From positions 1 to 64,000 of the forward strand of contig CANEHE010000006.1 in the NCBI GenBank assembly GCA_947427285.1: a stretch of 64,000 nucleotides of DNA, written 5' to 3'. The notes beneath the pieces are model-generated. The model had not been told where the DNA came from, searched no databases, and worked only from the letters and a program-made list of their open reading frames with translations. Below are positions 1 to 64,000 of this stretch, in pieces. How positions within the stretch are numbered: position 1 is the stretch's first letter; the number at the start of each line of letters is the position of its first letter. Both the position numbers and the translations under genes were made by a program. This DNA comes from an uncultured Porphyromonadaceae bacterium (lineage in GTDB: Bacteria; Bacteroidota; Bacteroidia; Bacteroidales; Muribaculaceae).

Positions 1-32
1 CCAAAGGGGGCAAATCAGCCTGGCTCAAGGGG

Positions 33-281
33 TCATCCGACCCTGGGTTTTCCAGAATTGTAGGCTTTCAACTTTTCAGCTATCATCAATTCTATAAATT
101 CTCTGTTGGGACAGTCGGACTTCGGCTGATTTTTAGAGAAGTCCCAATTCTCAGGATTCACAGATATGCCAAGACTGACATATTTACGCTTCCTGTCCTT
201 TGTCACTCTCAGCATTAGAGGTGATTCGTTGTTACTCAGCACTTTCGACTTGTAACAAACTACGTTTACTGTGGTTGACAC
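33..281 (-). pseudogene. Tyrosine recombinase/integrase, N-terminal remnant
   Basis: The 82-residue product has the arm-type DNA-binding domain that opens Bacteroidetes tyrosine integrases. It shows VNVVCYKSKVL near the start, a basic KDRKRKYVSLGISV strand pair and the family-typical NPENWDF. Intact integrases of this family are roughly 400 residues with a C-terminal R-H-R-Y catalytic domain. Here the frame ends in a TGA after about 75 recognisable residues, and the last residues (NSGKPRVG) look unlike the family. It is therefore a truncated remnant. It starts about 90 nt beyond the 3' end of a tRNA gene and points away from it, the usual arrangement for an element integrated at a tRNA. Any remaining element would lie left of the window. 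The remnant status is seen; the integration history is inferred. Confidence 0.7.
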
Positions 282-282
282 G

Positions 283-315
283 GTTTACACGGTGGTTTAC
301 ACAGTTCGTGTAAAC
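283..315. repeat. GTTTACAC iterated 8-mer (two direct, one inverted copy)
   Basis: GTTTACAC occurs at 283-290 and 295-302, and its inverse GTGTAAAC at 308-315. All three lie between the integrase remnant's start codon and the tRNA 3' end. Clustered short repeats in this position are typical of integrase arm-type binding sites or an int operator. That role is inferred. Confidence 0.5.
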
Positions 316-330
316 TGAGGCGTTCAGACA

Positions 331-363
331 TAAAAAAAGTAGTCAGCGATTTGCTAACTACTT
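331..363 (-). terminator. Rho-independent terminator of the CAU tRNA
   Basis: On the minus strand an 11-bp stem (AAGTAGTTAGC/GCTGACTACTT, one wobble pair) with a 5-nt loop is followed by a run of seven T. It begins 10 nt after the tRNA's 3' end. Confidence 0.75.
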
Positions 364-372
364 GATTTTAAG

Positions 373-446
373 TGGTCCCACTAGGGCTTGAACCTAGGAC
401 TCCCTGATTATGAGTCAGGTGCTCTGACCAACTGAGCTATAGGACC
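373..446 (-). tRNA. tRNA with CAU anticodon (elongator Met or lysidine-Ile2)
   Basis: The 74-nt cloverleaf has a 7-bp acceptor stem (GGTCCTA with TGGGACC, one G-T pair), D-loop AGTTGGT, anticodon arm CCTGA-CTCATAA-TCAGG, T-arm CTAGG-TTCAAGC-CCTAG and discriminator A. CCA is not encoded. The anticodon CAU suits elongator tRNA-Met or the tRNA-Ile2 that TilS modifies. The primary sequence read by eye does not settle which. Elongator Met is my preference. Confidence 0.9.
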
Positions 447-525
447 GTCGGAAACTGTTTGGCGATGTCTGGATTGGATATTTCATCAGAACATCGCTGA
501 TGTTTCACGTTTCACGTTTGTGGGT

Positions 526-557
526 GCAAAGTTAGTGATTTGTATTTGTTCGTGCAA
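526..557 (-). promoter_or_regulatory. Promoter of the CAU tRNA gene
   Basis: On the minus strand, TTG (555-557), a 20-nt spacer and TAACTTTGC (526-534) match the Bacteroidetes housekeeping promoter. It sits about 80 nt upstream of the mature tRNA 5' end. Confidence 0.65.
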
Positions 558-611
558 GTTTTTATATGTTTTTTTTGTTTTGCTCAAAATGAAATGGATT
601 TTGATGGGTTT

Positions 612-645
612 GAAAAAGCGGTCGCATACTTCGAATGCGACCGCT
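612..645 (-). terminator. Terminator downstream of the ECF sigma gene
   Basis: A perfect 11-bp stem AGCGGTCGCAT/ATGCGACCGCT (617-645) with a 7-nt loop is followed on the minus strand by TTTTT. It lies about 50 nt past the stop of the sigma factor gene. Confidence 0.8.
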
Positions 646-697
646 GTGGGTATTGAACACTATGTTTCTTGGTCTGACGATTTTATATATGTGGTAT

Positions 698-1204
698 TTA
701 CCGGTAGTCTTTGAGAATTACCTGCAGACGTTTTCTTGCGAAGAAAATGCGGCTTTTGACGGTGCCTAGTGGAAGTCCCATCTGCTCTGCGATCTCGCTG
801 TATTTGTATCCGGCGATGTACATGGAGAAGGGTACTTTGTATTCTGGGGTGAAGGAGTTGATGGCTTCTGAGATCTCTTTCGCGGCGAATGATCCTTCGG
901 GCGTGGTGAGTCCGGACTCCTGTGATAGATTGAGATGATACAGGTCTTCGGTGGTGTCGACTACGGTTGCGCTTCGAACCTGACGGCGGTAATTATTGAT
1001 GAATATATTCCGCATGATTGTGAAGACCCATCCTTTGAAGTTGACGTTGTCAACGTATTTGGATTCGTTGTCGAGTACTTTGAGGGTTGTGTCCTGCACA
1101 AGATCCTGAGCTGCGTCACGGTTGGTGGTCAGCTGGTATGCGAAGTTCAGAAGGTTGCTCTGAAGGCCGAGGAGACGGTTTTTGAAAGAGTTGTGGTCAG
1201 ACAT
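698..1204 (-). CDS. ECF-family RNA polymerase sigma factor
   Basis: This 168-residue protein has the two-domain ECF layout. Region 2 covers about residues 10-75, with AYQLTTNRDAAQDLVQDT followed by FKGWVFTIMRNIFINNYRR. Region 4 covers about 110-165, with the helix-turn-helix YSEIAEQMGLPLGTVKSRIF. It would direct core RNA polymerase to a dedicated promoter set. No anti-sigma gene lies beside it: the next gene is divergent and encodes a division protein. This places it among the stand-alone ECF sigmas common in Bacteroidales housekeeping regions. It has its own terminator. It is one candidate reader of the atypical promoters at 12.5, 15.8 and 22.3 kb, but nothing in the sequence links them directly. 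Confidence 0.9.
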   Translation of the reverse strand: MSDHNSFKNRLLGLQSNLLNFAYQLTTNRDAAQDLVQDTTLKVLDNESKYVDNVNFKGWVFTIMRNIFINNYRRQVRSATVVDTTEDLYHLNLSQESGLTTPEGSFAAKEISEAINSFTPEYKVPFSMYIAGYKYSEIAEQMGLPLGTVKSRIFFARKRLQVILKDYR

Positions 1205-1396
1205 GTTGTGGAATTTTAGTATTCTTATGTCTATATAACAATCTGTAATCGGAAATGATTGATGGCGGTCGTTATTTTTTTGGACAGTTTCTTAATTTTT
1301 TGAAGAGGGATATGTGATTTTGTGATGTGGGAAAAAATGCGTAAATTCGCGGCATGCAAATCTTTTTGAATAAGACAGCAATCAAGATATGACGAT

Positions 1397-1708
1397 ATGA
1401 GCAGATCTCTGAAAAAGATGGTTTTCTGGTTTTCGCGCCGTTCGCATCTTCCGGTGATATTGATCGGAGGGCTGGTGGTGTTGGTGCTGTTTTTTAATGA
1501 TGAGACATCAATGCAGCTTAATCTCCGTTATCAGCGTGAGATAAATGAATTGAACCGGGAGATAAGGCTTAATCGTGACTCTGCGGCGTATTACCGTGGG
1601 AAGCGTGAGGCAATCCTTAACGGTGCCGATCATCTTGAGCGTATTGCCAGAGAGCAATATCATCTCCAGCGGCCCACGGAAGATGTGTATATTCTTGTGG
1701 AAAAATAG
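1397..1708 (+). CDS. FtsB/DivIC-family septum formation initiator
   Basis: This 103-residue single-pass protein has a short basic cytoplasmic N-terminus, one membrane helix at about residues 18-33 (PVILIGGLVVLVLFF), and a periplasmic coiled coil (about 38-75) rich in E, R, L and N. It ends in the family-typical block with IAREQYHL and EDVYIL. FtsB/DivIC proteins bridge early and late divisome components and help activate septal peptidoglycan synthesis. The length fits the family. It is probably co-transcribed with the membrane protein that follows 67 nt later. Confidence 0.85.
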   Translation: MSRSLKKMVFWFSRRSHLPVILIGGLVVLVLFFNDETSMQLNLRYQREINELNREIRLNRDSAAYYRGKREAILNGADHLERIAREQYHLQRPTEDVYILVEK

Positions 1709-1775
1709 ATGTTCCAGGTGTAACATCAAGCAGTGTATGTCTTTATTTTGAAAGGGTCCATTTTCATGACAAAAT

Positions 1776-2228
1776 ATGGGAGATAAAGGAAAAATCAGCA
1801 CAGAGAAGCGTCGGAAACTTGACGAGAATATTGCTACTCTGGGAATACTTCTTGTGGCTGCGGCTATGTTGGCACCGTTTGCTAATCTGATGTCAACGAA
1901 TTTTCTCGGAGTGTTCAAATGGGTGTATGCGGCTGGTGCGGTGATATATACGACGGCCAGAGTGATAGGTGCCGGTGATCCTGCGGATTCATTCCGGTTG
2001 CGCAGACTGCGTAGACTTGAATTCTGGGCCGGGATGTGCTTCATAGTCGGAGGGGCTTTCTGGTTTTACAATGAGGCGCGGTTCGCATCTGTGGTATCTG
2101 CCGGATCCCTGGCCATTTTGCGGGAGACTATATTGTTTTCTCTGGCAGGCGCAGCCATACAGGTGATAGCGTCGTGGATGATCTACAGCCGTGAAAAGAA
2201 GGAAAGAGGAGATAAAGGGGATCGATGA
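1776..2228 (+). CDS. Conserved small integral membrane protein, function unknown
   Basis: The 150-residue protein has a basic N-terminus (GKISTEKRRKLDE) and about four hydrophobic segments, near residues 20-38, 46-62, 84-98 and 112-135. A charged C-terminal tail KKERGDKGDR follows. I recognise no catalytic motif. The position between a divIC-like gene and coaX suggests a conserved housekeeping membrane protein. No function is claimed. Confidence 0.75.
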   Translation: MGDKGKISTEKRRKLDENIATLGILLVAAAMLAPFANLMSTNFLGVFKWVYAAGAVIYTTARVIGAGDPADSFRLRRLRRLEFWAGMCFIVGGAFWFYNEARFASVVSAGSLAILRETILFSLAGAAIQVIASWMIYSREKKERGDKGDR

Positions 2229-2234
2229 TGTCTG

Positions 2235-2265
2235 TTGTGGGTAACGGTATTTATTAGTAATTTTG
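2235..2265 (+). promoter_or_regulatory. Promoter of coaX
   Basis: TTG at 2235-2237, a 20-nt spacer and TAATTTTGC at 2258-2266 closely match the Bacteroidetes consensus. Transcription would begin near 2270-2272, almost on the first GTG of the coaX frame. This matters for the start-codon choice. Confidence 0.7.
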
Positions 2266-2269
2266 CGGA

Positions 2270-3055
2270 GTGAAAGAGCGAGAACGGTTCACGGTGGCTA
2301 TAGACCGTGGAAATTCATACGTCAAGGCCACTCTTCTTGAAGGGAGCAGGCCGGTGGGACGTATTCGTTCGCAGCGGTGTGATTCCGATGCTTTGCGGGA
2401 TCTTTGTGATGTCCGTGATATTTCCGCGGTAGTTGTGGCGTGTGTCGGATCGGAATCTTCCGGTTGGAGAGACATGCTCAATCCGTTGCATGGGATTCCG
2501 GTGCTGGAGGTGGATCATAACACTCCTTTGCCTATAGGGATAGACTATGGGACAATGGATACGCTTGGTCTTGACCGTATCGCGGCGGCTGTCGGTGCTG
2601 CGGCTCTTTTTCCGGGTCAGGCGTGTCTTGTCGCGGATGCTGGAACAGCGTTGACTCTTGATGTGGTCGATGCTTGCGGATGCTTCCGTGGCGGCGATAT
2701 ATCTCCAGGCATAAAACTCCGTCTACGGAGTCTGCACGAATACACCGACCGTCTTCCCGAAATAGAAAAGCAAGGGGATGTGCCTTGTTTCGGGTATGAT
2801 ACAGCAACGGCTATGCGCAGTGGCGCGGTCCGTGGCGCGGCAGCCGAAGTCATGGGAGCATTTTTGCGTGCCAGACGTCTGTACGGCACTTCGCTTATTG
2901 TGCTTACGGGAGGGGACAGCACTCTGATTGAACCTTATGTGCGGGAATATCTCGATTCCGGGGTGCGATTGGTGTCCGAGGGTGATCTTGTCGCCATCGG
3001 TCTATATCATATATTATTGCATAACAAACAAGTGGCAACTTGTCCAGAACGATAA
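2270..3055 (+). CDS. coaX: Type III pantothenate kinase
   Basis: CoaX phosphorylates pantothenate, the first step of coenzyme A synthesis. Visible motifs are the phosphate loop AIDRGNSYVK (DxGNTxxK family motif with R for I/V), GLDRIAAAVGA, and DAGTALTLDVVD followed by GGDISPGIKL (the substrate/Mg block). The C-terminal actin-fold motif LTGGDS is also present. At about 261 residues it is normal length. Two GTG starts are possible. The one at 2270 lies at the predicted transcription start and would be nearly leaderless. The one at 2294 gives a leader of about 24 nt but trims the first beta strand. I keep the longer form with low start confidence. It is followed immediately by a barrel protein gene. 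Confidence 0.9.
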   Translation: MKERERFTVAIDRGNSYVKATLLEGSRPVGRIRSQRCDSDALRDLCDVRDISAVVVACVGSESSGWRDMLNPLHGIPVLEVDHNTPLPIGIDYGTMDTLGLDRIAAAVGAAALFPGQACLVADAGTALTLDVVDACGCFRGGDISPGIKLRLRSLHEYTDRLPEIEKQGDVPCFGYDTATAMRSGAVRGAAAEVMGAFLRARRLYGTSLIVLTGGDSTLIEPYVREYLDSGVRLVSEGDLVAIGLYHILLHNKQVATCPER

Positions 3056-3056
3056 G

Positions 3057-4343
3057 ATGAAATATACAAAAACAATAGTGGTGGCTGCTGTGGCGGTTTT
3101 TGCCGGCTGTGGAATCACAGAGGCCCAGAATGTCACAACTCCCTATTCCATGTATGGCTATGGCATACTTGGCGACTATGCGACTTCGATGCAGCGTCAG
3201 ATGGGAGGTGTCGGAGTGGCCATGAATTCAGGAAGACATATCAATGTAATGAATCCGGCTTCGTATGCTTCGATTGATTCGCTGACGTTCCTGTTCGATC
3301 TCGGGGCCGATGTGACGTTGCTCCGGTCGAAGGAGGGGAGCGCGAAGGAAAATGCTGTGGGAGGCGGTCTTGACTATATCACCATGCAGTTTCCAATCTG
3401 CAAATATATGGGCGGTTCAATAGGGCTTCTCCCTTACAGTTCGGTAGGTTATGCGTTCGGCAATGAGATACGTCACGGCACACGGCAGAATCAGGGTTCC
3501 GGAGGTATCAATGAGGCATATCTGGGTGTCAGCGGCCGTTATGCCGGAGTGGCGTTGGGATTCAATCTGTCGTATAATTTCGGAAATATAACCAATGATC
3601 TGTACTCTTCTCCAGAGAGTTCGGGAAAGACGCTTTTCGAACATGTGATGCAGATCCGGGACTGGAACATCGTGCTTGGAGCTCAATATACTGCCAATCT
3701 CGGTAAGAATTCACGTCTGACGGTCGGACTTACATATTCACCTAAAAAGACATTGCTTGGAAAATCATGGGCGACTGTGCAGGAACTTTCGATGGAGTCC
3801 CGTCCGGACACAGTCGGATCAATGAAACTACGTGGCAATTACTACACCCCCAACTGTTACGGCGTAGGAGTCAATTATACATTCGAACGCCAGTATCGGC
3901 TCAGTGTGGAGGTCGATTTCTCTTTTCAGGAATGGTCTAAGGCCAAGTATTCCGCTCTCAGGGCAGATCCTGACCCCAAGAAACCGAATGAGCCGGGACG
4001 TGTGGTATTTGACGGGATGGATTTCAACAACCGTAGCCGTTGGTCGGCGGGAGCTGAGTTTGTGCCCCGTGTACGCGGCAATTACGGACAGCGTATCAGT
4101 TATCGTATCGGCGGATTCTATACCCACGACTATCTCCGCATACTTGGCAACAACCTGCGGGAATATGGTGTTAGTGCCGGTGTGGGTCTTCCTACTCCGG
4201 AAGGAAAGACAATGATCAACGTAGGTGTGGAATGGCGTCGTCGTCAGGCTTATCCGGCCACTCTTATCAGTGAGAATTATTTCAACTTCACTCTGGGAGT
4301 GAACTTCAATGAACTGTGGTTCTGGAAGCGGAAAATCAAGTGA
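3057..4343 (+). CDS. Outer-membrane beta-barrel protein, FadL/PorV-like
   Basis: The ATG one base after the coaX stop gives a 428-residue protein with a clear signal peptide (MKYTKTIVVAAVAVFAG, cleavage likely after TEAQ). Starts further upstream would overlap coaX without a signal sequence. The mature protein opens with TPYSMYGYGILGD and GGVGVAMNSGRHINVMNPASYASID, a pattern shared with FadL/OmpP1- and PorV-type barrels of Bacteroidetes. Alternating aromatic strands then run to a terminal FNFTLGVNFNELWF. It sits between coaX and lptC, overlapping lptC by one base. The barrel fold is well supported; its substrate is unknown. Confidence 0.75.
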   Translation: MKYTKTIVVAAVAVFAGCGITEAQNVTTPYSMYGYGILGDYATSMQRQMGGVGVAMNSGRHINVMNPASYASIDSLTFLFDLGADVTLLRSKEGSAKENAVGGGLDYITMQFPICKYMGGSIGLLPYSSVGYAFGNEIRHGTRQNQGSGGINEAYLGVSGRYAGVALGFNLSYNFGNITNDLYSSPESSGKTLFEHVMQIRDWNIVLGAQYTANLGKNSRLTVGLTYSPKKTLLGKSWATVQELSMESRPDTVGSMKLRGNYYTPNCYGVGVNYTFERQYRLSVEVDFSFQEWSKAKYSALRADPDPKKPNEPGRVVFDGMDFNNRSRWSAGAEFVPRVRGNYGQRISYRIGGFYTHDYLRILGNNLREYGVSAGVGLPTPEGKTMINVGVEWRRRQAYPATLISENYFNFTLGVNFNELWFWKRKIK

Positions 4344-5023
4344 TGCACCGGAAACGCCGGTTTCACCGCCTGTCAGGAATGCGTTCGCTTCTCTGCGTCA
4401 TTGCCACCGGGATTGTCGCTGTTGTCATATTGCCGGGCTGTCGCGATGAGCGTAAGATTGATGTTGCGTCGCGACTTCGTCCGGAGAGTATGCCCACGAT
4501 GTCTACTCGGAACGTCTCTACCCTTATCTCCGATTCCGGCATCACGCAGTATAAGATAGTAAGTCCGCTGTGGCTTGTCTATGATAACGTCGACACACCT
4601 TACTGGCGTTTCCCGCAAGGGTTGTATCTTCGGAAATATGATCCGATGTTCCGGGAGATCGCATCGGTGGCCGCGGATTCTGCCGTTTATTTCAAAGACC
4701 GGAGAATATGGCGTCTTGACGGACATGTGGAACTCAAGAAAGCTCCTAAAGACCTGTTCATGACCCAACAATTGTTTTGGGATGAACGTCGTCAGGAGAT
4801 CTACAGCGATTCGTTCATACACATAGAGACCGCGACACATGTGTTAGAGGGGCATGGATTCGTATCGAACGACAGGCTTACTGGTTACAGGATAATCCGT
4901 CCGACAGGTATTTTCCCGGTCAACAGGGATAATTTGTCGGGAGGAGGGCCGTCGGCCGCTATGCCTGTCTCAGGCACGATTCCGCCAGCTGCATCATCGT
5001 CGGGAACCCATACACCTGACTGA
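4343..5023 (+). CDS. lptC: LPS export periplasmic protein LptC
   Basis: The start codon overlaps the preceding stop (TGATG). The 226-residue protein has an N-terminal hydrophobic helix ending in a lipobox-like ILPGC (Cys33). An OstA-like beta-jellyroll follows: SGITQYKIVSPLWLVYD, YWRFPQGLYL, then VAADSAVYFKDRRIWRLDGHVELKK and YSDSFIHIETATHVLEGHGFVS. This repeating pattern of substrate-groove strands is characteristic of LptC, which passes lipopolysaccharide from LptBFG to LptA. In Bacteroidetes the gene commonly sits in this context. The C-terminal 35 residues are low-complexity P/S/G. Confidence 0.88.
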   Translation: MHRKRRFHRLSGMRSLLCVIATGIVAVVILPGCRDERKIDVASRLRPESMPTMSTRNVSTLISDSGITQYKIVSPLWLVYDNVDTPYWRFPQGLYLRKYDPMFREIASVAADSAVYFKDRRIWRLDGHVELKKAPKDLFMTQQLFWDERRQEIYSDSFIHIETATHVLEGHGFVSNDRLTGYRIIRPTGIFPVNRDNLSGGGPSAAMPVSGTIPPAASSSGTHTPD

Positions 5024-5082
5024 ACAAAATCGCAGTTCAGACAATTTTCAAATATAGACGGTCATTCCGTCGCAACAGATTC

Positions 5083-6363
5083 ATGACAATAGCAACTGCA
5101 ATTATTCTCACCCTTCTGGCAGTAGGATTTTCCGGACTTTTTTCCGGTGCTGAGATCGCGTACGTGCAGTCGAGTAAAGTACGCATGGAGATCAATGCTA
5201 CCCGTGGAGGTCTTGCTGATCGCATTCTGCACCTGTTCTCGCGTCATGAGGATATGTTTATCTCCACCCTTCTGGTGGGCAATAATATTGTGCTTGTCAT
5301 ATATGGCATCACATTTTCGATACTGATAAATCCTCTTCTGGAAAGATGGTTTGGCGGTCAGGAGGCACTTGTACTGATATGCAATACGTTGCTTTCCACA
5401 TTGGTGATTCTTGTAGGAGGGGAATTTTTGCCTAAGGCGACGTGTAGGATCAATCCTAATTTTACAATGCGTCTGATGTCGTCGCCACTGTTTCTGATAT
5501 ATGTGGTTTTGTATCCGGTGTCTCTGTTTATCTCATGGATATCCAAGGGACTGATGTGGTTGTTTGGTATAAAGGGAGAGGCTCCGAAGTCCGGTCTGCT
5601 TACCATTGATCAGCTTGATGATTATATAGAAAGACAACTTGAGGGTAAGGAAACCAGGACAGATATAGAGAATGAAGTTAAGATTTTCCGGAATGCCATC
5701 GACTTCAAGGACACCCAGATGGGGGAGTGCATGATCCCGCGCAACGAGATAGTCGCCGTAGGTATCGATACCACAAGTCGCGAGGAGCTGATTCAGCGGT
5801 TCATTTCGACCGGACTGTCTAAAATAGTGGTGTATAAGGAGGATATTGACGATATTGTAGGGTATATACATATTGATGAGATTTTCAAGAGGGAATCGGA
5901 TTGGAAAGACCATCTGAAACCTGTGATATTTACTCCGGAGACTATGCTTGCCAATAAAATGATGCGCCGCATGTTGGCTCAGAAAAAGTCGCTGGTCATC
6001 GTGGTCGATGAGTTTGGAGGTACCGCCGGACTCGCCACTCTGGAAGATCTTGTGGAGGAGATTTTCGGGGAGATCGAGGATGAGCACGACAAGAAGACAT
6101 TGACAGCCCGTCAGATTGGCACAGACAATTATGAATTTTCCGGCCGTGTTGAGATAGAATATATAAACGAGAAGTTCGGACTGGATATACGTGAGTCGGA
6201 CGATTACCATACTCTGGCGGGATATGTGCTTGACAATCTGGAGTCTCTTCCCCGACAAGGTGATAGTTTCCGTCTGGACAACCTGCAGTTCAGAGTTCTC
6301 AAGATGTCTGCGTCGCGGATTCTGTTGTTGTCGGTGACGCGATTGGCAGAGGAGGACGATTAA
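5083..6363 (+). CDS. CNNM/HlyC-CorC family membrane protein (GldE-like)
   Basis: The 426-residue protein has a DUF21 transmembrane domain (about 1-170, including SGLFSGAEIAYVQSSKVRME and LVGNNIVLVIYGI). A CBS-domain pair follows (about 195-315, MIPRNEIVAV and IVVVDEFGGTAGLATLEDL). A C-terminal CorC_HlyC domain (about 330-420) includes YEFSGRVEIEYINEKF. Such proteins are called hemolysins by history, but many act in Mg2+ efflux or homeostasis. The flavobacterial gliding protein GldE belongs to the same family. It starts 59 nt after lptC and precedes hflX by 18 nt, so it probably shares transcripts with hflX. Confidence 0.88.
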   Translation: MTIATAIILTLLAVGFSGLFSGAEIAYVQSSKVRMEINATRGGLADRILHLFSRHEDMFISTLLVGNNIVLVIYGITFSILINPLLERWFGGQEALVLICNTLLSTLVILVGGEFLPKATCRINPNFTMRLMSSPLFLIYVVLYPVSLFISWISKGLMWLFGIKGEAPKSGLLTIDQLDDYIERQLEGKETRTDIENEVKIFRNAIDFKDTQMGECMIPRNEIVAVGIDTTSREELIQRFISTGLSKIVVYKEDIDDIVGYIHIDEIFKRESDWKDHLKPVIFTPETMLANKMMRRMLAQKKSLVIVVDEFGGTAGLATLEDLVEEIFGEIEDEHDKKTLTARQIGTDNYEFSGRVEIEYINEKFGLDIRESDDYHTLAGYVLDNLESLPRQGDSFRLDNLQFRVLKMSASRILLLSVTRLAEEDD

Positions 6364-6381
6364 TTAGAACAGGTATCTTAT

Positions 6382-7611
6382 ATGATTGAAGACAATATAA
6401 TTACCGAAGAACAGAACGAGCGGACAGTCCTTGTCGGACTTGTCACCCAGCAGCAAAGCGAGACAAAAGCCAATGAATATCTTGATGAACTGGCTTTTCT
6501 CGCACGTACGGCCGGAGCTGAGCCGGAGAAGCGGTTCCTTCAGAAGCTGGACTATCCCAATCCGCGTACATACGTCGGCACAGGTAAACTTGACGAGATA
6601 CGCAATTATGTTGAGGAGAACGATATAGGGCTGGTGATTTTCGATGATGACCTCAGCCCCAAGCAGGTGAGCAACATAGAGAAGGAACTGAAAGTAAAGA
6701 TTCTTGACCGGACGAGTCTGATACTTGATATTTTCGCCCGACGTGCCCAGACTGCCACTGCCCGCACACAGGTGGAGCTGGCCCAGTATCAATATCTGCT
6801 TCCGAGGCTTACCCGGATGTGGACCCATCTTGAACGCCAGCGCGGTGGTATCGGTATGCGTGGACCCGGCGAGACCCAGATAGAGACTGACCGACGTATA
6901 ATCCTCGACAAGATATCACGCCTTAAGACAGAGCTTCGTGATATTGACCGTCAGAAATGCATCCAACGCAAAAACCGGGGTAAGCTTACACGTGTGGCTT
7001 TGGTCGGGTATACGAATGTGGGTAAGTCGACATTGATGAATCTTCTGAGTAAAAGCGATGTCTTCGCAGAAAACAAACTTTTTGCCACACTCGATACCAC
7101 GGTCCGCAAGGTGGTGATAGACAATCTCCCGTTTCTGCTTACCGATACGGTGGGATTTATCCGGAAACTGCCGACCCATCTTGTGGATTCGTTCAAATCT
7201 ACGCTTGATGAAGTGCGCGAGGCAGATGTGCTGGTGCATGTGGTGGATGTGAGCCATCCGCAGTTTGAGGAGCAGATCGAGGTGGTCAACCGCACGTTGC
7301 GAGAGGTATGTGGCGCGAGTGATAAACCTGTGATTCTGGTTTTCAACAAGATCGACGCTTTTCACCATATTCCTAAAGATCCGGATGATCTTACGCCCCG
7401 CACCCGGGAGAATATTACTCTCGATGAGTTCCGTCAGACCTGGATGGCCAGAATGAACAACGACTGCGTGTTTATCTCAGCCAAAGAGAAGCTGAACATC
7501 GATGAACTCAAAAGTCTGCTGTATCAGAAAGCAAAGGAGATTCATACGGAACGGTTCCCTTACAATGATTTCCTCTTTCAAAAATACGATCAGGATGGAG
7601 AACTTGAATGA
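6382..7611 (+). CDS. hflX: Ribosome-associated GTPase HflX
   Basis: This 409-residue protein has the HflX N-terminal domain, then the family signature RGGIGMRGPGETQIETDRR. The Ras-like GTPase domain has G1 GYTNVGKST, G3 DTVGF and G4 NKID (VFNKIDAF). The C-terminal SAKEKLNIDEL is the G5 motif. HflX splits and rescues stalled ribosomes under stress. The end of the gene overlaps the DUF4954 start by 17 nt, implying translational coupling. Confidence 0.96.
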   Translation: MIEDNIITEEQNERTVLVGLVTQQQSETKANEYLDELAFLARTAGAEPEKRFLQKLDYPNPRTYVGTGKLDEIRNYVEENDIGLVIFDDDLSPKQVSNIEKELKVKILDRTSLILDIFARRAQTATARTQVELAQYQYLLPRLTRMWTHLERQRGGIGMRGPGETQIETDRRIILDKISRLKTELRDIDRQKCIQRKNRGKLTRVALVGYTNVGKSTLMNLLSKSDVFAENKLFATLDTTVRKVVIDNLPFLLTDTVGFIRKLPTHLVDSFKSTLDEVREADVLVHVVDVSHPQFEEQIEVVNRTLREVCGASDKPVILVFNKIDAFHHIPKDPDDLTPRTRENITLDEFRQTWMARMNNDCVFISAKEKLNIDELKSLLYQKAKEIHTERFPYNDFLFQKYDQDGELE

Positions 7612-9349
7612 TACCCCTTTGCGGAGGTTGGAATGGTGGGACATCCGCAGACTTGAATCGCAGGGATGCACGTCGGCTGACTGGGAAAATGTGTTTGTGG
7701 CACCGGACTGTGATCTCTCGCTTATACGTAATGTCAGGTTTTCCGGTCGTGTCAGGATAGGAAGTCTCAGTCGTGGTCCGGAAGGGGAATGGCATGGCAT
7801 AGAGAACGCGGTGCTTTATGATTGCCGTATCGGCGACCATGTGTCGATCCGGAATATAGGGATAGCCATCCGCGGTTATGAGATTGGAAATGGTGCTACG
7901 GTTGAGAATGTAGGTCTGATGGAATATGAGGCCGAGGCTCCGTGTGGAGTGGGCCGCCAGGTGAGCGTGCTCGACGAGACAGGTTCCCGTCCGGTGACTA
8001 TTTATCCCGGTCTTTCAGCTCAGTTGGCTGTGCTTATGGCCCGTAAACCAAGATGGGGAGAAGAATACATGAAGCCGCTGCTTGACTCCTTTTTAGAGAC
8101 ACGTCTATCCCCTGGACGGATAGGTGAAGGTGCGGTGGTTGTCAATACGGGTGAGATCCGGAATGTCTTTGTCGACAGAGAGGTGAGAGTGGAGGGGGCA
8201 TCACGGCTGTCAGACGGAAGCGTGATCAACAATGCCGCCCCTGGAAAATGTCTTGCTGGGATAGGTCCCGGAGTCCGTGCCCACAGGTTTATCGTGGAGG
8301 ATGGCGTTGTAGACGGAGGGGCGACGCTTGAAGGGGCATACGTGGGTCAGGGGGCGCGTATCGACAAAGGATTCACCGCTCATGATTCGCTTTTCTTTGC
8401 CAATTGCACATGTGAGAACGGTGAGGGATGCGCTCTGTTCGCAGGCCCTTACACGACTACCATGCATAAGTCGACTCTGCTTATCGGAGCACTTACCCAT
8501 TTCATGAATGCCGGCAGCGGTACAAACCAGAGCAATCATCTCTATAAGATGGGACCGGTGCACTGGGGTATATTGGAGCGCGGAGTAAAGACTTCAAGCG
8601 GAAGTTATGTGATGTGGGGAGCGAAGATAGGTGCTTTCTCACTTCTGGTAGGCAATCATAAGATGCATCCCGACAGTTCCGATTTTCCGTTCTCCTATCT
8701 GTTTGGCGATGAACGCGGAGGGACGATTGTAGTTCCTGGTATTATGCTCCGTAGCAGCGGACTTCTCCGCGACGAAAAGAAGTGGCCACTCAGGGAGCGT
8801 CGGGCGCGTAGAAAACTTCCTTTGCATGACAGAATCAATTTTGAGGTGCTTAATCCTGTGACAGTAGGAGCGATGGCCCGGGCTCTTCCGTTAATAAGCG
8901 AGTTGCGTAAACGTCCGGCCGACGATGACCGGTATGTCCGCTACAAAGGGCTTAAGTTGCGTGTGAGCAACCTTGAACGCGCCTCACGGTTCTATACGCT
9001 CGGTATATGCAAGTATCTTCATCTGAAGACAGGAGGCGCACCGTTTCCCGAAAGTCATGAAGATATCGCGGAGGAATGGATAGATCTTGCCGGTCAGTTT
9101 GTGGAGCGCAGCTGTCTGGAGCGGGTCATGGCATCGGAGTCTGTCGAAGAGATGGAGCGGCTTCTGACTGAGAGTCATGAGCGTTATCCTGAACTTGAAC
9201 GCCGGTGGATTGCCATCGCTCTCCGAGAGTGGCGCGACCGCACATCGGAAATAGAGGTCGGAGCGGCAGAGTTTGACCGTATGATGGAGGAGGACCGCCG
9301 AGGGTATCTTGACAGTCTTGCTGAGGAAAACGCCATGCTTGCCCTTTGA
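7595..9349 (+). CDS. DUF4954 family left-handed beta-helix protein
   Basis: I choose the ATG at 7595, inside the end of hflX, because MENLNDTPLRRLEWWDIRRLE starts the conserved region. The result is 584 residues. About residues 30-330 show turn-by-turn hexapeptide-like repeats (GEIRNVFVDREVRVEG, GVVDGGATLEGAYVGQGARI, GNGATVENVGLMEYEA), as in left-handed beta-helix acyltransferases or nucleotidyltransferases. The C-terminal about 200 residues are helical and charged. The family is nearly confined to Bacteroidetes and has no assigned reaction that I know of. An acyl- or nucleotidyl-transferase role is inference from fold only. Confidence 0.85.
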   Translation: MENLNDTPLRRLEWWDIRRLESQGCTSADWENVFVAPDCDLSLIRNVRFSGRVRIGSLSRGPEGEWHGIENAVLYDCRIGDHVSIRNIGIAIRGYEIGNGATVENVGLMEYEAEAPCGVGRQVSVLDETGSRPVTIYPGLSAQLAVLMARKPRWGEEYMKPLLDSFLETRLSPGRIGEGAVVVNTGEIRNVFVDREVRVEGASRLSDGSVINNAAPGKCLAGIGPGVRAHRFIVEDGVVDGGATLEGAYVGQGARIDKGFTAHDSLFFANCTCENGEGCALFAGPYTTTMHKSTLLIGALTHFMNAGSGTNQSNHLYKMGPVHWGILERGVKTSSGSYVMWGAKIGAFSLLVGNHKMHPDSSDFPFSYLFGDERGGTIVVPGIMLRSSGLLRDEKKWPLRERRARRKLPLHDRINFEVLNPVTVGAMARALPLISELRKRPADDDRYVRYKGLKLRVSNLERASRFYTLGICKYLHLKTGGAPFPESHEDIAEEWIDLAGQFVERSCLERVMASESVEEMERLLTESHERYPELERRWIAIALREWRDRTSEIEVGAAEFDRMMEEDRRGYLDSLAEENAMLAL

Positions 9350-10224
9350 TGCGAGGGATTATTGAAATGACGGTTGCGGAAACATACAGAGGGATAATAT
9401 CACGTCTGAGACCACGTTTCGGAGCCGGGGAGGCACGTGCGATGGCCGACCTGATATTTCATTCACAGAAAGGCTGGGGGCGTACAGAGATATTGATGCA
9501 CGACGATCAGGAGGTTTCGGATCTCATGCAGAGGGGAGTGGAGAATATGGTAAGAAGAATTGAGGGAGGAGAGCCGGTGCAGTATGTCGCCGGTGAGGCT
9601 TATTTCCATGGTTTCTGGCTCAGGTCTGACAACCGCGCTCTTATCCCCCGGCCGGAAACGTCAGAACTTGTCGACCTTATCGAGGATGATTGGCGGGGGA
9701 TGGAGGATCTGAGAATACTCGACATAGGGACGGGTTCCGGATGTATCGCCGTGGCTCTGGCCCGGAGTCTTCTGTTTTGCAAGGTAGATGGAATTGATAT
9801 CTACGCACACGCGTTGGCTCTTGCCCGGGAAAACGCGGCGTTACTTAATGTCAGTGTGACTTTCAAGGAAGCTGACATGCGTGTTTTCAGACCTGCGCCC
9901 GAGAGTCTTGACGTAGTGGTTTCAAATCCTCCATATATAGACGAAAACGAAAAAAGTGATATGGAATCTGTTGTGACTGACTATGAACCTGCGCAGGCTC
10001 TTTTCGTGCCAGATTCAGATCCACTATGTTTCTACCGGCCTGTAGTCTCCATTGCCTCTGTCGGACTGAAGCCCGGTGGCAGACTCTATCTGGAGATAAA
10101 TCCGCGCCATGCGTCTGATATATCGGAACTGTTGTCTGATGCGGGATTTGTCGAAGTTGACATACGCCTTGACATACATGGAAAGAAACGGTTCGCAACT
10201 GCCCGCAAACCTTCCGGGATATGA
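9349..10224 (+). CDS. prmC: Release factor glutamine N5-methyltransferase PrmC
   Basis: PrmC methylates the GGQ glutamine of release factors using S-adenosylmethionine. The 291-residue protein has the helical N-domain (about 1-85), including PVQYVAGEAYFHG and LIPRPETSELVD. The methyltransferase domain has motif I LDIGTGSGCIAVALAR and the catalytic SNPPYI (VVSNPPYIDENEKSDM). The ATG at 9349 overlaps the preceding stop (TGATG); an internal ATG at 9367 is also possible. It overlaps recX by ATGA. The tight coupling with hflX, DUF4954, recX and comF defines one operon. Confidence 0.95.
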   Translation: MRGIIEMTVAETYRGIISRLRPRFGAGEARAMADLIFHSQKGWGRTEILMHDDQEVSDLMQRGVENMVRRIEGGEPVQYVAGEAYFHGFWLRSDNRALIPRPETSELVDLIEDDWRGMEDLRILDIGTGSGCIAVALARSLLFCKVDGIDIYAHALALARENAALLNVSVTFKEADMRVFRPAPESLDVVVSNPPYIDENEKSDMESVVTDYEPAQALFVPDSDPLCFYRPVVSIASVGLKPGGRLYLEINPRHASDISELLSDAGFVEVDIRLDIHGKKRFATARKPSGI

Positions 10225-10691
10225 AAAGCCGTACTCTCCCTGATCCGGATAAATTGTTGCTCAGGATGATGAGTCTCTGTGCGGGGGCGGAGCATTCCAC
10301 AGGTGAGATATCGCGTAAACTGATGCGGCAGGGATTGTCTTCGGAAGAGACGGCAAGGATAGTGGAGCGTCTGGTCGCAGATAAGTTTATTGATGATTCA
10401 AGGTTTGCGCGTGCTTATGTGAACGATAAGATAAAATTCTCAAACTGGGGACGCAACAAGATTCGTATGGGACTTCTTTCCAAAGGGATAAGTGTGCGGA
10501 ATGTCGATGCGGCTCTTCGGAGTATAGACATGAAAGAGTATGGCGTGGCACTGCTCAGGGCTGCCAGATCAAAGTCAAAAGGTCTTGATCTGGAGGATTA
10601 TCAATCGCGTATGCGGCTTTATCGGATGCTTTCATCTTGTGGATATGAGGGTATGTATATCAATAAGGTAATTGATTATCTTCGCAGATGA
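10221..10691 (+). CDS. recX: RecA regulator RecX
   Basis: The 156-residue protein is built of three-helix repeats typical of RecX. Signature stretches are RLVADKFIDDSRFARAYV and KFSNWGRNKIRMGLLSKGIS, with YRMLSSCGYEGMYINKVI near the end. RecX binds RecA filaments and limits strand exchange. The start overlaps the prmC stop by four bases and the end overlaps comF by four bases, so expression depends on the upstream operon rather than on a recA promoter. Confidence 0.92.
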   Translation: MKSRTLPDPDKLLLRMMSLCAGAEHSTGEISRKLMRQGLSSEETARIVERLVADKFIDDSRFARAYVNDKIKFSNWGRNKIRMGLLSKGISVRNVDAALRSIDMKEYGVALLRAARSKSKGLDLEDYQSRMRLYRMLSSCGYEGMYINKVIDYLRR

Positions 10692-11413
10692 GATTGTCTG
10701 GAGTGGTTGCGTTTCTGCGTTCGATATCTCTCGGATTTGTCGAAATTGTATCGCCACGTTATTGTATGGTGTGTGGAGGGCATCTGTCTGCTGCGGAAAA
10801 CATGATATGCGGATTATGCCGGGCAGAACTTCCGTCCACACACTATCATCGTCAGCCGGGCAATCCGATGGAGCTTAGATTCAAGGGCTATCCGACGGTG
10901 GAGAGAGCAACGGCTGTGTTTCGCTATGCCCGTTCTACACCGTTTGCGCGGGCTATCCATGATTTCAAATATAACAGATATCCCTCGTTGGCAGTGGAAC
11001 TTGGAAGGGAGATGGGGCGCAGGCTACTGACCACGGGTTATCTGTCCGACATAGACATAATTCTTCCGGTGCCTGTCCACTTCATCAAGCGTCTGCACAG
11101 AGGTTACAATCAGTCGGAATGTCTGGCACGCGGTCTGGCTGATGTGACAGGGATTTTCATAGGTCATCATCTATATGCGCGTCGACCTCACCGTACACAG
11201 ACAGGACGTACTCTGGAAGAACGACGGATGAATACCGAAAATGTATTCGCTGTGAAACGTCCGGAGGAACTGATCGGAAAAAGGGTCCTTATTCTGGACG
11301 ATGTATGCACTACCGGTTCTACATTCATAGCCTGCGCGGATGCACTGAAAAAAGATGTCCCGGGAGTAAAGTGTGTGCTGTTGGCCCTTGCTGCTACCGA
11401 AGATCAGGCATAA
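10688..11413 (+). CDS. ComF-family phosphoribosyltransferase-like protein
   Basis: The 241-residue protein has an N-terminal four-cysteine zinc site (CMVCGG at about 26 and CGLCRAEL at about 41). A ComF domain follows, with HDFKYNRYPSLA, LPVPVHFIKRLHRGYNQSE and RPHRTQTGRTLEERR. The PRPP-binding loop is VLILDDVCTTGSTF. ComF proteins support natural transformation in Bacillus and Haemophilus and are widely conserved outside competent bacteria. The substrate here is unknown. It is the last gene of the overlapping operon, followed by 72 nt before the next gene. Confidence 0.9.
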   Translation: MRLSGVVAFLRSISLGFVEIVSPRYCMVCGGHLSAAENMICGLCRAELPSTHYHRQPGNPMELRFKGYPTVERATAVFRYARSTPFARAIHDFKYNRYPSLAVELGREMGRRLLTTGYLSDIDIILPVPVHFIKRLHRGYNQSECLARGLADVTGIFIGHHLYARRPHRTQTGRTLEERRMNTENVFAVKRPEELIGKRVLILDDVCTTGSTFIACADALKKDVPGVKCVLLALAATEDQA

Positions 11414-11485
11414 AGTGTTTTCCCGTTGAACCAAATCTGGCCGGACTCTATTATCATTTATATGTAAGATGATCTCTACGTATAT

Positions 11486-12541
11486 ATGAAAGTGGGACAA
11501 GCCGGCAGACAATCTCATAATAGCGAAGATCATAAACTTATATTGAAGGATATCATAAAGGTAGTCTTTCCTGTCGGTGTGTCCGTATGGATGATATTAT
11601 GGTTCTTTGGAAAGATTGATGTGGCGAAAATGGACCGCATCATATCCGGAGAATGCAATTTCTGGTGGATCGGTCTGATGATGGTGATATCAGTAATGTC
11701 CCATATCATCCGGGGAGTCCGCTGGGGGATACAGCTCAGGGGTGCCGGATTGCCCCGGGTGTCGGTCATGACGGAGAGCCTTTCGATATTCGGGGCGTAT
11801 GCGCTCAATCTGATTTTTCCATTGCTTGGCGAGACGTGGAGATGTGTGTTCATGGCCAGGGAGGAAAAGTCAAAAATGTCCACAGTGGTAGGAACCGACC
11901 TCGGTGATCGCTTTTCGGATGCGGTGGTTATAATTGTGCTCTGTATTCTTGCTATGATCGTGGCTCGGGACAGTATGATTAGATTTAAAGACCATTATCG
12001 TTTTGGTGAGCGGCTGTTGGCGTTTATGGCAGATCCTTGGATATGGGGCAGTGTATTCGGTGTGGTTATTGTATTGGGCCTGATGTTTTATCTGTGCCGT
12101 CAGCGTACTTATGTAGTCAGACTGGTTGATGTGATAAGAGAGCTATGGCGTTCGTTTGCCGTCATGTTCAGGATGAAAGGTCGGGGCATGTATTTGGTTC
12201 TGACGCTTGGGATCTGGATATGTTACTATCTTGAGATATATGTCTGCTTTTTTGCTTTCCCTTTTACGCGGGAATTGATCTCGGATCCCTCTACATTCTA
12301 TGGTCTGATTCCTTGTCTTGTGACTTTTGTGTTCGGGTCGGCCAGTATTGCGATTCCGTCTACCGGAGGACTTGGCCCCTGGAATATTGCTGTAGCCTAT
12401 TCTCTGATGCTTTATGGAATCGGGGAGACTGATGGGGCTGCATACGCAATGGTAGTGTGGGGATTCCGGTCGGCTATGCTTGTTGTTCTGGGACTATTTA
12501 CGGCAGGATGGATTTTTCTCCATCGGCAAAATAATCGTTAA
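11486..12541 (+). CDS. YbhN/lysylphosphatidylglycerol-synthase-TM family membrane protein
   Basis: The 351-residue protein has about eight hydrophobic helices. Family motifs include GVRWGIQLRGAG, LSIFGAYALNLIFPLLGETWRC, TDLGDRFSDAVVII, and near the end STGGLGPWNIAVAYSLMLYGI. This is the UPF0104/COG0392 membrane domain, related to the flippase part of MprF but without the aminoacyl-transfer domain. Such proteins are suspected lipid transporters; the substrate is not known. Its stop codon lies inside the left arm of the palindrome that controls the next gene. Confidence 0.82.
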   Translation: MKVGQAGRQSHNSEDHKLILKDIIKVVFPVGVSVWMILWFFGKIDVAKMDRIISGECNFWWIGLMMVISVMSHIIRGVRWGIQLRGAGLPRVSVMTESLSIFGAYALNLIFPLLGETWRCVFMAREEKSKMSTVVGTDLGDRFSDAVVIIVLCILAMIVARDSMIRFKDHYRFGERLLAFMADPWIWGSVFGVVIVLGLMFYLCRQRTYVVRLVDVIRELWRSFAVMFRMKGRGMYLVLTLGIWICYYLEIYVCFFAFPFTRELISDPSTFYGLIPCLVTFVFGSASIAIPSTGGLGPWNIAVAYSLMLYGIGETDGAAYAMVVWGFRSAMLVVLGLFTAGWIFLHRQNNR

Positions 12542-12608
12542 ATGATGTTTGATTAATATCATTTAACGGTTCGGGGGGTGTAATTATATTTGATTTTATT
12601 AATTTTGC
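12536..12608 (+). promoter_or_regulatory. Palindrome plus G-box promoter A (surface-protein class)
   Basis: The left arm CGTTAAATGATGTT (12536-12549) and right arm AATATCATTTAACG (12555-12568) pair with one mismatch across 5 nt. GTTCGGGGGGTGTAA (12569-12583) comes next. After 16 nt comes TAATTTTGC (12600-12608) inside TTTTATTAATTTTG. No TTTG is present at -33; the G-run ending in GTAA takes its place. The predicted leader to the ATG at 12635 is about 20 nt. Closely matching elements lie at 15796 and 22243. Confidence 0.75.
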
Positions 12609-12634
12609 GACGATATTAATTTAATTCATGAAAT

Positions 12635-15600
12635 ATGAAAAGATTTTCTCTTTCGTTAATTCTGGGCGTTTCGATGCTGTCTGTCTATGCGGCCGAACCC
12701 GAATTGACATTTCAAGGATCGGGAACAGAGACAGATCCGTATCTGATTTCCACTAAAGCGGATGTGTTGGCTCTTGCCGATGCATGTGGTCCTGGGATAG
12801 TGGCCAATGCGGGTCATTATGCCGGAGTATATTTCAAGTTGACGGCAGACATCGATATGGAGAATGCTACAGGATTCTATGGAATCGGCAGTGCGCCTAT
12901 CGGAGTCGCTTCGGCAAATACTTACTATTTCGCCGGAAATTTTGATGGGCAGGGCCATTCCATTAAAAACATGAAGATCTATGGAGTCACGTTCGACGAT
13001 TCAGGCAAAGCCATTACCAAGTATGGAGCCAATCAAGGACGCGCTTTCGTCGGGTTTTTCGGCACAGTCAAGTCGGGAGGCATAGTCCGGAATCTTATCA
13101 TAGATTCATCCTGTTCCGTGACAGGTGTGAAGGATTGCGCGGGTGTTGTAGGTTATCTGGGAGCCGGTGGCACAGTGGAGAATTGTGCCAACTATGCTTC
13201 GGTGACATCCTATCATCAGTTTGCCGGAGGGATCGCCGGAGAGGTGGTGACTACAGCATCCGGTCAGCCGGCAGTAGTCAGGTCAAGTTTCAATGCTGGT
13301 ACTGTCAAGGCAAACAATATGTATGCCGGAGGTATCACAGCAAACAGCTCCTACGCTACAATAGAGGAGTGTGCCAACATCGGATCAGTAAGTGCAACCC
13401 ATTTCAACAGTGCGGCTACGGCGATGTCTCAGAGTCGTGCCGGCGGCATATCAGGCTCTATGACGGGTGCCACTATTGTTGACTGCTTCAATGCGGGAGA
13501 TGTGGTGGCCGACAAGGAATCTGCTGGTGGCATAGTCGGGTATGGAGTTGTCGGAGGTGGCAAAGGAGCCGTGCTGACATGTGTGAATACAGGTGCTGTG
13601 CAAAGCTATTATACTGACAGGATGGGCAATATTGTGGGATATTCTGGTACCAGTACCACTCAGGCCCTTTCGAATGTGGCTTCCTGTTATTACGACGGAC
13701 AGATGCTGAACCAGACGTTTCTCGCCAATGGCGCTGGTGCGTGTCCCGCTGGATCTGTCAAGGGGATGAATACCTCTGTTCTCACTTCCGGCTCGATACT
13801 CGTCGGCTTCTCTTCCCGATGGAAATTCAAAAAAGGTTTTTATCCTGTACCGGCAGCTATTTCCTTTGACGGGCTTGAGAGAGCTGCGGGCACATACGTG
13901 ATGTTTCCGGAAGGGTATGATGCAACACATTTTATAGGGACGGCTACGCTAAGCTCCGCAGTGGAGGGGATTGCGGCCTCTGTTTCGGATGCTCCGGAGG
14001 GAGTGTTCTCTATTGCCGATGGTTCGGTCATTGCTACGCCAGGAGAGAATGTAGTGCTTGGCAAACTGACACTTTCCTTAGGTTCTTTTTCCCGTTCGCT
14101 TCCGGTATGTGCTTATGATATTCCCTTTGAAGGAGAAGGGACCAAGGAGAATCCGTATCTGATTTCTAAGAAATCGGATATGATGGCTTTCGCAAATATC
14201 TCCAACGAAGCGCGTAATCATTGGACCAGCTGTTATTTCAAGATGACTGCTGATATTGACATGGAGGGTGATAAGAACTTCAAGGGTATTGCCGTCGGAC
14301 CCGACAGATATATCAATCAGGGAGCACTTCATCGGTGGTATTTCGACGGTGTGTTGGATGGTGATAATCATAAGATCTCCAATCTTGATATCAATACGGT
14401 CGTTTTTGACGACGGTATCGCCGGAAACTTTTCCACCGGATCCTATCATAACACTGGTCTGTTCGGATCTCTTGGTGCAGGCGCAGAGATACGCAATCTG
14501 ATTCTGGACAAAACGTCTAAGATTACCGGTTATGGGTTGATTGGCGGTATTGCGGGTTCACTCCATCGTGGTCCTGCTGTCATTGACAATTGTCATGTGG
14601 CTGCCACTATCACTGCATATAATCGCTATTGTGGCGGTCTATTCGGTTATAGTGTCGATCATGCCGTGAAGATTACCAATTCGTCCTTCACAGGTACTAT
14701 CCACTCGAATTATGACTATGTCGGGGGTATCGCAGGCTGGAATGGACATGTGGATGCTGTGATTTCTAATTGTGTCAACACAGGACATATTCTTGTTGAG
14801 CGTTTCAATGATTGTGTCCCTTACAACGAGAAAGTGTCGCGGGTAGGTGGACTTTCTGCTGTAAATTCCGGTACGATAGAATATTCTGCCAATTACGGCC
14901 CGGTGGAGATAGATGTGCCTGAAGCTGTCGCCGTAATTGATGGAGTAGGAGGAATATGCGGACAGAACACAAATTCCACCGGTGCCGGTATGGCCTCCAT
15001 CCATCATAATCTGAATGTAGGGCAGGTTTCGGTAAACGGTGGTGTCAGTACGCTCAATGTAGGCAATATACTCGGATGGAGATATTTCGCCGAGAACAAG
15101 ATACAAGGTCTTCTTGCTGCAAACTATTGTGATACTACGCTCAACATGCAGAATATGCCTGTTGACAGCGTTCCGGTGTCCGACACCCGTGAGGCATATA
15201 TCGCCAGAACTACTTCACAGCTTACTTCTGGCACTCCGATAGAGGATCTGGCCGACTGGTTCTCATTTGAGGCCGGATATTATCCAATTCCCAAATCATT
15301 TGCAAATGTGGCCGGTGTGCGTTCTGCCGCTGCGACATTCTTTATTCTTCCAGAAGGAGAGTCGATACGTCGCATTCAGGCAGGCACATGGGCTCCTTTC
15401 AACACAGTATTTGACCTTGAGCCTACCCTTGAGAATGAAAACGGATTTGAGATAAGGAAAGACGGACTCCAGGCATTGGGTTCGGATAGAACCGTATTCA
15501 ATACACTGACTCTCCGCAACGGGGATTACTTCAACTTCTATCCTTTGCGTAAGCTGGCAGGTAACTGGCAGGACGGTGTGGAGACAGTGTCGGATGAGGA

Positions 15601-15730
15601 GATTGTAAAGGTGGAATATTTCACTCCGCAGGGCTTATCTTTGAAAGTTCCTGTTAGAAATCAGGTGACAATTGAGGTAAGCACATCCGTTTCCGGACAA
15701 AAGACAGTCAGGAAAATAATCGGGAAATAA
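12635..15730 (+). CDS. GLUG-repeat surface protein with T9SS-type C-terminus (1031 aa)
   Basis: A signal peptide (about residues 1-19, ending SVYAAE) is followed by two tandem modules. Each opens with a FxGxGTExxPYLIS motif (about residues 25 and 497) and a K-A/S-D helix-like segment, then KLTADIDME- or KMTADIDME-type strands, then several GLUG-type turns (GGIAG or GGIVG followed by I/V-NC-x-N-xG). GLUG repeats form beta-helix-like adhesive or carbohydrate-associated structures in secreted proteins. The last about 40 residues (VEYFTPQGLSLKVP to TVRKIIGK) resemble a type A T9SS sorting signal. I infer a cell-surface or secreted adhesin-like role; no catalytic motif is seen. It has its own promoter and terminator. 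Confidence 0.85.
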   Translation: MKRFSLSLILGVSMLSVYAAEPELTFQGSGTETDPYLISTKADVLALADACGPGIVANAGHYAGVYFKLTADIDMENATGFYGIGSAPIGVASANTYYFAGNFDGQGHSIKNMKIYGVTFDDSGKAITKYGANQGRAFVGFFGTVKSGGIVRNLIIDSSCSVTGVKDCAGVVGYLGAGGTVENCANYASVTSYHQFAGGIAGEVVTTASGQPAVVRSSFNAGTVKANNMYAGGITANSSYATIEECANIGSVSATHFNSAATAMSQSRAGGISGSMTGATIVDCFNAGDVVADKESAGGIVGYGVVGGGKGAVLTCVNTGAVQSYYTDRMGNIVGYSGTSTTQALSNVASCYYDGQMLNQTFLANGAGACPAGSVKGMNTSVLTSGSILVGFSSRWKFKKGFYPVPAAISFDGLERAAGTYVMFPEGYDATHFIGTATLSSAVEGIAASVSDAPEGVFSIADGSVIATPGENVVLGKLTLSLGSFSRSLPVCAYDIPFEGEGTKENPYLISKKSDMMAFANISNEARNHWTSCYFKMTADIDMEGDKNFKGIAVGPDRYINQGALHRWYFDGVLDGDNHKISNLDINTVVFDDGIAGNFSTGSYHNTGLFGSLGAGAEIRNLILDKTSKITGYGLIGGIAGSLHRGPAVIDNCHVAATITAYNRYCGGLFGYSVDHAVKITNSSFTGTIHSNYDYVGGIAGWNGHVDAVISNCVNTGHILVERFNDCVPYNEKVSRVGGLSAVNSGTIEYSANYGPVEIDVPEAVAVIDGVGGICGQNTNSTGAGMASIHHNLNVGQVSVNGGVSTLNVGNILGWRYFAENKIQGLLAANYCDTTLNMQNMPVDSVPVSDTREAYIARTTSQLTSGTPIEDLADWFSFEAGYYPIPKSFANVAGVRSAAATFFILPEGESIRRIQAGTWAPFNTVFDLEPTLENENGFEIRKDGLQALGSDRTVFNTLTLRNGDYFNFYPLRKLAGNWQDGVETVSDEEIVKVEYFTPQGLSLKVPVRNQVTIEVSTSVSGQKTVRKIIGK

Positions 15731-15752
15731 GAGTTTGTTCAAAAAATCAAAG

Positions 15753-15786
15753 AAAGTCAGGCTGCCGCAATCGGTGGTCTGACTTT
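15753..15786 (+). terminator. Terminator after the 1031-aa surface protein gene
   Basis: The 15-bp stem AAAGTCAGGCTGCCG/CGGTGGTCTGACTTT contains three G-T pairs and a 4-nt loop. It is followed by ATTAATAAT and begins 22 nt after the stop. Promoter B starts 9 nt further on. Confidence 0.75.
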
Positions 15787-15795
15787 ATTAATAAT

Positions 15796-15868
15796 CGTTA
15801 AATGATGTTGGGTTAACATCATTTAACGGCTCGAGGAGGGGTAAGCCGCTTCGCTTTTATTAATTTTG
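15796..15868 (+). promoter_or_regulatory. Palindrome plus G-box promoter B (surface-protein class)
   Basis: A perfect 14-bp palindrome CGTTAAATGATGTT/AACATCATTTAACG (15796-15828) has a 5-nt loop. GCTCGAGGAGGGGTAA follows, then 16 nt, then TAATTTTG (15861-15868) inside TTTTATTAATTTTG. The left arm is identical to that of element A. The G of GTAA is exactly 20 nt before the T of TAAT, as in A and C. The leader to the ATG at 15975 is about 100 nt. Confidence 0.78.
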
Positions 15869-15974
15869 TAATCTATAACTTTCGTCTCATACAGGGGGGA
15901 TATGATGCAAAAGGGGGGCCGTCACATCCATTCCTGATTCACTTTTATTTCACAATGAACCCCACGAAAATCGC

Positions 15975-18900
15975 ATGAAACAACTTAAACAAATCTCGGT
16001 TGTGGCGTCGGGACTGATAGCGTTTGCCGCATCGGTCGTGGCTGCTCCGCCTGAATCGGTCGAGGCTCTCATGTCGGGAGGCTTGCCGCCCACACCTGAA
16101 GATTTCTCTTCAGAGATTGTGAACCGACAATTTGCTTCACAGCAGACTATGGATTTTCTCCGGCCGTCAGGTCAGTTCTCTCTGACATCGCCCGGAGAAG
16201 AACTTTCTGTGCGGACTTCTTATTCACGACCTCTCAGAAGCCCGAGAAAAGGCAGTCTGAAGACTGTCGCGGATCTTAAGGGCAACTATGTGATGACATG
16301 TAAGTCGTTGTTGTCTTCTTCTTACGGCGACACAGGTCAGAGTGCCGACATAACTATAGTTGAGGGTACTGACTCCATTCTCATCACTAATTTCTGGTCG
16401 CTCGGGATGCAATTGAAGGCTTGCGTGGATCCAGCTACCGGAAAAGTTACCATACCCAATCAGGTGGTAGGGCAGATGACCGACAACGGTCCGATAGATA
16501 TCGCCTTTTGCAATACCAACGGCACCCCGGATCGTAAGAAAGGAATCGAGGGTTATGTGGATGATGAAGGAAAAATCAATATAACCTCATGGTGGGGAAT
16601 ATATGTGATGAGCGGTATCAACAAGGACCGTTACGCGTATGTTGGAAATGCCACCGTGATGGAACGCTCCAATGCCAGAATGAGTTTCAGTTTCAGCAAC
16701 GGACAGAAAGCTGACTTCGGAGTGATAGTCCGTCAGCCGTATAAAAACCGCTTGCAGGTTGTCAATTTCGGCAATTATGGAATGACGGTAAACATCAATC
16801 TGAACACAAATAAAGGTGGGGTCATTCCATCCCAGGTGGCACGGCAATATCCGCAGAACGCTGATTTCATCACATGTTCGGTAGATGAGTTCACCGATGG
16901 AGGTCTTAAAGGACTACATGCGGATATTGTCCTGAATCAGGCGACTGACAGCCGAACCCTATCCTGGGGAAAGTGGACGGCTGTATCGCAGGGGAAACAG
17001 AATCTGTTTTTTGGTGCGATTATCGACGGACGCATTGTGTGCGACAATGACATAACATATCCTGTGGCTGCCACAGGTGAATGGCAGGGGACAGGCACAC
17101 AGTCAGATCCCTACAGGATCCGTACGCCGGAAGATTTCGTGCTTTTGTCTGACAGAGTCAACAGTGTACCGGATTCTGAACTCACCGAAATGGTCGACGG
17201 GATAAAATGTTGCCGGATGTATGTCGGAAAATATTTCCGGATGGAAAACGATATCGACATGGGTGGTTTTCTGTTCACTCCCGTAGGCGCCAATCTCCAA
17301 CACCGTTTTGCCGGAATATTCGACGGAAACGGACATACTGTCTCCAATCTCACCGAAGATGTCGGCACTGCAGGCATGGCCGGACTTTTCGGTATGACCG
17401 ATTCTGTAAGTGTCATCCGCAATCTGACTCTGGTGAAACCTGTGATTCGTGCCGCCGGTCTGTGTGCGGCTACTGTGGCTGCCTGGAGCGATGGACTTGT
17501 GGAAAACTGCCATGTCAGGGAAGCCGATGTACTGAATGCCGGACGCACAGCAGCCGGACTCGTCGGTCTCGGCACCGAGGTGAAAAACTGTACTGTCGAA
17601 AACAGTCTCATTGACGGACGGGGTGGCAACTCTGCCGGTCTTGCAGGTCAGATTGACAGACTCGTCGAGAATTGTTCTGTGACTGGCAGCGACATATATA
17701 CTGCTACTCCTATTCCGGGATATCCTTCAGGTGGTGTGGTAGCATCGATGAACGGAGCCACGGGCAGATATCTGTATTTCTCAGGAAAAGTGGACGCCGG
17801 TCAGTTCCTTACCTCTCCGGTGGTAGGAGGAGTAGCCGGTATTCTGAGTCGGGGCACTCTTGAGAAATCATTTGCCGTCGGCAAGATCATCGGTGGTTTC
17901 GAAGATGTCAATGTGCCTAACGCACAGCCTATTGCTGGCGGACTGGTGGGCCAGATGTCTGGTTCGCGCATTGAAGACTGTTATTCTGTGGGGAATGTTT
18001 CCACACGTTTGTCCCGTATGACAGGAGGTCTTACGGGTCTTGTGCGCAAATATGATGATGGTAAGGGAAATGTCCAGATGCCGGAACTTAAAAATTGCTT
18101 TACAGCCACCTCTATCGTATCGGAAACCTATCAGTATAATCCGGAAACGGAGATTCGTGAGTCAATGGGCAGCATAGCCGACGGCACTGAACTCAAAGCA
18201 GAGAATGTCTACTACGACAAACAGGTCACTAACCTTAATTCCAGACGCCACGGAGTGTTGACCTCCGTACTGACATCAGCCTCGGGACCAGTCGGTTTCG
18301 ATTCAAGTGTATGGAACTTCAAGGAAGGACAGTATCCTCGTCTGAAAGGGATAGATGACAATGAGGCGGCTTCTCTCTCTGGATCAGCATTGGTGATTCA
18401 TGAGCGCAGCAGCATGAAGAAACTCTCAAAGGATGCCGAAGTGCATCCTTTGGGAAACACACTTTATAGATTTCTTGTCAATGACACCGTCCGTGCTGTC
18501 GGACGTTATTGTTCCATAGAGGATGGAAAACTCAAGATTACCGAGGATTTTGGAACTGACACGCTGATGGTGGTCAACGGGAATGTCTCGATGACTTTTG
18601 AAATCAAGGTAGCTCCCGTTCCGTTTCTGGGCGAAGGAACAGCCACTACTCCCTATCTGATTTCCTCAAAAAGTGATCTGGTGGCCCTGTCAAGGATAAC
18701 AACTAAGGTGAAACAGTATTTCCCCGAAACTTATTTCTTGATGACCAATGATATCGACATGGAATATGATAAGGATTTCGAAGGTATCGCGGCCGATCAG
18801 GACGCCTATTGTAAATTTGCTGGAATATTCGACGGAGGGAATAATACCGTAAGACGTATACGACTGGACTGGGTGGTATGGAAAGATCCTCAGCCTGCCG

Positions 18901-21900
18901 ACGGAGAGATAGGTACACCCGATGACAATGGCTCAATGTATAACGGCCGCAAGGGATTCATTGGCAGTCTTGCCCCTGAGGGGATTCTGCGTAATCTCAA
19001 TATTGCTGCGGATTGTAAATTCATGTTCTGGGCGCGTTCGGCGGCTTTGGTCGGACAGAACGAGGGTCTGGTGGAGAATTGCCGAAACTATGCCGATGTG
19101 ACATGCATCAGCACAAATCCGGGGGGAATAGTGGGTGAAAACCGTAAGGGCACAATCCTCAACTGTTATAATGAAGGCGACATCACTTCAGGATTCAACT
19201 GTGCCGGAGGTATTGTCGGCAGCAACGCAGGAAAGGTTATAGGATGTGCCAATGCAGGCGACGTGACGGTGAAATCGATATCTTCATTCCAGGGACCAAA
19301 TCTCACTATATTCCGCAATGCAGGCGGTATAGCCGGAGAGTCGACCGGAGGACTATATGAAGATTGCGTGAACTTTGGCACTGTCTTTGCTAAAAATTAT
19401 GGTGCCGGTGGTATTTCGGGCACTCTGGGGAATGTCTCTTCTTCCACTGCTGTAGGAAAGAACTCCCTCCGTAATGTGATCAATATCGGAATGGTTTCTG
19501 CAGCCGATATCACACGTATCGGAGCACTTGGTGGAGTTGCCGGAACAAAAGGTGAAATAACCAATGCTTTCTGGGACGGACAGATCATAACTGTAAAGGC
19601 GAATGGAAACGGACATCTTAAAGGAGCTGAAGGAATCAACACCTCTGTGCTAACCTCCGGGAAAACATTGGATGGGTTTGACCCCGTGATGTGGCAGTTT
19701 GATGCTGGGATGTATCCCGTGCTGAAGCGGTTTGCCTCGGAGCCGAGGATTGACCGTGCACGTCGTGCAGTAGTGACTATGGATGCGGTAAGCACAGCCC
19801 GGCGTCTGCGCACAGATGCTGTCCTTGCAAAAGCCGACGGTCTTGTGTGGTCGCTGAGTCAGGGAAAGCATTTCACTATTGCGGCAGATCTGATGAAGTC
19901 TCCCGGAAATGTGGAAAGTCTGGTAGGTGATACCCTTTTGGCTGATTTCGGGACGTATGTCAAGTCGATACCGATATTTTGTCCTCCCGCTGTTCCTCTT
20001 GCTGGAGAAGGATCAGAAGAGAAACCATATATCATATCAACCACCGATGACTGGAATAGTCTCTCGGATTTCGCGACCCGTAACGGAGAGGATTTTACGG
20101 GCCAGTTCATAAGTCTCGCCTCAGATCTCGACTTCACGGAAAAGACGTTCAAGCCTTTGTTTGCGGACGGGATAACTTCTTTCGGAGGGACATTGCTTGG
20201 AGCCGGCCATCTGGTAAAAGGCATAGATTTCACTGCCGCAGCTACGTTTAATGCGCCTATCGGGGTAGTTGACGTTCCAGCCACGGTTTCCGATCTGACG
20301 CTTGAGGGGAAGGTGTCATCTACATTCGCCAATACCGGAGGTTTTACCGGTAAGGTCTACGGCAGGCTCGTCAATCTTGTCAATAGAGTGGATGTGATAT
20401 CTACAAAGGCATCCACCTCTGCGTTCGGATATCTTTACAGCGGGGCATTCTTGCAGAATGTGGCCAATGAGGGTACTATCACGTCATCGTCGGGAACTTT
20501 GGCCGGTATTGCGGCTATGGCCGACGAAGGGGTGTCGTTTACCGATGTGACAAACAAGGGCGAGATCCGTACTACCGGAACGTCCACTGTGACTTATGTG
20601 GGTGGCATTGTGGCTAACTCCATGCCCTCTTCATTTCTGCGGTGTGCCAACAATGGTAAGTTTACATTCTCAAAGCCTGAGGCTACAAACGGAGTTGGCG
20701 GTATAATCGGATATGCCAATTCGTCATCTGCCCGGATTGCCGCCATGACTCTGACCGATTGCCATAATACTGCCGAGATAACGGCAAATAATTATCTGGG
20801 AGGACTTATCGGCAATCTCAATGCATCAGTTTCCGCGACCAATCCTTTGGTGCTGGCTGACTGCTCCAACACGGCGGATATCGCATCTGTGGCCGTCAAA
20901 TCAACCACTGGAGCCGGTACGGCCGGAATCACAGCTCTATATTCACCGGGGTCGGTGATCCGCAATTGCTGGAATACTGGCAAAATAGTCTCTTCTAAAA
21001 ATACTTATACGGCTGGCATCACTGCCGTTCAGAAGGTAGCTCCGACAGAGGCTCTTCCGGTTCTTGTGTCAGGATGTAGCAATAGTGGAGATATCGAGGC
21101 CAATGGAAATCAGGGTGCTGGGATAATGGCTACTATGGCCGCATATACCACTGTAGACAGTTGCGTCAACTCCGGAAATATTACTGGTGGATGGGGTCTC
21201 GGAGGAATAGTGGGATCTCTGCTTGGGGTCAATGCGCGGATACATGCATGTTATAATACCGGTACCATACATACATCGGTCAACCGATCTGGCGGTATTG
21301 TGGCTTATAATCAGAGTGATGCTTTTGTGTCGGACTGCATCAACTTCGGAGCTGTCAGCACTGCTCTCACAGAGGGAGGCACGAATATGAATACTTCCGG
21401 TTATGCGATCGGAGGTATTGCCGGATACGGAGCTTCGGAGTTCCTTCGCTGCATTAATCTCGGTAAAGTGGAGGGCCCCTCTCAAGTTGGAGGAATACTT
21501 GGTTATACCTATCCGAAACGCACGAAATTGATCGATTGTATCAATCTCGGGGAGATTGTCGCTCCCGCTGATACATGCGGTTCGATTGTCGGGGCAGACC
21601 TTTCGAATCCCAAGATGTGGACGGCAGAGAACAAGACCAAAGGCTGTCTGTTTATCACTCCTTCTTCCGAACAGAAAAACAATTCTATCGGTAAATCTGT
21701 ATGTGAGTCCGAACTGGCATCAATCGAAATGGCCGCTGGCTGGTCTCGTAGTGACAACTATACTTATCCTATGCCTGAGGCACTGACTCCGGATACGCTG
21801 AAAGTAGTGGCAGCGAGAATGATTCTGGTAGATGATGAGAGTGCAGACAATGTGACGCGTGACTTCTTTGTGGGAAATCCGGAGGGTGTCACATGGACTG

Positions 21901-22199
21901 CCTCGGTGCCTAATCTGACTTTTGACGGTACGGATGCGAGATTCTCTTCCGAGGACTACAAGGGAGAAATCACTCTTACTGTCACTGCCGGCGATCACTC
22001 CCGTTCTTATCAGATCGGAGTCAATTGGATAAATGCGGTTGATGCGATAGATGTGGAGTCGACTGTGATCGGAGAATTGTTCTTTACTCCGGAAGGGATC
22101 AGATGTGCCGCTCCGACACATAAAGATGGAAAAGTATATCTCGTGATCCGTCTTTATGAGAATGGAAATCGTACAGCTGAAAAAGTTTTGAACCGATAA
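15975..22199 (+). CDS. Giant GLUG-repeat surface protein with T9SS-type C-terminus (2074 aa)
   Basis: A signal peptide (about 1-23, ending VVAAPP) is followed by a unique N-terminal region (about 25-365, with LKGNYVMTCKSLL and a repeat-free beta pattern). Three GLUG modules follow, each opening with a GxGTxxxPYxI motif at about residues 371, 885 and 1342. Within each module come GGIVG/GGIAG turns followed by NCxNxG (for example GGIVGENRKGTILNCYNEGD). The C-terminus (ELFFTPEGIRCAAP to VYLVIRLYENGNRTAEKVLNR) looks like a T9SS sorting domain. It appears to be an expanded paralogue of the upstream 1031-residue protein. A surface adhesin or glycan-binding role is inferred. Confidence 0.85.
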   Translation: MKQLKQISVVASGLIAFAASVVAAPPESVEALMSGGLPPTPEDFSSEIVNRQFASQQTMDFLRPSGQFSLTSPGEELSVRTSYSRPLRSPRKGSLKTVADLKGNYVMTCKSLLSSSYGDTGQSADITIVEGTDSILITNFWSLGMQLKACVDPATGKVTIPNQVVGQMTDNGPIDIAFCNTNGTPDRKKGIEGYVDDEGKINITSWWGIYVMSGINKDRYAYVGNATVMERSNARMSFSFSNGQKADFGVIVRQPYKNRLQVVNFGNYGMTVNINLNTNKGGVIPSQVARQYPQNADFITCSVDEFTDGGLKGLHADIVLNQATDSRTLSWGKWTAVSQGKQNLFFGAIIDGRIVCDNDITYPVAATGEWQGTGTQSDPYRIRTPEDFVLLSDRVNSVPDSELTEMVDGIKCCRMYVGKYFRMENDIDMGGFLFTPVGANLQHRFAGIFDGNGHTVSNLTEDVGTAGMAGLFGMTDSVSVIRNLTLVKPVIRAAGLCAATVAAWSDGLVENCHVREADVLNAGRTAAGLVGLGTEVKNCTVENSLIDGRGGNSAGLAGQIDRLVENCSVTGSDIYTATPIPGYPSGGVVASMNGATGRYLYFSGKVDAGQFLTSPVVGGVAGILSRGTLEKSFAVGKIIGGFEDVNVPNAQPIAGGLVGQMSGSRIEDCYSVGNVSTRLSRMTGGLTGLVRKYDDGKGNVQMPELKNCFTATSIVSETYQYNPETEIRESMGSIADGTELKAENVYYDKQVTNLNSRRHGVLTSVLTSASGPVGFDSSVWNFKEGQYPRLKGIDDNEAASLSGSALVIHERSSMKKLSKDAEVHPLGNTLYRFLVNDTVRAVGRYCSIEDGKLKITEDFGTDTLMVVNGNVSMTFEIKVAPVPFLGEGTATTPYLISSKSDLVALSRITTKVKQYFPETYFLMTNDIDMEYDKDFEGIAADQDAYCKFAGIFDGGNNTVRRIRLDWVVWKDPQPADGEIGTPDDNGSMYNGRKGFIGSLAPEGILRNLNIAADCKFMFWARSAALVGQNEGLVENCRNYADVTCISTNPGGIVGENRKGTILNCYNEGDITSGFNCAGGIVGSNAGKVIGCANAGDVTVKSISSFQGPNLTIFRNAGGIAGESTGGLYEDCVNFGTVFAKNYGAGGISGTLGNVSSSTAVGKNSLRNVINIGMVSAADITRIGALGGVAGTKGEITNAFWDGQIITVKANGNGHLKGAEGINTSVLTSGKTLDGFDPVMWQFDAGMYPVLKRFASEPRIDRARRAVVTMDAVSTARRLRTDAVLAKADGLVWSLSQGKHFTIAADLMKSPGNVESLVGDTLLADFGTYVKSIPIFCPPAVPLAGEGSEEKPYIISTTDDWNSLSDFATRNGEDFTGQFISLASDLDFTEKTFKPLFADGITSFGGTLLGAGHLVKGIDFTAAATFNAPIGVVDVPATVSDLTLEGKVSSTFANTGGFTGKVYGRLVNLVNRVDVISTKASTSAFGYLYSGAFLQNVANEGTITSSSGTLAGIAAMADEGVSFTDVTNKGEIRTTGTSTVTYVGGIVANSMPSSFLRCANNGKFTFSKPEATNGVGGIIGYANSSSARIAAMTLTDCHNTAEITANNYLGGLIGNLNASVSATNPLVLADCSNTADIASVAVKSTTGAGTAGITALYSPGSVIRNCWNTGKIVSSKNTYTAGITAVQKVAPTEALPVLVSGCSNSGDIEANGNQGAGIMATMAAYTTVDSCVNSGNITGGWGLGGIVGSLLGVNARIHACYNTGTIHTSVNRSGGIVAYNQSDAFVSDCINFGAVSTALTEGGTNMNTSGYAIGGIAGYGASEFLRCINLGKVEGPSQVGGILGYTYPKRTKLIDCINLGEIVAPADTCGSIVGADLSNPKMWTAENKTKGCLFITPSSEQKNNSIGKSVCESELASIEMAAGWSRSDNYTYPMPEALTPDTLKVVAARMILVDDESADNVTRDFFVGNPEGVTWTASVPNLTFDGTDARFSSEDYKGEITLTVTAGDHSRSYQIGVNWINAVDAIDVESTVIGELFFTPEGIRCAAPTHKDGKVYLVIRLYENGNRTAEKVLNR

Positions 22200-22203
22200 T
22201 CAA

Positions 22204-22242
22204 CAGAAAGTCCCTGAATTCTCAAAGTTCAGGGACTTTCTG
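22204..22242 (+). terminator. Terminator after the 2074-aa surface protein gene
   Basis: A perfect 15-bp stem CAGAAAGTCCCTGAA/TTCAGGGACTTTCTG has a 9-nt loop and starts 5 nt after the stop codon. The next palindrome begins at the very next base, 22243. Confidence 0.82.
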
Positions 22243-22314
22243 CGTTAAATAATCTTAATATTAAGATTATTTAATGGCTCGAGGGGGTAAACCGAAACGG
22301 TTTTATTAACTTTG
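22243..22314 (+). promoter_or_regulatory. Palindrome plus G-box promoter C (surface-protein class)
   Basis: A 17-bp palindrome CGTTAAATAATCTTAAT/ATTAAGATTATTTAATG (22243-22276, no loop, outermost-but-one mismatch) precedes GCTCGAGGGGGTAA. After 16 nt comes TAACTTTG (22307-22314) inside TTTTATTAACTTTG. The inner palindrome sequence differs from A and B. The outer half-sites CGTTAAAT/ATTTAAyG, the G-box and the spacing are retained. Confidence 0.75.
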
Positions 22315-22423
22315 TAGCAATTCTTGTAATGTAATGGAATCTATATACGGCAGTGTAAGGTTTTTTTATTATTTTGCAGAATCGTTTATTCATAATAATA
22401 CTGTTTCAATAATTATCAACTTT

Positions 22424-25400
22424 ATGAAGTCAAGACTATTATGGCTGTCATGTCTGATGACGGGTGCCATGTTTCTTTCTCCTGATGTCGCGGCCAGACA
22501 GGGTGCTCCTCACTCTGTGATGGCTAAGGCCAACTATTCCGCTGTCACAGTGGATTGGAAGGCATCTGATGCAAAAAAGGAGTTGAAACTCCACAACGAC
22601 AACGACTATGACGGAGATTCCGGCGTACAGACTAGTTCGCAACATCCTTGCGTGATTTATGTGGCGTCGGAGTTTTCTCCTTCCGATCTCACTCTTCTGG
22701 AGGGAGAGAAGATTGTGTCGCTCAATTATTTCGAATATCGTCCTACCTTGCGTGTGACCGCCATGATATGGGAGGATGGTGTGTTGGTGCGTGAGGCGGA
22801 TGCCAATCTTGCCGTACCGGCCTTTGAGAAAGATCAATGGCGCACGGTGACATTTGCCGAACCGTATCAGATTGCCAAAGGGAAGACGGTCCGGATAGGA
22901 TTCCGTATTGAGCACGGTACTAATGTCGATTTTGTGGCTATTATGGATCGTTCGCATGATTCACGCGGTGACCTGCGTTCCTACGATGGCAAGAACTGGG
23001 TGCACAACGGACGCGGTACATACCTTGTGACAGCGAATCTGCTCAACGAGACAGATGAGGCTCCGGACGGATACAATGTATATGCCGACGGCAAGAAGGC
23101 CAATGAGGCACTTTTGTCCAGTTCTTCGCTGATGCTGCCTGCACAGACCGACGGTGCTCATCTTTATAAGGTGGAGGCTGTATACGGCACGCAGTCCTAT
23201 TTCACTCCGGAAGTGCCTGTGACCGTAAAGAGTGCGGGTATGTATTTCCCCTCTGTAGGTGCGGCTACAGCTGCCACTGATGCCATGAAAGGTACTCTCC
23301 ATTGGAAAGCCCCGTTGCTGAAAGGGGAGGGCAATACTCTGTCTTGGTCTGATTCCCAATATAACAGTGCGATAGGCGGAACGGCCTCCTCAAATACCAA
23401 GGTATGGATCAAGAATGAATTCGAACAGGCCGACCTTCTTGCTTTCGCAGGTTCCAGAATCACAGCGATCAATGCCCATTTCCACGAGAAAGAGGCAAAG
23501 AGTATGATTGTTTTCGTGATGAAAGACGGTGTCATAGCCCACTATGATAGTGTGCCGGAGACTAAGATCGCTGAAATCGCGGCTGACGCATGGATTAAGA
23601 TCCCTCTATCCGCTCCTGTCGAGATTGAGCCGGGCCACTCATACGCTTACGGATATTATCTGATCCATACACCCAAGACACATCCGGTCAGCACGGACAA
23701 GACTGAAGCTATGGGCAGCAAGGCTAATTCATTCTCGACCTCATCATCCAATTCCAAGGATTTCGCCACCAGCAAGCCTTCCTGGAAAACTCTGGCTTCC
23801 GGCGGACTCCCCGGTGGATGGATGCTGACAGCAGATGTGGAAGGTACGGTCGCCTCATACGGAACTGTCGCCTCATACAATGTGTGGCGCGACGGCGAGA
23901 AAGTCGCTTCCGCTCTGAAAACCACTGAATGGGAAGACGAGGTGCCGGCCCCCGGTGTCTACACTTACGGTATCGAGGCTGTCGGTTCGGATGGCAAGAC
24001 CTCTGATCTATATACCGTCAAGGCCACATACAAGCTCCCAGATTCTTATCGTGCGCCGCTGATAGGTTCCTCCAAACTCGATAAGGAGACCCAGACAGTA
24101 TCGTTCGACTGGGGAATGGATGTGGAGCTCAAGCATTATGGCTCTGCTACCTACAAAGTCGGTTTCGATGAGGATATGGTTCTTTCCTACGGTTCACGTT
24201 TCACTGCCGCCGAACTGGCCGACTATGAGGGTTACACCATCCGCAAACTTAATTTCGTCATAGGCGAGGATATTCCAGCCGGTTTCAAGCTGGAGATCAT
24301 CAATGGCGAAGGCAAGACGGTAGCAAGTCAGGAGATCGCTCCAAATACGGTGCAGCCTCTGGCAATGTATTCGCTTGAACTTGATGCGCCTGTCACCATT
24401 ACCGGCAAGGAGGATCTCATACTCGCATATACAGCTACTCTTCCAGGCAAAACATCACCTATCGTGCTTGATGCCGGTCCGCTTGTGACAGGTGGAGCTG
24501 TCGTCAAGTTGCCCGGAATGAGCTGGATCAATCTCGGTACTATCAACGCCACATATAACAATTACAATATTGTGATCGGTGCTGTGGTGAGTGAGAATGA
24601 ATCCGAGTCTGCTCCCCAGAGAATCCTTTCACGCAATAGTGATGAACTGGCTCATGCTTTTGAACTTCCGGTCATCAACGCTGCTTCCGCTGCCGATGGT
24701 TTTGGAATCGGTTCGCTCAAAGCTCCCTCTGAGCCTCAGAAACGTGCGTTGAAGCCCACCACCTACAATGTGTATCGCAATGGAGAACTGGCATTGTCTA
24801 CCTCAGACCGCTCTTTCTCGGAGAAACTTCCTTCGTACGACACCTGGACTTACACTGTGACTGCTGTCTATCCCAACGGCTGGGAGTCGGCTGAATCGGA
24901 CCCCTTGATCATAGAAAATCCTGTCAATCAGGCTGGACCTGCGCCTTATGATCTCCGTGGCGACTTTAACAGTCTTACCTGGAAGGCTCCGGAGACCGCA
25001 CCCGTGTTGACATATGCCAAAAACGGAAAGAGCTTCGGTGTCGGTATGACCGGATCCGGTACGCGTGAGACATTTGCTGTTCACAAATATCCTGTCGATT
25101 CGCTCAAGACTGCGGTCGGGCAGAGAATAAGCCATATCCGTTTCGCTCTCTTCAGCACTGAGCTTAACTCGGCCTCGATTGTAATTCTGAAGAATTTCAA
25201 TATTGTATATGAGCAGCCCGTGGCTGTCTCTGATCTGGTGACAGTGACAGATGGTTATAACGAAATCCGCCTCAATCAGCCATACGAGATAGACGGCAAG
25301 GGCGAATTGATGATCGGTTATCATATCACATACGCCAATGGTATCAAGCCGATGATTTTCGACGAAGGACCCGCCGATGACGGCCTCGGAAATCTCCTTT

Positions 25401-25912
25401 CCGCGTCTGCTTCCCAGACTTCCTGGAAGACCCTTAAGAGCCTTAACAAGGATCTGGATGGCAACTGGCGTATATATGCTGTGTTGGAGACACCGGACAT
25501 ACATACCGTGATGAAGATGCGCCGCAGTTCCGATGCCCGCACTTATAATATCTATCGTGACGGTACTCTATTCAAGAGTGGTCTGACTTCCGAGTCATAC
25601 TCACAGGAGACCTCTCTGTCTGGCGGTCGTTACACCGTGACGGCTGTGACCGGTGATGTGGAATCCGCACCCTCCAATGAGTATTATCTCGACAATTCAG
25701 GGGTTGAATCCATCGGAATGGAGTCTGACGGAGCACGGTATGACGCCGCTACCGCTACGATGATTATTTCCGAAGGCCATTCCGGCACAATATTCGATGC
25801 CGCCGGACGCCGCATGATGTATCTGAAGGGGACTGTTTCGGTAGCTTCCTTGTCTGCCGGGGTCTACATCTATGTTGATGCCGATGGTTCCACACTGAGA
25901 TTCGTGCGCTGA
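22424..25912 (+). CDS. Four-repeat adhesin-like secreted protein with T9SS sorting domain (1163 aa)
   Basis: The ATG at 22424 gives a signal peptide (MKSRLLWLSCLMTGAMFLS); an upstream in-frame ATG at 22334 would not. The protein contains four tandem about 200-250-residue units. Each opens with a V/F-x-W-like strand (VDWKAS, LHWKAP, SFDWGM, LTWKAP). Each then has a jelly-roll pattern with an I-x-P-G/K-x-x-x-GY/GF type motif, then an FnIII-like strand set (YNVYADG, YNVWRDG, YNVYRNG, YNIYRDG). This resembles the cleaved-adhesin/FnIII organisation of gingipain haemagglutinin regions. The C-terminus (FDAAGRRMMYLKG, SAGVYIYVDADG) is a clear type A T9SS sorting domain. It is surface or secreted; its ligand is unknown. 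Confidence 0.85.
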   Translation: MKSRLLWLSCLMTGAMFLSPDVAARQGAPHSVMAKANYSAVTVDWKASDAKKELKLHNDNDYDGDSGVQTSSQHPCVIYVASEFSPSDLTLLEGEKIVSLNYFEYRPTLRVTAMIWEDGVLVREADANLAVPAFEKDQWRTVTFAEPYQIAKGKTVRIGFRIEHGTNVDFVAIMDRSHDSRGDLRSYDGKNWVHNGRGTYLVTANLLNETDEAPDGYNVYADGKKANEALLSSSSLMLPAQTDGAHLYKVEAVYGTQSYFTPEVPVTVKSAGMYFPSVGAATAATDAMKGTLHWKAPLLKGEGNTLSWSDSQYNSAIGGTASSNTKVWIKNEFEQADLLAFAGSRITAINAHFHEKEAKSMIVFVMKDGVIAHYDSVPETKIAEIAADAWIKIPLSAPVEIEPGHSYAYGYYLIHTPKTHPVSTDKTEAMGSKANSFSTSSSNSKDFATSKPSWKTLASGGLPGGWMLTADVEGTVASYGTVASYNVWRDGEKVASALKTTEWEDEVPAPGVYTYGIEAVGSDGKTSDLYTVKATYKLPDSYRAPLIGSSKLDKETQTVSFDWGMDVELKHYGSATYKVGFDEDMVLSYGSRFTAAELADYEGYTIRKLNFVIGEDIPAGFKLEIINGEGKTVASQEIAPNTVQPLAMYSLELDAPVTITGKEDLILAYTATLPGKTSPIVLDAGPLVTGGAVVKLPGMSWINLGTINATYNNYNIVIGAVVSENESESAPQRILSRNSDELAHAFELPVINAASAADGFGIGSLKAPSEPQKRALKPTTYNVYRNGELALSTSDRSFSEKLPSYDTWTYTVTAVYPNGWESAESDPLIIENPVNQAGPAPYDLRGDFNSLTWKAPETAPVLTYAKNGKSFGVGMTGSGTRETFAVHKYPVDSLKTAVGQRISHIRFALFSTELNSASIVILKNFNIVYEQPVAVSDLVTVTDGYNEIRLNQPYEIDGKGELMIGYHITYANGIKPMIFDEGPADDGLGNLLSASASQTSWKTLKSLNKDLDGNWRIYAVLETPDIHTVMKMRRSSDARTYNIYRDGTLFKSGLTSESYSQETSLSGGRYTVTAVTGDVESAPSNEYYLDNSGVESIGMESDGARYDAATATMIISEGHSGTIFDAAGRRMMYLKGTVSVASLSAGVYIYVDADGSTLRFVR

Positions 25913-25937
25913 TTACGATATATCTGTAAAATATAAT

Positions 25938-25972
25938 ACAGGGTGCTTTTCTGATTCTGGAAGGCACCCTGT
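25938..25972. terminator. Bidirectional terminator between convergent genes
   Basis: A 9-bp perfect stem ACAGGGTGC/GCACCCTGT, extendable inward by wobble pairs, lies between the stop of the adhesin-like gene and the stop of the DUF4421 gene. It could serve both strands. Confidence 0.6.
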
Positions 25973-25991
25973 TCATTATATGTAAAAGACT

Positions 25992-27188
25992 TCAGAAACG
26001 TACTCCGACACTGGCGGAAAAATTCACGATGGAACTGAAAAGCGAATAGTCGCTGCTTCGATACCAGCTCCCATCGAAGATACCTTGAAAACCAAGGAAA
26101 AAATCAGAGATGTTCCATGTAAGCGACATTCGCCCTTTACCTCCGAGCGAAAGCATATCCTGTTTACCTCCCAGAGAGTCAAGGAAACTTCGGTTAAGTC
26201 CTACTACCGGGATGACGGTCACGTTATAGAGCCAATTGCGGGCAAAAGCAAGATTATATCCATAACCTGCCATAAGGCAGAAATTGTTGTAATGGAAGCG
26301 GTATTTGCGCGGTTCAATCTTTAGATAGGGGAGAAGATTCTCTGGAAGTGTAGAGAAATCGAGCGATATGTTTCTGTTTCCGTATGTAAACCCTATAATA
26401 GCTGAGCCCGAACTTTTTTTCTGCAATTTTGAAAACGAGTATGCAGCTCCCTGGGAATAACGTTTATGGTTGACAAAATAATAGGCATCTATACCGTGGG
26501 AGATTAACGACACTCCTGGGAACTCCTCCTTGAAAAGGCGTCCGTCATTATAATCGCCGAAGGTGCGTAGATATGACCCTCCGGTATTCTCATGATAATA
26601 CGCTTCCACCGAAAACAGTGAACAGCTGAATCCGAAACCGAATTTCTTGTGAAGCATCGGTCTGTTGCCTATGATATTGCTCATGTCGAGTGAATATCCG
26701 AGACTGACAGCCATGTACTGAAGATAGAAACCAGCCGAACAATACACATCGCTCATCAGACGGATAGGCATGTCGTGGCGGACATTCATGGCATAACTGT
26801 CGGCCCAGTTGTCACTTTTGACCACGGCTTTCCATCGTTTCCCTGTGCCTTGTACAAACGTTGTGTCGTAACTGTTGAAAGTACGGTCCGCCCAATTGTA
26901 GGTGTTTACACAGAACTTCAGGAAGCGGGGATAGATTATTGTAGTGTCCTTAAGGTCAAGTTCCCCCTTGCGCAATCGGTTCCACCACCAGTCCGGATTG
27001 TCACTGCGTCTGAGCATACTTCCCCGGCTTTCGACAGAGTCTGTCTGTTCTGGATGTAAAGGGGAGGCTTCTCCGGCTGTATACATGCATGAACTTTCAG
27101 ATGCCGAAACAGAAAGTGATACTGCCCCTGTCATAAGAAGCAGCACACATACAACCCTGTGAAGGGTAATACGTTTTAAGATTCTCAT
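25992..27188 (-). CDS. DUF4421 family outer-membrane-type protein
   Basis: This 398-residue protein has an N-terminal signal peptide (about 1-30, ending SVSASES). Its sequence pattern is the DUF4421 family: CVNTYNWADRTFNSYDTTFVQGTGKRWKAVVKSDNW written in pieces, then DVYCSAGFYLQYMAVSLGYS, a central KFGFGFSCSLFSVEAYYHENTGG, and C-terminal alternating strands ending FSASVGVRF. The terminal phenylalanine and amphipathic strands suggest a beta-barrel in the outer membrane. The function is not known. It has its own promoter and is convergent with the adhesin-like gene. Confidence 0.82.
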   Translation of the reverse strand: MRILKRITLHRVVCVLLLMTGAVSLSVSASESSCMYTAGEASPLHPEQTDSVESRGSMLRRSDNPDWWWNRLRKGELDLKDTTIIYPRFLKFCVNTYNWADRTFNSYDTTFVQGTGKRWKAVVKSDNWADSYAMNVRHDMPIRLMSDVYCSAGFYLQYMAVSLGYSLDMSNIIGNRPMLHKKFGFGFSCSLFSVEAYYHENTGGSYLRTFGDYNDGRLFKEEFPGVSLISHGIDAYYFVNHKRYSQGAAYSFSKLQKKSSGSAIIGFTYGNRNISLDFSTLPENLLPYLKIEPRKYRFHYNNFCLMAGYGYNLAFARNWLYNVTVIPVVGLNRSFLDSLGGKQDMLSLGGKGRMSLTWNISDFFLGFQGIFDGSWYRSSDYSLFSSIVNFSASVGVRF

Positions 27189-27222
27189 TTACTCGTAACG
27201 GACTGTTTGCGAAAAAGAAAGT

Positions 27223-27231
27223 GCAAAATTA
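27223..27231 (-). promoter_or_regulatory. -7 box of the DUF4421 gene
   Basis: TAATTTTGC on the minus strand, about 35 nt upstream of the ATG. No good -33 partner was seen. Confidence 0.5.
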
Positions 27232-27293
27232 CAAATAATCCGCTTCCGACACGACATACCTAAACACCAAAAAGGACGAAAAGGACAAATCAG

Positions 27294-27521
27294 TCACAAA
27301 ATATGTCCATCGGATGAATCCTTTATGAGTCGTGCTGCTTCATCCGCCTGTGCGGATGGCACATACAGAGCCGTGCCGGAGACACCTCCGTCAGGAGCAG
27401 GGAAAAGTTCAGAACCGGCACTTTCGCTCACACGGCAGTCTATGCCGTTCGAACGGAGCATTCCGGCTACTATATATGCATTTTCAGGAGAGCTGTATGT
27501 GTTAAGAAGTATGTAGTCCAT
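27294..27521 (-). CDS. DUF2007 small protein
   Basis: The 75-residue protein starts LLNTYSSPENAYIVAGMLRSNGIDC and ends with LYVPSAQADEAARLI. This is the DUF2007 ferredoxin-like fold (putative signal-transducing protein). The family may bind a small ligand or a PII-like partner, but no function is proved. It starts one base after the mltG stop, so it is the last gene of the fdtA-fdtB-mltG operon. Confidence 0.8.
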   Translation of the reverse strand: MDYILLNTYSSPENAYIVAGMLRSNGIDCRVSESAGSELFPAPDGGVSGTALYVPSAQADEAARLIKDSSDGHIL

Positions 27522-27522
27522 A

Positions 27523-28566
27523 TCATATTCCCATTTGATTCAACTTTTCTTGATAACGCCGGGCATTGGCCTGATGTTCGGAATATGATGATGTGAAATC
27601 GTGATATCCTGAGAAGTCGGAGCGCGCGCACATATATATGTCGGAAGTCGGAGATGAGTTTAGCAATGCGTCGATTGTGGCTGGATTTGAGATTCTTATA
27701 GGTCCCGGGGGCAAGCCCGATGAACGATAAGTGTTATAAGGTGAATCAAAAGAGAGATGTGTCTTGTTGACCCGTTTTATAGAGAAGTCACCTATCGCGA
27801 ATTTGACTGTCGGGTCTGCCTGAAGCCGCATTCCCTTTTTGTATCGGTTGAGATAAAGGCGGCAGATTCGTCTTTTTTCATCTTTCTTGTTGGTCTCTTC
27901 ATCAGCGATTGAGGCTATGACAGCCGCCTGCACCGGCGACAAACCGAGATCCCGCGCCTGTACGCGCCGTTTTTCGTTCCAGAATGAGGAATATCTTTTC
28001 CCTATCTTTTTTATAAAGTCTCTTGCGCTTGTATTCCAGTAGACTTCATAGTTGTCGGCGATGAAGAGGGCCATGGCGTTTTCCGGAGTGAGTCCGTAAG
28101 GTTCAGTAGTTTTGGGATCGGCAAGCGCATCAAGCAATTCCCGCTGGCTGAACCGCAGATGCCGGGAAACCTTTCCGGCAAGTTCTTCACGTGTCCTGAT
28201 GTTATTGAGAGATATATTGACAATATATTGTTGTCCTCGTCCAAGAAGGCGTGCGGCGGAAAATGCCGATTGTCCCGGGCTGAGCCGATATGCTCCCGGA
28301 CGAAGATGGAAAGCCGACCTCATCATCCCCGCCATACGCATTGTCAAGGATGCAAACCGTTTATTGGTGTGTCTTTCAAGAGAATCGGCAAGTTGCTCCA
28401 TACTTCCCTCATCCGGCACAATGATGATTGCCTCTTTAGGGGATTTGGATGTGAATACCGGAAGCATATAGGCGAGTATGCCGCCTGTTACGGCCAGAGC
28501 CAACGCTACGACTACAATCGATACGTTACGTCTTTTTTGGTGTTTTTTGTCAGAACCGTCAGTCAT
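27523..28566 (-). CDS. mltG: Endolytic murein transglycosylase MltG
   Basis: MltG cleaves nascent peptidoglycan strands at the membrane and sets chain length. The 347-residue protein has one N-terminal membrane helix (about 14-36), a LysM-like subdomain (about 45-130), then the YceG domain. The active-site segment reads AAVIASIADEETNKKDEKRR. It is followed by the family signatures LQADPTVKFAIGDF and SPYNTYRSSGLPPGPI. By eye, the residue aligning with the catalytic Glu of E. coli MltG (ASIVEKET) is Asp here. It lies 3 nt downstream of the FdtB-like gene. Confidence 0.92.
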   Translation of the reverse strand: MTDGSDKKHQKRRNVSIVVVALALAVTGGILAYMLPVFTSKSPKEAIIIVPDEGSMEQLADSLERHTNKRFASLTMRMAGMMRSAFHLRPGAYRLSPGQSAFSAARLLGRGQQYIVNISLNNIRTREELAGKVSRHLRFSQRELLDALADPKTTEPYGLTPENAMALFIADNYEVYWNTSARDFIKKIGKRYSSFWNEKRRVQARDLGLSPVQAAVIASIADEETNKKDEKRRICRLYLNRYKKGMRLQADPTVKFAIGDFSIKRVNKTHLSFDSPYNTYRSSGLPPGPIRISNPATIDALLNSSPTSDIYMCARSDFSGYHDFTSSYSEHQANARRYQEKLNQMGI

Positions 28567-28569
28567 TGA

Positions 28570-29691
28570 TTAGAATCTGTTGATTATCGATGCAATTTCC
28601 TGAGCCTCCTCTGGAGATACGTTGGCAATCGGCAGACTCAACACTTCTTTGGCGAGTCTGTCGGCTACCGGAAAATCTCCTGTTAATGTACCTTGATAAC
28701 ATTTCTGTCTGTGCGGAGGAATGGGATAGTGTATCATTGTCTCCACACCATTCTCGGCAAGGAAAGACGCCAGTCTGTCGCGTTCCTGACATCTCACCAC
28801 ATACTGATGCCATGCCTGACGCAGACCGTCGTGTCGTGGGGGAAGAATTATTGCCGGATTGGAAATGGATTCATCGTAAGCCTTTGCGGTTGCCTCGCGA
28901 TGTTCACGCTCTTCAAGAGCGTATGGAAGTTTCACTCTGAGAAAGGCAGCCTGTATCTCGTCGATCCGGCTGTTGTAGCCCTGCAGGGGATAATGATATT
29001 TCATCGACCCTCCATAGTTTGACAACTGACGTATTGTATCGGCAAGTTCAGTATCTGATGTCGTGACAGCTCCAGCATCGCCAAGCGCACCGATATTTTT
29101 CGCCGGATAGAAACTGACTGCTGACGCTACTCCCAGCGAACCGGTACGATGCCAGTTGTTATCGGCAGGATCAAATATTTCGGCACCGATCGCTTGGGCA
29201 TTATCCTCAACGAGAAGAATACCATTGTCGTGTAGTGCCGCCAACCCCTCGGGATCATAAGCCGGATAACCGTAAAGATGCACGGCAACCACAGCACGTA
29301 CTGACGTATCGGCGGCACGTACCATCGACGAAAGATTGACACTCATAGTGTCAGGATCAGGATCTACCAGCCTTACGGTCAACCCAAGCTGGGTGAGCGG
29401 AAGAACCGAAGCGATGAATGTGTTGGACGGTACCAGCACCGAATCACCGGGGCGGAGTCTGCCGGTCTCGATAAGTGCCCGGAAAATCAACCGTATGGCC
29501 TCCAGTCCGTTTGCAGTTCCCACAGCATAATGTGTGCCTGTAAAGTCAGCCAGTTCCCGCTCAAAGGCCTCGGTCTCGCGGCCAAGCAGATACCACCCTG
29601 ACTCCACGACACGGCGGGCTGCCTCCATCAGTTGATCCGACAGGTAAGCATTGGTATCGGAAAGCCGTTGAAACGGATAGGACATAAACAA
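28570..29691 (-). CDS. DegT/DnrJ/EryC1-type sugar aminotransferase (FdtB-like)
   Basis: A PLP-dependent aminotransferase of the sugar nucleotide class, 373 residues (371 if the second ATG at 29685 is used). Motifs include GTANGLEAIRLIFRAL, VPSNTFIASVLP, LVEDNAQAIGAE and the PLP-lysine segment AVSFYPAKNIGALGDAGAV, followed by NYGGSMKYHYPLQGYNSRID. The directly upstream gene is an FdtA/WxcM-like 3,4-ketoisomerase. Together they would convert dTDP-4-keto-6-deoxyglucose into dTDP-3-amino-3,6-dideoxyhexose, as in FdtA/FdtB. That precise product is inferred from the pairing. Such sugars decorate LPS or S-layer glycans. Confidence 0.88.
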   Translation of the reverse strand: MFMSYPFQRLSDTNAYLSDQLMEAARRVVESGWYLLGRETEAFERELADFTGTHYAVGTANGLEAIRLIFRALIETGRLRPGDSVLVPSNTFIASVLPLTQLGLTVRLVDPDPDTMSVNLSSMVRAADTSVRAVVAVHLYGYPAYDPEGLAALHDNGILLVEDNAQAIGAEIFDPADNNWHRTGSLGVASAVSFYPAKNIGALGDAGAVTTSDTELADTIRQLSNYGGSMKYHYPLQGYNSRIDEIQAAFLRVKLPYALEEREHREATAKAYDESISNPAIILPPRHDGLRQAWHQYVVRCQERDRLASFLAENGVETMIHYPIPPHRQKCYQGTLTGDFPVADRLAKEVLSLPIANVSPEEAQEIASIINRF

Positions 29692-29694
29692 TCT

Positions 29695-30132
29695 CTAAAT
29701 TTTTGCACGTGATTCTTCCGGCTGCGTTGCCACAAAACGGACAAATTCTTCGAAATCGCGGATATAATCCTCTTCCTCATATTCACGAGAACAGAGCGCA
29801 AGTACAACGGTGCCGGTAGTGAACTCATGCATAGTGCGCCACGATCCCGGAGGAATGAGCAAACCGCGATTAGACCGGTTGAGCAGATAGGTGGTTTCTC
29901 TCTCTCCGTCTGTCAGTCTCACTTCAAGAGACCCTGACACAGCGACCAATACCTCCGCACATTGTCTATGGGCATGTGCGCCGCGGGTTTCCCCTCCGGG
30001 CACATCATAGATGTAAAATACCCGTTTTATCGGAAACGGTATGTGGCGCGATCCTTCGATAAACGAAAGATTGCCGCGTGGATCGCATATTTTTGGAAAT
30101 TCAATGATTGATGCCTGTGTGAGTCGATTCAT
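29695..30132 (-). CDS. WxcM/FdtA-like dTDP-sugar 3,4-ketoisomerase
   Basis: The ATG at 30132 gives 145 residues beginning MNRLTQASIIEFPKICDPRG. The longer frame upstream has no family similarity. The cupin fold is seen in GNLSFIEGSRHIPFPIKRVFYI, then YDVPGGETRGAHAHRQCAEVLV (metal-free cupin with conserved His residues). Next come SGSLEVRLTDGE and LLIPPGSWRTMHEFTTG. It would isomerise dTDP-4-keto-6-deoxyglucose at C3/C4 before amination by the next gene product, four bases downstream. It is the first gene of the operon that also carries mltG. Confidence 0.87.
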   Translation of the reverse strand: MNRLTQASIIEFPKICDPRGNLSFIEGSRHIPFPIKRVFYIYDVPGGETRGAHAHRQCAEVLVAVSGSLEVRLTDGERETTYLLNRSNRGLLIPPGSWRTMHEFTTGTVVLALCSREYEEEDYIRDFEEFVRFVATQPEESRAKI

Positions 30133-30173
30133 GATATATAACGTAAAAGTGAGCTTCCGGCAACGCCTTGAAA

Positions 30174-30216
30174 CCGGCGGCACACCGCAGTCTATAGACA
30201 TGCGCCGCACCGCCGG
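30174..30216. other. GC-rich imperfect hairpin between hpf and the ketoisomerase gene
   Basis: CCGGCGG (30174-30180) pairs with CCGCCGG (30210-30216). The interior holds CGCA/TGCG and the palindrome GTCTATAGAC-like core. It could terminate hpf transcription or attenuate into the operon that follows. No clear T-run was seen. Confidence 0.4.
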
Positions 30217-30240
30217 AATACGTTTTTGACTGAACCAATA

Positions 30241-30537
30241 TTATTTGGCCTTGTCTTTTGTCTTCTCAAGAGGTTTCTCAAGAGCCTCCAGAGCCAGATC
30301 GAACGCCTCCTCAAAGGTGTCAGCAGTCTTGGAGGCAAACAGATCTGGAGAACCAGGCACTATCAGTTTAACGCCAGCCTCCTTGTTCATCGCTGTTTCA
30401 GGTTTGATCAGCCTGAGGTTCACGTCGACTCCGTCTATCGCTTCGTAACGGCGGAGAAGTTTCTCGATTTTCTTATTGACAAACGCTGTGAGATTGTCGC
30501 TGATGTCGAAATGAATTGCTTTGATGTTTGCTTCCAT
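30241..30537 (-). CDS. hpf: Short ribosome hibernation promoting factor
   Basis: At 98 residues this is the short HPF/YfiA form. It has IKAIHFDISDNLTAFVNKKIEKLLRRYEA followed by beta strands and a C-terminal helix TFEEAFDLALEALEKPLEK. It binds the 30S decoding region and stabilises idle ribosomes in stationary phase. It lacks the C-terminal dimerisation domain of long HPF, so 100S formation would need another factor. It follows the HU gene on the same strand with a 79-nt gap. Confidence 0.9.
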   Translation of the reverse strand: MEANIKAIHFDISDNLTAFVNKKIEKLLRRYEAIDGVDVNLRLIKPETAMNKEAGVKLIVPGSPDLFASKTADTFEEAFDLALEALEKPLEKTKDKAK

Positions 30538-30616
30538 AATTACTGGGATTTGAAGGTTGATAATTCAGAGGCCGGAATCCGGCAACACAGATAGAGGAGG
30601 GTCAGGTGTCTGCAGA

Positions 30617-30880
30617 TTACTTTCCGAGTTCGGCGGCGGGTTTGAATTTAACCACCTTGCGTGCCGGAATCTGGATTTTCTCCTTTGTGCGTGGATTTAT
30701 TCCCATGCGGGCATCTTTCTCCATCACCTGAAAAGTGCCGAAGCCGAGAAGCTGCACTTTGTCATCATTTGCGAGAGCCTGCTCGATCGATTCAAGGCAA
30801 GCGTCGAGAGCTGCTTTGGCAGACGGTTTTGTAAGTCCGGCCTTGGCGGCGATTTCGTTCACGAGATCCGTTTTGTTCAT
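30617..30880 (-). CDS. HU-family DNA-binding protein
   Basis: The 87-residue protein begins MNKTDLVNEIAAKAGLTKPSAKAALDA and contains LLGFGTFQVMEKDARMGINPRT, the HU arm with its conserved proline. It ends IPARKVVKFKPAAELGK. HU bends and compacts DNA. Length and sequence are ordinary for the family. It has a consensus promoter upstream and is probably co-expressed with hpf. Confidence 0.95.
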   Translation of the reverse strand: MNKTDLVNEIAAKAGLTKPSAKAALDACLESIEQALANDDKVQLLGFGTFQVMEKDARMGINPRTKEKIQIPARKVVKFKPAAELGK

Positions 30881-30922
30881 TGTGACGTAGTTTTAAGTAA
30901 ATGTCAAATTTAATTAATTGGG

Positions 30923-30954
30923 GCAAATATACAATTTACACTTGATACAACAAA
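30923..30954 (-). promoter_or_regulatory. Consensus promoter of the HU gene
   Basis: On the minus strand, TTTG (30951-30954), 19 nt and TATATTTGC (30923-30931) are an almost perfect Bacteroidetes promoter. It lies 43 nt upstream of the ATG. Confidence 0.75.
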
Positions 30955-31056
30955 TTAAATCATCAAAAAAATCGCTGCGGATCTAATTTTTTTATGTTTT
31001 CGCGTGTTTTAACAGCTTTTAGAAGTATCCTACACCTCTGAAAGGGCAATTTTTTG

Positions 31057-31064
31057 TATTTTTG
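31057..31064 (+). promoter_or_regulatory. -7 box immediately before a rhomboid gene
   Basis: TATTTTTG is followed by only CACC before the ATG at 31069. The transcript would be leaderless or start inside the codon, unless another promoter is used. Confidence 0.5.
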
Positions 31065-31068
31065 CACC

Positions 31069-31836
31069 ATGTTTCGCAATTCAGCCAATGGGTGGAGCGC
31101 ACAATTCCCTCCCGTAACAAAAAACCTTATCATAATCAATGTCATTGTCTGGCTCGTAGGGATGCTGGTGCCGGGATTCGGACAGACGATGGTAAATAAA
31201 CTTGGACTCCACTTTTTTGAGGGTTCCATGTTCAATCCCGCGCAGGTTGTGACCTACATGTTCCTGCATTCCACGCAAACCATAACGCATCTTCTCTTCA
31301 ATATGTTTTCGTTATGGATGTTCGGACGTTTTCTGGAACAGGTATGGGGGTCACGACGCTTTCTGATGTTTTACATGGTATGTGGAATCGGGGCTGCACT
31401 GATTCAGGAACTGGTCTGGGCTCTCACTTGGGAACACGAATACATCGCCGGCATAGCGAAACTTAACGGTCTCACATACGACCACATGAAATCAGTAGTG
31501 GATTCTGCTTTGGCCCATGGCGACAGTGAATTTATGAATGCAGTGGCATCGTTCAAGAACATGATGGTCACAGTCGGTGCTTCGGGAGCTGTCTTCGGAC
31601 TCCTTCTCGGATTTGCTTTCGTTTTCCCGAATATGCCGCTCTATCTCTTCTTCATACCCGTTCCTATAAAGGCTAAATATATGGTAATGGGTTATGCTGT
31701 GCTGGAGTTTTTCTTCGGGATAACTGGCACACAGTCCACCGTGGCGCATTTCGCCCATCTTGGCGGTATGATATTCGGACTCGGAATACTATTGTATTGG
31801 AAAAAGAAAGGTACACTGAGGGGCAATCTGTTTTAA
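31069..31836 (+). CDS. Rhomboid-family intramembrane serine protease (first copy)
   Basis: The 255-residue protein has six or seven membrane helices. Catalytic features are HLLFNMFSLWMFG (HxxxN in helix 2), the serine in GASGAVFGLLLGF (GxSG), and the histidine in AHFAHLGGMIFGL. It would cleave transmembrane substrates. I start at the ATG 31069 because homologous rhomboids begin near NSANGWSAQFPPVTKNLIIINV. The second rhomboid gene follows without a spacer, so the two are co-expressed. Confidence 0.92.
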   Translation: MFRNSANGWSAQFPPVTKNLIIINVIVWLVGMLVPGFGQTMVNKLGLHFFEGSMFNPAQVVTYMFLHSTQTITHLLFNMFSLWMFGRFLEQVWGSRRFLMFYMVCGIGAALIQELVWALTWEHEYIAGIAKLNGLTYDHMKSVVDSALAHGDSEFMNAVASFKNMMVTVGASGAVFGLLLGFAFVFPNMPLYLFFIPVPIKAKYMVMGYAVLEFFFGITGTQSTVAHFAHLGGMIFGLGILLYWKKKGTLRGNLF

Positions 31837-32655
31837 ATGGGTTACGGGGATTTCAGATATAGATTACGCATGGCAGCCAGGCGCGAACCGGCTCTTTGGT
31901 GCATCATACGTATCAATGTTGGGGTCGCGTTGCTATTCTGGCTGACATCAATCATCGCATCTGTCCAGGATTCGGGTTTCAGTTTTGCCGCGTGGCTTTC
32001 GGTTCCAGCATCACTGTCCGCATTGGCTTCATTGGCATGGACTCCACTGACATATATGTTCACGCAGACCCAGCCGTTACATCTGCTTTTTAATATGCTC
32101 TGGCTGTTCTGGTTCGGACAGGTACTTTCCGACGCCACCGACCAGAAGCATATATGGCGCGGATATATTATCGGAGGACTTTCCGGAGCATTATTCTTCA
32201 TAGTGTCGAAAACACTGATTCCTTCCCTTGGCGGTGCGAGCCTCAGCGGTGCATCCGGAGCGGTGGTAGCCATAATGGTCGAAGCTGCTTTCAGACAACC
32301 CGACAGAGAGTTCAGATTATTTCTGATAGGCAATGTAAAACTCAAATGGCTTGCGGTCATTTCATTGGGATTGTTGCTTCTCGGTCTCGGTGGTGGCAAT
32401 GCCGGAGGACAGGCCGCTCATATAGGCGGGGCACTTGCAGGATGCATTCTTTTCTTCTTTGACCGAAGGAAGAGGATAGGTCGCAAAACCGTCCGCACAT
32501 CTCCGAGACAAGCCGCAAAAGTAGTCAATGCAATGGCTGCCTACCGCACAGACATGGAACGTCTTGACGAGTTACTCGACAAAATAAAACTTTCCGGCTA
32601 CGAATCTCTTACCAGATCCGAAAAGAAAGAACTACAGAAACTTTCCGACCGATAA
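31837..32655 (+). CDS. Rhomboid-family intramembrane serine protease (second copy)
   Basis: The 272-residue protein has rhomboid motifs HLLFNMLWLFWFG, the catalytic serine in SLSGASGAVVAIM and the histidine in AAHIGGALAG. After the last membrane helix it carries a cytoplasmic tail of about 65 residues (RRKRIGRKTVRTS to SEKKELQKLSDR). The first copy lacks such a tail. The two proteins differ in sequence and are ancient rather than recent duplicates. The start codon abuts the stop of the first copy. Confidence 0.92.
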   Translation: MGYGDFRYRLRMAARREPALWCIIRINVGVALLFWLTSIIASVQDSGFSFAAWLSVPASLSALASLAWTPLTYMFTQTQPLHLLFNMLWLFWFGQVLSDATDQKHIWRGYIIGGLSGALFFIVSKTLIPSLGGASLSGASGAVVAIMVEAAFRQPDREFRLFLIGNVKLKWLAVISLGLLLLGLGGGNAGGQAAHIGGALAGCILFFFDRRKRIGRKTVRTSPRQAAKVVNAMAAYRTDMERLDELLDKIKLSGYESLTRSEKKELQKLSDR

Positions 32656-32688
32656 AGCGGTTTTCTCTCCACACAACTATCAGCAATC

Positions 32689-33774
32689 ATGGTTAGATTC
32701 ATTCTGCGCCTCGCAGCCAAAATACTGAGTGTCGGACTATTCCTCCTCACACTTGCAGCAGCATGGGGAGGCCATATCAGTCCGCATATATGGGCCACAC
32801 CATCCATTCTGGCCCTTATCCTTCCTTATCTGGGAATGACTACTGCGGCTGTAACCGTCTGTTGGGGCATCGCCCGCAAGATAGTGATGACGGCACTCGG
32901 AGTGTTGACACTTGTCGCCTCGATCGGATCACTGAGTGAAGCCGTTCCGTTCGGAAGTGAAAACAAGCCGGAGGGGGGAGTTCAATTCACTCTTCTGACC
33001 TACAATATGATGCATGGCATTGATTACTCTGATCCCACATCCGGTGCTGGCACAACACTCAGATATATACTCCATTCAGGAGCCGACATAGCCGTACTTC
33101 AGGAAATGTCCGGACTCGCTGCCTCCGAATTGCCTAACACTCCCCCTGATCTCATCGACTCGCTGAAAGCGACATATCCCTACCGCCTAATTGACCGGGC
33201 CAATTATCTTTCGGTTCTTTCCAGGTTTCCCATCGGATATTCCCGCGCGACAAATCCGAAAACAAGTTACGATTGTATATATACGGTCGACATACAGGGA
33301 CATCGTCTGACATTGGTAAATACTCATCTGGAATCATACAGATTTTCGGACAACGAACGTGATGTGGTCAGCGACATCCATTCGGTGGGCTCTGCAAAAT
33401 CAAGTCTGAAACGGTTCAAAGGCTCTATACTTTCCAAAATGAAACAAAGTTTCCGCATACGTGCCGATGAAAGCCAACAACTTCGTCGTCAACTCGATTC
33501 GTTGCCGGATCCGGTGATAGTATGCGGTGACTTCAATGATGTCCCTACCTCCTGGGCATACCGTAAAATCAAAGGTGACGATTTCCGGGACGCTTTCTCC
33601 GAGACAAACTTCGGACATCGCATCACCTATCACGCCCATCGCATGTATTTCCACATTGACCAGATGCTGTATCGAGGCGATATCCGGCCTATAAGTGTGA
33701 AGCGCATACGGGAAGGCGCGAGCGATCACTGGCCCCTCCTTGCAGAGTTTGAGTTTACAGGCAAGAGGCTTTAG
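32689..33774 (+). CDS. Membrane-anchored endonuclease/exonuclease/phosphatase family protein
   Basis: The 361-residue protein has two or three N-terminal membrane helices (about 5-80). The EEP domain has TYNMMHG, the catalytic Glu in VLQEMSG, VCGDFNDVPTSWAYR and SDHWPLLAEF. EEP enzymes hydrolyse phosphodiesters in nucleic acids, lipids or phosphoinositides; the substrate here cannot be read. It follows the rhomboids by 33 nt. This rhomboid-rhomboid-EEP order recurs in Bacteroidales to my knowledge, which suggests a shared membrane role. Confidence 0.87.
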   Translation: MVRFILRLAAKILSVGLFLLTLAAAWGGHISPHIWATPSILALILPYLGMTTAAVTVCWGIARKIVMTALGVLTLVASIGSLSEAVPFGSENKPEGGVQFTLLTYNMMHGIDYSDPTSGAGTTLRYILHSGADIAVLQEMSGLAASELPNTPPDLIDSLKATYPYRLIDRANYLSVLSRFPIGYSRATNPKTSYDCIYTVDIQGHRLTLVNTHLESYRFSDNERDVVSDIHSVGSAKSSLKRFKGSILSKMKQSFRIRADESQQLRRQLDSLPDPVIVCGDFNDVPTSWAYRKIKGDDFRDAFSETNFGHRITYHAHRMYFHIDQMLYRGDIRPISVKRIREGASDHWPLLAEFEFTGKRL

Positions 33775-33825
33775 GTTTCAGACCATTTTTAGATTGAAAA
33801 TTCAAAATTGTACAATTTCCACAAT

Positions 33826-35943
33826 ATGAAAAAAACCTTGCTAACCTGCGCGGCTGCAATCAGTCTGCTTGTCGCGCCGACGACAACAATCATGGCACAG
33901 AACGCTGACAATCCGTTCCTGAAGCCTTACGGCACCAAGTATGAGATCCCTCCGTTTGAAAAGATCAAGACAAGTGACTTCATTCCGGCCATAAAAGCCG
34001 GTATCGAAGAGCAGAAACAGAATCTTTTCGCTATCACGGCCAACCGTGCCACTCCTGACTTTGACAACACTATAATTCCGTTGGAGAATCTTTCTCCCAT
34101 CCTTGAGCGCGTGGCCGGTGTCTTCTATCATTATGACGGTGCCATGTCAACACCGGAGTTTGCCGAAATGGCCGAGCAGGCCATCCCTCTGCTCAATGAG
34201 GCCAGCAATGCCATCAACCTCGACGATCAGCTTTTCCAGCGTATCAAACAGGTTTATGACAACCGCAACAAATTGAAACTTAATGCGGTGCAGAAGCGTC
34301 TTGTAGAAAAGTATTACAAACAGTTTGCCGAACAGGGAGCCGCCCTTCCAGCTGACAAGAAAGCTGAACTCGTCAAGGTGAACGACGAGCTTTCAAAACT
34401 CTTTATCCAATACAACAAGAATCTTCTTAACGCCACCAATTCCTTCTATATCACCGTCTATGATAAGGCTGACCTTGCAGGCCTTCCCGAATCATCGATA
34501 GGCCAGGCAGCGGAAGAGGCAAAGAAACGTGGCCTTGACGGACTCTGGGTATTCACCCTTCACGCCCCGAGTCGTCTGCCGGTGCTCTCTTCGGCTGACA
34601 ACCGCGGTCTACGCGAAGCGATGTATAAGGGTTACACCAGCCTTGCCTTCAACGGCGAGAACTCCAATATCCCTGTAATCGAAAAAATCGTGAAGCTCCG
34701 TGACAAGAAAGCAAAAATCATGGGCTTCGACAATTTCGCCCAGATGATGACATCCCGCGTAATGGCCCAGACACCAGAAAATGCTGAGAATCTTCTTCTT
34801 CAGGTGTTTGAGCCTGCCGTGGAGCGCAGCCGCGAGGAGGTTGCCGACATGCAGGCTTATGTCGATGCCAACGGCGGTGGATTCAAGATCGCTCCGTGGG
34901 ACTATTATTACTATCAGGGAAAGGTGAAGAAACAGAAATTCAACCTGGAGGAATCGGAAGTACGTCCATACTTCTCTCTTGAGAACGTTCTCAAAGGGAT
35001 GTTTACCGCAGCAGAACGCCTCTGGGGAATAAAGATGGTGGAGATGCCCGACGCTCCGAAATATATGGACGAGGTGACTGTATACGACGTACAGGATGCC
35101 AAGACAGGCGAGCATATCGCCGTGTGGATGTGCGACTATTTCCCCCGTGCCACAAAGCGTCAGGGCGCATGGATGGAGCAGATGCAGGCCGGAGGCCTCT
35201 ACGGTGACGGCACCACGAAACGCCCCATCGTCTATAACGTAGGTAACTTCACCCGTCCTACCGCCGACACTCCGGCTCTTCTTACCATAGACGAGGTGGA
35301 AACCACATTCCACGAGTTTGGACACGCGCTTCAGGCAATGCTTTCACGCGCTCCTTACAAGAGCCTTTTCGGCACCAACGTCGACCGCGACTATGTGGAG
35401 ATGTGCTCCCAGATGAACGAGCACTGGGCTTTCTCTCCCGAGCTTCTCAAAACCTACGCCAAGCACTACAAGACAGGCGAGACAATGCCCGACGATCTGA
35501 TCGAGAAACTCAACGCTGCCTCAAAATTCAATCAGGGTTTTGTCACCACCGAACTTGCTGGATCCGCGCTCCTCGACCTCAATTATGGCAAGAATAATGG
35601 TGAGAACCTCGACGTAGTGGCATTTGAGAAGGAGATCGGCGACAAGATCGGCATGCCGGCAGAAATCACATATCGTTACCGTTCCCCCTACTTCAAACAT
35701 ATCTTCGGCGATGACGGATATGCTTCCGGTTACTACACCTACCTCTGGGCACAGGTTCTGGAAGCCGACGCATGGGAACTTTTCGAACAGAAAGGCATCT
35801 TCGACAAAAAGACTGCTGCTTCGTTCAAGAAGAACATACTTGAGAGTGGCGACACCGAAGACCCGACCACACTCTTCGTACGCTTCCGCGGTCACAAACC
35901 CGACGCAGCCGCCCTGCTCCGCCTCCGCGGCTTCGCCAAGTAA
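33826..35943 (+). CDS. M3-family metallopeptidase (peptidyl-dipeptidase Dcp type)
   Basis: The ATG at 33826 gives a signal peptide ending TTTIMAQ, so the 705-residue enzyme acts in the periplasm or outside. It is an oligopeptidase or dipeptidyl-carboxypeptidase. The zinc motif HEFGH lies at about residue 496 (VETTFHEFGHALQAML) and the third ligand Glu is in YVEMCSQMNEHW. The N-terminal PFLKPYGTKYEIPPFEKI and C-terminal YASGYYTYLWAQVLEADAW match the Dcp subfamily. It is monocistronic, with genes on both sides separated. Confidence 0.93.
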   Translation: MKKTLLTCAAAISLLVAPTTTIMAQNADNPFLKPYGTKYEIPPFEKIKTSDFIPAIKAGIEEQKQNLFAITANRATPDFDNTIIPLENLSPILERVAGVFYHYDGAMSTPEFAEMAEQAIPLLNEASNAINLDDQLFQRIKQVYDNRNKLKLNAVQKRLVEKYYKQFAEQGAALPADKKAELVKVNDELSKLFIQYNKNLLNATNSFYITVYDKADLAGLPESSIGQAAEEAKKRGLDGLWVFTLHAPSRLPVLSSADNRGLREAMYKGYTSLAFNGENSNIPVIEKIVKLRDKKAKIMGFDNFAQMMTSRVMAQTPENAENLLLQVFEPAVERSREEVADMQAYVDANGGGFKIAPWDYYYYQGKVKKQKFNLEESEVRPYFSLENVLKGMFTAAERLWGIKMVEMPDAPKYMDEVTVYDVQDAKTGEHIAVWMCDYFPRATKRQGAWMEQMQAGGLYGDGTTKRPIVYNVGNFTRPTADTPALLTIDEVETTFHEFGHALQAMLSRAPYKSLFGTNVDRDYVEMCSQMNEHWAFSPELLKTYAKHYKTGETMPDDLIEKLNAASKFNQGFVTTELAGSALLDLNYGKNNGENLDVVAFEKEIGDKIGMPAEITYRYRSPYFKHIFGDDGYASGYYTYLWAQVLEADAWELFEQKGIFDKKTAASFKKNILESGDTEDPTTLFVRFRGHKPDAAALLRLRGFAK

Positions 35944-35982
35944 GGCTTTAGGTTAATAGGCATGAGGTTTTAGAAATAAAAC

Positions 35983-36013
35983 TTGCCATCCTGCAATATA
36001 ATCTTTAACTTTG
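35983..36013 (+). promoter_or_regulatory. Promoter upstream of the HipS-like fragment
   Basis: TTG (35983-35985), 20 nt and TAACTTTG (36006-36013) match the consensus. Transcription would start near 36019. Confidence 0.55.
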
Positions 36014-36155
36014 TGCAGATTTGAAGTTTCAGCTTCAGATCTGCACTTTTCATTTGGAATGTAGAAATATGAATCGGAAGCGGCTTAAGTCAGACATAAG
36101 ATGGGCTACGGCAATCATAGGATATTACATTTGGTTCCAGACGTTCTATAATGCC

Positions 36156-36497
36156 ATGCGCTTCCAGAGCGTGTTTCCCTATGACACGCAAGCCGGAATT
36201 CTGACTGAACTGAATCCCGGCATCGGATATTCCTTTCAATATACAGAGGAATACCTGAATGCTGATATGCTACCGATTTCGGCAACATTACCTAAACAAA
36301 CAGCTGTTTATAGCTCCGAACACCTTTTCCCATTCTTCTCAAATATGCTTCCGGAAGGGGCTGATCGTCGGGTCATCTGCCGCAGTCTTAAAATTGATGA
36401 GAATGATTTTTTCGGATTGCTTGAAGCAATGGCCGACAAGGATTTTATAGGAGCTGTAAATATCAGGAGAATCAAGAGGTTTAACAATGATTTTTAA
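36156..36497 (+). CDS. HipA N-terminal (HipS-like) domain protein, orphan
   Basis: Residues from the ATG at 36156 match the HipA N-terminal subdomain, which is also the stand-alone HipS of HipBST systems. Matching segments are AGILTELNPGIGYSFQYTEEYL, PISATLPKQ, LFPFFSNMLPEGADRR and DFFGLLEAMADKDFIGAVNI. The frame is open upstream to 36021 (158 residues), but those extra residues do not look like HipA, so the start is uncertain. Neither the HipA kinase domain (HipT) nor a HipB-type regulator lies beside it: the M3 peptidase precedes and tRNA-Leu follows. It may be a remnant of a toxin-antitoxin module or a solitary antitoxin-like protein. Confidence 0.7.
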   Translation: MRFQSVFPYDTQAGILTELNPGIGYSFQYTEEYLNADMLPISATLPKQTAVYSSEHLFPFFSNMLPEGADRRVICRSLKIDENDFFGLLEAMADKDFIGAVNIRRIKRFNNDF

Positions 36498-36602
36498 ACA
36501 GCCTCTGATAATAATGAGACAAGAAATTTCTGACATGAAAGATAATATCCGAGGTGCCTTGGCTGTAAGCGTACATGCGTGGCATCTCGGATATTTATAG
36601 CT

Positions 36603-36690
36603 TGGTACAGAAAGTGGGAGTCGAACCCACACGGTCCTTCCGGGCCAAGGGATTTTAAGTCCCTCGTGTCTACCATTCCACCATTTCTGC
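36603..36690 (-). tRNA. tRNA-Leu (UAA anticodon)
   Basis: This is a class II tRNA with a long variable arm. The acceptor is GCAGAAA/TTTCTGT, the anticodon arm AGGGA-CTTAAAA-TCCCT with anticodon TAA, and the T-arm GTGGG-TTCGACT-CCCAC. The 3' CCA is encoded at 36605-36603. It reads UUA codons. Confidence 0.95.
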
Positions 36691-36701
36691 GGCTTTCCGA
36701 T

Positions 36702-36734
36702 GCAAAGTTAGGTCTTTTTTACCTATTTTGCAAA
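36702..36734 (-). promoter_or_regulatory. Promoter of tRNA-Leu
   Basis: On the minus strand, TTTG (36731-36734), 20 nt and TAACTTTGC (36702-36710) match the consensus, 12 nt from the mature 5' end. Confidence 0.75.
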
Positions 36735-36753
36735 AGTTTTCCTGTTTTGTTGC

Positions 36754-36782
36754 TTGCAGGCGGTATCAATTCATTAATTTTG
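36754..36782 (+). promoter_or_regulatory. Promoter of dgt
   Basis: TTG (36754-36756), 18 nt and TAATTTTG (36775-36782) lie 16 nt before the ATG. The promoter is divergent from that of tRNA-Leu and separated from it by only about 20 nt. Confidence 0.65.
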
Positions 36783-36798
36783 TATCCATTTCAAGGCA

Positions 36799-38172
36799 AT
36801 GATTCATTCAAACGACACAATCATATCTTCGTCTCCGTCATCGTACCGTATGGATTGGGGACGGCTGATTTCGGCCAAACGGCTTGGAATGGAGGAATAT
36901 CACGATCCCCGGCATCATACCCGCAGCACTTTCCAGCGCGACTATGACAGGATGGTGTTCTCATCTCCTTTCAGGCGATTGCAGAACAAAACCCAGGTGT
37001 TTCCTCTTCCGGGAAGTATCTTTGTGCATAACAGGCTTACACACAGTCTGGAAGTGTCGTCTGTCGGTCGGTCGATGGCCAATGAGGTGAGCCGGAGTCT
37101 TCGCTCCCGTCATGCCGACTCTCCCTGGGTGGAGAAACTGATTGAACTTCCGGATATTGTAGCGACAGCATGTCTGTGTCATGACCTCGGTAATCCTCCT
37201 TTCGGGCATTCCGGAGAGAAAACCATATCAACGTTTTTCAGCGAGGGTCAAGGCTTGGAGATCAAACCGATGCTGAACGACAGGCAGTGGGCGGACTTTA
37301 TCAACTTTGAAGGCAATGCCAATTCGTTCCGTCTGCTGACCCATAGATTTGTAGGTCGCAGAGAAGGCGGCTTTGCCATGACCTACAGTACTCTTGCTTC
37401 TATCGTGAAATATCCCCACTCATCTCTGCTGGCTGGAGAGAAAGGGAAGTTCGGTTATTTCGAATCGGAAGAGGCCACATGGCGAAAGGTGGCTTCTGAA
37501 CTCGGTATTCCGGAGTTGAAGCCCGGCCTGTTTGCGCGTCATCCGCTTGTGTATCTTATGGAGGCCGCCGACGATATCTGTTATCAGATCATGGATCTGG
37601 AGGACGCGCATAAACTCCGCATTGTGGATCATGAGGAGCTTGTAGAGCTTTTTCTGGGTTTTTTCGACGATTCAAGAAAAAGACAGCTCCGGACTATGAT
37701 GGAAAAACTGGATGATCCCAACGAGAGGGTGGCTTATCTTCGTTCAAGCGTCATCGGTGCGATGGTGGATGATTGTGCGCGTGCTTTTGTCGATAATGAG
37801 GAAGCCATTCTTTGCGGTGCGATGGAAGGGGAGTTGATTGAAAATATGTCGCCCGTACTTCGGGAGGCATACTATAATTGCAGTGCGAAGGCATGGGAGA
37901 AAATCTATCGGGCGCGTGAGGTGGTCGACATTGAGATTGCCGGCAATCGTATCATAACTTATCTGATGGAGTGCCTTGTGGAGGCTGTGCTGCATCCTGA
38001 AAGGAATTTCTCGCGACTTCTGCTTGAGATATTCCCAAAACAATATGATGTGCATGCTCCGACTGTCTACGGACGTGTGCAGAGTGCTCTTGATCATGTT
38101 TCGGCCATGACGGATGTCTATGCCCTCGATCTGTTCAGAAAATTGAACGGTGACAGTCTTCCGGCTGTTTAG
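36799..38172 (+). CDS. dgt: Deoxyguanosine triphosphate triphosphohydrolase
   Basis: The enzyme hydrolyses dGTP (or other dNTPs) to the nucleoside and tripolyphosphate. The 457-residue protein has FQRDYDRMVFSSPFRRLQNKTQVFPL and the HD-domain ligands in NRLTHSLEVSSVGR. CLCHDLGNPPFGHSGE (His-Asp near residue 128) and ADDICYQIMDLEDAH follow. The length suits the Dgt family. The following gene may begin inside its 3' end. Confidence 0.93.
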   Translation: MIHSNDTIISSSPSSYRMDWGRLISAKRLGMEEYHDPRHHTRSTFQRDYDRMVFSSPFRRLQNKTQVFPLPGSIFVHNRLTHSLEVSSVGRSMANEVSRSLRSRHADSPWVEKLIELPDIVATACLCHDLGNPPFGHSGEKTISTFFSEGQGLEIKPMLNDRQWADFINFEGNANSFRLLTHRFVGRREGGFAMTYSTLASIVKYPHSSLLAGEKGKFGYFESEEATWRKVASELGIPELKPGLFARHPLVYLMEAADDICYQIMDLEDAHKLRIVDHEELVELFLGFFDDSRKRQLRTMMEKLDDPNERVAYLRSSVIGAMVDDCARAFVDNEEAILCGAMEGELIENMSPVLREAYYNCSAKAWEKIYRAREVVDIEIAGNRIITYLMECLVEAVLHPERNFSRLLLEIFPKQYDVHAPTVYGRVQSALDHVSAMTDVYALDLFRKLNGDSLPAV

Positions 38173-38212
38173 ACGATATCAATTCAATAATATCCTTTCA
38201 AATTCAGATAAA

Positions 38213-39469
38213 GTGAAAACAGGAACAATTCTGTGGATTCTTATGTTGCTGTCGGTGGTGACAGCAGCTGGTGCTCAGTCATTCCCGCCGAATCCCAATC
38301 TTTCTGACAGGCGCAATTATGTGTCTGATATGTCGCATACGCTGTCGGCAGGTACCGTAGCCCGCGTCAATAGTATTCTTGATGACTTCCGAAGCAATAC
38401 TACGGCTGAGATTGCGGTAGCGATAGTGCCGGAAGTGGATGATATGTCGATAGAGGAATATTCCGTCCGGTTGTTTGAGGAATGGGGCCTTGGCAAGGCG
38501 GATAGGGACAACGGTGCGCTTCTTGTCATCTCTCCCGGAGTCCGTCGGGCACGGATAGAGACAGGTTATGGTATGGAAGGTGTGCTGCCGGATGCTGTCT
38601 GTTCCCGGATTATACGGGAAGTGGTTGTTCCGGCCATGAAGAGCAATAATATCGACGCTGCCGTGGAAGGAGCCGTGTCGGAGATGGTACGTGTGGCTTC
38701 TGATCCGGCTTATACCCAGGAACTTCTAAGCCGTCAGAAAGGAGCTGCTGTCAGAACACTTGATCCTGATACGGTATGGAGCTTCGTCTGGATAGTGGCG
38801 GGGTGTGCTTTTCTGTTCGCATTGTTATGTTTTATAACGGATATTTTGCGTAACAGACGTAAATCCAATTTCGAACGGGCCCAGAGTTGGCGCGCCCGGT
38901 TGCCTCTGTACTGGATATGTGGTATTGTGTCGCTTGGCGCGGGAATTATCTTTCCTTTGCTGGCTCTTTTTATGTATCGTATGTATCGGAGGAAACCTTT
39001 GCGATGCGATACTTGCGGAGCTAAGATGCATAAACTTTCAGAGGAGGAAGACAACCAGTTTCTGTCCGGTTCGCAGGATCTGGAGGAGAGGCTGGACACA
39101 GTGGATTATGATGTGTGGGAGTGTCCGGAATGCGGCACTGTGGAACGTTTCCCTTTTCCGAAGAAACAGAACAAATACAGCAGATGTGCCTATTGTGGCA
39201 CTGTCGCCAGTCATCTTGTGTGTGACAGAATAGTGGTGCCTGCCACTACAAGGCATGCCGGACATGGCGAAAAAACATATAAATGTGAATACTGCAATCA
39301 CCAAACACGTGTTCCATACGTTATACCAAAAAGGGATGACGGTGCTCTTGTCGCGGCGGCCGCTCTTGGTGCCATCGCTGGATCCGGCAGAGGACATGGA
39401 GGAGGTGGTTTCGGCGGAGGCTTTGGTGGAGGTTCCTCTGGTGGAGGAGGTGCTTCCGGCGGATGGTGA
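38213..39469 (+). CDS. TPM-domain protein with zinc-ribbon pairs and Gly-rich tail
   Basis: The GTG at 38213 gives a signal peptide (VKTGTILWILMLLSVVTAAGAQ); an ATG at 38150, overlapping dgt, is the alternative. The TPM (Psb32/YgcG) domain covers about residues 35-170, including NYVSDMSHTLSAGTVARVNSIL and YGMEGVLPDAVCSRII. Two membrane helices follow (about 195-215 and 240-265). Then come four CxxC pairs (CDTC, CPEC, CAYC, CEYC), which probably form two zinc ribbons. The end is almost pure glycine and serine (GGGGFGGGFGGGSSGGGG). TPM proteins are membrane-associated and have been linked to phosphatase or photosystem-repair functions. The role here is unknown. Confidence 0.85.
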   Translation: MKTGTILWILMLLSVVTAAGAQSFPPNPNLSDRRNYVSDMSHTLSAGTVARVNSILDDFRSNTTAEIAVAIVPEVDDMSIEEYSVRLFEEWGLGKADRDNGALLVISPGVRRARIETGYGMEGVLPDAVCSRIIREVVVPAMKSNNIDAAVEGAVSEMVRVASDPAYTQELLSRQKGAAVRTLDPDTVWSFVWIVAGCAFLFALLCFITDILRNRRKSNFERAQSWRARLPLYWICGIVSLGAGIIFPLLALFMYRMYRRKPLRCDTCGAKMHKLSEEEDNQFLSGSQDLEERLDTVDYDVWECPECGTVERFPFPKKQNKYSRCAYCGTVASHLVCDRIVVPATTRHAGHGEKTYKCEYCNHQTRVPYVIPKRDDGALVAAAALGAIAGSGRGHGGGGFGGGFGGGSSGGGGASGGW

Positions 39470-39523
39470 CTCCGGTATTATTTTTTAATAGAATAACGTA
39501 AGTAATAATATATTATAGAAATA

Positions 39524-40312
39524 ATGAAAATCAGATCATACGCATTTATTGGCGCATCGCTTTTTTTGATGTTGGCTACGGCATGCAATTCCGATAAAGC
39601 TGCCGATGACAGAAAATCGGAAAACAAGTCGCTTGAATTTGAAACGTATTCCTTTTCCCGGGTGGCAGAACAGTCGGGTGGAGAATCCGTGGATCTCCCC
39701 GGTGCCAGATATCTTCATGTGGTAGGGCAGGGAGTGCTTCCTGTGAAACTTGGTGACAATGATATCGCACAGCTTCGAGACTCTCTCCTAAGCATGGGGC
39801 GGGTGGAGTTTCCCTCTTCCGGAGATGCCGCACCTATTATAGACAAGGATTGGAAACTTACCAATCTTGCAGACTCTGTCCAGGCCTGCAACGAGCAATA
39901 CAATTATCTCTCCATAGTTCTCAACACATCGGCCATCATAGTATGGCAGGCATACGTAGGGGAATATAACTGCGGAGCGGCTCATGGGATGTATGCCAAC
40001 ATGTATCTGAACTATTCCATGCGCTCTGGCCGGATCCTTTCATTGAAAGATCTCATGAAACCTGGTTATGAGAAAGCTCTCACATCTATTCTGGTGGAGA
40101 AACTTTCCTCTATTGATTCCATTCAGGCCACACCTTCCGAGATAGGAATTCCGTCGCAGTGGTATGTTACACCGACAGGCGTGACTTTCGTATACGGGGT
40201 ATATGAGATTGCTCCATATTCCTCCGGAGAGATCGAAGTTCCGGTTTATCTTTACGAAATCGAGGAGTTGCTGACACCCGAAGGGTTATCCCTCCTTTCA
40301 CCGACTGCCTGA
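39524..40312 (+). CDS. DUF3298 (RsiV-like) lipoprotein
   Basis: The 262-residue protein has a lipobox LATAC (Cys21). Its C-terminal half matches DUF3298, the extracytoplasmic domain of RsiV: YVGEYNCGAAHGMYANMYLNYSM, GRILSLKDLMKPGYEKAL, then FVYGVYEIAPYSSGEIEVPV. In Bacillus, RsiV binds lysozyme; that property should not be assumed here. It is located at the outer or inner membrane by lipidation. It follows the TPM gene by 54 nt and ends at a strong terminator. Confidence 0.83.
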   Translation: MKIRSYAFIGASLFLMLATACNSDKAADDRKSENKSLEFETYSFSRVAEQSGGESVDLPGARYLHVVGQGVLPVKLGDNDIAQLRDSLLSMGRVEFPSSGDAAPIIDKDWKLTNLADSVQACNEQYNYLSIVLNTSAIIVWQAYVGEYNCGAAHGMYANMYLNYSMRSGRILSLKDLMKPGYEKALTSILVEKLSSIDSIQATPSEIGIPSQWYVTPTGVTFVYGVYEIAPYSSGEIEVPVYLYEIEELLTPEGLSLLSPTA

Positions 40313-40334
40313 CGTTTCCGTCTTACAGCATAAC

Positions 40335-40383
40335 AAACCAACACCCTGAAACCACAGCAAAACAGGTTTCAGGGTGTTGGTTT
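40335..40383. terminator. Strong bidirectional terminator
   Basis: A perfect 19-bp stem with an 11-nt loop (arms 40335-40353 and 40365-40383, core CAACACCCTGAAACC). It is flanked by A-rich and T-rich sides and lies between the DUF3298 gene and the convergent lipoprotein gene. Confidence 0.85.
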
Positions 40384-40401
40384 ATTGTGATAAAGTATGT
40401 A

Positions 40402-41037
40402 TTACGGAGTCACAAATGTTCCGAATTTATGTATGCAATCGGCAGGTACACTGGGAATATCAAGTTGATCCAACATGATTGTCACTTTATCAGACCCTTC
40501 CGGTAGATCGTATTTGGTCCAATAGTCATTAGGAAGAGAATAGATCTTTCCGTTCTTGTCCGCAAACATGTCCGGAAGAATGTTTCTCAATGAGAATTCG
40601 ATTGTGCGGACTGAATTTCTGTCAAGTGCCGGAGATGTGATGCGTATTTTTGAGGGGCTTATCTTTGTCAGTGTAAACTCTCCCGCTACCTCCAGTTTGC
40701 CGCTTTCCGGTATCTGTCCTACTTCCTTGCCGTTTAGACGGATGCTGCTTATATCGAAAGGAGTGTTATCGATGGAGGTTACGGTGAAATCCACCTCTGT
40801 ATTGGGAATAATATAGTCTCCGGAATTGTAGATTCTCGGAAAATCGTATACACTCTCCAGTTTCACGTTTACCGGATAAAGCAGACTGCTGTTGCGAGGA
40901 ATTTCTTCACCTGTCCACTCAGTGGCGGAAATCAGATTGTTCTGTTGCTTGGGTTGCTCCGGATCATTGTCGGAACAGGCACACATAACCGCTGTCAGAA
41001 CGAGTGCCGTTATGAAAGTTTTCGTGAGATACTTCAT
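40402..41037 (-). CDS. Putative lipoprotein, function unknown
   Basis: The 211-residue protein has lipobox VMCAC (Cys21) followed by an acidic, Gln-rich linker. The rest is a beta-rich region (SGDYIIPNTEVDFTVTSID, DISSIRLNGKEVG) that may be one or two immunoglobulin-like folds. I do not recognise the family. It has its own -7 box and is divergent from the type IX secretion genes. Confidence 0.75.
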   Translation of the reverse strand: MKYLTKTFITALVLTAVMCACSDNDPEQPKQQNNLISATEWTGEEIPRNSSLLYPVNVKLESVYDFPRIYNSGDYIIPNTEVDFTVTSIDNTPFDISSIRLNGKEVGQIPESGKLEVAGEFTLTKISPSKIRITSPALDRNSVRTIEFSLRNILPDMFADKNGKIYSLPNDYWTKYDLPEGSDKVTIMLDQLDIPSVPADCIHKFGTFVTP

Positions 41038-41072
41038 GTGAGTGTGGTTTTAGGGTTAATGTTTTCTCAATC

Positions 41073-41081
41073 GCAAAGTTA
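41073..41081 (-). promoter_or_regulatory. -7 box of the lipoprotein gene
   Basis: TAACTTTGC on the minus strand, 36 nt upstream of the ATG. No clear -33 element was found. Confidence 0.5.
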
Positions 41082-41303
41082 TAATAAAATAAATTAGGAA
41101 AAACTTTGTTTTTAAGTTTTTCAGCAACGTACAAATGCCATACTGGAAGTTCTAAGGAAAATCGGAGCGGAGTTGACAGTCTCTAAATATTTTCTTGTCC
41201 GAGAGGGTATATCTCTCCGATTTTTAAGAGAAAGAGACGAAATTTTTGAAAAAATAGGATGGTATAAAGGTAATATTCGGAGTGTGGGTGCGTTACTTAT
41301 GAG

Positions 41304-42077
41304 ATGATATCTGTCCCGAAATTCTTTTATTATTTGGTCTCTCTCTTCCGCTCTGGAGGAGTGAGAACGTTGGCAATGACGATTATAGTGTTGTTGACTC
41401 TCGTCTTCCCGTTTCAGATGTCATCACAAAGGCAGCAGAAACTGGAAAACAGACCATACGCAGATCTGAAGCGGTGGCATCTGGGCTTTTCGGTTGGCAT
41501 GCATCTTCAGGACCTGAAGTTTACGCATAACGATTATATCACTGATGACGGCCAACAGCTTAAGGCAGAGGTGCCCGGTTACTCTCCGGGGTTTTGTGTG
41601 AACGTACTCGGTGCCTTGAGGATGCATAAGTATTTCGAACTCCGCCTAAGTCCGGGCATGTATTTCGGCAGCAAGAACATCACTATGCTGGATGTCAACA
41701 GCGGTCATGTAGAGAGACAGGATGTGAAGTCGGCTTATGTGGTCGCGCCTCTTGATCTTAAAATTTCAGGCGATCGTCTGCGCAACGCCCGTCCGTATGC
41801 TCTGGTCGGTGTAATGGGCACATTCGACGTCAGTAAGAAAAGACCCGAACCGTTGCGGTTCAATTCCTTTGATGCCTATCTGACGGTCGGTATCGGCTGT
41901 GACTTCTATCTGCCGTTTTTCAAACTCAATCCCGAGGTGAAATTCTGTTTCGGACTGACCGATGTGCTCCAGCACAAGCGACCGGATCTGTCCGACAATC
42001 CGGAGATGATCAAGATGACCAACTCTCTGAAAAAGGTGAAGAGCTCGATGATAGTAATTACGTTTAATTTTGAGTGA
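41304..42077 (+). CDS. porT: Type IX secretion protein PorT
   Basis: The 257-residue protein has an N-terminal hydrophobic segment (about 20-40) and an eight-strand-type outer-membrane barrel. The conserved PorT pattern includes RWHLGFSVGMHLQDLKFTHN, GYSPGFCVNVLGALRMHKYFELRLSPGMYFG, YVVAPLDLKIS and a terminal VITFNFE. PorT is needed for T9SS cargo export in Porphyromonas gingivalis, where its gene is not part of the porPKLMN cluster. Here it stands 56 nt upstream of porP on the same strand, so the genes are probably co-transcribed. Confidence 0.87.
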   Translation: MISVPKFFYYLVSLFRSGGVRTLAMTIIVLLTLVFPFQMSSQRQQKLENRPYADLKRWHLGFSVGMHLQDLKFTHNDYITDDGQQLKAEVPGYSPGFCVNVLGALRMHKYFELRLSPGMYFGSKNITMLDVNSGHVERQDVKSAYVVAPLDLKISGDRLRNARPYALVGVMGTFDVSKKRPEPLRFNSFDAYLTVGIGCDFYLPFFKLNPEVKFCFGLTDVLQHKRPDLSDNPEMIKMTNSLKKVKSSMIVITFNFE

Positions 42078-42132
42078 TATAAACCGGATAAACAGTTTCC
42101 TTTAACGCCATCAGAACTGACACACTTTACAG

Positions 42133-43149
42133 ATGCGCTTGATTTTTCGAAAAATATCCGTCCCCCGTTACGTTGCCGCCATCACGGCAGTCATGTCTGT
42201 AATACTTGGATTCTGGAACCCCGCCCACGCTCAGGGCGATGTCCAGATGACGCAGTATTGGGCATTGCCGACAGCTTTCAATCCCGCTGCCACAGGTCAG
42301 ACGGACTATCTTCGTGTGCGTGGTGCCGCGCGGTTGCAATGGGTGGGTATGCACAATGCCCCGCATAGTTTCCTTGTGTTAGCTGACTCACCTCTGAAGT
42401 TCGGCAAGAAACAGCATATCGGACTTGGTGTCGGGATGATGCAGGAAAGTCTCGGACTCTTCTCCAATCTGGGTCTTAACATTCAGGTGTCATACAAACT
42501 CCGTGTGTTGAAGGGCCTTCTGAGTATCGGTATAGAGGCCGGATATTATGATCAGAAGTTCAAGGGTTCGGAGGTTGAGATTCCCGACGGCGATGATTAT
42601 CACGACAGCGGCGACGAGGCCATCCCTACCCAGGATATAACCGGCAACACTTTTGACTTCTCTCTCGGACTGGAATACACACACCGTTGGTTCTGGTTCG
42701 GAATAGGGGGCAAGCATCTGCTGCAGCCCACCATAACGATGACAGTGGAAGGGAGTGAGGCTTCGGAAGACCAGAAGTTCGAGACAGAACTCGCCCGGAT
42801 GGTCTATTTCAACGGAGGAAGCAATATTCCGATTAAGAACTCGTTATTTGAATTGCAGCCATCCTTCCTTGTGAAGACTGATTTCAAGAGTGCCACGGCA
42901 GACATCACAATGCGTGCGCGATACAACAAATTCATATCTTTCGGGGTTGGCTACCGTTGGCAGGACGCCATCAGTGCGATGGTCGGAGTGGAGTTCAAGG
43001 GTTTTTTTCTCGGTTATTCCTACGATTATCCCCTTTCAGCCATAGGGAAAGTAAGTTCCGGAAGCCATGAGATTGTGGCGGGTTATCAGCTGAAACTTGA
43101 TTTCTCCGGCAAGAACCGAAACAAACACCGGTCCATCCGGTTGATGTAA
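42133..43149 (+). CDS. porP: Type IX secretion membrane protein PorP/SprF
   Basis: The 338-residue protein has a signal peptide (about 1-33, ending PAHAQGD). The PorP/SprF signature QMTQYWALPTAFNPAATGQTD follows, then RVRGAARLQWVGMHNAPHSF. Barrel strands run to KLDFSGKNRNKHRSIRLM. PorP-like barrels anchor the PorKN ring or act as adaptors for type B cargo. Its place directly before gldK matches the canonical porPKLMN order. Confidence 0.92.
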   Translation: MRLIFRKISVPRYVAAITAVMSVILGFWNPAHAQGDVQMTQYWALPTAFNPAATGQTDYLRVRGAARLQWVGMHNAPHSFLVLADSPLKFGKKQHIGLGVGMMQESLGLFSNLGLNIQVSYKLRVLKGLLSIGIEAGYYDQKFKGSEVEIPDGDDYHDSGDEAIPTQDITGNTFDFSLGLEYTHRWFWFGIGGKHLLQPTITMTVEGSEASEDQKFETELARMVYFNGGSNIPIKNSLFELQPSFLVKTDFKSATADITMRARYNKFISFGVGYRWQDAISAMVGVEFKGFFLGYSYDYPLSAIGKVSSGSHEIVAGYQLKLDFSGKNRNKHRSIRLM

Positions 43150-43239
43150 GATTAGGACTACTCCTTTCTTCCGATGAGTGATACAAAACCGAATTGCGGC
43201 CGGCGCGCCGGTCAACGACATATTTTTAAGAACCGACTT

Positions 43240-44727
43240 ATGAAGATGACATCAAATATCAGATTTTTTGCTTTCCGCCGCTCTTTGCGGATGCTGCCTG
43301 TGGCGGCTTCCGCCGCAGTGGTGCTTCTTCTGTTGGCTTCCTGCATGGCTTCGCGCGGCGGGGCCAGCGGGGGTGAGGTGACAGGTGTGGGAGGCAGCGC
43401 ATGGGCTGAACCGACTCCTTTCGGAATGGTGCTCGTCGACCGTGGTGCATTTAAGATGGGTCCCGCGCAGGATGATTCAGTGTGGGGTGTGAAAGGCAAT
43501 GCACGCGGCGTTTCGGTCGATGCATTCTGGATGGACGAGACTGAAGTGACAAACTCCAAATACAAACAGTTTGTTTTCTGGGTCCGCGACTCCATCATCC
43601 GCGAACGTCTTGCTGACCCTGCTTTCGGCGGAAACGAGGCTTTCAAGATTGAGGAAGACAAGGAGGGAAATCCCATAAAGCCTTATCTGAACTGGAACAA
43701 GGCTATTCCCTGGCGTAATGCCAATGAGGATGAGCAGAGGGCCATAGAGAGTGTTTATCGCACAAATCCTATTACGGGTAGGCGTGAACTTGATCCGACC
43801 CAGCTGAACTACCGGTATGAGATATACAATCATACGGCTGCTGCCCAGCGCAAGAACCGTCTTGATCCCACGCGCCGGCAATATAATACCGATCTGCCGG
43901 TGCCTACCGATCTGCCGGTGATTTCCAAAGACACGGCATATATCAGCGAAGACGGCGAAATAATCCGTGAGACCATCAGTCGTGAACTTACGGGAGATTA
44001 TGATTTCCTCAATACGTATATCGTGAACGTGTATCCCGATACTACTGCCTGGATCAACGATTTCGACAACGCTTACAATGAGCAGTATACACGTCTTTAT
44101 TTCTCGCATGCGGGTTATAATGATTATCCTGTTGTCGGTGTCAGCTGGGAACAGGCGAATGCTTTCTCAAACTGGCGTACAGAGTTTCTCAGACGTGCTC
44201 TGGGACGTGAGGGGGTGATTATAGAGCCGTATAGGCTTCCGACGGAAGCCGAATGGGAATATGCCGCACGCGCAGGCAATTCTGAAAGTTCCTATCCCTG
44301 GGAGGAAACATTGCCTATGGATGAGCGTGGATGCTTCTATGCGAACTTCAAACCGTTGGAAGGAGATTTCGTGCGCGACGGTCATGTTATCACCTCTGCT
44401 GTCGGCACTTTCAAACCGAATGATTTCGGTCTTTACGACATGGCAGGAAATGTATCGGAATGGACTTCTACGGCCTATACCGAGAGTATAGACAAACTTA
44501 CGAGTGACCTGAATCCCGAATATCGATATGATGCGGCCAAAGAGGATCCCTACAAGATGAAGCGCAAGATCGTGCGCGGAGGATCGTGGAAAGATGCCGC
44601 CAGAAATCTTCGGAGCGATCTTCGTCAGTGGGAATATCAGAACGAGCAGAGAAGTTATATCGGATTCCGCAATGTCCGTAGTCAGATCGGATTTGCAAAG
44701 GGGACCCAGAAGAGACAGAAAAAGTGA
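43240..44727 (+). CDS. gldK: Type IX secretion ring lipoprotein GldK/PorK
   Basis: The ATG at 43240 gives 495 residues with lipobox LLASC (Cys35). A formylglycine-generating-enzyme-like (SUMF1) domain follows: VDRGAFKMGPAQDDSVWG, SVDAFWMDETEVTNSKYKQFV, YPVVGVSWEQANAFSNWR, LPTEAEWEYAARAGN and the end IVRGGSWKDAARNLRSDLR. GldK/PorK forms with GldN/PorN the large periplasmic ring under the outer membrane. An upstream ATG at 43174 would not give a signal sequence. Confidence 0.95.
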   Translation: MKMTSNIRFFAFRRSLRMLPVAASAAVVLLLLASCMASRGGASGGEVTGVGGSAWAEPTPFGMVLVDRGAFKMGPAQDDSVWGVKGNARGVSVDAFWMDETEVTNSKYKQFVFWVRDSIIRERLADPAFGGNEAFKIEEDKEGNPIKPYLNWNKAIPWRNANEDEQRAIESVYRTNPITGRRELDPTQLNYRYEIYNHTAAAQRKNRLDPTRRQYNTDLPVPTDLPVISKDTAYISEDGEIIRETISRELTGDYDFLNTYIVNVYPDTTAWINDFDNAYNEQYTRLYFSHAGYNDYPVVGVSWEQANAFSNWRTEFLRRALGREGVIIEPYRLPTEAEWEYAARAGNSESSYPWEETLPMDERGCFYANFKPLEGDFVRDGHVITSAVGTFKPNDFGLYDMAGNVSEWTSTAYTESIDKLTSDLNPEYRYDAAKEDPYKMKRKIVRGGSWKDAARNLRSDLRQWEYQNEQRSYIGFRNVRSQIGFAKGTQKRQKK

Positions 44728-44758
44728 CTTTCACCGCAATAAAACGTAGTATGCAACT

Positions 44759-45757
44759 ATGGTCAAGATTCGAAAATACACCAACGGCATAGAACGCTTT
44801 CTCCATGGAGAGAAGGGACAGCGTTTCTTTAATTTCGCCTATTCCATCGGTGCCGCCATCGTGATTTGGGGCGCACTTTTCAAGATTCTTCATCTTCCGG
44901 GTGGAAGCACTCTGCTCTGTATCGGCATGGGAACAGAAATCGCGATGTTTATTCTCACGGCTTTTGACCGTCCTCCGAAGGAATATGCCTGGGAAGAGGT
45001 GTTCCCCGCTCTTGATTCGCATGACCCGGATGATCGCCCGGATTTTTCCGGCGGCGGAGGCGGGATAGTCATAAATGGCGGAGACGCTTCCGGCGTGACA
45101 GCAGGTGGAGTTCCTGCGGTTGTGGATGTGCACGCGGCAACCGGTCTTCCTTCAGGAGTATCTTTGTCGGAGGAGGACACGGAGTCACTACGTGAAAGCA
45201 TACAGAAGATGAGTGCCGCAAGCGAACAGCTGTCGCAGATGGCGGAACTTACGGGTGCCACTCAAGACTATCTTTCACGTATGTCGGGTATTGCCGACCA
45301 GATGACCCAGCTTCAGGAAACCACCCGACAGCTCAACGAGGTCAGCCGAGTGCTTCTTGACTCATATCGGACCATCACTGATAATTCCGAGCGTGTCAAC
45401 GGCAGTGCCACAGGATATGTAGACCGTATGGAGGATCTCAACCGAAATATCAGCGGTCTGAACACTATATATGAGATACAGCTGAAGGGTGTCAGCTCAC
45501 AGCTTGATTCTATCGACCGTGTCAACCGTGGCCTGAAAGATATCCGGGACATGTATGAGAAATCGGCCAGGGAAAGTTCCCGTTATTGTGAGGAGACTGA
45601 GAAAATGGCCCGCTACATGAAGCAGCTCAATCAGGTCTATGAGAAGATGATCACGGCTATGACCATCAACATGTACAATCCGATGATGGGAGGTGCCCAG
45701 GCCTCAGGTACTCCTGGTGCCAGTCCGTTTGACCAGACTCCTGTCAGCGGCGAATGA
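44759..45757 (+). CDS. gldL: Type IX secretion motor protein GldL/PorL
   Basis: The 332-residue protein has two membrane helices (about 25-45 and 52-70), with FFNFAYSIGAAIVIWGALFKILHLPGG and the conserved Glu in GMGTEIAMFIL. That Glu is part of the proton channel in GldL. A Gly-rich linker and a long cytoplasmic coiled coil follow (about 135-300). GldL pentamers with a GldM dimer form the proton-driven motor of T9SS and gliding. It lies 31 nt after gldK. Confidence 0.95.
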   Translation: MVKIRKYTNGIERFLHGEKGQRFFNFAYSIGAAIVIWGALFKILHLPGGSTLLCIGMGTEIAMFILTAFDRPPKEYAWEEVFPALDSHDPDDRPDFSGGGGGIVINGGDASGVTAGGVPAVVDVHAATGLPSGVSLSEEDTESLRESIQKMSAASEQLSQMAELTGATQDYLSRMSGIADQMTQLQETTRQLNEVSRVLLDSYRTITDNSERVNGSATGYVDRMEDLNRNISGLNTIYEIQLKGVSSQLDSIDRVNRGLKDIRDMYEKSARESSRYCEETEKMARYMKQLNQVYEKMITAMTINMYNPMMGGAQASGTPGASPFDQTPVSGE

Positions 45758-45854
45758 CCGGCGGTACAACTCTTTCACCGATTAACAACAACCGGTGTGG
45801 CACGGTGCTTTCACGTGCTGGCCGCACCATTCAAGAAACATTCCAATCCAGAAT

Positions 45855-47432
45855 ATGGCAGGAGGAAACAATGTAGCGAGGATGTCGCCCCGCCAGAGGA
45901 TGATCAACCTCATGTACATCGTCTTGACGGCAATGTTGGCTCTCAATGTCTCTTCAGACGTGCTCAACGGTTTTACACAGGTTCAGGAGAGCCTGCACCG
46001 TACCAACACCACCATGACCTCCAAGAACGAAGTACAGTTCAAATATCTCAGCGGACTCAACGAACAGAATCCGGCAAAGGTGGGACCTTGGTTTGAAAAA
46101 GGTTCTCTGGTCCATGCCCGTTCTGCGAAGATATATGCCGATATAGAGGCATTGAAGAGCGAGATTGTGGCTCAGGCCGACGGTGCCTCAAACCGTGACC
46201 CTCTGAAACTTGTGAATCAGGATGACCTGGAAGCAGCTGCCGTCGTGATGCTGAATCCGGCCAGCAATAAGGGTCGCAGACTTCGTGCGGAACTTGATGA
46301 ATATCGGAGTGCCATAGCCGCCAATATTTCTGATCCTGAAAAACGTAAGGCTGTGGAGACCATGCTTTCCACCGACGTGAAAGCCCCTGCAGGCACTGTA
46401 GGTCCATATTCCTGGGAGACCAAGATGTTTGACAGCATGCCGGCCGTGGCCGCCATCACTCTGCTTACAAAGCTCCAGAACGATATACGGCAGGCTGAGA
46501 ACGAGGCTCTGTCGAGCATCATCACTAATGTTGATATAGGTGATGTGCGTGTCAACGAGTTGAATGCGTATGTTATTCCGAACTCAAACATGATCATGCG
46601 CGGAGGCAAATATTCAGCAAATATAGTTCTTGCGGCCATTGACACCACACAGCGTCCCACAATTTATGTCAACGGGTCGCGGCTGAACAATTCAAACGGA
46701 CTTTATGAATTTGTTCCCGGGTCGTTGGGAACTCACGATTTTTCGGGATACATAGAGGTGACACGTGGAGATGGAACTGTCGACAAGAGACCGTTCAAAT
46801 CATCATATACAGTTATTGAGCCTATGGCCACAATCTCCGCTACGATGATGAATGTGCTCTATGCCGGTATCAACAATCCTATCAGCATCTCTGTACCCGG
46901 AGTTCCGATGAATGCCGTACAGGCTACCATGACCAACGGAACCCTCACACGCAATGGTGACGTATGGGTGGCCCATCCGGGGAAAGTAGGATCGGAGGCA
47001 GTGATATCGGTGAGCGCACAGCTTGATGGCCGCACCCAGCAGGTCGGGTCGATGACATTCCGTGTCCGGAAACTGCCTGATCCGTTGCCTTATCTCGCAG
47101 TGAAAGATGGCTCTGGAAATGTCGTCCATTACAAAGGCACTCCGCGCCGGATATCAAAGGCGGCTCTTATGGCTTCTGACGGTATAGGTGCCGCCATCGA
47201 CGATGATATTCTAAATGTCACCTATACAGTGGTAAGTTTCTCCACGTATTTCTTCGACAGTATGGGCAACGCCATTCCCGAGGTTTCAAACGGCACTCAT
47301 TTCTCTTCCAGACAGAAGGAGCAGTTCAGGCGTCTAAAGCCGGGGAAAAGCTTTTTTATTTCAAATGTGAAGGCAAAAGGGCCGGACGGAATAACCCGTG
47401 ACATCCCTCCGATGGAGGTGGGCCTCAATTGA
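45855..47432 (+). CDS. gldM: Type IX secretion motor protein GldM/PorM
   Basis: The ATG at 45855 gives 525 residues starting MAGGNNVARMSPRQRMINLMYIVLTAML; longer starts lack family similarity. One N-terminal membrane helix carries a conserved Arg just before it, needed for the GldL interaction in the known motor structures. The rest is a chain of periplasmic domains D1-D4 that reaches toward the GldKN ring (for example PAGTVGPYSWETKMFDSMPAVAAITLL in D1). The length is normal for the family. Confidence 0.95.
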   Translation: MAGGNNVARMSPRQRMINLMYIVLTAMLALNVSSDVLNGFTQVQESLHRTNTTMTSKNEVQFKYLSGLNEQNPAKVGPWFEKGSLVHARSAKIYADIEALKSEIVAQADGASNRDPLKLVNQDDLEAAAVVMLNPASNKGRRLRAELDEYRSAIAANISDPEKRKAVETMLSTDVKAPAGTVGPYSWETKMFDSMPAVAAITLLTKLQNDIRQAENEALSSIITNVDIGDVRVNELNAYVIPNSNMIMRGGKYSANIVLAAIDTTQRPTIYVNGSRLNNSNGLYEFVPGSLGTHDFSGYIEVTRGDGTVDKRPFKSSYTVIEPMATISATMMNVLYAGINNPISISVPGVPMNAVQATMTNGTLTRNGDVWVAHPGKVGSEAVISVSAQLDGRTQQVGSMTFRVRKLPDPLPYLAVKDGSGNVVHYKGTPRRISKAALMASDGIGAAIDDDILNVTYTVVSFSTYFFDSMGNAIPEVSNGTHFSSRQKEQFRRLKPGKSFFISNVKAKGPDGITRDIPPMEVGLN

Positions 47433-47475
47433 CTTTGCAATCACTCCTCACTTAACTACGCAGAAATCAACAGAT

Positions 47476-48618
47476 ATGAAAATCCATCGCAAAATATTTC
47501 CTCTTTGCTGCCTGATTGCCATCGGCTTCGGTGCTTTTGCACAGGTGGAGTCGGGAGGAGTCGTGCGCAAGCGTAGCGAACGCGACAAAAAGAAAAAAGA
47601 ATCGTCAGGGCCGGTAGTCACCGACCGTATGCAGGGCTTTTATGAGGCTAAGCCTACCCATGATGCCGATCTCGACTACATGCGGAGGATTTATCGGCAG
47701 ATCGATCTTTCCAAACCTGCCAACACTCCTCTTTATTATCCGGAGGATATCATCGACGGACAGGAAAATCTTTTCCGCCTTATACTCCGTCTGGTGGTGG
47801 ACGGTTCGCTTCCCGCATACGAGTATCTTGACGGACGCGAAGTGTTTACCGATAAATATCGGATCAATGTGGCTGATATGCTTGATCGGTTTGATATCTA
47901 TTATCAGAAAGCGAAAGGATCCACCGAAAAGAATCCCCGGTTCACTATAGAGGAAGCCGATGTCCCGTCGGGGCAGGTGCAGAAGTATTATGTTGTGGAG
48001 CGTTGGGAGTTTGACAAGCGTTCAAACCGCATGAAGACCAGGGTCGAGGCGATTTGCCCTGTGCTTACCCGTACCGGCGATTTTGGCGGAGAGACACCTT
48101 TCCCTATGTTCTGGGTGAAATTCGATGCCTTGCGTCCGTGGCTTTCGCAGAACTATGTTTTTCTATCTGATGATAACAATCTGGCCCGTTACAGCCTTGA
48201 TGATTATTTCAATCTGGGTATGTATGACGGTGAGATATACAAGACACAGAACCTGCGCAATCTCTCAATGGTACAGATGTATCCGGATGAGGATATGCTC
48301 AAGCATGCCCAGGACAGCATAGATCAGCGGTTGAAGTCGTTCGGTAAGGATCTTTGGGTGCCTACCAGAGAGGAATATCTGGCTCAGAAAGAGAAAGAGG
48401 CTGAGGCAGCCGCCAGACTTGCCTCCGGCGACAGTATTCCCGAACGCACAGTAGCTTCGGAAGAGGAAACGGTGCAGGAACCGAAAAAGACCGTGTCGCG
48501 CCGATCGGCGCGTGCCACCAAGAAGCGTGCGCGTCCTAAAGTGAAAAAGGCACCGGCTCCGAAATCAAACTCCGGCAACAGCAACGCTGCCAAATCTGTG
48601 CGCCGTCGTAAACGTTGA
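47476..48618 (+). CDS. gldN: Type IX secretion ring protein GldN/PorN with basic tail
   Basis: The ATG at 47476 gives a signal peptide ending GFGAFAQ. The 380-residue protein has the GldN core: DADLDYMRRIYRQIDLSKPANTPLYYPE, NLFRLILRLVVDG, EVFTDKYRINVADMLDRF, YYVVERWEFDKRSNRMKTR. After about residue 315 comes a low-complexity tail with about 20 Lys/Arg among Ala, Pro and Ser (SRRSARATKKRARPKVKKA, ending VRRRKR). Partner of GldK in the ring. The tail is likely disordered and strongly positive. Confidence 0.94.
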   Translation: MKIHRKIFPLCCLIAIGFGAFAQVESGGVVRKRSERDKKKKESSGPVVTDRMQGFYEAKPTHDADLDYMRRIYRQIDLSKPANTPLYYPEDIIDGQENLFRLILRLVVDGSLPAYEYLDGREVFTDKYRINVADMLDRFDIYYQKAKGSTEKNPRFTIEEADVPSGQVQKYYVVERWEFDKRSNRMKTRVEAICPVLTRTGDFGGETPFPMFWVKFDALRPWLSQNYVFLSDDNNLARYSLDDYFNLGMYDGEIYKTQNLRNLSMVQMYPDEDMLKHAQDSIDQRLKSFGKDLWVPTREEYLAQKEKEAEAAARLASGDSIPERTVASEEETVQEPKKTVSRRSARATKKRARPKVKKAPAPKSNSGNSNAAKSVRRRKR

Positions 48619-48632
48619 ACTGATTCTCTTGC

Positions 48633-49625
48633 ATGATGGGCAAGAAAGGCTTTCCGTTGTTCAGTGTGGTGATGCCGGCTTTCAATGCCGCCAATACCAT
48701 CCGCAGATCTGTCGGGAGCCTAAAGGATCAGACGTGTTCTGATTGGGAACTTGTAGTATGCGATGACGGCTCTACGGATGATACTTTGAATTTGCTTAGT
48801 ATTCTGGAATCCTCAGATTCCAGAATACGTGTTATATCCAGGCAGTCCAACTCGGGATCTGCTTTCAAGCCCAGAAAGTGTGCTGTGGAGGCATCGTCCG
48901 GCCAATGGATCGTGGAGCTTGATGCCGATGACACTCTTTCTCCCGACTATCTTGAGTCTGCACGCAGAATCATAGAATCATCCGATGTGGATCTGGTTAT
49001 TTCCAGAATGGAAACTATGGATGGAGACTGTGTGACGTGCAGTCTTCCTTCCTCTGAAGTTCCGCTTGAGCCTACTTCGGGCCGTAAGCTTGTAAAGTAC
49101 ACGATTGACAGCTGGGCCATCCCCCTTTTGCTTATATGTCGTAGAGATGTGGTATTATCCGCTTATGAGGAGGGAGAGGAAGGTTCATCAGTATTTGCCG
49201 ATGAATTGTTTTCCCGACGAATTCTCGTACACTCACAGTCAGTCGCTTTTTCCCGGGGGATATATGCCTATAGGTTTAATCCGGATTCTGTGACAAATTC
49301 CGTAGGTGTCGCCCGGTTTTCATTTCTTCAGTCAGATCGCTCTCTTCTGGAATGGATAAGGTCTGAATTTGGAACTGCTTCCGAGGAATATCGTCTGGGA
49401 TGCCGACGGTTGTTCGGAGGGGTATGCGGGGCATTTCTGCTTTTGCGAAAAGTGTCTTCCAGCACTGTCCGTCAGGAGTGTCGTGATATGATCGCCGAAG
49501 CATGGCGTCATCCGTTGTTCCGTGAGGCGAGGCGTCAGACCCATGGCATTCTGAAGTCTATTTCTTTTCTTGGGCCGATTGCCCTGCAAGCCGCACTGTA
49601 TGTCAAGGACTGTAAAAAAGGATGA
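48633..49625 (+). CDS. Family 2 glycosyltransferase
   Basis: The 330-residue protein has the GT-A fold: FSVVMPAFNAANTIRRSVGSL, VVCDDGSTDDTL and the metal-binding DADD (ELDADDTLSPDY). It would add a sugar from a nucleotide donor to a lipid-linked or protein-linked acceptor. It starts 14 nt after the gldN stop, and its end overlaps the flippase start by 26 nt. All three are therefore probably translated from one transcript. Substrate specificity cannot be read. Confidence 0.9.
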   Translation: MMGKKGFPLFSVVMPAFNAANTIRRSVGSLKDQTCSDWELVVCDDGSTDDTLNLLSILESSDSRIRVISRQSNSGSAFKPRKCAVEASSGQWIVELDADDTLSPDYLESARRIIESSDVDLVISRMETMDGDCVTCSLPSSEVPLEPTSGRKLVKYTIDSWAIPLLLICRRDVVLSAYEEGEEGSSVFADELFSRRILVHSQSVAFSRGIYAYRFNPDSVTNSVGVARFSFLQSDRSLLEWIRSEFGTASEEYRLGCRRLFGGVCGAFLLLRKVSSSTVRQECRDMIAEAWRHPLFREARRQTHGILKSISFLGPIALQAALYVKDCKKG

Positions 49626-51114
49626 GAACAGCTACCGCAGCATTCTGAAAGGGACTTCTGCTTTCGGTGGAGTGCAGATATTTCAGATTCTTGTTAATCT
49701 TGTGCGCGGCAAATTTGTGGCTCTTTTTCTCGGGCCTGCCGGTATGGGCATATCAGCTCTTTTCACGACCGCTTCGTCTACCATTCAACAGTTCGGCTCT
49801 TTAGGGCTGAATCTTGCCATAGTAAAGGAGATAGCTGCTTCACGCGACAATTCTGAGGCGTTGCAGAGAGCGTTACATATCGGTCGCAGACTCATTTATG
49901 CCACTGCATTGCTCGGAGCTCTTGTGTGCATACTTTTCGCGTCACCTCTCAGTAGACTGACATTTGGCTCGGGAGATTATACCCTCTGGTTTGTAGTACT
50001 CTCGGCATCTGTATTCATGTCAATCGCCGGCTCCGGTGAGATGTCGCTTCTTCAAGGCATGCATGCTGTGAAACGGCTGTCTCTGGCATCCCTGATAGGT
50101 GCATTTGCCGGATTATTGTTTGGAGTGCCTCTTTATTGGCTGTTCGGTATTTCCGGTATTGTTCCTGCCATGATAATGCTTTCTCTTACAACCTGGTTAT
50201 TCTATTTTTTTTCTGTCCGGCGATTGGTACGGCTGAAAAAAGATATGTTTTCCGGTTGGAGGGAGAATCTTCCTTTGGTGAGGAAGCTGCTGGGTCTCGG
50301 GTTAGTACTGATGGGAGCGGCTATGATGGGTACACTCACTAATTATCTTGTGGCGACATATCTGCGGTCAGCCGGATCGGTCACTGTTGTAGGTCTGTAT
50401 CAGGCGGCAAATTCATTGACAAATCAGTATATAGGAATGGTGATAGCAGCAATGGGAATTGATTATTTCCCGCGTCTTGCCGCTGTGTCCACCGACAATA
50501 TCCGCGTGAAGGATATAGTCAACCGACAGACGGAGATTGTCTCCATGATTGTTACACCGATTATCATACTGGTCATATTGTCGGCCCCGTTGATTATCCG
50601 GGTTTTGCTTACCGCTGAGTTTGAGCCTATAGTGGATGTGATGCGTTGGATGGGATTTGGAGTGTTTTTCCGGGTTCTTCTTTTCCCGCTTGGTTATATT
50701 TTCTATGTCAAGGACAATAAGCGGTTGTTCTTTTTGCTTGAGGGAGTAGTCGGCAATATCATTACTCTTGCCCTCAGTGTATTGCTTTTCAATTGGTTCG
50801 GCCTGGTCGGACTTGGTATGGCGGTTGGGGTTGACAATTTGCTGTCAGTTATCCTATATCTGATAATTTGCCGCAGACTGTATAATGTGGGATATTTCCG
50901 TAGGTCGTGGATTGGAGTGATCTATGCCACGTTGTTGTCAGGTGCTGCTTTTGCGTGCAGTTTTATATCGGTTCAGTGGCTTTCGTATGCATTGATGTCG
51001 GTATTGTTTCTGGTGGCACTCGGACTCGGTGTATATGGATTGAGAAAACTTATCCGGTCGGAGAATAAACCTGAGGAGAGTCTGGAAATTACTTCTGTCA
51101 ATCTTGATGACTGA
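49600..51114 (+). CDS. Wzx-like polysaccharide flippase
   Basis: The ATG at 49600 gives a 504-residue MATE/MVF-superfamily membrane protein with about 12-14 helices. It starts ILKGTSAFGGVQIFQILVNLVRGKFVALFLGPAGMGISALF, a stretch typical of O-antigen/oligosaccharide flippases. It would turn undecaprenyl-linked repeat units to the periplasm. The location behind the T9SS genes and a glycosyltransferase suggests a link to the surface glycan that anchors T9SS cargo; this is inference. Confidence 0.88.
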   Translation: MSRTVKKDENSYRSILKGTSAFGGVQIFQILVNLVRGKFVALFLGPAGMGISALFTTASSTIQQFGSLGLNLAIVKEIAASRDNSEALQRALHIGRRLIYATALLGALVCILFASPLSRLTFGSGDYTLWFVVLSASVFMSIAGSGEMSLLQGMHAVKRLSLASLIGAFAGLLFGVPLYWLFGISGIVPAMIMLSLTTWLFYFFSVRRLVRLKKDMFSGWRENLPLVRKLLGLGLVLMGAAMMGTLTNYLVATYLRSAGSVTVVGLYQAANSLTNQYIGMVIAAMGIDYFPRLAAVSTDNIRVKDIVNRQTEIVSMIVTPIIILVILSAPLIIRVLLTAEFEPIVDVMRWMGFGVFFRVLLFPLGYIFYVKDNKRLFFLLEGVVGNIITLALSVLLFNWFGLVGLGMAVGVDNLLSVILYLIICRRLYNVGYFRRSWIGVIYATLLSGAAFACSFISVQWLSYALMSVLFLVALGLGVYGLRKLIRSENKPEESLEITSVNLDD

Positions 51115-51151
51115 CGAAATGCGGTTATAAATAGATAATTAAGTCCATTTA

Positions 51152-51184
51152 ACGGATGACTGCAAAACAATTGCAGTCATCCGT
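51152..51184. terminator. Perfect 14-bp hairpin after the flippase gene
   Basis: ACGGATGACTGCAA (51152-51165) and TTGCAGTCATCCGT (51171-51184) have a 5-nt loop. It could terminate the flippase transcript. Its right arm ends 3 bp before a -7 box, so it could also act as an operator for the next gene. Confidence 0.6.
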
Positions 51185-51186
51185 CC

Positions 51187-51195
51187 TAATTTTGC
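51187..51195 (+). promoter_or_regulatory. -7 box of the small protein gene
   Basis: TAATTTTGC, with the hairpin occupying the -33 region. Confidence 0.45.
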
Positions 51196-51244
51196 AGTGT
51201 AGATTCCAGAAGGGTTCTGAATTTTAAATAAGGATGACCAATGA

Positions 51245-51520
51245 ATGGTTTTCCAAAACATGCAAAAGAATATGGACAGCCACAGATTTATTTCAAGACC
51301 TTCGTTTTCTCCACGCCTTGCCGCGGGAGACAGAATGCATCTTCGTTTACGTTTTACCGACGGTACTGAGATTCTTTTCCGCACCGAGAATGCCGACAGT
51401 CTTGAGACACTGGTAGGACAAGTCAGAGAAGCGGCCGGTCATCGTCGGGGTCTCGCACGTGTGAGTATGCGCAACGCCTCCCGCGGATGGGCCATGGAAA
51501 GACCCCTAATGCTTTCTTGA
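51245..51520 (+). CDS. Small basic protein of unknown function
   Basis: At most 91 residues. In-frame ATGs at 51260 and 51272 would shorten it to 86 or 82. It contains RMHLRLRFTDGTEILFRTENADSLETLVGQVREAAGHRRGLARVSMRNASRGWAMERPLML. Read in pieces this gives two beta strands, a helix and two more strands rich in Arg. I do not recognise the family. It lies between the flippase gene and the convergent helicase gene, with its own -7 box. Coding status is likely, given the promoter and ordinary composition. Confidence 0.6.
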   Translation: MVFQNMQKNMDSHRFISRPSFSPRLAAGDRMHLRLRFTDGTEILFRTENADSLETLVGQVREAAGHRRGLARVSMRNASRGWAMERPLMLS

Positions 51521-51566
51521 GTTAATCCTTTCTACCGCAAATCTGAGACAGATAGGGTATCTATTG

Positions 51567-54500
51567 TTACCCTTTGGTTTCCGGGAGTATGCGCTCCACT
51601 GTTCCGCGGGAAAGATACCATACGTAACCTTCAGTGCTGTCTATCCCCAAAGCCTGATTGATGAGCTTCATGTATCCGCGTATCTGCCGGGCATATCCGC
51701 CGCGTTTTTTTGTATATACGCTTTCCTCGACAGATCCGAACTTATAGTCGACCACTATTGCCCGTTGCCTGTCGCGACTTATCATAACACGGTCCGGTCG
51801 CCAGTCGCGGCCTTCTGCCAATATCGGTCTTTCGCGGAGGAGTGTCCAGCTTCCGTCGAACCACGGGGTGACTTCCGGATGTGATATGAGTCCGAGAAGC
51901 TGACGTTGGGTCGCCTCCGCGGCATCGTAAGTAAGTTCCCCGGCTATCAGTTTCTTTTTTATCGCTTTCGGGAGATCGGAGACGGTTGCGACGTTCTCAA
52001 GGATTGAGTGGAGGAGATTGCCTCGCCGACGGGGATCGGATGATGAAGCCGTGTCAATATCCTCTTCTCCGGAAAGACTGACAGAGCGGCTTTTGTATTT
52101 AAGATGCAGTGAACCGGAAGATGGGGAATAGGGACATGCGGCTTTGACCGTTGGTCCCAGTCCGGATATGTTTTTTTGTTTCTTACGTTGTTTATCTTTT
52201 TCCAGACGGCCGGCAGGATCCGATGTCGGTATGCCATAAGTTATTACAGTTTCCTCTTCGGTCTGTAATGAGAACAAATCGGATTTCGCAACCCAGTCTC
52301 GTTCTTCTCCTGTGATTATAGAATCTATGTCGGCGATTGCCTCTGTATGCGATTCCGGATGGAAAAAATAGTATATCAGCTGATTGCAGCTACGAACATT
52401 CTCTGGAATGCTTTCTGAGGATGTCTTGGGCAGAGAGGTTACTATGTACAATTCTTCAACTGCACGGGTGAAAGCCACATAAGCGGTGTTGAGTCGGTCC
52501 ATGGTTTCCCGGAACAGATTTTCAAGATATGGTCCGCGCAATGGGGAGAGTGGCATTAGCTGATGGTCTATTCGGACGGGAATGAGCGGAGGAAGCGGTG
52601 ATGCGCCGTCAATCCGGAGCATAGGTTTCAACCATAGATAGTCCTGATTTCCGGCAGTGTTTTTTGTCTTTCCGAATTTGATGTTAAACTCAGGCAGAAT
52701 GACACATTTGAATTCCAGACCTTTCGATTTATGTATTGTCATGATTCTCACTGCATCTGTCCCTTCGGGAGAGGCTATTGAAAGTTTATCGCCCTTCTCT
52801 TTCCACCATTCCAGAAACGATGCCGCATCTGCAGGATAGTTGGCGCAATAATCTATGACATTGTCTTGAAATGCGGCGATGAAGGGAGCCTCGGAGGCTT
52901 GGAGACTTGCTGGTATAAAATTATCGATGATGGTTTCCACCAAAGATGTGAGCGATACGGAGTGTAGGCCGTCCAGCATTTTCATGAGGGGTAGCCGGAG
53001 TGTCTCGTCTGCAAGAAATCTTGTCACGCATTCCGCCGGATCGAGTTCAGGATGCATTGATGTGAAATAAGCGAACATCGATGTGATGCCGGCACGCCTT
53101 ACATTCCGTTCGGATTGAATGGTTTTTTCGGAGGAATGAGTGTCATTTTCCTCGGTCTGGTTGTATGGAATCGAGGACACAGCAACCATTTCAAGAGTGG
53201 CTACAATCAATCTTACAGCCTGTGATTCTCCAAGATGAAGCGACTCGTCGCTGATGAAATCAATTCTCCGGTCTGTATCGGGACGGCTGTTATAGTCGAT
53301 AAGATGTCTGATGATTTCTGTACCCTGGGAGTTGCGTTCCACGAGGATGGCGATGTCTTGCTGACGATAACCTCTTTCAAGTAGGCGGCATATCGTCGGG
53401 GCCACATAACTGTATGTGTCGGTTTGTGCCTTATCTATGGAGTCTTCATGTTTTTCGCGAAATCTGACTTCAACATACCCGTCCTCTTCTTGTCTGGCCG
53501 GATACTGCACTACATTGGAATATAGTTCTCGGAACGAATGAGCCGGGTCGGATATGTCTATTCCCATAGCCGAGTCTGCACGGTCAAGTCTGGTGGAGGC
53601 CATAAGAAAGAAAAGGTTGTTGAATTCCACTATCCGACGGCAACTTCGGTGATTGGTGTTCTCTTGTTTCAGATTTCCGGCTGTGCGGAAAGGAAATCTC
53701 CTGAATTGAGCCGGTACTTTTGAAGTGATAAGGGATGGATCGGCGTTGCGGAAACGATATATGCTCTGTTTTGCATCGCCTATGATCAGATTCTGGCATG
53801 AACGGCTGACAGACTCACCGATCAAAGGGCGGATATTTTCCCATTGCATGGCTGATGTGTCTTGAAACTCATCGATCAGAAAATGGTCGAGTCGAGACCC
53901 GAGACGTTCGTAGATGAAAGGGGTGTCGTCATCTCCTATGATGCGCGAGAGCATTGTGTTGGTGTCGGCCAGTTCAATAAGGTTATTGTCTCTGAGAAAA
54001 CTCTGGATGTTGTTTCTTACCCGGTGCATTATGGCGGGATAGGAGAGGGTCGGGGCATATATTCTCCAGAGAAGAAACTCTTCTGAGTTCTGTGCAGTTT
54101 TTAGATTATCGACTGCGGCATAGAAATCTCTGGCAGCATCGGCAAGAGTGGCTGCAAGTGACTGAGACACCCGTTTTTTAGGGAACCGTGAATTGAATAT
54201 TGCAAAATCGTTGCCCAGTAGTTTGTTTTGCAGGCTTTCATATTTGAAATCCGGTTCCGTCATTATGTTATGGTGCTCAATGACTTTTCTCAGATGACTT
54301 TCCATTCTTCCCGCGCCATCGGTGCCGATGTCAAGCCCGGCGTGTATGAATGCCTTCTCAAGATTGCGGGCTGATTCATGTAAGGCCGTCAATGCGGTTT
54401 TTACCGGTGCGGTCAGGACGTTTTCGTACGTGTCGACAGTGGCGGAATAGTCTGGAAACAACTGGAAATATTCGTCAAATTCCTTACGGTTCTTTTTGAA

Positions 54501-55160
54501 CCCCTCCATGTTCATGGTTCTGACAGCATCAGTTATGGATTTTCTTACGGAGGGACGGCGGCTGCTTGAACGAAGATGCACGTTCCATACAGCTCCGGAT
54601 GCGGCGGCCTGTTCCATAAGTCTGTGCAGCCATCGCAGGGTCTGCGGATCAGCCTCTCCAGCGTTGATTTCACGCATTGTCAGATCTATGCCGATGGATA
54701 TCAGAAGATCACTGTCGAGTTCGACCTGATAGGTGTCGTTAAGGTCTACCTCGTATGCGAATGTGCGTAACACATTCTGAAAAAAGGAGTCGATGGTCGA
54801 TATCTGAAAATCGGAATAGTTGTTGAGCACTGATTCCAATGCCTCCCGGGCAATTTCCCTTATGGCACTCTCGTCTTCGCTGAATTCAAGCATGAAATCT
54901 TGAAGATAGTCTGTGTCTGGTGAAGGATTGCGGCCTGCGAGATCGGCAAGTTTGGCCACAATTCGCTCCTTCATTTCCGATGTGGCCTTGTTGGTGAATG
55001 TGATGGCCAGAATCTTGGAGACTGCATCAGCCGTTTCTCCAGGACGTCGGAGCCTGTATCGGCCGTTGCTGTCGGGTACGGATATCATCAGTCTGATGAA
55101 AGTCTTGGCAAGAGTATATGTTTTGCCTGAACCTGCGGAGGCGCGTTGGAGAGTAAGCAT
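51567..55160 (-). CDS. UvrD-type helicase-nuclease (AddA-like)
   Basis: The 1197-residue protein starts with Walker A ASAGSGKTYTLAKTF (residues 7-21) and motif Ia ILAITFTNKATSEMKERI. DEFQDTSAMQWENIRPLI is motif II, VRIMTIHKSKGLEF motif V, and LNTAYVAFTRAVEELYIV motif VI. The C-terminus has a PD-(D/E)XK nuclease domain with RPDRVMI and VVDYKFG. AddAB/RecBCD enzymes resect double-strand breaks for RecA loading. AddA is normally paired with AddB. No AddB lies in the window, but upstream is only the SUI1 gene, so the partner would be elsewhere. Confidence 0.9.
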   Translation of the reverse strand: MLTLQRASAGSGKTYTLAKTFIRLMISVPDSNGRYRLRRPGETADAVSKILAITFTNKATSEMKERIVAKLADLAGRNPSPDTDYLQDFMLEFSEDESAIREIAREALESVLNNYSDFQISTIDSFFQNVLRTFAYEVDLNDTYQVELDSDLLISIGIDLTMREINAGEADPQTLRWLHRLMEQAAASGAVWNVHLRSSSRRPSVRKSITDAVRTMNMEGFKKNRKEFDEYFQLFPDYSATVDTYENVLTAPVKTALTALHESARNLEKAFIHAGLDIGTDGAGRMESHLRKVIEHHNIMTEPDFKYESLQNKLLGNDFAIFNSRFPKKRVSQSLAATLADAARDFYAAVDNLKTAQNSEEFLLWRIYAPTLSYPAIMHRVRNNIQSFLRDNNLIELADTNTMLSRIIGDDDTPFIYERLGSRLDHFLIDEFQDTSAMQWENIRPLIGESVSRSCQNLIIGDAKQSIYRFRNADPSLITSKVPAQFRRFPFRTAGNLKQENTNHRSCRRIVEFNNLFFLMASTRLDRADSAMGIDISDPAHSFRELYSNVVQYPARQEEDGYVEVRFREKHEDSIDKAQTDTYSYVAPTICRLLERGYRQQDIAILVERNSQGTEIIRHLIDYNSRPDTDRRIDFISDESLHLGESQAVRLIVATLEMVAVSSIPYNQTEENDTHSSEKTIQSERNVRRAGITSMFAYFTSMHPELDPAECVTRFLADETLRLPLMKMLDGLHSVSLTSLVETIIDNFIPASLQASEAPFIAAFQDNVIDYCANYPADAASFLEWWKEKGDKLSIASPEGTDAVRIMTIHKSKGLEFKCVILPEFNIKFGKTKNTAGNQDYLWLKPMLRIDGASPLPPLIPVRIDHQLMPLSPLRGPYLENLFRETMDRLNTAYVAFTRAVEELYIVTSLPKTSSESIPENVRSCNQLIYYFFHPESHTEAIADIDSIITGEERDWVAKSDLFSLQTEEETVITYGIPTSDPAGRLEKDKQRKKQKNISGLGPTVKAACPYSPSSGSLHLKYKSRSVSLSGEEDIDTASSSDPRRRGNLLHSILENVATVSDLPKAIKKKLIAGELTYDAAEATQRQLLGLISHPEVTPWFDGSWTLLRERPILAEGRDWRPDRVMISRDRQRAIVVDYKFGSVEESVYTKKRGGYARQIRGYMKLINQALGIDSTEGYVWYLSRGTVERILPETKG

Positions 55161-55210
55161 GATGATGAGACGGGTGTTGAAAAAACGGGAAATATGGCGT
55201 TAGCGAGAAG

Positions 55211-55546
55211 TCACTTCTTTATCTTATATCCGAGATTTTTAAGTATTTCGGAAGCACGGTCGCACCAGTCTCCCTGAAGCAGAATCTCACCGCCGCGGGA
55301 ACTGCCGCCGGTGCCGGTCTTCTGTTTAAGCATACGGGCAATCTCGGCCACTTCCTTGTCGGACTCCGTGAAACCTTCTATGATTGTTGCGGTTTTACCT
55401 TTGCGCCCTTTTCTGTCAATAGCTACCCTTAAGGTCGGCATAACAGCTGGCGGTTCTGTATTTTTCTCTATCGGAGCATCTTCTCCTTCGGGCAGTATAC
55501 CGCTCGCGTTAAGGGCGGCAAGAGCGTCTTTCCAGTCTGTAGGCAT
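55211..55546 (-). CDS. SUI1/eIF1-family translation initiation factor (YciH-like)
   Basis: The 111-residue protein has a variable N-terminus and the SUI1 domain: LRVAIDRKGRKGKTATIIEGF, EIARMLKQKTGTGGSSRGGEILLQGD and ILKNLGYKIKK. Bacterial SUI1 proteins discriminate against aberrant initiation complexes in vitro. The gene lies 51 nt upstream of the helicase start on the same strand and may share its transcript. Confidence 0.92.
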   Translation of the reverse strand: MPTDWKDALAALNASGILPEGEDAPIEKNTEPPAVMPTLRVAIDRKGRKGKTATIIEGFTESDKEVAEIARMLKQKTGTGGSSRGGEILLQGDWCDRASEILKNLGYKIKK

Positions 55547-55591
55547 CTCAAAATTTCATCAGTTAGAGATAAGTTAAACGAGGTTATTAAC

Positions 55592-55855
55592 CTATACGGT
55601 TATAATGGACTTACCGAAGAAAACCGAAAGCATGGCAAGTGTGGATATGGTAAAATTGTGCTGACCGCTGAGCCATTTGGTAATTTCACTCGGACGGCGA
55701 CCCAATGCATCGGCAAACTGTTTTTTTGACAAGCCGCGTTCCTGCATGAGGTCATAAATTCTGTCAGAAATGGCAAAGGTGAGTCTTGCACTTTCTCGTT
55801 CTTCTGCGGGTATCTCTGCAAATAATCGTGGGAGTAAATCTAATTTTTCTTTCAT
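55592..55855 (-). CDS. XRE-family helix-turn-helix antitoxin (HigA-like)
   Basis: The 87-residue protein has the helix-turn-helix GLSKKQFADALGRRPSEITKWLSGQHNFTISTL in pieces (QFADALGRRPSEITKWLSG). It starts 58 nt after the stop of the toxin-like gene. The toxin-first order is that of HigBA modules. It would bind and neutralise the toxin and repress the operon, probably at the palindromes upstream of the toxin gene. Confidence 0.83.
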   Translation of the reverse strand: MKEKLDLLPRLFAEIPAEERESARLTFAISDRIYDLMQERGLSKKQFADALGRRPSEITKWLSGQHNFTISTLAMLSVFFGKSIITV

Positions 55856-55913
55856 AGCTCAAAAGTTTTATCAGTATCGATTGTATTTTGTGTTATGATT
55901 ACCGATCCCTCTT

Positions 55914-56321
55914 TTACTCCTGATTTGAGAAGTTCCTCAAACTTTTGCAGAGTAACGACATATCCTTGAAGTACATTGTTCTCTTCATAGGTTCGCGTAT
56001 TTTTATTCCTCCGTTACCGAGTATTATTATTTTGTCCGACAACCGCAGAGCATATAAACGCAACTTTGAACGTAAAGTGGGTAATGCGACCACGGAATCG
56101 CGCATTTTTCCTTCATTACGAAAGTATCGTTCGAGTGCTCCGCGCTCAATTATCTGCTCAACATAGCGGATAATGGCGCGATAATCAGCATTTAGCTCAG
56201 AGTCTTCTTTGAATTTGTTTACGAATTTATTGAACTCATTCAATTCATCACCAAGGAATTGAATGGTATAAACAGTACATTTGTCGCTGTTGTTAAGGAG
56301 TATAAGTTCGACTTCACTCAT
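55914..56321 (-). CDS. RelE/HigB-like toxin candidate
   Basis: The 135-residue basic protein has a helical N-terminal part (ELNEFNKFVNKFKE, ADYRAIIRYVEQIIERGA). Its C-terminal core LRLYALRLSDKIIILGNGGIK resembles the RelE/HigB beta sheet, followed by a helix RTMYFKDMSLLCKSLRNF. In such mRNA interferases this strand (RLYALRL) precedes the active site. It is followed by an XRE-family regulator. The toxin call rests on this pairing and the strand pattern; the family match itself is weak. Confidence 0.7.
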   Translation of the reverse strand: MSEVELILLNNSDKCTVYTIQFLGDELNEFNKFVNKFKEDSELNADYRAIIRYVEQIIERGALERYFRNEGKMRDSVVALPTLRSKLRLYALRLSDKIIILGNGGIKIREPMKRTMYFKDMSLLCKSLRNFSNQE

Positions 56322-56332
56322 GTGGCTTTAGG

Positions 56333-56389
56333 TTGCGTTTTAATATATAACGCAAAAGGACAACTGGTATTTCACCGATAAGTGAAATA
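56333..56389. promoter_or_regulatory. Two palindromes upstream of the toxin-antitoxin operon
   Basis: TTGCGTT-9 nt-AACGCAA (56333-56355) and TATTTCAC-6 nt-GTGAAATA (56368-56389) lie within 70 nt of the toxin start. They are plausible operators for autoregulation by the antitoxin. Confidence 0.55.
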
Positions 56390-56493
56390 TCTCAGGATAA
56401 TTCATACGATGCAAAAAAGTGTAGAAGATAAAGGATTCCGGCCGTATCTTTTCCAAGACACAGCCGGAATCCAAGGGTGATTCTATGCAGATG

Positions 56494-57654
56494 TCAGAAG
56501 ATAATCTGCAAACGGGCCATTATCCCGTTGACGCTCATCGAGGGGGCGTCGGCACGCCCCCAGGTGTGGGTATAGCTGTAATGCAGTCGTGCGATCATGT
56601 ATTTGTTTATATAGTAGTTAAGCGTCGCCGAAAGATCGTTGAGCCGTCCGCCGTATACTCCGGCTGAGGCGTCGGTGAGAGTGGTGTAGTTATAACTGAG
56701 CACACATTCCAGGGCACCTTTTTTAGGCGTGGCGAGTCCGGCATCTGGCATGGAATAAGTATAATTGCCGCCGAGGATTAATCCTCGCAGAGTGGCGTAT
56801 GCGCCTTGGGCTGTATAGGCGTGCAGACTGTTGCGCCGGTTCACACGCTGGAAGAAATATTGTGATTCAAGGGCCACAGGACCATAGTTGAGGAGCAATT
56901 CAGGGGTGAATTTCCATAGATTCATGGCATGGTCCACAGTCGCGTCGATGGCTGTGACCTGAGCGACACGTGTCGGGAAGTTGCTTTTGAACTGGAAAGA
57001 ATTGTGCGGGGTATTGGGATCGTTAACGTTCTGAGGAGTCGCGAATCCTCCTGAGAAACCGACCTGTACCACTTTCCCCTCTTCATGAAGAGGTCGCGCC
57101 ACGAGGCGAGAACGGAATCCCCATCCTTCCTGAGTGAACTGGTCGGGACGAAGCACCACAGTTGTGGCTTTCGGTTCGACGTGAACACTGGCTGTACCGA
57201 AAAACTTATCGCCGTTGTATACATACATCAGACCTATCTGTCGGGAGTCGTTGAAGACAGCGTTGCTGATGGGTTCCTCCATTGTCGGTTTCATTGAAGA
57301 ACTTGTAGCACTCTGCAGACCATATTGGTGAATGAACGAACCCAGACGGAGCAGATGCTGGTCATTGAAGTCATATTCGAAATACAGATCTTTCAGTCCC
57401 ACTTTGTTGTATGCGAAGCCCACATCAATTTTTGCTTTCCATTTTCCGTATTGCACCTTGGCTCCAAGTCTTACGTCAGGAATGGCAAAGCCATCCTTGA
57501 AATCAGGTTTCTGAGGAGTGCAGTAGAGTGCTCCGTCAAGAAGAATTCGTCCGGTGGGATTTATTTTAAGTTTAGGTTCCTCATTTTGGGCTGAGGTTGA
57601 CATGGCCCCGCATATCAGCATGGCTGCGGAGGCGGAAAGTATATATTTGTTCAT
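56494..57654 (-). CDS. Phosphate-selective porin (OprP/OprO-like)
   Basis: The ATG at 57654 gives a signal peptide (MNKYILSASAAMLICGAMSTSAQ); the longer frame overlaps the phosphatase gene. The 386-residue product is a 16-strand-type barrel of the OprP family: GRILLDGALY, FAIPDVRLGAKVQYGKWKAKIDVGF, VGLKDLYFEYDF, and the terminal MARLHYSYTHTWGR with final IIF. It stands 53 nt after a secreted acid phosphatase, suggesting uptake of the phosphate released. Confidence 0.87.
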   Translation of the reverse strand: MNKYILSASAAMLICGAMSTSAQNEEPKLKINPTGRILLDGALYCTPQKPDFKDGFAIPDVRLGAKVQYGKWKAKIDVGFAYNKVGLKDLYFEYDFNDQHLLRLGSFIHQYGLQSATSSSMKPTMEEPISNAVFNDSRQIGLMYVYNGDKFFGTASVHVEPKATTVVLRPDQFTQEGWGFRSRLVARPLHEEGKVVQVGFSGGFATPQNVNDPNTPHNSFQFKSNFPTRVAQVTAIDATVDHAMNLWKFTPELLLNYGPVALESQYFFQRVNRRNSLHAYTAQGAYATLRGLILGGNYTYSMPDAGLATPKKGALECVLSYNYTTLTDASAGVYGGRLNDLSATLNYYINKYMIARLHYSYTHTWGRADAPSMSVNGIMARLQIIF

Positions 57655-57707
57655 GGTAGATACAAGTTTAGATTTGGAATATTGACATATAGTATATGTA
57701 AGGGCCA

Positions 57708-58520
57708 TTAATTCTGGATGGCCAGACTCTTTTTGCCCGGTTTTACCTTTCCGGCCTTCTGGAGTTGGGCAAATTCCTTCTTAGCTTTCTCAAGCTGTTT
57801 GTTGAAGCCCTCATCGGCATGCAGACGTGCCACGGCACCTGCAGCTACCACACGGCCGGCATCAACGTCGCTCTGGAAATGATATCCGCATATAACCCGC
57901 GATTCTCCCATCTGAAATCCGCGGTCGAGAATCTCGTCGATGCGGTCTGGATTTATTTCGGAAAGTACGAGTGCAGTTGCCCATCCGATAGAGGTATGTC
58001 CCGAAGGATAAGAACCATTGGTGGAAAGTTCCTCCTGTTGTTCGGGATTGCATGTCATCTCTTCGAAGAAGGCGAACGGACGGATACGGTTATAGTAGTT
58101 TTTTGCATCACGGGTGGCGAGGTCGCCTGCATCCTCACGCATTCCGACTACGAGTTTGTATATTTCCGGAGTACCGTCGGCAGTGATGTCTATTCCAAAT
58201 GCTTCGGAGAAAGCCCGCGGCACACCGTCGCCTCCGACACGCGCATCCTGAAATGCCTGTTCGCCGCGCTCTGTGTTGCGCTGAGCCTTGCCCCAGTCAT
58301 AACGTGCTCTGTCGTATAGGAACTGGACCGATCCCATGTCGGGTGGAGGAGGAAGTAGTTGAAGGCTGTTGGCTACATCACCTTCCTGAAGGAAAAACAC
58401 TTCCGGTTGAGTCCGATGGTCTTTGATCTTTGTCTGTGTTGTCGTGTTTGTCTGGGCGAATACGCCGACGGCGAAAGCCATACCGATAATGGCTGCGTAA
58501 TATCTGTAGATTGCTTTCAT
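57708..58520 (-). CDS. Class A acid phosphatase (PAP2/PhoN type)
   Basis: The signal peptide ends VGVFAQ. The 270-residue enzyme has the full class A signature: [12 protein letters not shown] (KX6RP), [13 protein letters not shown] (PSGH) and [18 protein letters not shown] (SRX5HX3D). It removes phosphate from a broad set of monoesters in the periplasm. Upstream is a promoter-free stretch with no clear Pho-box reading by eye. It heads a two-gene operon with the OprP-like porin. Confidence 0.92.
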
Positions 58521-58632
58521 AGTATGGTGGTTTAAGTTAGAGTTTATATTGGTGATAAATCAACTATAACAACAAAGCCAGTGGTTAAAGAGTTTGAAAA
58601 AATGTTTATTTTTTGTGGATGTCCTTATATGA

Positions 58633-58663
58633 CAAGGGCCTCTGGAAATTTCAGAGGCCCTTG
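58633..58663 (-). terminator. Terminator of the thioredoxin-fold lipoprotein gene
   Basis: A perfect 12-bp stem CAAGGGCCTCTG/CAGAGGCCCTTG has a 7-nt loop. It begins 11 nt after the stop codon on the minus strand. The long T-rich side lies on the plus strand. Confidence 0.65.
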
Positions 58664-58674
58664 ATAATTTTTGT

Positions 58675-59769
58675 TTATTTTGACATTATTTTGTCGAGAT
58701 CATCGAGATTGTCGGCACGGTCAACCAATTCGCCTTTGGCATTATACAGGAAGAATGCCGGTAGTTTGCTGACGTTGTATTTGAGCGCAGTCGAGGATCG
58801 GTCTCCCTCCGGGTCGAACACATTTGTCCACGGTAGATTTGATGCGGCCTCACGCCAGTCGTACTGGTCGTTGTCAAGGCTTACCTGATAGATATTGATG
58901 GCTCCGCCCTTATGATGTCGCGAAAGCACTTTGTTGATTATGGGGGCATCGGTGTGGTTCATGAGAGAGAAAACCACAAGAGTGCGCTTCCCGTTTGATA
59001 GTAATGATGACAGCCGTTTCTCTTTTCCGTCGGTCCCGGGCAAGGTGATCTCAATATGAGTCAGTTCCTTGTCGGCTTGAAGCACTCGCTGTTTTCCTTG
59101 TTTTGCGTTTCGTTCACGCAGGGCGCGTAGAGCGGTTTCCTCCAGTATACGTACTCTCGGGTCTGTCGGATTAAATTGTTTGAATGCTGTGGCTACGGCG
59201 GCATAATAATTGATGTCGGATAGATCCTCGGGGTTATAGAGCGGTGTGTCGCCGACGGTCTTTGTCAGCACATAGTAGCTGAGAAGTGATCCTTTCCCGT
59301 TTCGGATATATTTTTCAAAAACCTGACGTTTGAATGCACTGAGATCAGCTTGTGTTCCGACTGCGGCAGCCAGTTCATGATCGAAGGCAGCCATAAGTTT
59401 TGCCTGTTCAGAGCCGTCAAGGGAATAATTGGTCGCCAGTCCTGGAATTGTCCCCTTTACGATGATGGTTTCAGTGGAATCTACAGGGAAATATATGAAA
59501 TCCTTACCGATACGGAGCCGGTAGACGTCGGGAGCCGCAGGAGATGGGACTGAAATTGAAAAAGAGCCGTTCGGAGAGAACCAGGTGGAGTCGAGAGCCT
59601 GCCAGTTGCCGTGAAAATCGGATTTTTCAATTGTGACTGCATCGCCTGATGTGCCGGAAATCTCTCCTTTCACTTTGAATGTCCGCTCGCCGCACGACTG
59701 GAGCGAGAGAATGGCCAGCATCCATATTGCGGCGAAAACAGAAAATGATATAGTCTTTCTAAAATTCAT
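58675..59769 (-). CDS. DUF4369/thioredoxin-fold lipoprotein without CxxC
   Basis: The ATG at 59769 gives 364 residues with lipobox LSLQSC (Cys26). A DUF4369 domain comes first (about 35-130, FKVKGEISGTSGDAVTIEK). A helical middle follows, then a thioredoxin fold (about 255-364, LSSLLSNGKRTLVVFSLMNHTDAPIINKV and LPAFFLYNAKGELVDRADNLDDLD). Where redox-active relatives have WxxWCxPC, this one has SLMNHTDAP, so no disulfide chemistry is expected. The cis-Pro loop KLPAFFL is retained. It may bind peptides or act in structural assembly. Confidence 0.87.
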   Translation of the reverse strand: MNFRKTISFSVFAAIWMLAILSLQSCGERTFKVKGEISGTSGDAVTIEKSDFHGNWQALDSTWFSPNGSFSISVPSPAAPDVYRLRIGKDFIYFPVDSTETIIVKGTIPGLATNYSLDGSEQAKLMAAFDHELAAAVGTQADLSAFKRQVFEKYIRNGKGSLLSYYVLTKTVGDTPLYNPEDLSDINYYAAVATAFKQFNPTDPRVRILEETALRALRERNAKQGKQRVLQADKELTHIEITLPGTDGKEKRLSSLLSNGKRTLVVFSLMNHTDAPIINKVLSRHHKGGAINIYQVSLDNDQYDWREAASNLPWTNVFDPEGDRSSTALKYNVSKLPAFFLYNAKGELVDRADNLDDLDKIMSK

Positions 59770-59930
59770 CGGTATATTTGGCGGAAAATATGTTTCCGGC
59801 CACAAATTTAACCAAAAAATCCTATATAGGGCCAGAGATATTCTCCAGCAGTTGGTAAATTTTGACTGAATATGAATTCATGGATAGCTCTTATCCGGGG
59901 TTGAAACACTTAAGTCTCAAAAAAAAATGT

Positions 59931-59938
59931 TATCTTTG
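59931..59938 (+). promoter_or_regulatory. -7 box of pnp
   Basis: TATCTTTG lies 39 nt before the ATG. The nearest TTG (59901-59903) is 27 nt away, longer than the usual 18-21, so the -33 contact is doubtful. Confidence 0.5.
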
Positions 59939-59976
59939 CGCGAATTTTCAAAGAGAAGAATACAAGCAAATTTTTT

Positions 59977-62259
59977 ATGTTAAAACCAATCAAGAAAACC
60001 ATCGACCTCGGTGACGGACGGACTATCACCATCGAGACCGGTAAACTCGCCAAACAGGCCGATGGAGCGGTAGAAGTAAGAATGGGCAACACGATGTTGC
60101 TCGCCACTGTCTGCTCGGCTCAGGAGGCCAACGAAGGAGTGGATTTTATGCCACTGACAGTGGAATACAAGGAGAAATACTCTTCAATCGGTCGTTACCC
60201 TGGCGGATTCCTTAAAAGAGAAGGACGCGCCAGCGACTACGAGATATTGACTTCGCGCCTGGTTGACCGGGTGCTCCGTCCTCTTTTTCCCGATAATTAT
60301 CATGCCGAGACTTTTGTCAACGTCACTCTCTATTCGGCTGACGAGAACGATGCTCCCGACGCTCTGGCCGGAATTGCGGCTTCTGCGGCTCTGGCAGTCA
60401 GCGATATCCCCTTCAACGGGCCTATTTCCGAAGTCCGTGTGGCCCGCGTAGGCGGCGAATGGGTGATCAATCCTACTTTCGCCCAGATGGAGGAGGCCGA
60501 CATAGAACTTATGGTCGGTGCCACCTACGACAATATCATGATGGTGGAGGGTGAGATGAACGAGGTTTCGGAAGCAGAACTTCTTGAAGCACTCAAAGTG
60601 GCTCATGCCGAAATCAAGAAGCATTGCGTGGCTCAGATCGAACTCATGAAAGAGGCCGGTAAAGAAACCAAGCGTGAATACTGCCACGAAATCAATGATG
60701 ATGAGCTTCGTGCGGATGTGGCTGCCAAATGTTACGACAAGGCTTATGCCATAGCTAAGGCAGGCAATGCCGACAAACACTGGCGTAACGATGCCTTCAA
60801 GGCCGTACGCGACGAATATATAGAGTCTCTTCCCGAGATGACGGAGGAGCAGCTGGAGAAATACACCGAGGATCAGCGTATAGCGATGGTGAAGCGTTAT
60901 TATCACGACGTGGAGAAAGAGGCTATGCGCCGCTGTGTGCTCGACGAGGGTATCCGTCTCGACGGCCGCAAGACCACACAGATCCGCCCCATCTGGTGTG
61001 AGGTGGATTACCTTCCGGGTCCTCATGGCACTGCGGTCTTCACACGTGGTGAGACACAGGCTCTTGTCACAGCGACTCTCGGCACTACCCTCGACGAGAA
61101 AATCATAGACGATGTGCTCAACAAGAGCACGGAGCGTTTTTTGCTTCACTACAACTTCCCTCCGTTCTCTACCGGCGAAGCGCGCCCTCAGCGTGGAGTC
61201 GGTCGTCGCGAGATAGGCCACGGCAACCTTGCCCATCGTGCCCTCAAACGCATGTTCCCGGATGATTTCCCCTATACATGCCGTATTGTCAGCGATATAC
61301 TTGAATCCAACGGTTCCTCTTCGATGGCCACTGTCTGTGGAGGCACACTTGCTCTGCTTGACGCCGGCGTGAAGATGAAACGCCCGGTGGCCGGAGTTGC
61401 CATGGGTCTCATATCCGACAAGGATAATGTGAAATATGCCATACTGTCCGATATTCTGGGCGACGAAGACCATCTCGGTGACATGGACTTCAAGGTGACT
61501 GGTACTACCGAAGGTATCACGGCCACTCAGATGGATATAAAGTGCGACGGTCTCAGCTATGAGGTGCTTGAGAAGGCACTTGCACAGGCTCGGGAGGGAC
61601 GTCTGCACATTCTCAACATCATCAATGAGACTATTCCTGAGGCTCGTGAGGATTACAAACCTCATGTTCCGCGCCTTGTGACCATTGAGATTCCGAAGGA
61701 GATGATCGGTGCTGTTATCGGCCCGCAAGGTAAGGTGATTCAGGGTATTCAGGAAGAGACTGGAACCGTGATTTCAATCGATGAGGATGAGAAGACAGGT
61801 ATCGGCCGCGTTGAAATCGCTTCGAAAGACAAGGAAAGCATCAATAAAGCACTTGCCCGCATCAAGGCTATCGTGGCTCAGCCCGAAGAAGGAGAGGTCT
61901 ACGAAGGTACCGTACGTTCGATCCTCGATTTCGGTGCGTTTGTTGAGTTTATGCCAGGACGCGATGGTCTGCTGCATATTTCCGAAATATCGTGGAACCG
62001 TCTTGACGACATGGCTGCAAGCGGTCTGAAAGAGGGTGATAAGGTGACAGTCAAGCTCATAGAGATTGACAAGAAGACCGGCAAATACCGTCTGTCGATG
62101 CGTGCTCTTCAGCCGAAACCCGAAGGTTATGTGGAACGAGAGGCACGTCCGCGCCGCGAGGGAGGCGACCGTGGCCCGCGTCCACGTCGTGACGGAGATC
62201 GTGGTCCCCGCCGTGAAGGAGGCGATCGCGGACCCCGTGGACCCCGCAACCGCGACTGA
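59977..62259 (+). CDS. pnp: Polyribonucleotide nucleotidyltransferase
   Basis: PNPase degrades RNA 3' to 5' by phosphorolysis as a trimer. The 760-residue protein has RNase PH domain 1 (about 10-140), the helical linker domain, and RNase PH domain 2 (about 320-545, with [20 protein letters not shown]). The KH domain (about 565-620) includes [20 protein letters not shown]. The S1 domain (about 638-705) includes [15 protein letters not shown] and DGLLHISEI. The last about 35 residues are four [14 protein letters not shown]-type repeats, an Arg-Gly-rich tail not usual in enterobacterial PNPase. A terminator follows. Confidence 0.96.
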
Positions 62260-62284
62260 TCGAATAGAATTTATCAATATAACG

Positions 62285-62316
62285 AAGCGGATGTTCCTGA
62301 CCCGGTACATCCGCTT
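62285..62316. terminator. Terminator between pnp and the convergent cargo gene
   Basis: A perfect 10-bp stem AAGCGGATGT/ACATCCGCTT has a 12-nt loop, about 25 nt after the pnp stop. It is usable on both strands. Confidence 0.7.
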
Positions 62317-62339
62317 TAATAGTTCCTAACAATACTTAT

Positions 62340-64000
62340 TTATTTGAATAACTTTTTGAATACCTTCTTGATATTGCTGCTGCTTACTTCTACTACATAT
62401 ATGCCGGAAGGGATTGACGATATGTTGATTTTTCTGTCGGAACTCAACATTATCAGACGTCCGGTCATATCGAATACTCTTACTTCTGGACAGTCGATTC
62501 CCTCGACAGACAGAACATCATTTTTGTTGATCAATGCTATACTTTCAGTATTTTCGATACTGGAAACACCTGAATTCGAGTCAATATGGAAAGCGGGCGA
62601 TATTGTCTGTGTCTGATAGTTGCCGGTCTTATCGGTGAGTGTGATTCTCACATCATACCATTTGTCTAAACTTGTCTTGTTAATTCCCTTGAGGCTTCCG
62701 CGATAAAAATATCCGTAACCTGGCATGAAGAACATTTCAGGTATCTCTTCCGTATGTATTTCAGTCCATGTGTCTGATCCATGAGACGAATATTCGACTT
62801 TTACACTTTTAAGAGGTTCTACCTCCATACATCCTAAACCTTCCTCGTCGTATTTGATCTTAAAGTCACCGGCATAAAATTCCACTACTGCATTTTCTGG
62901 TTGGTTAAGCCTGTCGGTCACGTGTCCGTTGCCATCCCGGAACATCAGTGTCTGCATTGTCGGTGGAAACCAGTCTGTAGCCGCCATAATACAGTTGAGT
63001 TCAGTAGTATTGATTCCTGGGATCTTGCCGTCAATCAGAGTATTAGCATTCGTGATTGTAAACTTATGAGTACCTCCTTCAGTACTTTGTTTCACGTCGG
63101 TGGCGAAAAGGTCTGTAGTGCGAACTTCTCCATTGCGCCCGAGATAACCGTAATGGAGCCAACCCATATCCAAAAGCATTTCGAAAAATTCCTCCGGAAG
63201 TGGTTCGTCCTCTTCCATTGGCATCAAGGTTACTGTGATAGGTACGGTATTACCGTAAATTCCCTCATATTCTGCCAATGAAGCAGGCAAATAAGGATTC
63301 AGATGTTCTTTATATAGACCATTTTCTCTATTACCAGGAGTATATTGCCATATATCGCCAAGAATACTCATGTATCCACTCGGAAGTATATTCAGATTCT
63401 CCTTATAAAAAGTATTGTCTTTCACCCGAAACAGCGGGCCGTCGACCGAGCAGTTCTCCCCGTTCACAGTTTCGTTTATTATGCACTCGCACAATGTCTC
63501 AATATCTCCGGATGAGGGTGAGCATACATTTGCAGTGAGTGTTATCGGTTTTCCCGGAGCTACATATAATGCATCAACTCCCATCTTAATTGTCTGATTT
63601 AAATGTCCCTTTAGATCTACGGCATTACCTGCGGTATATCCAATCACTCCTCCGTTTTCCTGAGTTGTGCGTCCGGGCATGAAAGAAAATTCCTTATGAG
63701 CCCACAATGCAGGGTTGTTGGAGTAAGTGCCGGGATTACGTCCGCAGTCGGTCTGGACAAAATATTGGGTAGTTCCGTCGGTGCTATACCCTATTGCTGA
63801 GGAGGCAAACAAAAATCCTTCCGGAAGATCATTGAGATAAAAAACAGGCGATGAGCTGATTTTCCGTATCCCGGTCTTTACATTTGTTCTGTCATCAATG
63901 AAGAAATCCTGTGAGATATACGGGAGCTCATTGTAAGAGACAAAGGAGGTGCCGAAAAATCTTCTCACATCACCTTCCGCAACAACGGTTTCTGTTTCAT
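62340..64000 (-). CDS. T9SS cargo protein, C-terminal part (gene continues past the window)
   Basis: The frame is open to the right edge (about 552 codons), so the N-terminus and any signal peptide are outside the window. The last about 75 residues are a clear type A T9SS sorting domain: VRVFDMTGRLIML, ISSIPSGIYVVEV and a basic end KKVFKKLFK. Before it lie beta-rich regions with FYAGDFKIKYDEEG, EIPEMFFMPGYGYFYRGSLKG and TDKTGNYQTQTISPAF. By memory, this resembles the region behind the catalytic domain in some Bacteroidales S8 peptidases, but no catalytic residues are in view. I report only a secreted or surface protein. Confidence 0.82.
   Translation of the reverse strand, partial: ETETVVAEGDVRRFFGTSFVSYNELPYISQDFFIDDRTNVKTGIRKISSSPVFYLNDLPEGFLFASSAIGYSTDGTTQYFVQTDCGRNPGTYSNNPALWAHKEFSFMPGRTTQENGGVIGYTAGNAVDLKGHLNQTIKMGVDALYVAPGKPITLTANVCSPSSGDIETLCECIINETVNGENCSVDGPLFRVKDNTFYKENLNILPSGYMSILGDIWQYTPGNRENGLYKEHLNPYLPASLAEYEGIYGNTVPITVTLMPMEEDEPLPEEFFEMLLDMGWLHYGYLGRNGEVRTTDLFATDVKQSTEGGTHKFTITNANTLIDGKIPGINTTELNCIMAATDWFPPTMQTLMFRDGNGHVTDRLNQPENAVVEFYAGDFKIKYDEEGLGCMEVEPLKSVKVEYSSHGSDTWTEIHTEEIPEMFFMPGYGYFYRGSLKGINKTSLDKWYDVRITLTDKTGNYQTQTISPAFHIDSNSGVSSIENTESIALINKNDVLSVEGIDCPEVRVFDMTGRLIMLSSDRKINISSIPSGIYVVEVSSSNIKKVFKKLFK

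Follow-up and report, generated by a model that had tools for sequence, protein, structure and literature searches.

Do the three genes for large surface proteins in this Muribaculaceae locus share a dedicated promoter, and how far does such a promoter reach beyond them? The original prediction, made within a window of 64,000 nucleotides (the whole stretch of DNA analyzed here), was that each gene is preceded by the same ordered element: a long palindrome, a G-rich box ending in GTAA, a gap of exactly 16 nt, and a TAAnTTTG box. All three copies were recovered in place upstream of the large genes, far beyond chance expectation, and the predicted distances between the palindrome half-sites (25, 25, and 26 nt for copies 1, 2, and 3) were confirmed (Table 1). 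The pattern GTTAAAT-N10-22-ATTTAA gave five matches in the window, corresponding to three sites (two of them matched on both strands), against an expectation of 0.03, and none of 100 shuffles of the window reached five. The 16-nt gap from GTAA to TAAn holds in all three window copies; elsewhere it proved to be the commonest value rather than a constant.

Table 1. Positions of the element parts and of the genes behind them in the 64,000-nt window
Feature	Position	Strand	Remark
Copy 1, palindrome (local elaboration)	12536..12568	+	stop codon of upstream gene (12539-12541) inside
Copy 1, core tandem boxes TTAAT-N5-TTAAC	12553..12567	+	10-nt period
Copy 1, G-rich box, ends GTAA	12568..12583	+	
Copy 1, TAATTTTG	12600..12607	+	TAAnTTTG; primary sigma factor -7 box type
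Gene of copy 1	12635..15730	+	1031-aa protein, signal-peptide-like start; no Pfam/NCBIfam match
Copy 2, palindrome	15796..15828	+	
Copy 2, core tandem boxes TTAAC-N5-TTAAC	15813..15827	+	
Copy 2, G-rich box, ends GTAA	15828..15844	+	
Copy 2, TAATTTTG	15861..15868	+	TAAnTTTG
Gene of copy 2	15975..22199	+	2074-aa protein, signal-peptide-like start, GLUG motif
Copy 3, palindrome	22243..22276	+	inner arms changed, complementarity kept
Copy 3, core tandem boxes TTAAG-N5-TTAAT	22261..22275	+	
Copy 3, G-rich box, ends GTAA	22276..22290	+	
Copy 3, TAACTTTG	22307..22314	+	TAAnTTTG
Gene of copy 3	22424..25912	+	1162-aa protein, signal-peptide-like start

The protein behind copy 3 matched an RGI_lyase beta-sheet domain above the cutoff and DUF4082 and Lectin_like below it; its gene more likely starts at 22424, where a signal peptide is predicted, than at 22334. 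The PorX/SigP regulon targets the T9SS machinery or proteins sorted by it. Curated models of T9SS sorting gave no match in the three window proteins. Below the cutoff, TIGR04183 appeared in the tails of protein 3 and of a BspA-type protein of the same genome (E values of 0.027 and 0.031), and it was seen in 6 of 102 proteins downstream of elements, a count that comes without a background rate.

Is the palindrome a defining part of the element, as had been proposed? Across the whole genome, the palindrome pattern matched eight sites and the G-box promoter pattern matched seven, with no matches for either reversed-pattern control. This genome holds 13 copies of the element, nine with the palindrome and four without it; of 15 arm positions, 11 to 14 pair in the nine palindromes, and 11, 8, 7, and 9 pair in the other four. 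Among 117 copies in other genomes, a single one (L151) pairs with its upstream flank at 12 or more of the 15 positions, which is about the level of shuffled flanks (0.25%, or 0.3 expected among 117). The palindrome could therefore not be retained as a defining part. Taking it as the core had likewise failed: a search of 150 relatives for the palindrome plus the promoter matched only two genomes, the genome itself and one other (G030), whose single match differs in its inner sequence and precedes a lysyl-tRNA synthetase-like gene. A looser GTTAA/TTAACGG search of the genus matched 7 of 111 genomes, with four control matches; beyond this genome itself, a fimbrillin was reached in one of six genomes (G007). 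We regard the palindrome as a local elaboration, in that most copies in this genome have a mirrored second half-site. It does not have the form of an invertible promoter flanked by two inverted repeats: the palindrome arms lie at most 5 nt apart, and the promoter is outside them.

What relatives share is a core consisting of TTAAC-N5-TTAAC, a G run mostly of 7 to 9, TAA, and, usually after 15 to 16 nt, TAnnTTTG. A family-wide search for two TTAAC boxes plus GGGGTAA, in which the -7 box was not required and the reversed pattern served as the control, matched 145 of 297 genomes and 22 of 30 genera, with one reversed-pattern match; the exact match was absent from the remaining 152 genomes. When the demand for the G run was dropped and only GTAA was kept, the genus yielded 75 matches in 42 of 111 genomes and no control matches, and GGGGTAA was present in 58 of the 75. 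The tandem direct repeats with a 10-nt period upstream of the core promoter are set by the search pattern, and they occur far above the reversed control. A weak A/T periodicity was seen further upstream, near -10 and -20.

In 29 sites found without requiring it, TAnnTTTG was present 14 to 19 nt downstream in 22 and missing at the expected place in 7, compared to 0 of 219 control windows. The spacing to the -7 box ranged from 14 to 21 nt and was most commonly 15 to 16 nt. In sigma-ABfr promoters, the -33 TTTG lies 19 to 21 nt from the -7 box. A -33 TTTG was found in none of the 117 copies, a circular test because these sites were selected for GGGGTAA at about that position. Flanks of the 117 copies differ widely. 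Only one of the 117 elements lies wholly within an open reading frame (ORF), an outcome that does not refute the original prediction. In the 101 elements with a readable ORF, the first ATG follows at a median of 54 nt.

Which genes stand behind the element? The first gene was predicted to be secreted in 76 of 91 element cases and behind 44 of 142 control promoters from the same loci (Fisher P of about 1e-15, with secretion called by a crude signal-peptide rule). In the 29-site set the share was lower, with 17 of 25 readable genes looking secreted. Families among the 102 downstream proteins included BspA LRR_5 (10), DUF3575 (7), and the DUF6562 fimbrillins (4), and some downstream genes, judged by appearance or family, do not encode secreted proteins (ABC ATPases, radical SAM proteins, glycosyltransferases, and an enolase). 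The placed -7 box, the breadth, and the secreted bias together indicate a real promoter class. Its parts keep a fixed order, its members lie between genes, and secreted products are overrepresented behind it. The original prediction of a dedicated class thus stands; its scope, three surface-protein promoters, was too narrow, since the class is family-wide and includes genes for fimbrillins, BspA-type leucine-rich repeat (LRR) proteins, and DUF3575 proteins.

We favor, with a probability of about 0.68, a class of promoters that the primary (sigma-ABfr-type) RNA polymerase reads with the help of an activator. In Muribaculaceae, and in some other Bacteroidales, such promoters would chiefly drive genes whose products are secreted, fimbrial, or located in the outer membrane. 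The activator would be a DNA-binding protein, most likely an OmpR/PhoB-type response regulator, that occupies both TTAAC boxes, which are separated by one helical turn and lie about 11 to 13 nt before TAA. This would place the G run and TAA roughly where a -33 box is expected, with the -7 box TAnnTTTG about 16 nt further, and the palindrome of most copies in this genome would be a mirrored second half-site added to the first. Boxes of OmpR/PhoB-type regulators (CpxR, PhoP, and PhoB) are short direct repeats with a period of 10 to 11 nt upstream of the core promoter. The putative operator is comparable in repeat type, period, and position, but here TTAAC-N5-TTAAC is followed by a G run. Sigma-ABfr promoters of Bacteroides have a -7 box TAnnTTTG and a TTTG in the -33 region (PMC7366714); by that account the -7 box is common to both, whereas our element has GGGGTAA in the -33 region plus upstream tandem boxes.

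Could an alternative (ECF) sigma factor instead read GGGGTAA as a -35 box with a 16-nt spacer, without any activator? GGGGTAA does occupy the place of the -33 box, 15 to 16 nt is the commonest spacing, and one copy on contig C7 of the same genome is directly preceded by genes that by sequence look like those for an ECF sigma factor, an anti-sigma factor, and a receptor. We nonetheless consider this unlikely, since the downstream box, TAnnTTTG, is what PMC7366714 gives as the -7 consensus for the primary sigma factor. Furthermore, a TTAAC pair at held spacing would be superfluous for a sigma factor, yet it is present, and the spacing to the -7 box varies from 14 to 21 nt. A repressor that silences the surface genes from the TTAAC boxes, with an otherwise strong core promoter, is compatible with the sequence as such. 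Palindromes are common among repressor sites. This reading is quite unlikely, however, as the boxes lie upstream of -33 rather than over the -7 box or the start, at a held distance to the core that is usual for activators.

A dispersed repeat, arising from a mobile or recombined module that has no role in regulation, could account for two features of this genome: six fimbrillin-type copies share 42 to 51 nt downstream of the G run exactly, and six contigs (C4, C7, C10, C18, C19, and C22) end about 220 nt or less beyond an element. Some of the similarity among the copies in this genome comes from fimbrillin promoters and leaders that were recently duplicated. As an explanation of the element, the repeat is very improbable and is largely refuted by the conserved core and spacing amid the divergent flanks of the 117 copies. 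The presence of copies in 145 genomes and 22 genera, the secreted bias of the first genes, and the -7 box in 22 of 29 sites also speak against it. Least probable of all is an RNA hairpin that terminates or attenuates the transcript coming from upstream: the nine palindromes fold at -8.5 to -15.6 kcal/mol and the inner arms of copy 3 have changed in concert, but no T run follows the copies inspected, 4 of 13 copies in this genome lack the palindrome, the 117 copies elsewhere show no enrichment of it, and Rfam at gathering scores found only two tRNAs in the window, with none near the palindrome.

If an activator is at work, which protein might it be? OmpR-type proteins were present in all 18 genomes tried. 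A phylogenetic profile of these proteins (14 of 56 were dropped by the filter) revealed no clade that tracks the element; one clade, which we take to be RprY-like, occurred in all 18 genomes, including genomes without the exact element. The G-run element was found in none of 30 scanned loci around OmpR-type genes, which yielded no more than two loose matches to the TTAAC pair (L318 and L329). A LytTR-type operator was set aside on the basis of its consensus. It is plausible that one regulator coordinates the surface proteins. In Porphyromonas gingivalis, the two-component regulator FimS/FimR binds the mfa1 fimbrial promoter directly (PMC1974823). No comparable binding motif was found in the portions available of PMC3764172, PMC8050853, and PMC1974823; among the open-licence PMC papers retrieved by term searches, titles and opening lines of abstracts showed no described motif for Muribaculaceae surface genes, and a search of that literature for TTAAC direct repeats in Bacteroides found no paper.

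The G run itself varies. It was at least 7 long in 123 of 141 distinct match strings, in which the lengths of the non-G spacer and the G run compensate each other (r = -0.50), with a total spacing most commonly of 12 to 13 nt. Four near-identical copies in genome G521 carry 8, 6, 7, and 7 G (five of six pairs differ), and another pair carries 8 and 7; these are paralogous copies in a draft assembly, not strains, and assembly errors are possible. Such differences recall what slippage would leave while the total spacing is held, and changes in G-run length could possibly tune the promoter.

A shared fimbrial promoter element in which the length of a homopolymer tract alters transcription is known from fim2, fim3, and fimX of Bordetella (PMC1891110). 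Similarly, the homopolymer here is located between the -7 box and the site of a putative activator, and otherwise identical copies differ in its length. In Bordetella the tract consists of about 7 to 20 C, whereas here a poly-G of about 8 is combined with TTAAC tandem boxes and a sigma-ABfr -7 box, in an unrelated phylum and before many different surface genes in many genera. The Bordetella fim promoters, with their C-stretch and fim box, are BvgA dependent. It is possible, if doubtful, that the Muribaculaceae surface proteome is under the joint control of one regulator and of a spacer whose G run is hypermutable; slippage by 1 or 2 G would alter how the TTAAC site is phased against the core promoter, and each surface gene (fimbrillins, LRR adhesins, and giant secreted proteins) would be independently tuned or phase varied within one regulon.

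Muribaculaceae are among the commonest bacteria of the mouse gut, and a simple pattern predicts membership of one putative surface regulon in many of their genera. Bacteroides species are known to vary their surface by DNA inversion (PMC4747536); a homopolymer route, if true, would differ from it. The pattern suggests a way in which the output of each surface gene might drift or switch.

All three copies of the element that the original prediction had placed in the window, upstream of the giant surface-protein genes, are present as described. The palindrome half-site pair gave five matches in the window (three sites, two of them on both strands) versus 0.03 expected, and the entire genome (G000) contains eight palindromes and seven G-box promoters, with no reversed-pattern control matches for either. 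Because of this excess and the absence of control matches genome-wide, the window copies are not due to chance. Combined searches of the 2.38-Mb genome revealed 13 copies of the element, nine of them with the palindrome.

Element copies in G000 (contigs C4 to C22) and associated features in fetched stretches (L numbers)
Location	Feature	Palindrome	Downstream gene or remark
C6 (window)	three element copies	present	three giant surface proteins
C4:13201	element	present	DUF6562 fimbrillin
C4:123176	element	present	BspA-type LRR protein, then two genes with similar starts
C4:124305	element	right half only	same fimbrillin N-terminus as behind C7:55943
C7:55943	element	present	same fimbrillin N-terminus as behind C4:124305
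C7:83337	element	right half only	
C10:56551	element	right half only	
C18	element	present	
C19	element	present	
C21:4635	element	none	690-aa protein, signal-peptide-like start; possibly a TonB-type receptor (by eye)
C22	element	present, shifted by one base	
window:25610-25909	tail of third giant protein		
L023:9491-9790	tail of BspA-type protein (G000)		
L024:7680-9868 (C7)	common-N-terminus fimbrillin		apparently broken by frame change after ~65 codons; may be real or an assembly chimera
L024:10100-13780 (C7)	ECF sigma factor-, anti-sigma protein- and TonB-type receptor-like genes (by sequence)		directly upstream of one element
L147:2249-3166	ABC-transporter ATPase gene behind element		
L181:4783-5700	ABC-transporter ATPase gene behind element		

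What is conserved among relatives is a core without the palindrome. By eye, at least 8 of 37 fetched stretches around relatives' fimbrillin genes (genomes G064, G063, and G007) have two TTAAY-like boxes that recur after 10 nt, then a G run with TA(A) at its end, and a -7 box. The pattern TTAAC-N5-TTAAC-N3-14-GGGGTAA, with no -7 box required, was found in 145 of 297 Muribaculaceae genomes and in 22 of 30 genera, with one reversed match overall. Dropping the G run from the pattern gave 75 matches, spread over 42 of 111 genus genomes, and 0 control matches; GGGGTAA was nevertheless part of 58 of them and was absent from 17, some still G-rich.

The -7 box was assessed at 29 readable sites from 30 listed loci of the search that did not require it. 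TAnnTTTG was located 14 to 19 nt downstream in 22 sites (at 16 nt in 11 and at 15 nt in 7) versus 0 of 219 control windows; the remaining seven had no TAnnTTTG at that distance. Two TTAAC/G-run sites without a -7 box (L289 and L295) have similar GTAACTATTCAG and GTAACTACTCAG stretches downstream, perhaps another type of element. TAA and the -7 box, usually 15 to 16 nt apart, are separated by 20 to 21 nt in six Prevotella-titled records (L111, L149, L151, L163, L167, and L178) and by 16 nt in a seventh (L143). The element has the -7 box of the primary sigma factor, for which PMC7366714 gives TAnnTTTG.

A species-level scan (one genome each) yielded at least 117 stretches with one element per stretch. 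As the original prediction required of a promoter, the elements lie largely outside genes: among the matches listed, 1 of 117 fell wholly within an ORF (≥100 aa), and the median distance from the -7 box to the first ATG was 54 nt for the 101 elements with a readable ORF. Of 80 record titles among the matches listed, 79 name Bacteroidales groups, counting some Candidatus titles that we take to belong to this order; Prevotella-, Paraprevotella-, and Marseilla-titled records are included. The genome of the single Paenibacillus-labelled record (L171), G520, shares its match coordinates with G685, a genome placed in the family of G000. Duncaniella muris belongs to this family and has the element, since G608 and the genome of L154 share all three match coordinates; we take the family to be Muribaculaceae. 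The full pattern is taxonomically restricted, since it matched in 12 of 392 genomes sampled across the order (one reversed-control match): G000, five of six other Muribaculaceae genomes, each of another genus, and genomes of three other families (3 of 6, 2 of 4, and 1 of 1 sampled).

We then compared spacing in 141 distinct match strings among the matches listed in the 297-genome search, excluding five palindrome-type strings from G000. TAA follows the second TTAAC after 11 to 13 nt in 95 of them (12 nt in 38, 13 nt in 35); the search pattern permits 7 to 18. Total spacing is held because a longer G run goes with a shorter non-G spacer (r = -0.50; as tight in 0 of 10,000 permutations); some negative correlation arises by itself, since any G at the end of the spacer is assigned to the run. 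In a draft genome titled Candidatus Equimonas enterica (G521; 9 of its 10 copies were retrieved), some promoters are nearly the same apart from the number of Gs: 8 versus 7 in C8 and C137 (identical over 47 nt upstream and 40 nt downstream), 8 versus 7 in C195 and C200 (23 and 94 nt), and 8 versus 6 in C8 and C79 (21 and 45 nt). C137 and C219 have 7 each. The G000 copies compared, outside the window, have 4 to 7 G. Such differences are what slippage would leave, and assembly error could also produce them. The nearest analogue in its working is the Bordetella fimbrial promoter, in which the length of a homopolymer tract alters transcription (PMC1891110). In the present element, G-run length may act in a similar way.

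Relative to TAnnTTTG, TAA and the preceding G run occupy roughly the position of a -33 box; the TTAAC boxes are one and two helical turns farther upstream. A putative activator of the OmpR/PhoB type on these boxes would touch RNA polymerase, and the palindrome in this species would supply an additional mirrored site. Given the general features of that family, we infer such an activator because the boxes repeat in tandem every 10 nt and their distance from the core is held. G000 encodes three OmpR-type proteins. One regulator type, presumably RprY-like, was present in all 18 genomes tried, and its presence did not track element content among them.

The expected concentration upstream of genes for secreted proteins was borne out. 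Of 91 distinct first genes (≤300 nt), 76 were predicted to be secreted when a crude signal-peptide rule was applied, versus 44 of 142 control genes located after other TAnnTTTG sites between genes in the same loci; for all ORFs of those loci, element genes included, the count was 293 of 636. Under a simpler rule, the counts were 88 of 101 element genes versus 233 of 535. Sixteen of the 117 listed elements had no readable ORF. In the set found without the -7 requirement, 17 of 25 readable genes look secreted. The two ABC-transporter ATPase genes are closely similar, a nonsecreted, recurrent target. Among 102 distinct downstream proteins (E up to 0.001), BspA LRR_5 was found in 10, DUF3575 in 7, DUF6562 in 4, and the Pfam family Por_Secre_tail in 3. 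The element may have a role in the expression of T9SS-sorted proteins; the C-terminal tails of the BspA-type protein and the third giant protein match the T9SS type A sorting domain, in both cases just below its cut-off. The C-terminal ends of the other two giant proteins are somewhat similar by eye.

Six G000 contigs (C4, C7, C10, C18, C19, and C22; L237, L246, L248, L005, L006, and L014) break off within ~220 nt past an element, each inside one and the same fimbrillin leader or a close variant of it. As the contigs at C7:83337, C10, C18, C19, and C22 end inside this leader, we infer that the genes behind these copies are fimbrillins. Assembly probably fails at this recurring promoter-leader-N-terminus module, and the number of fimbrillin copies in G000 may therefore be underestimated.
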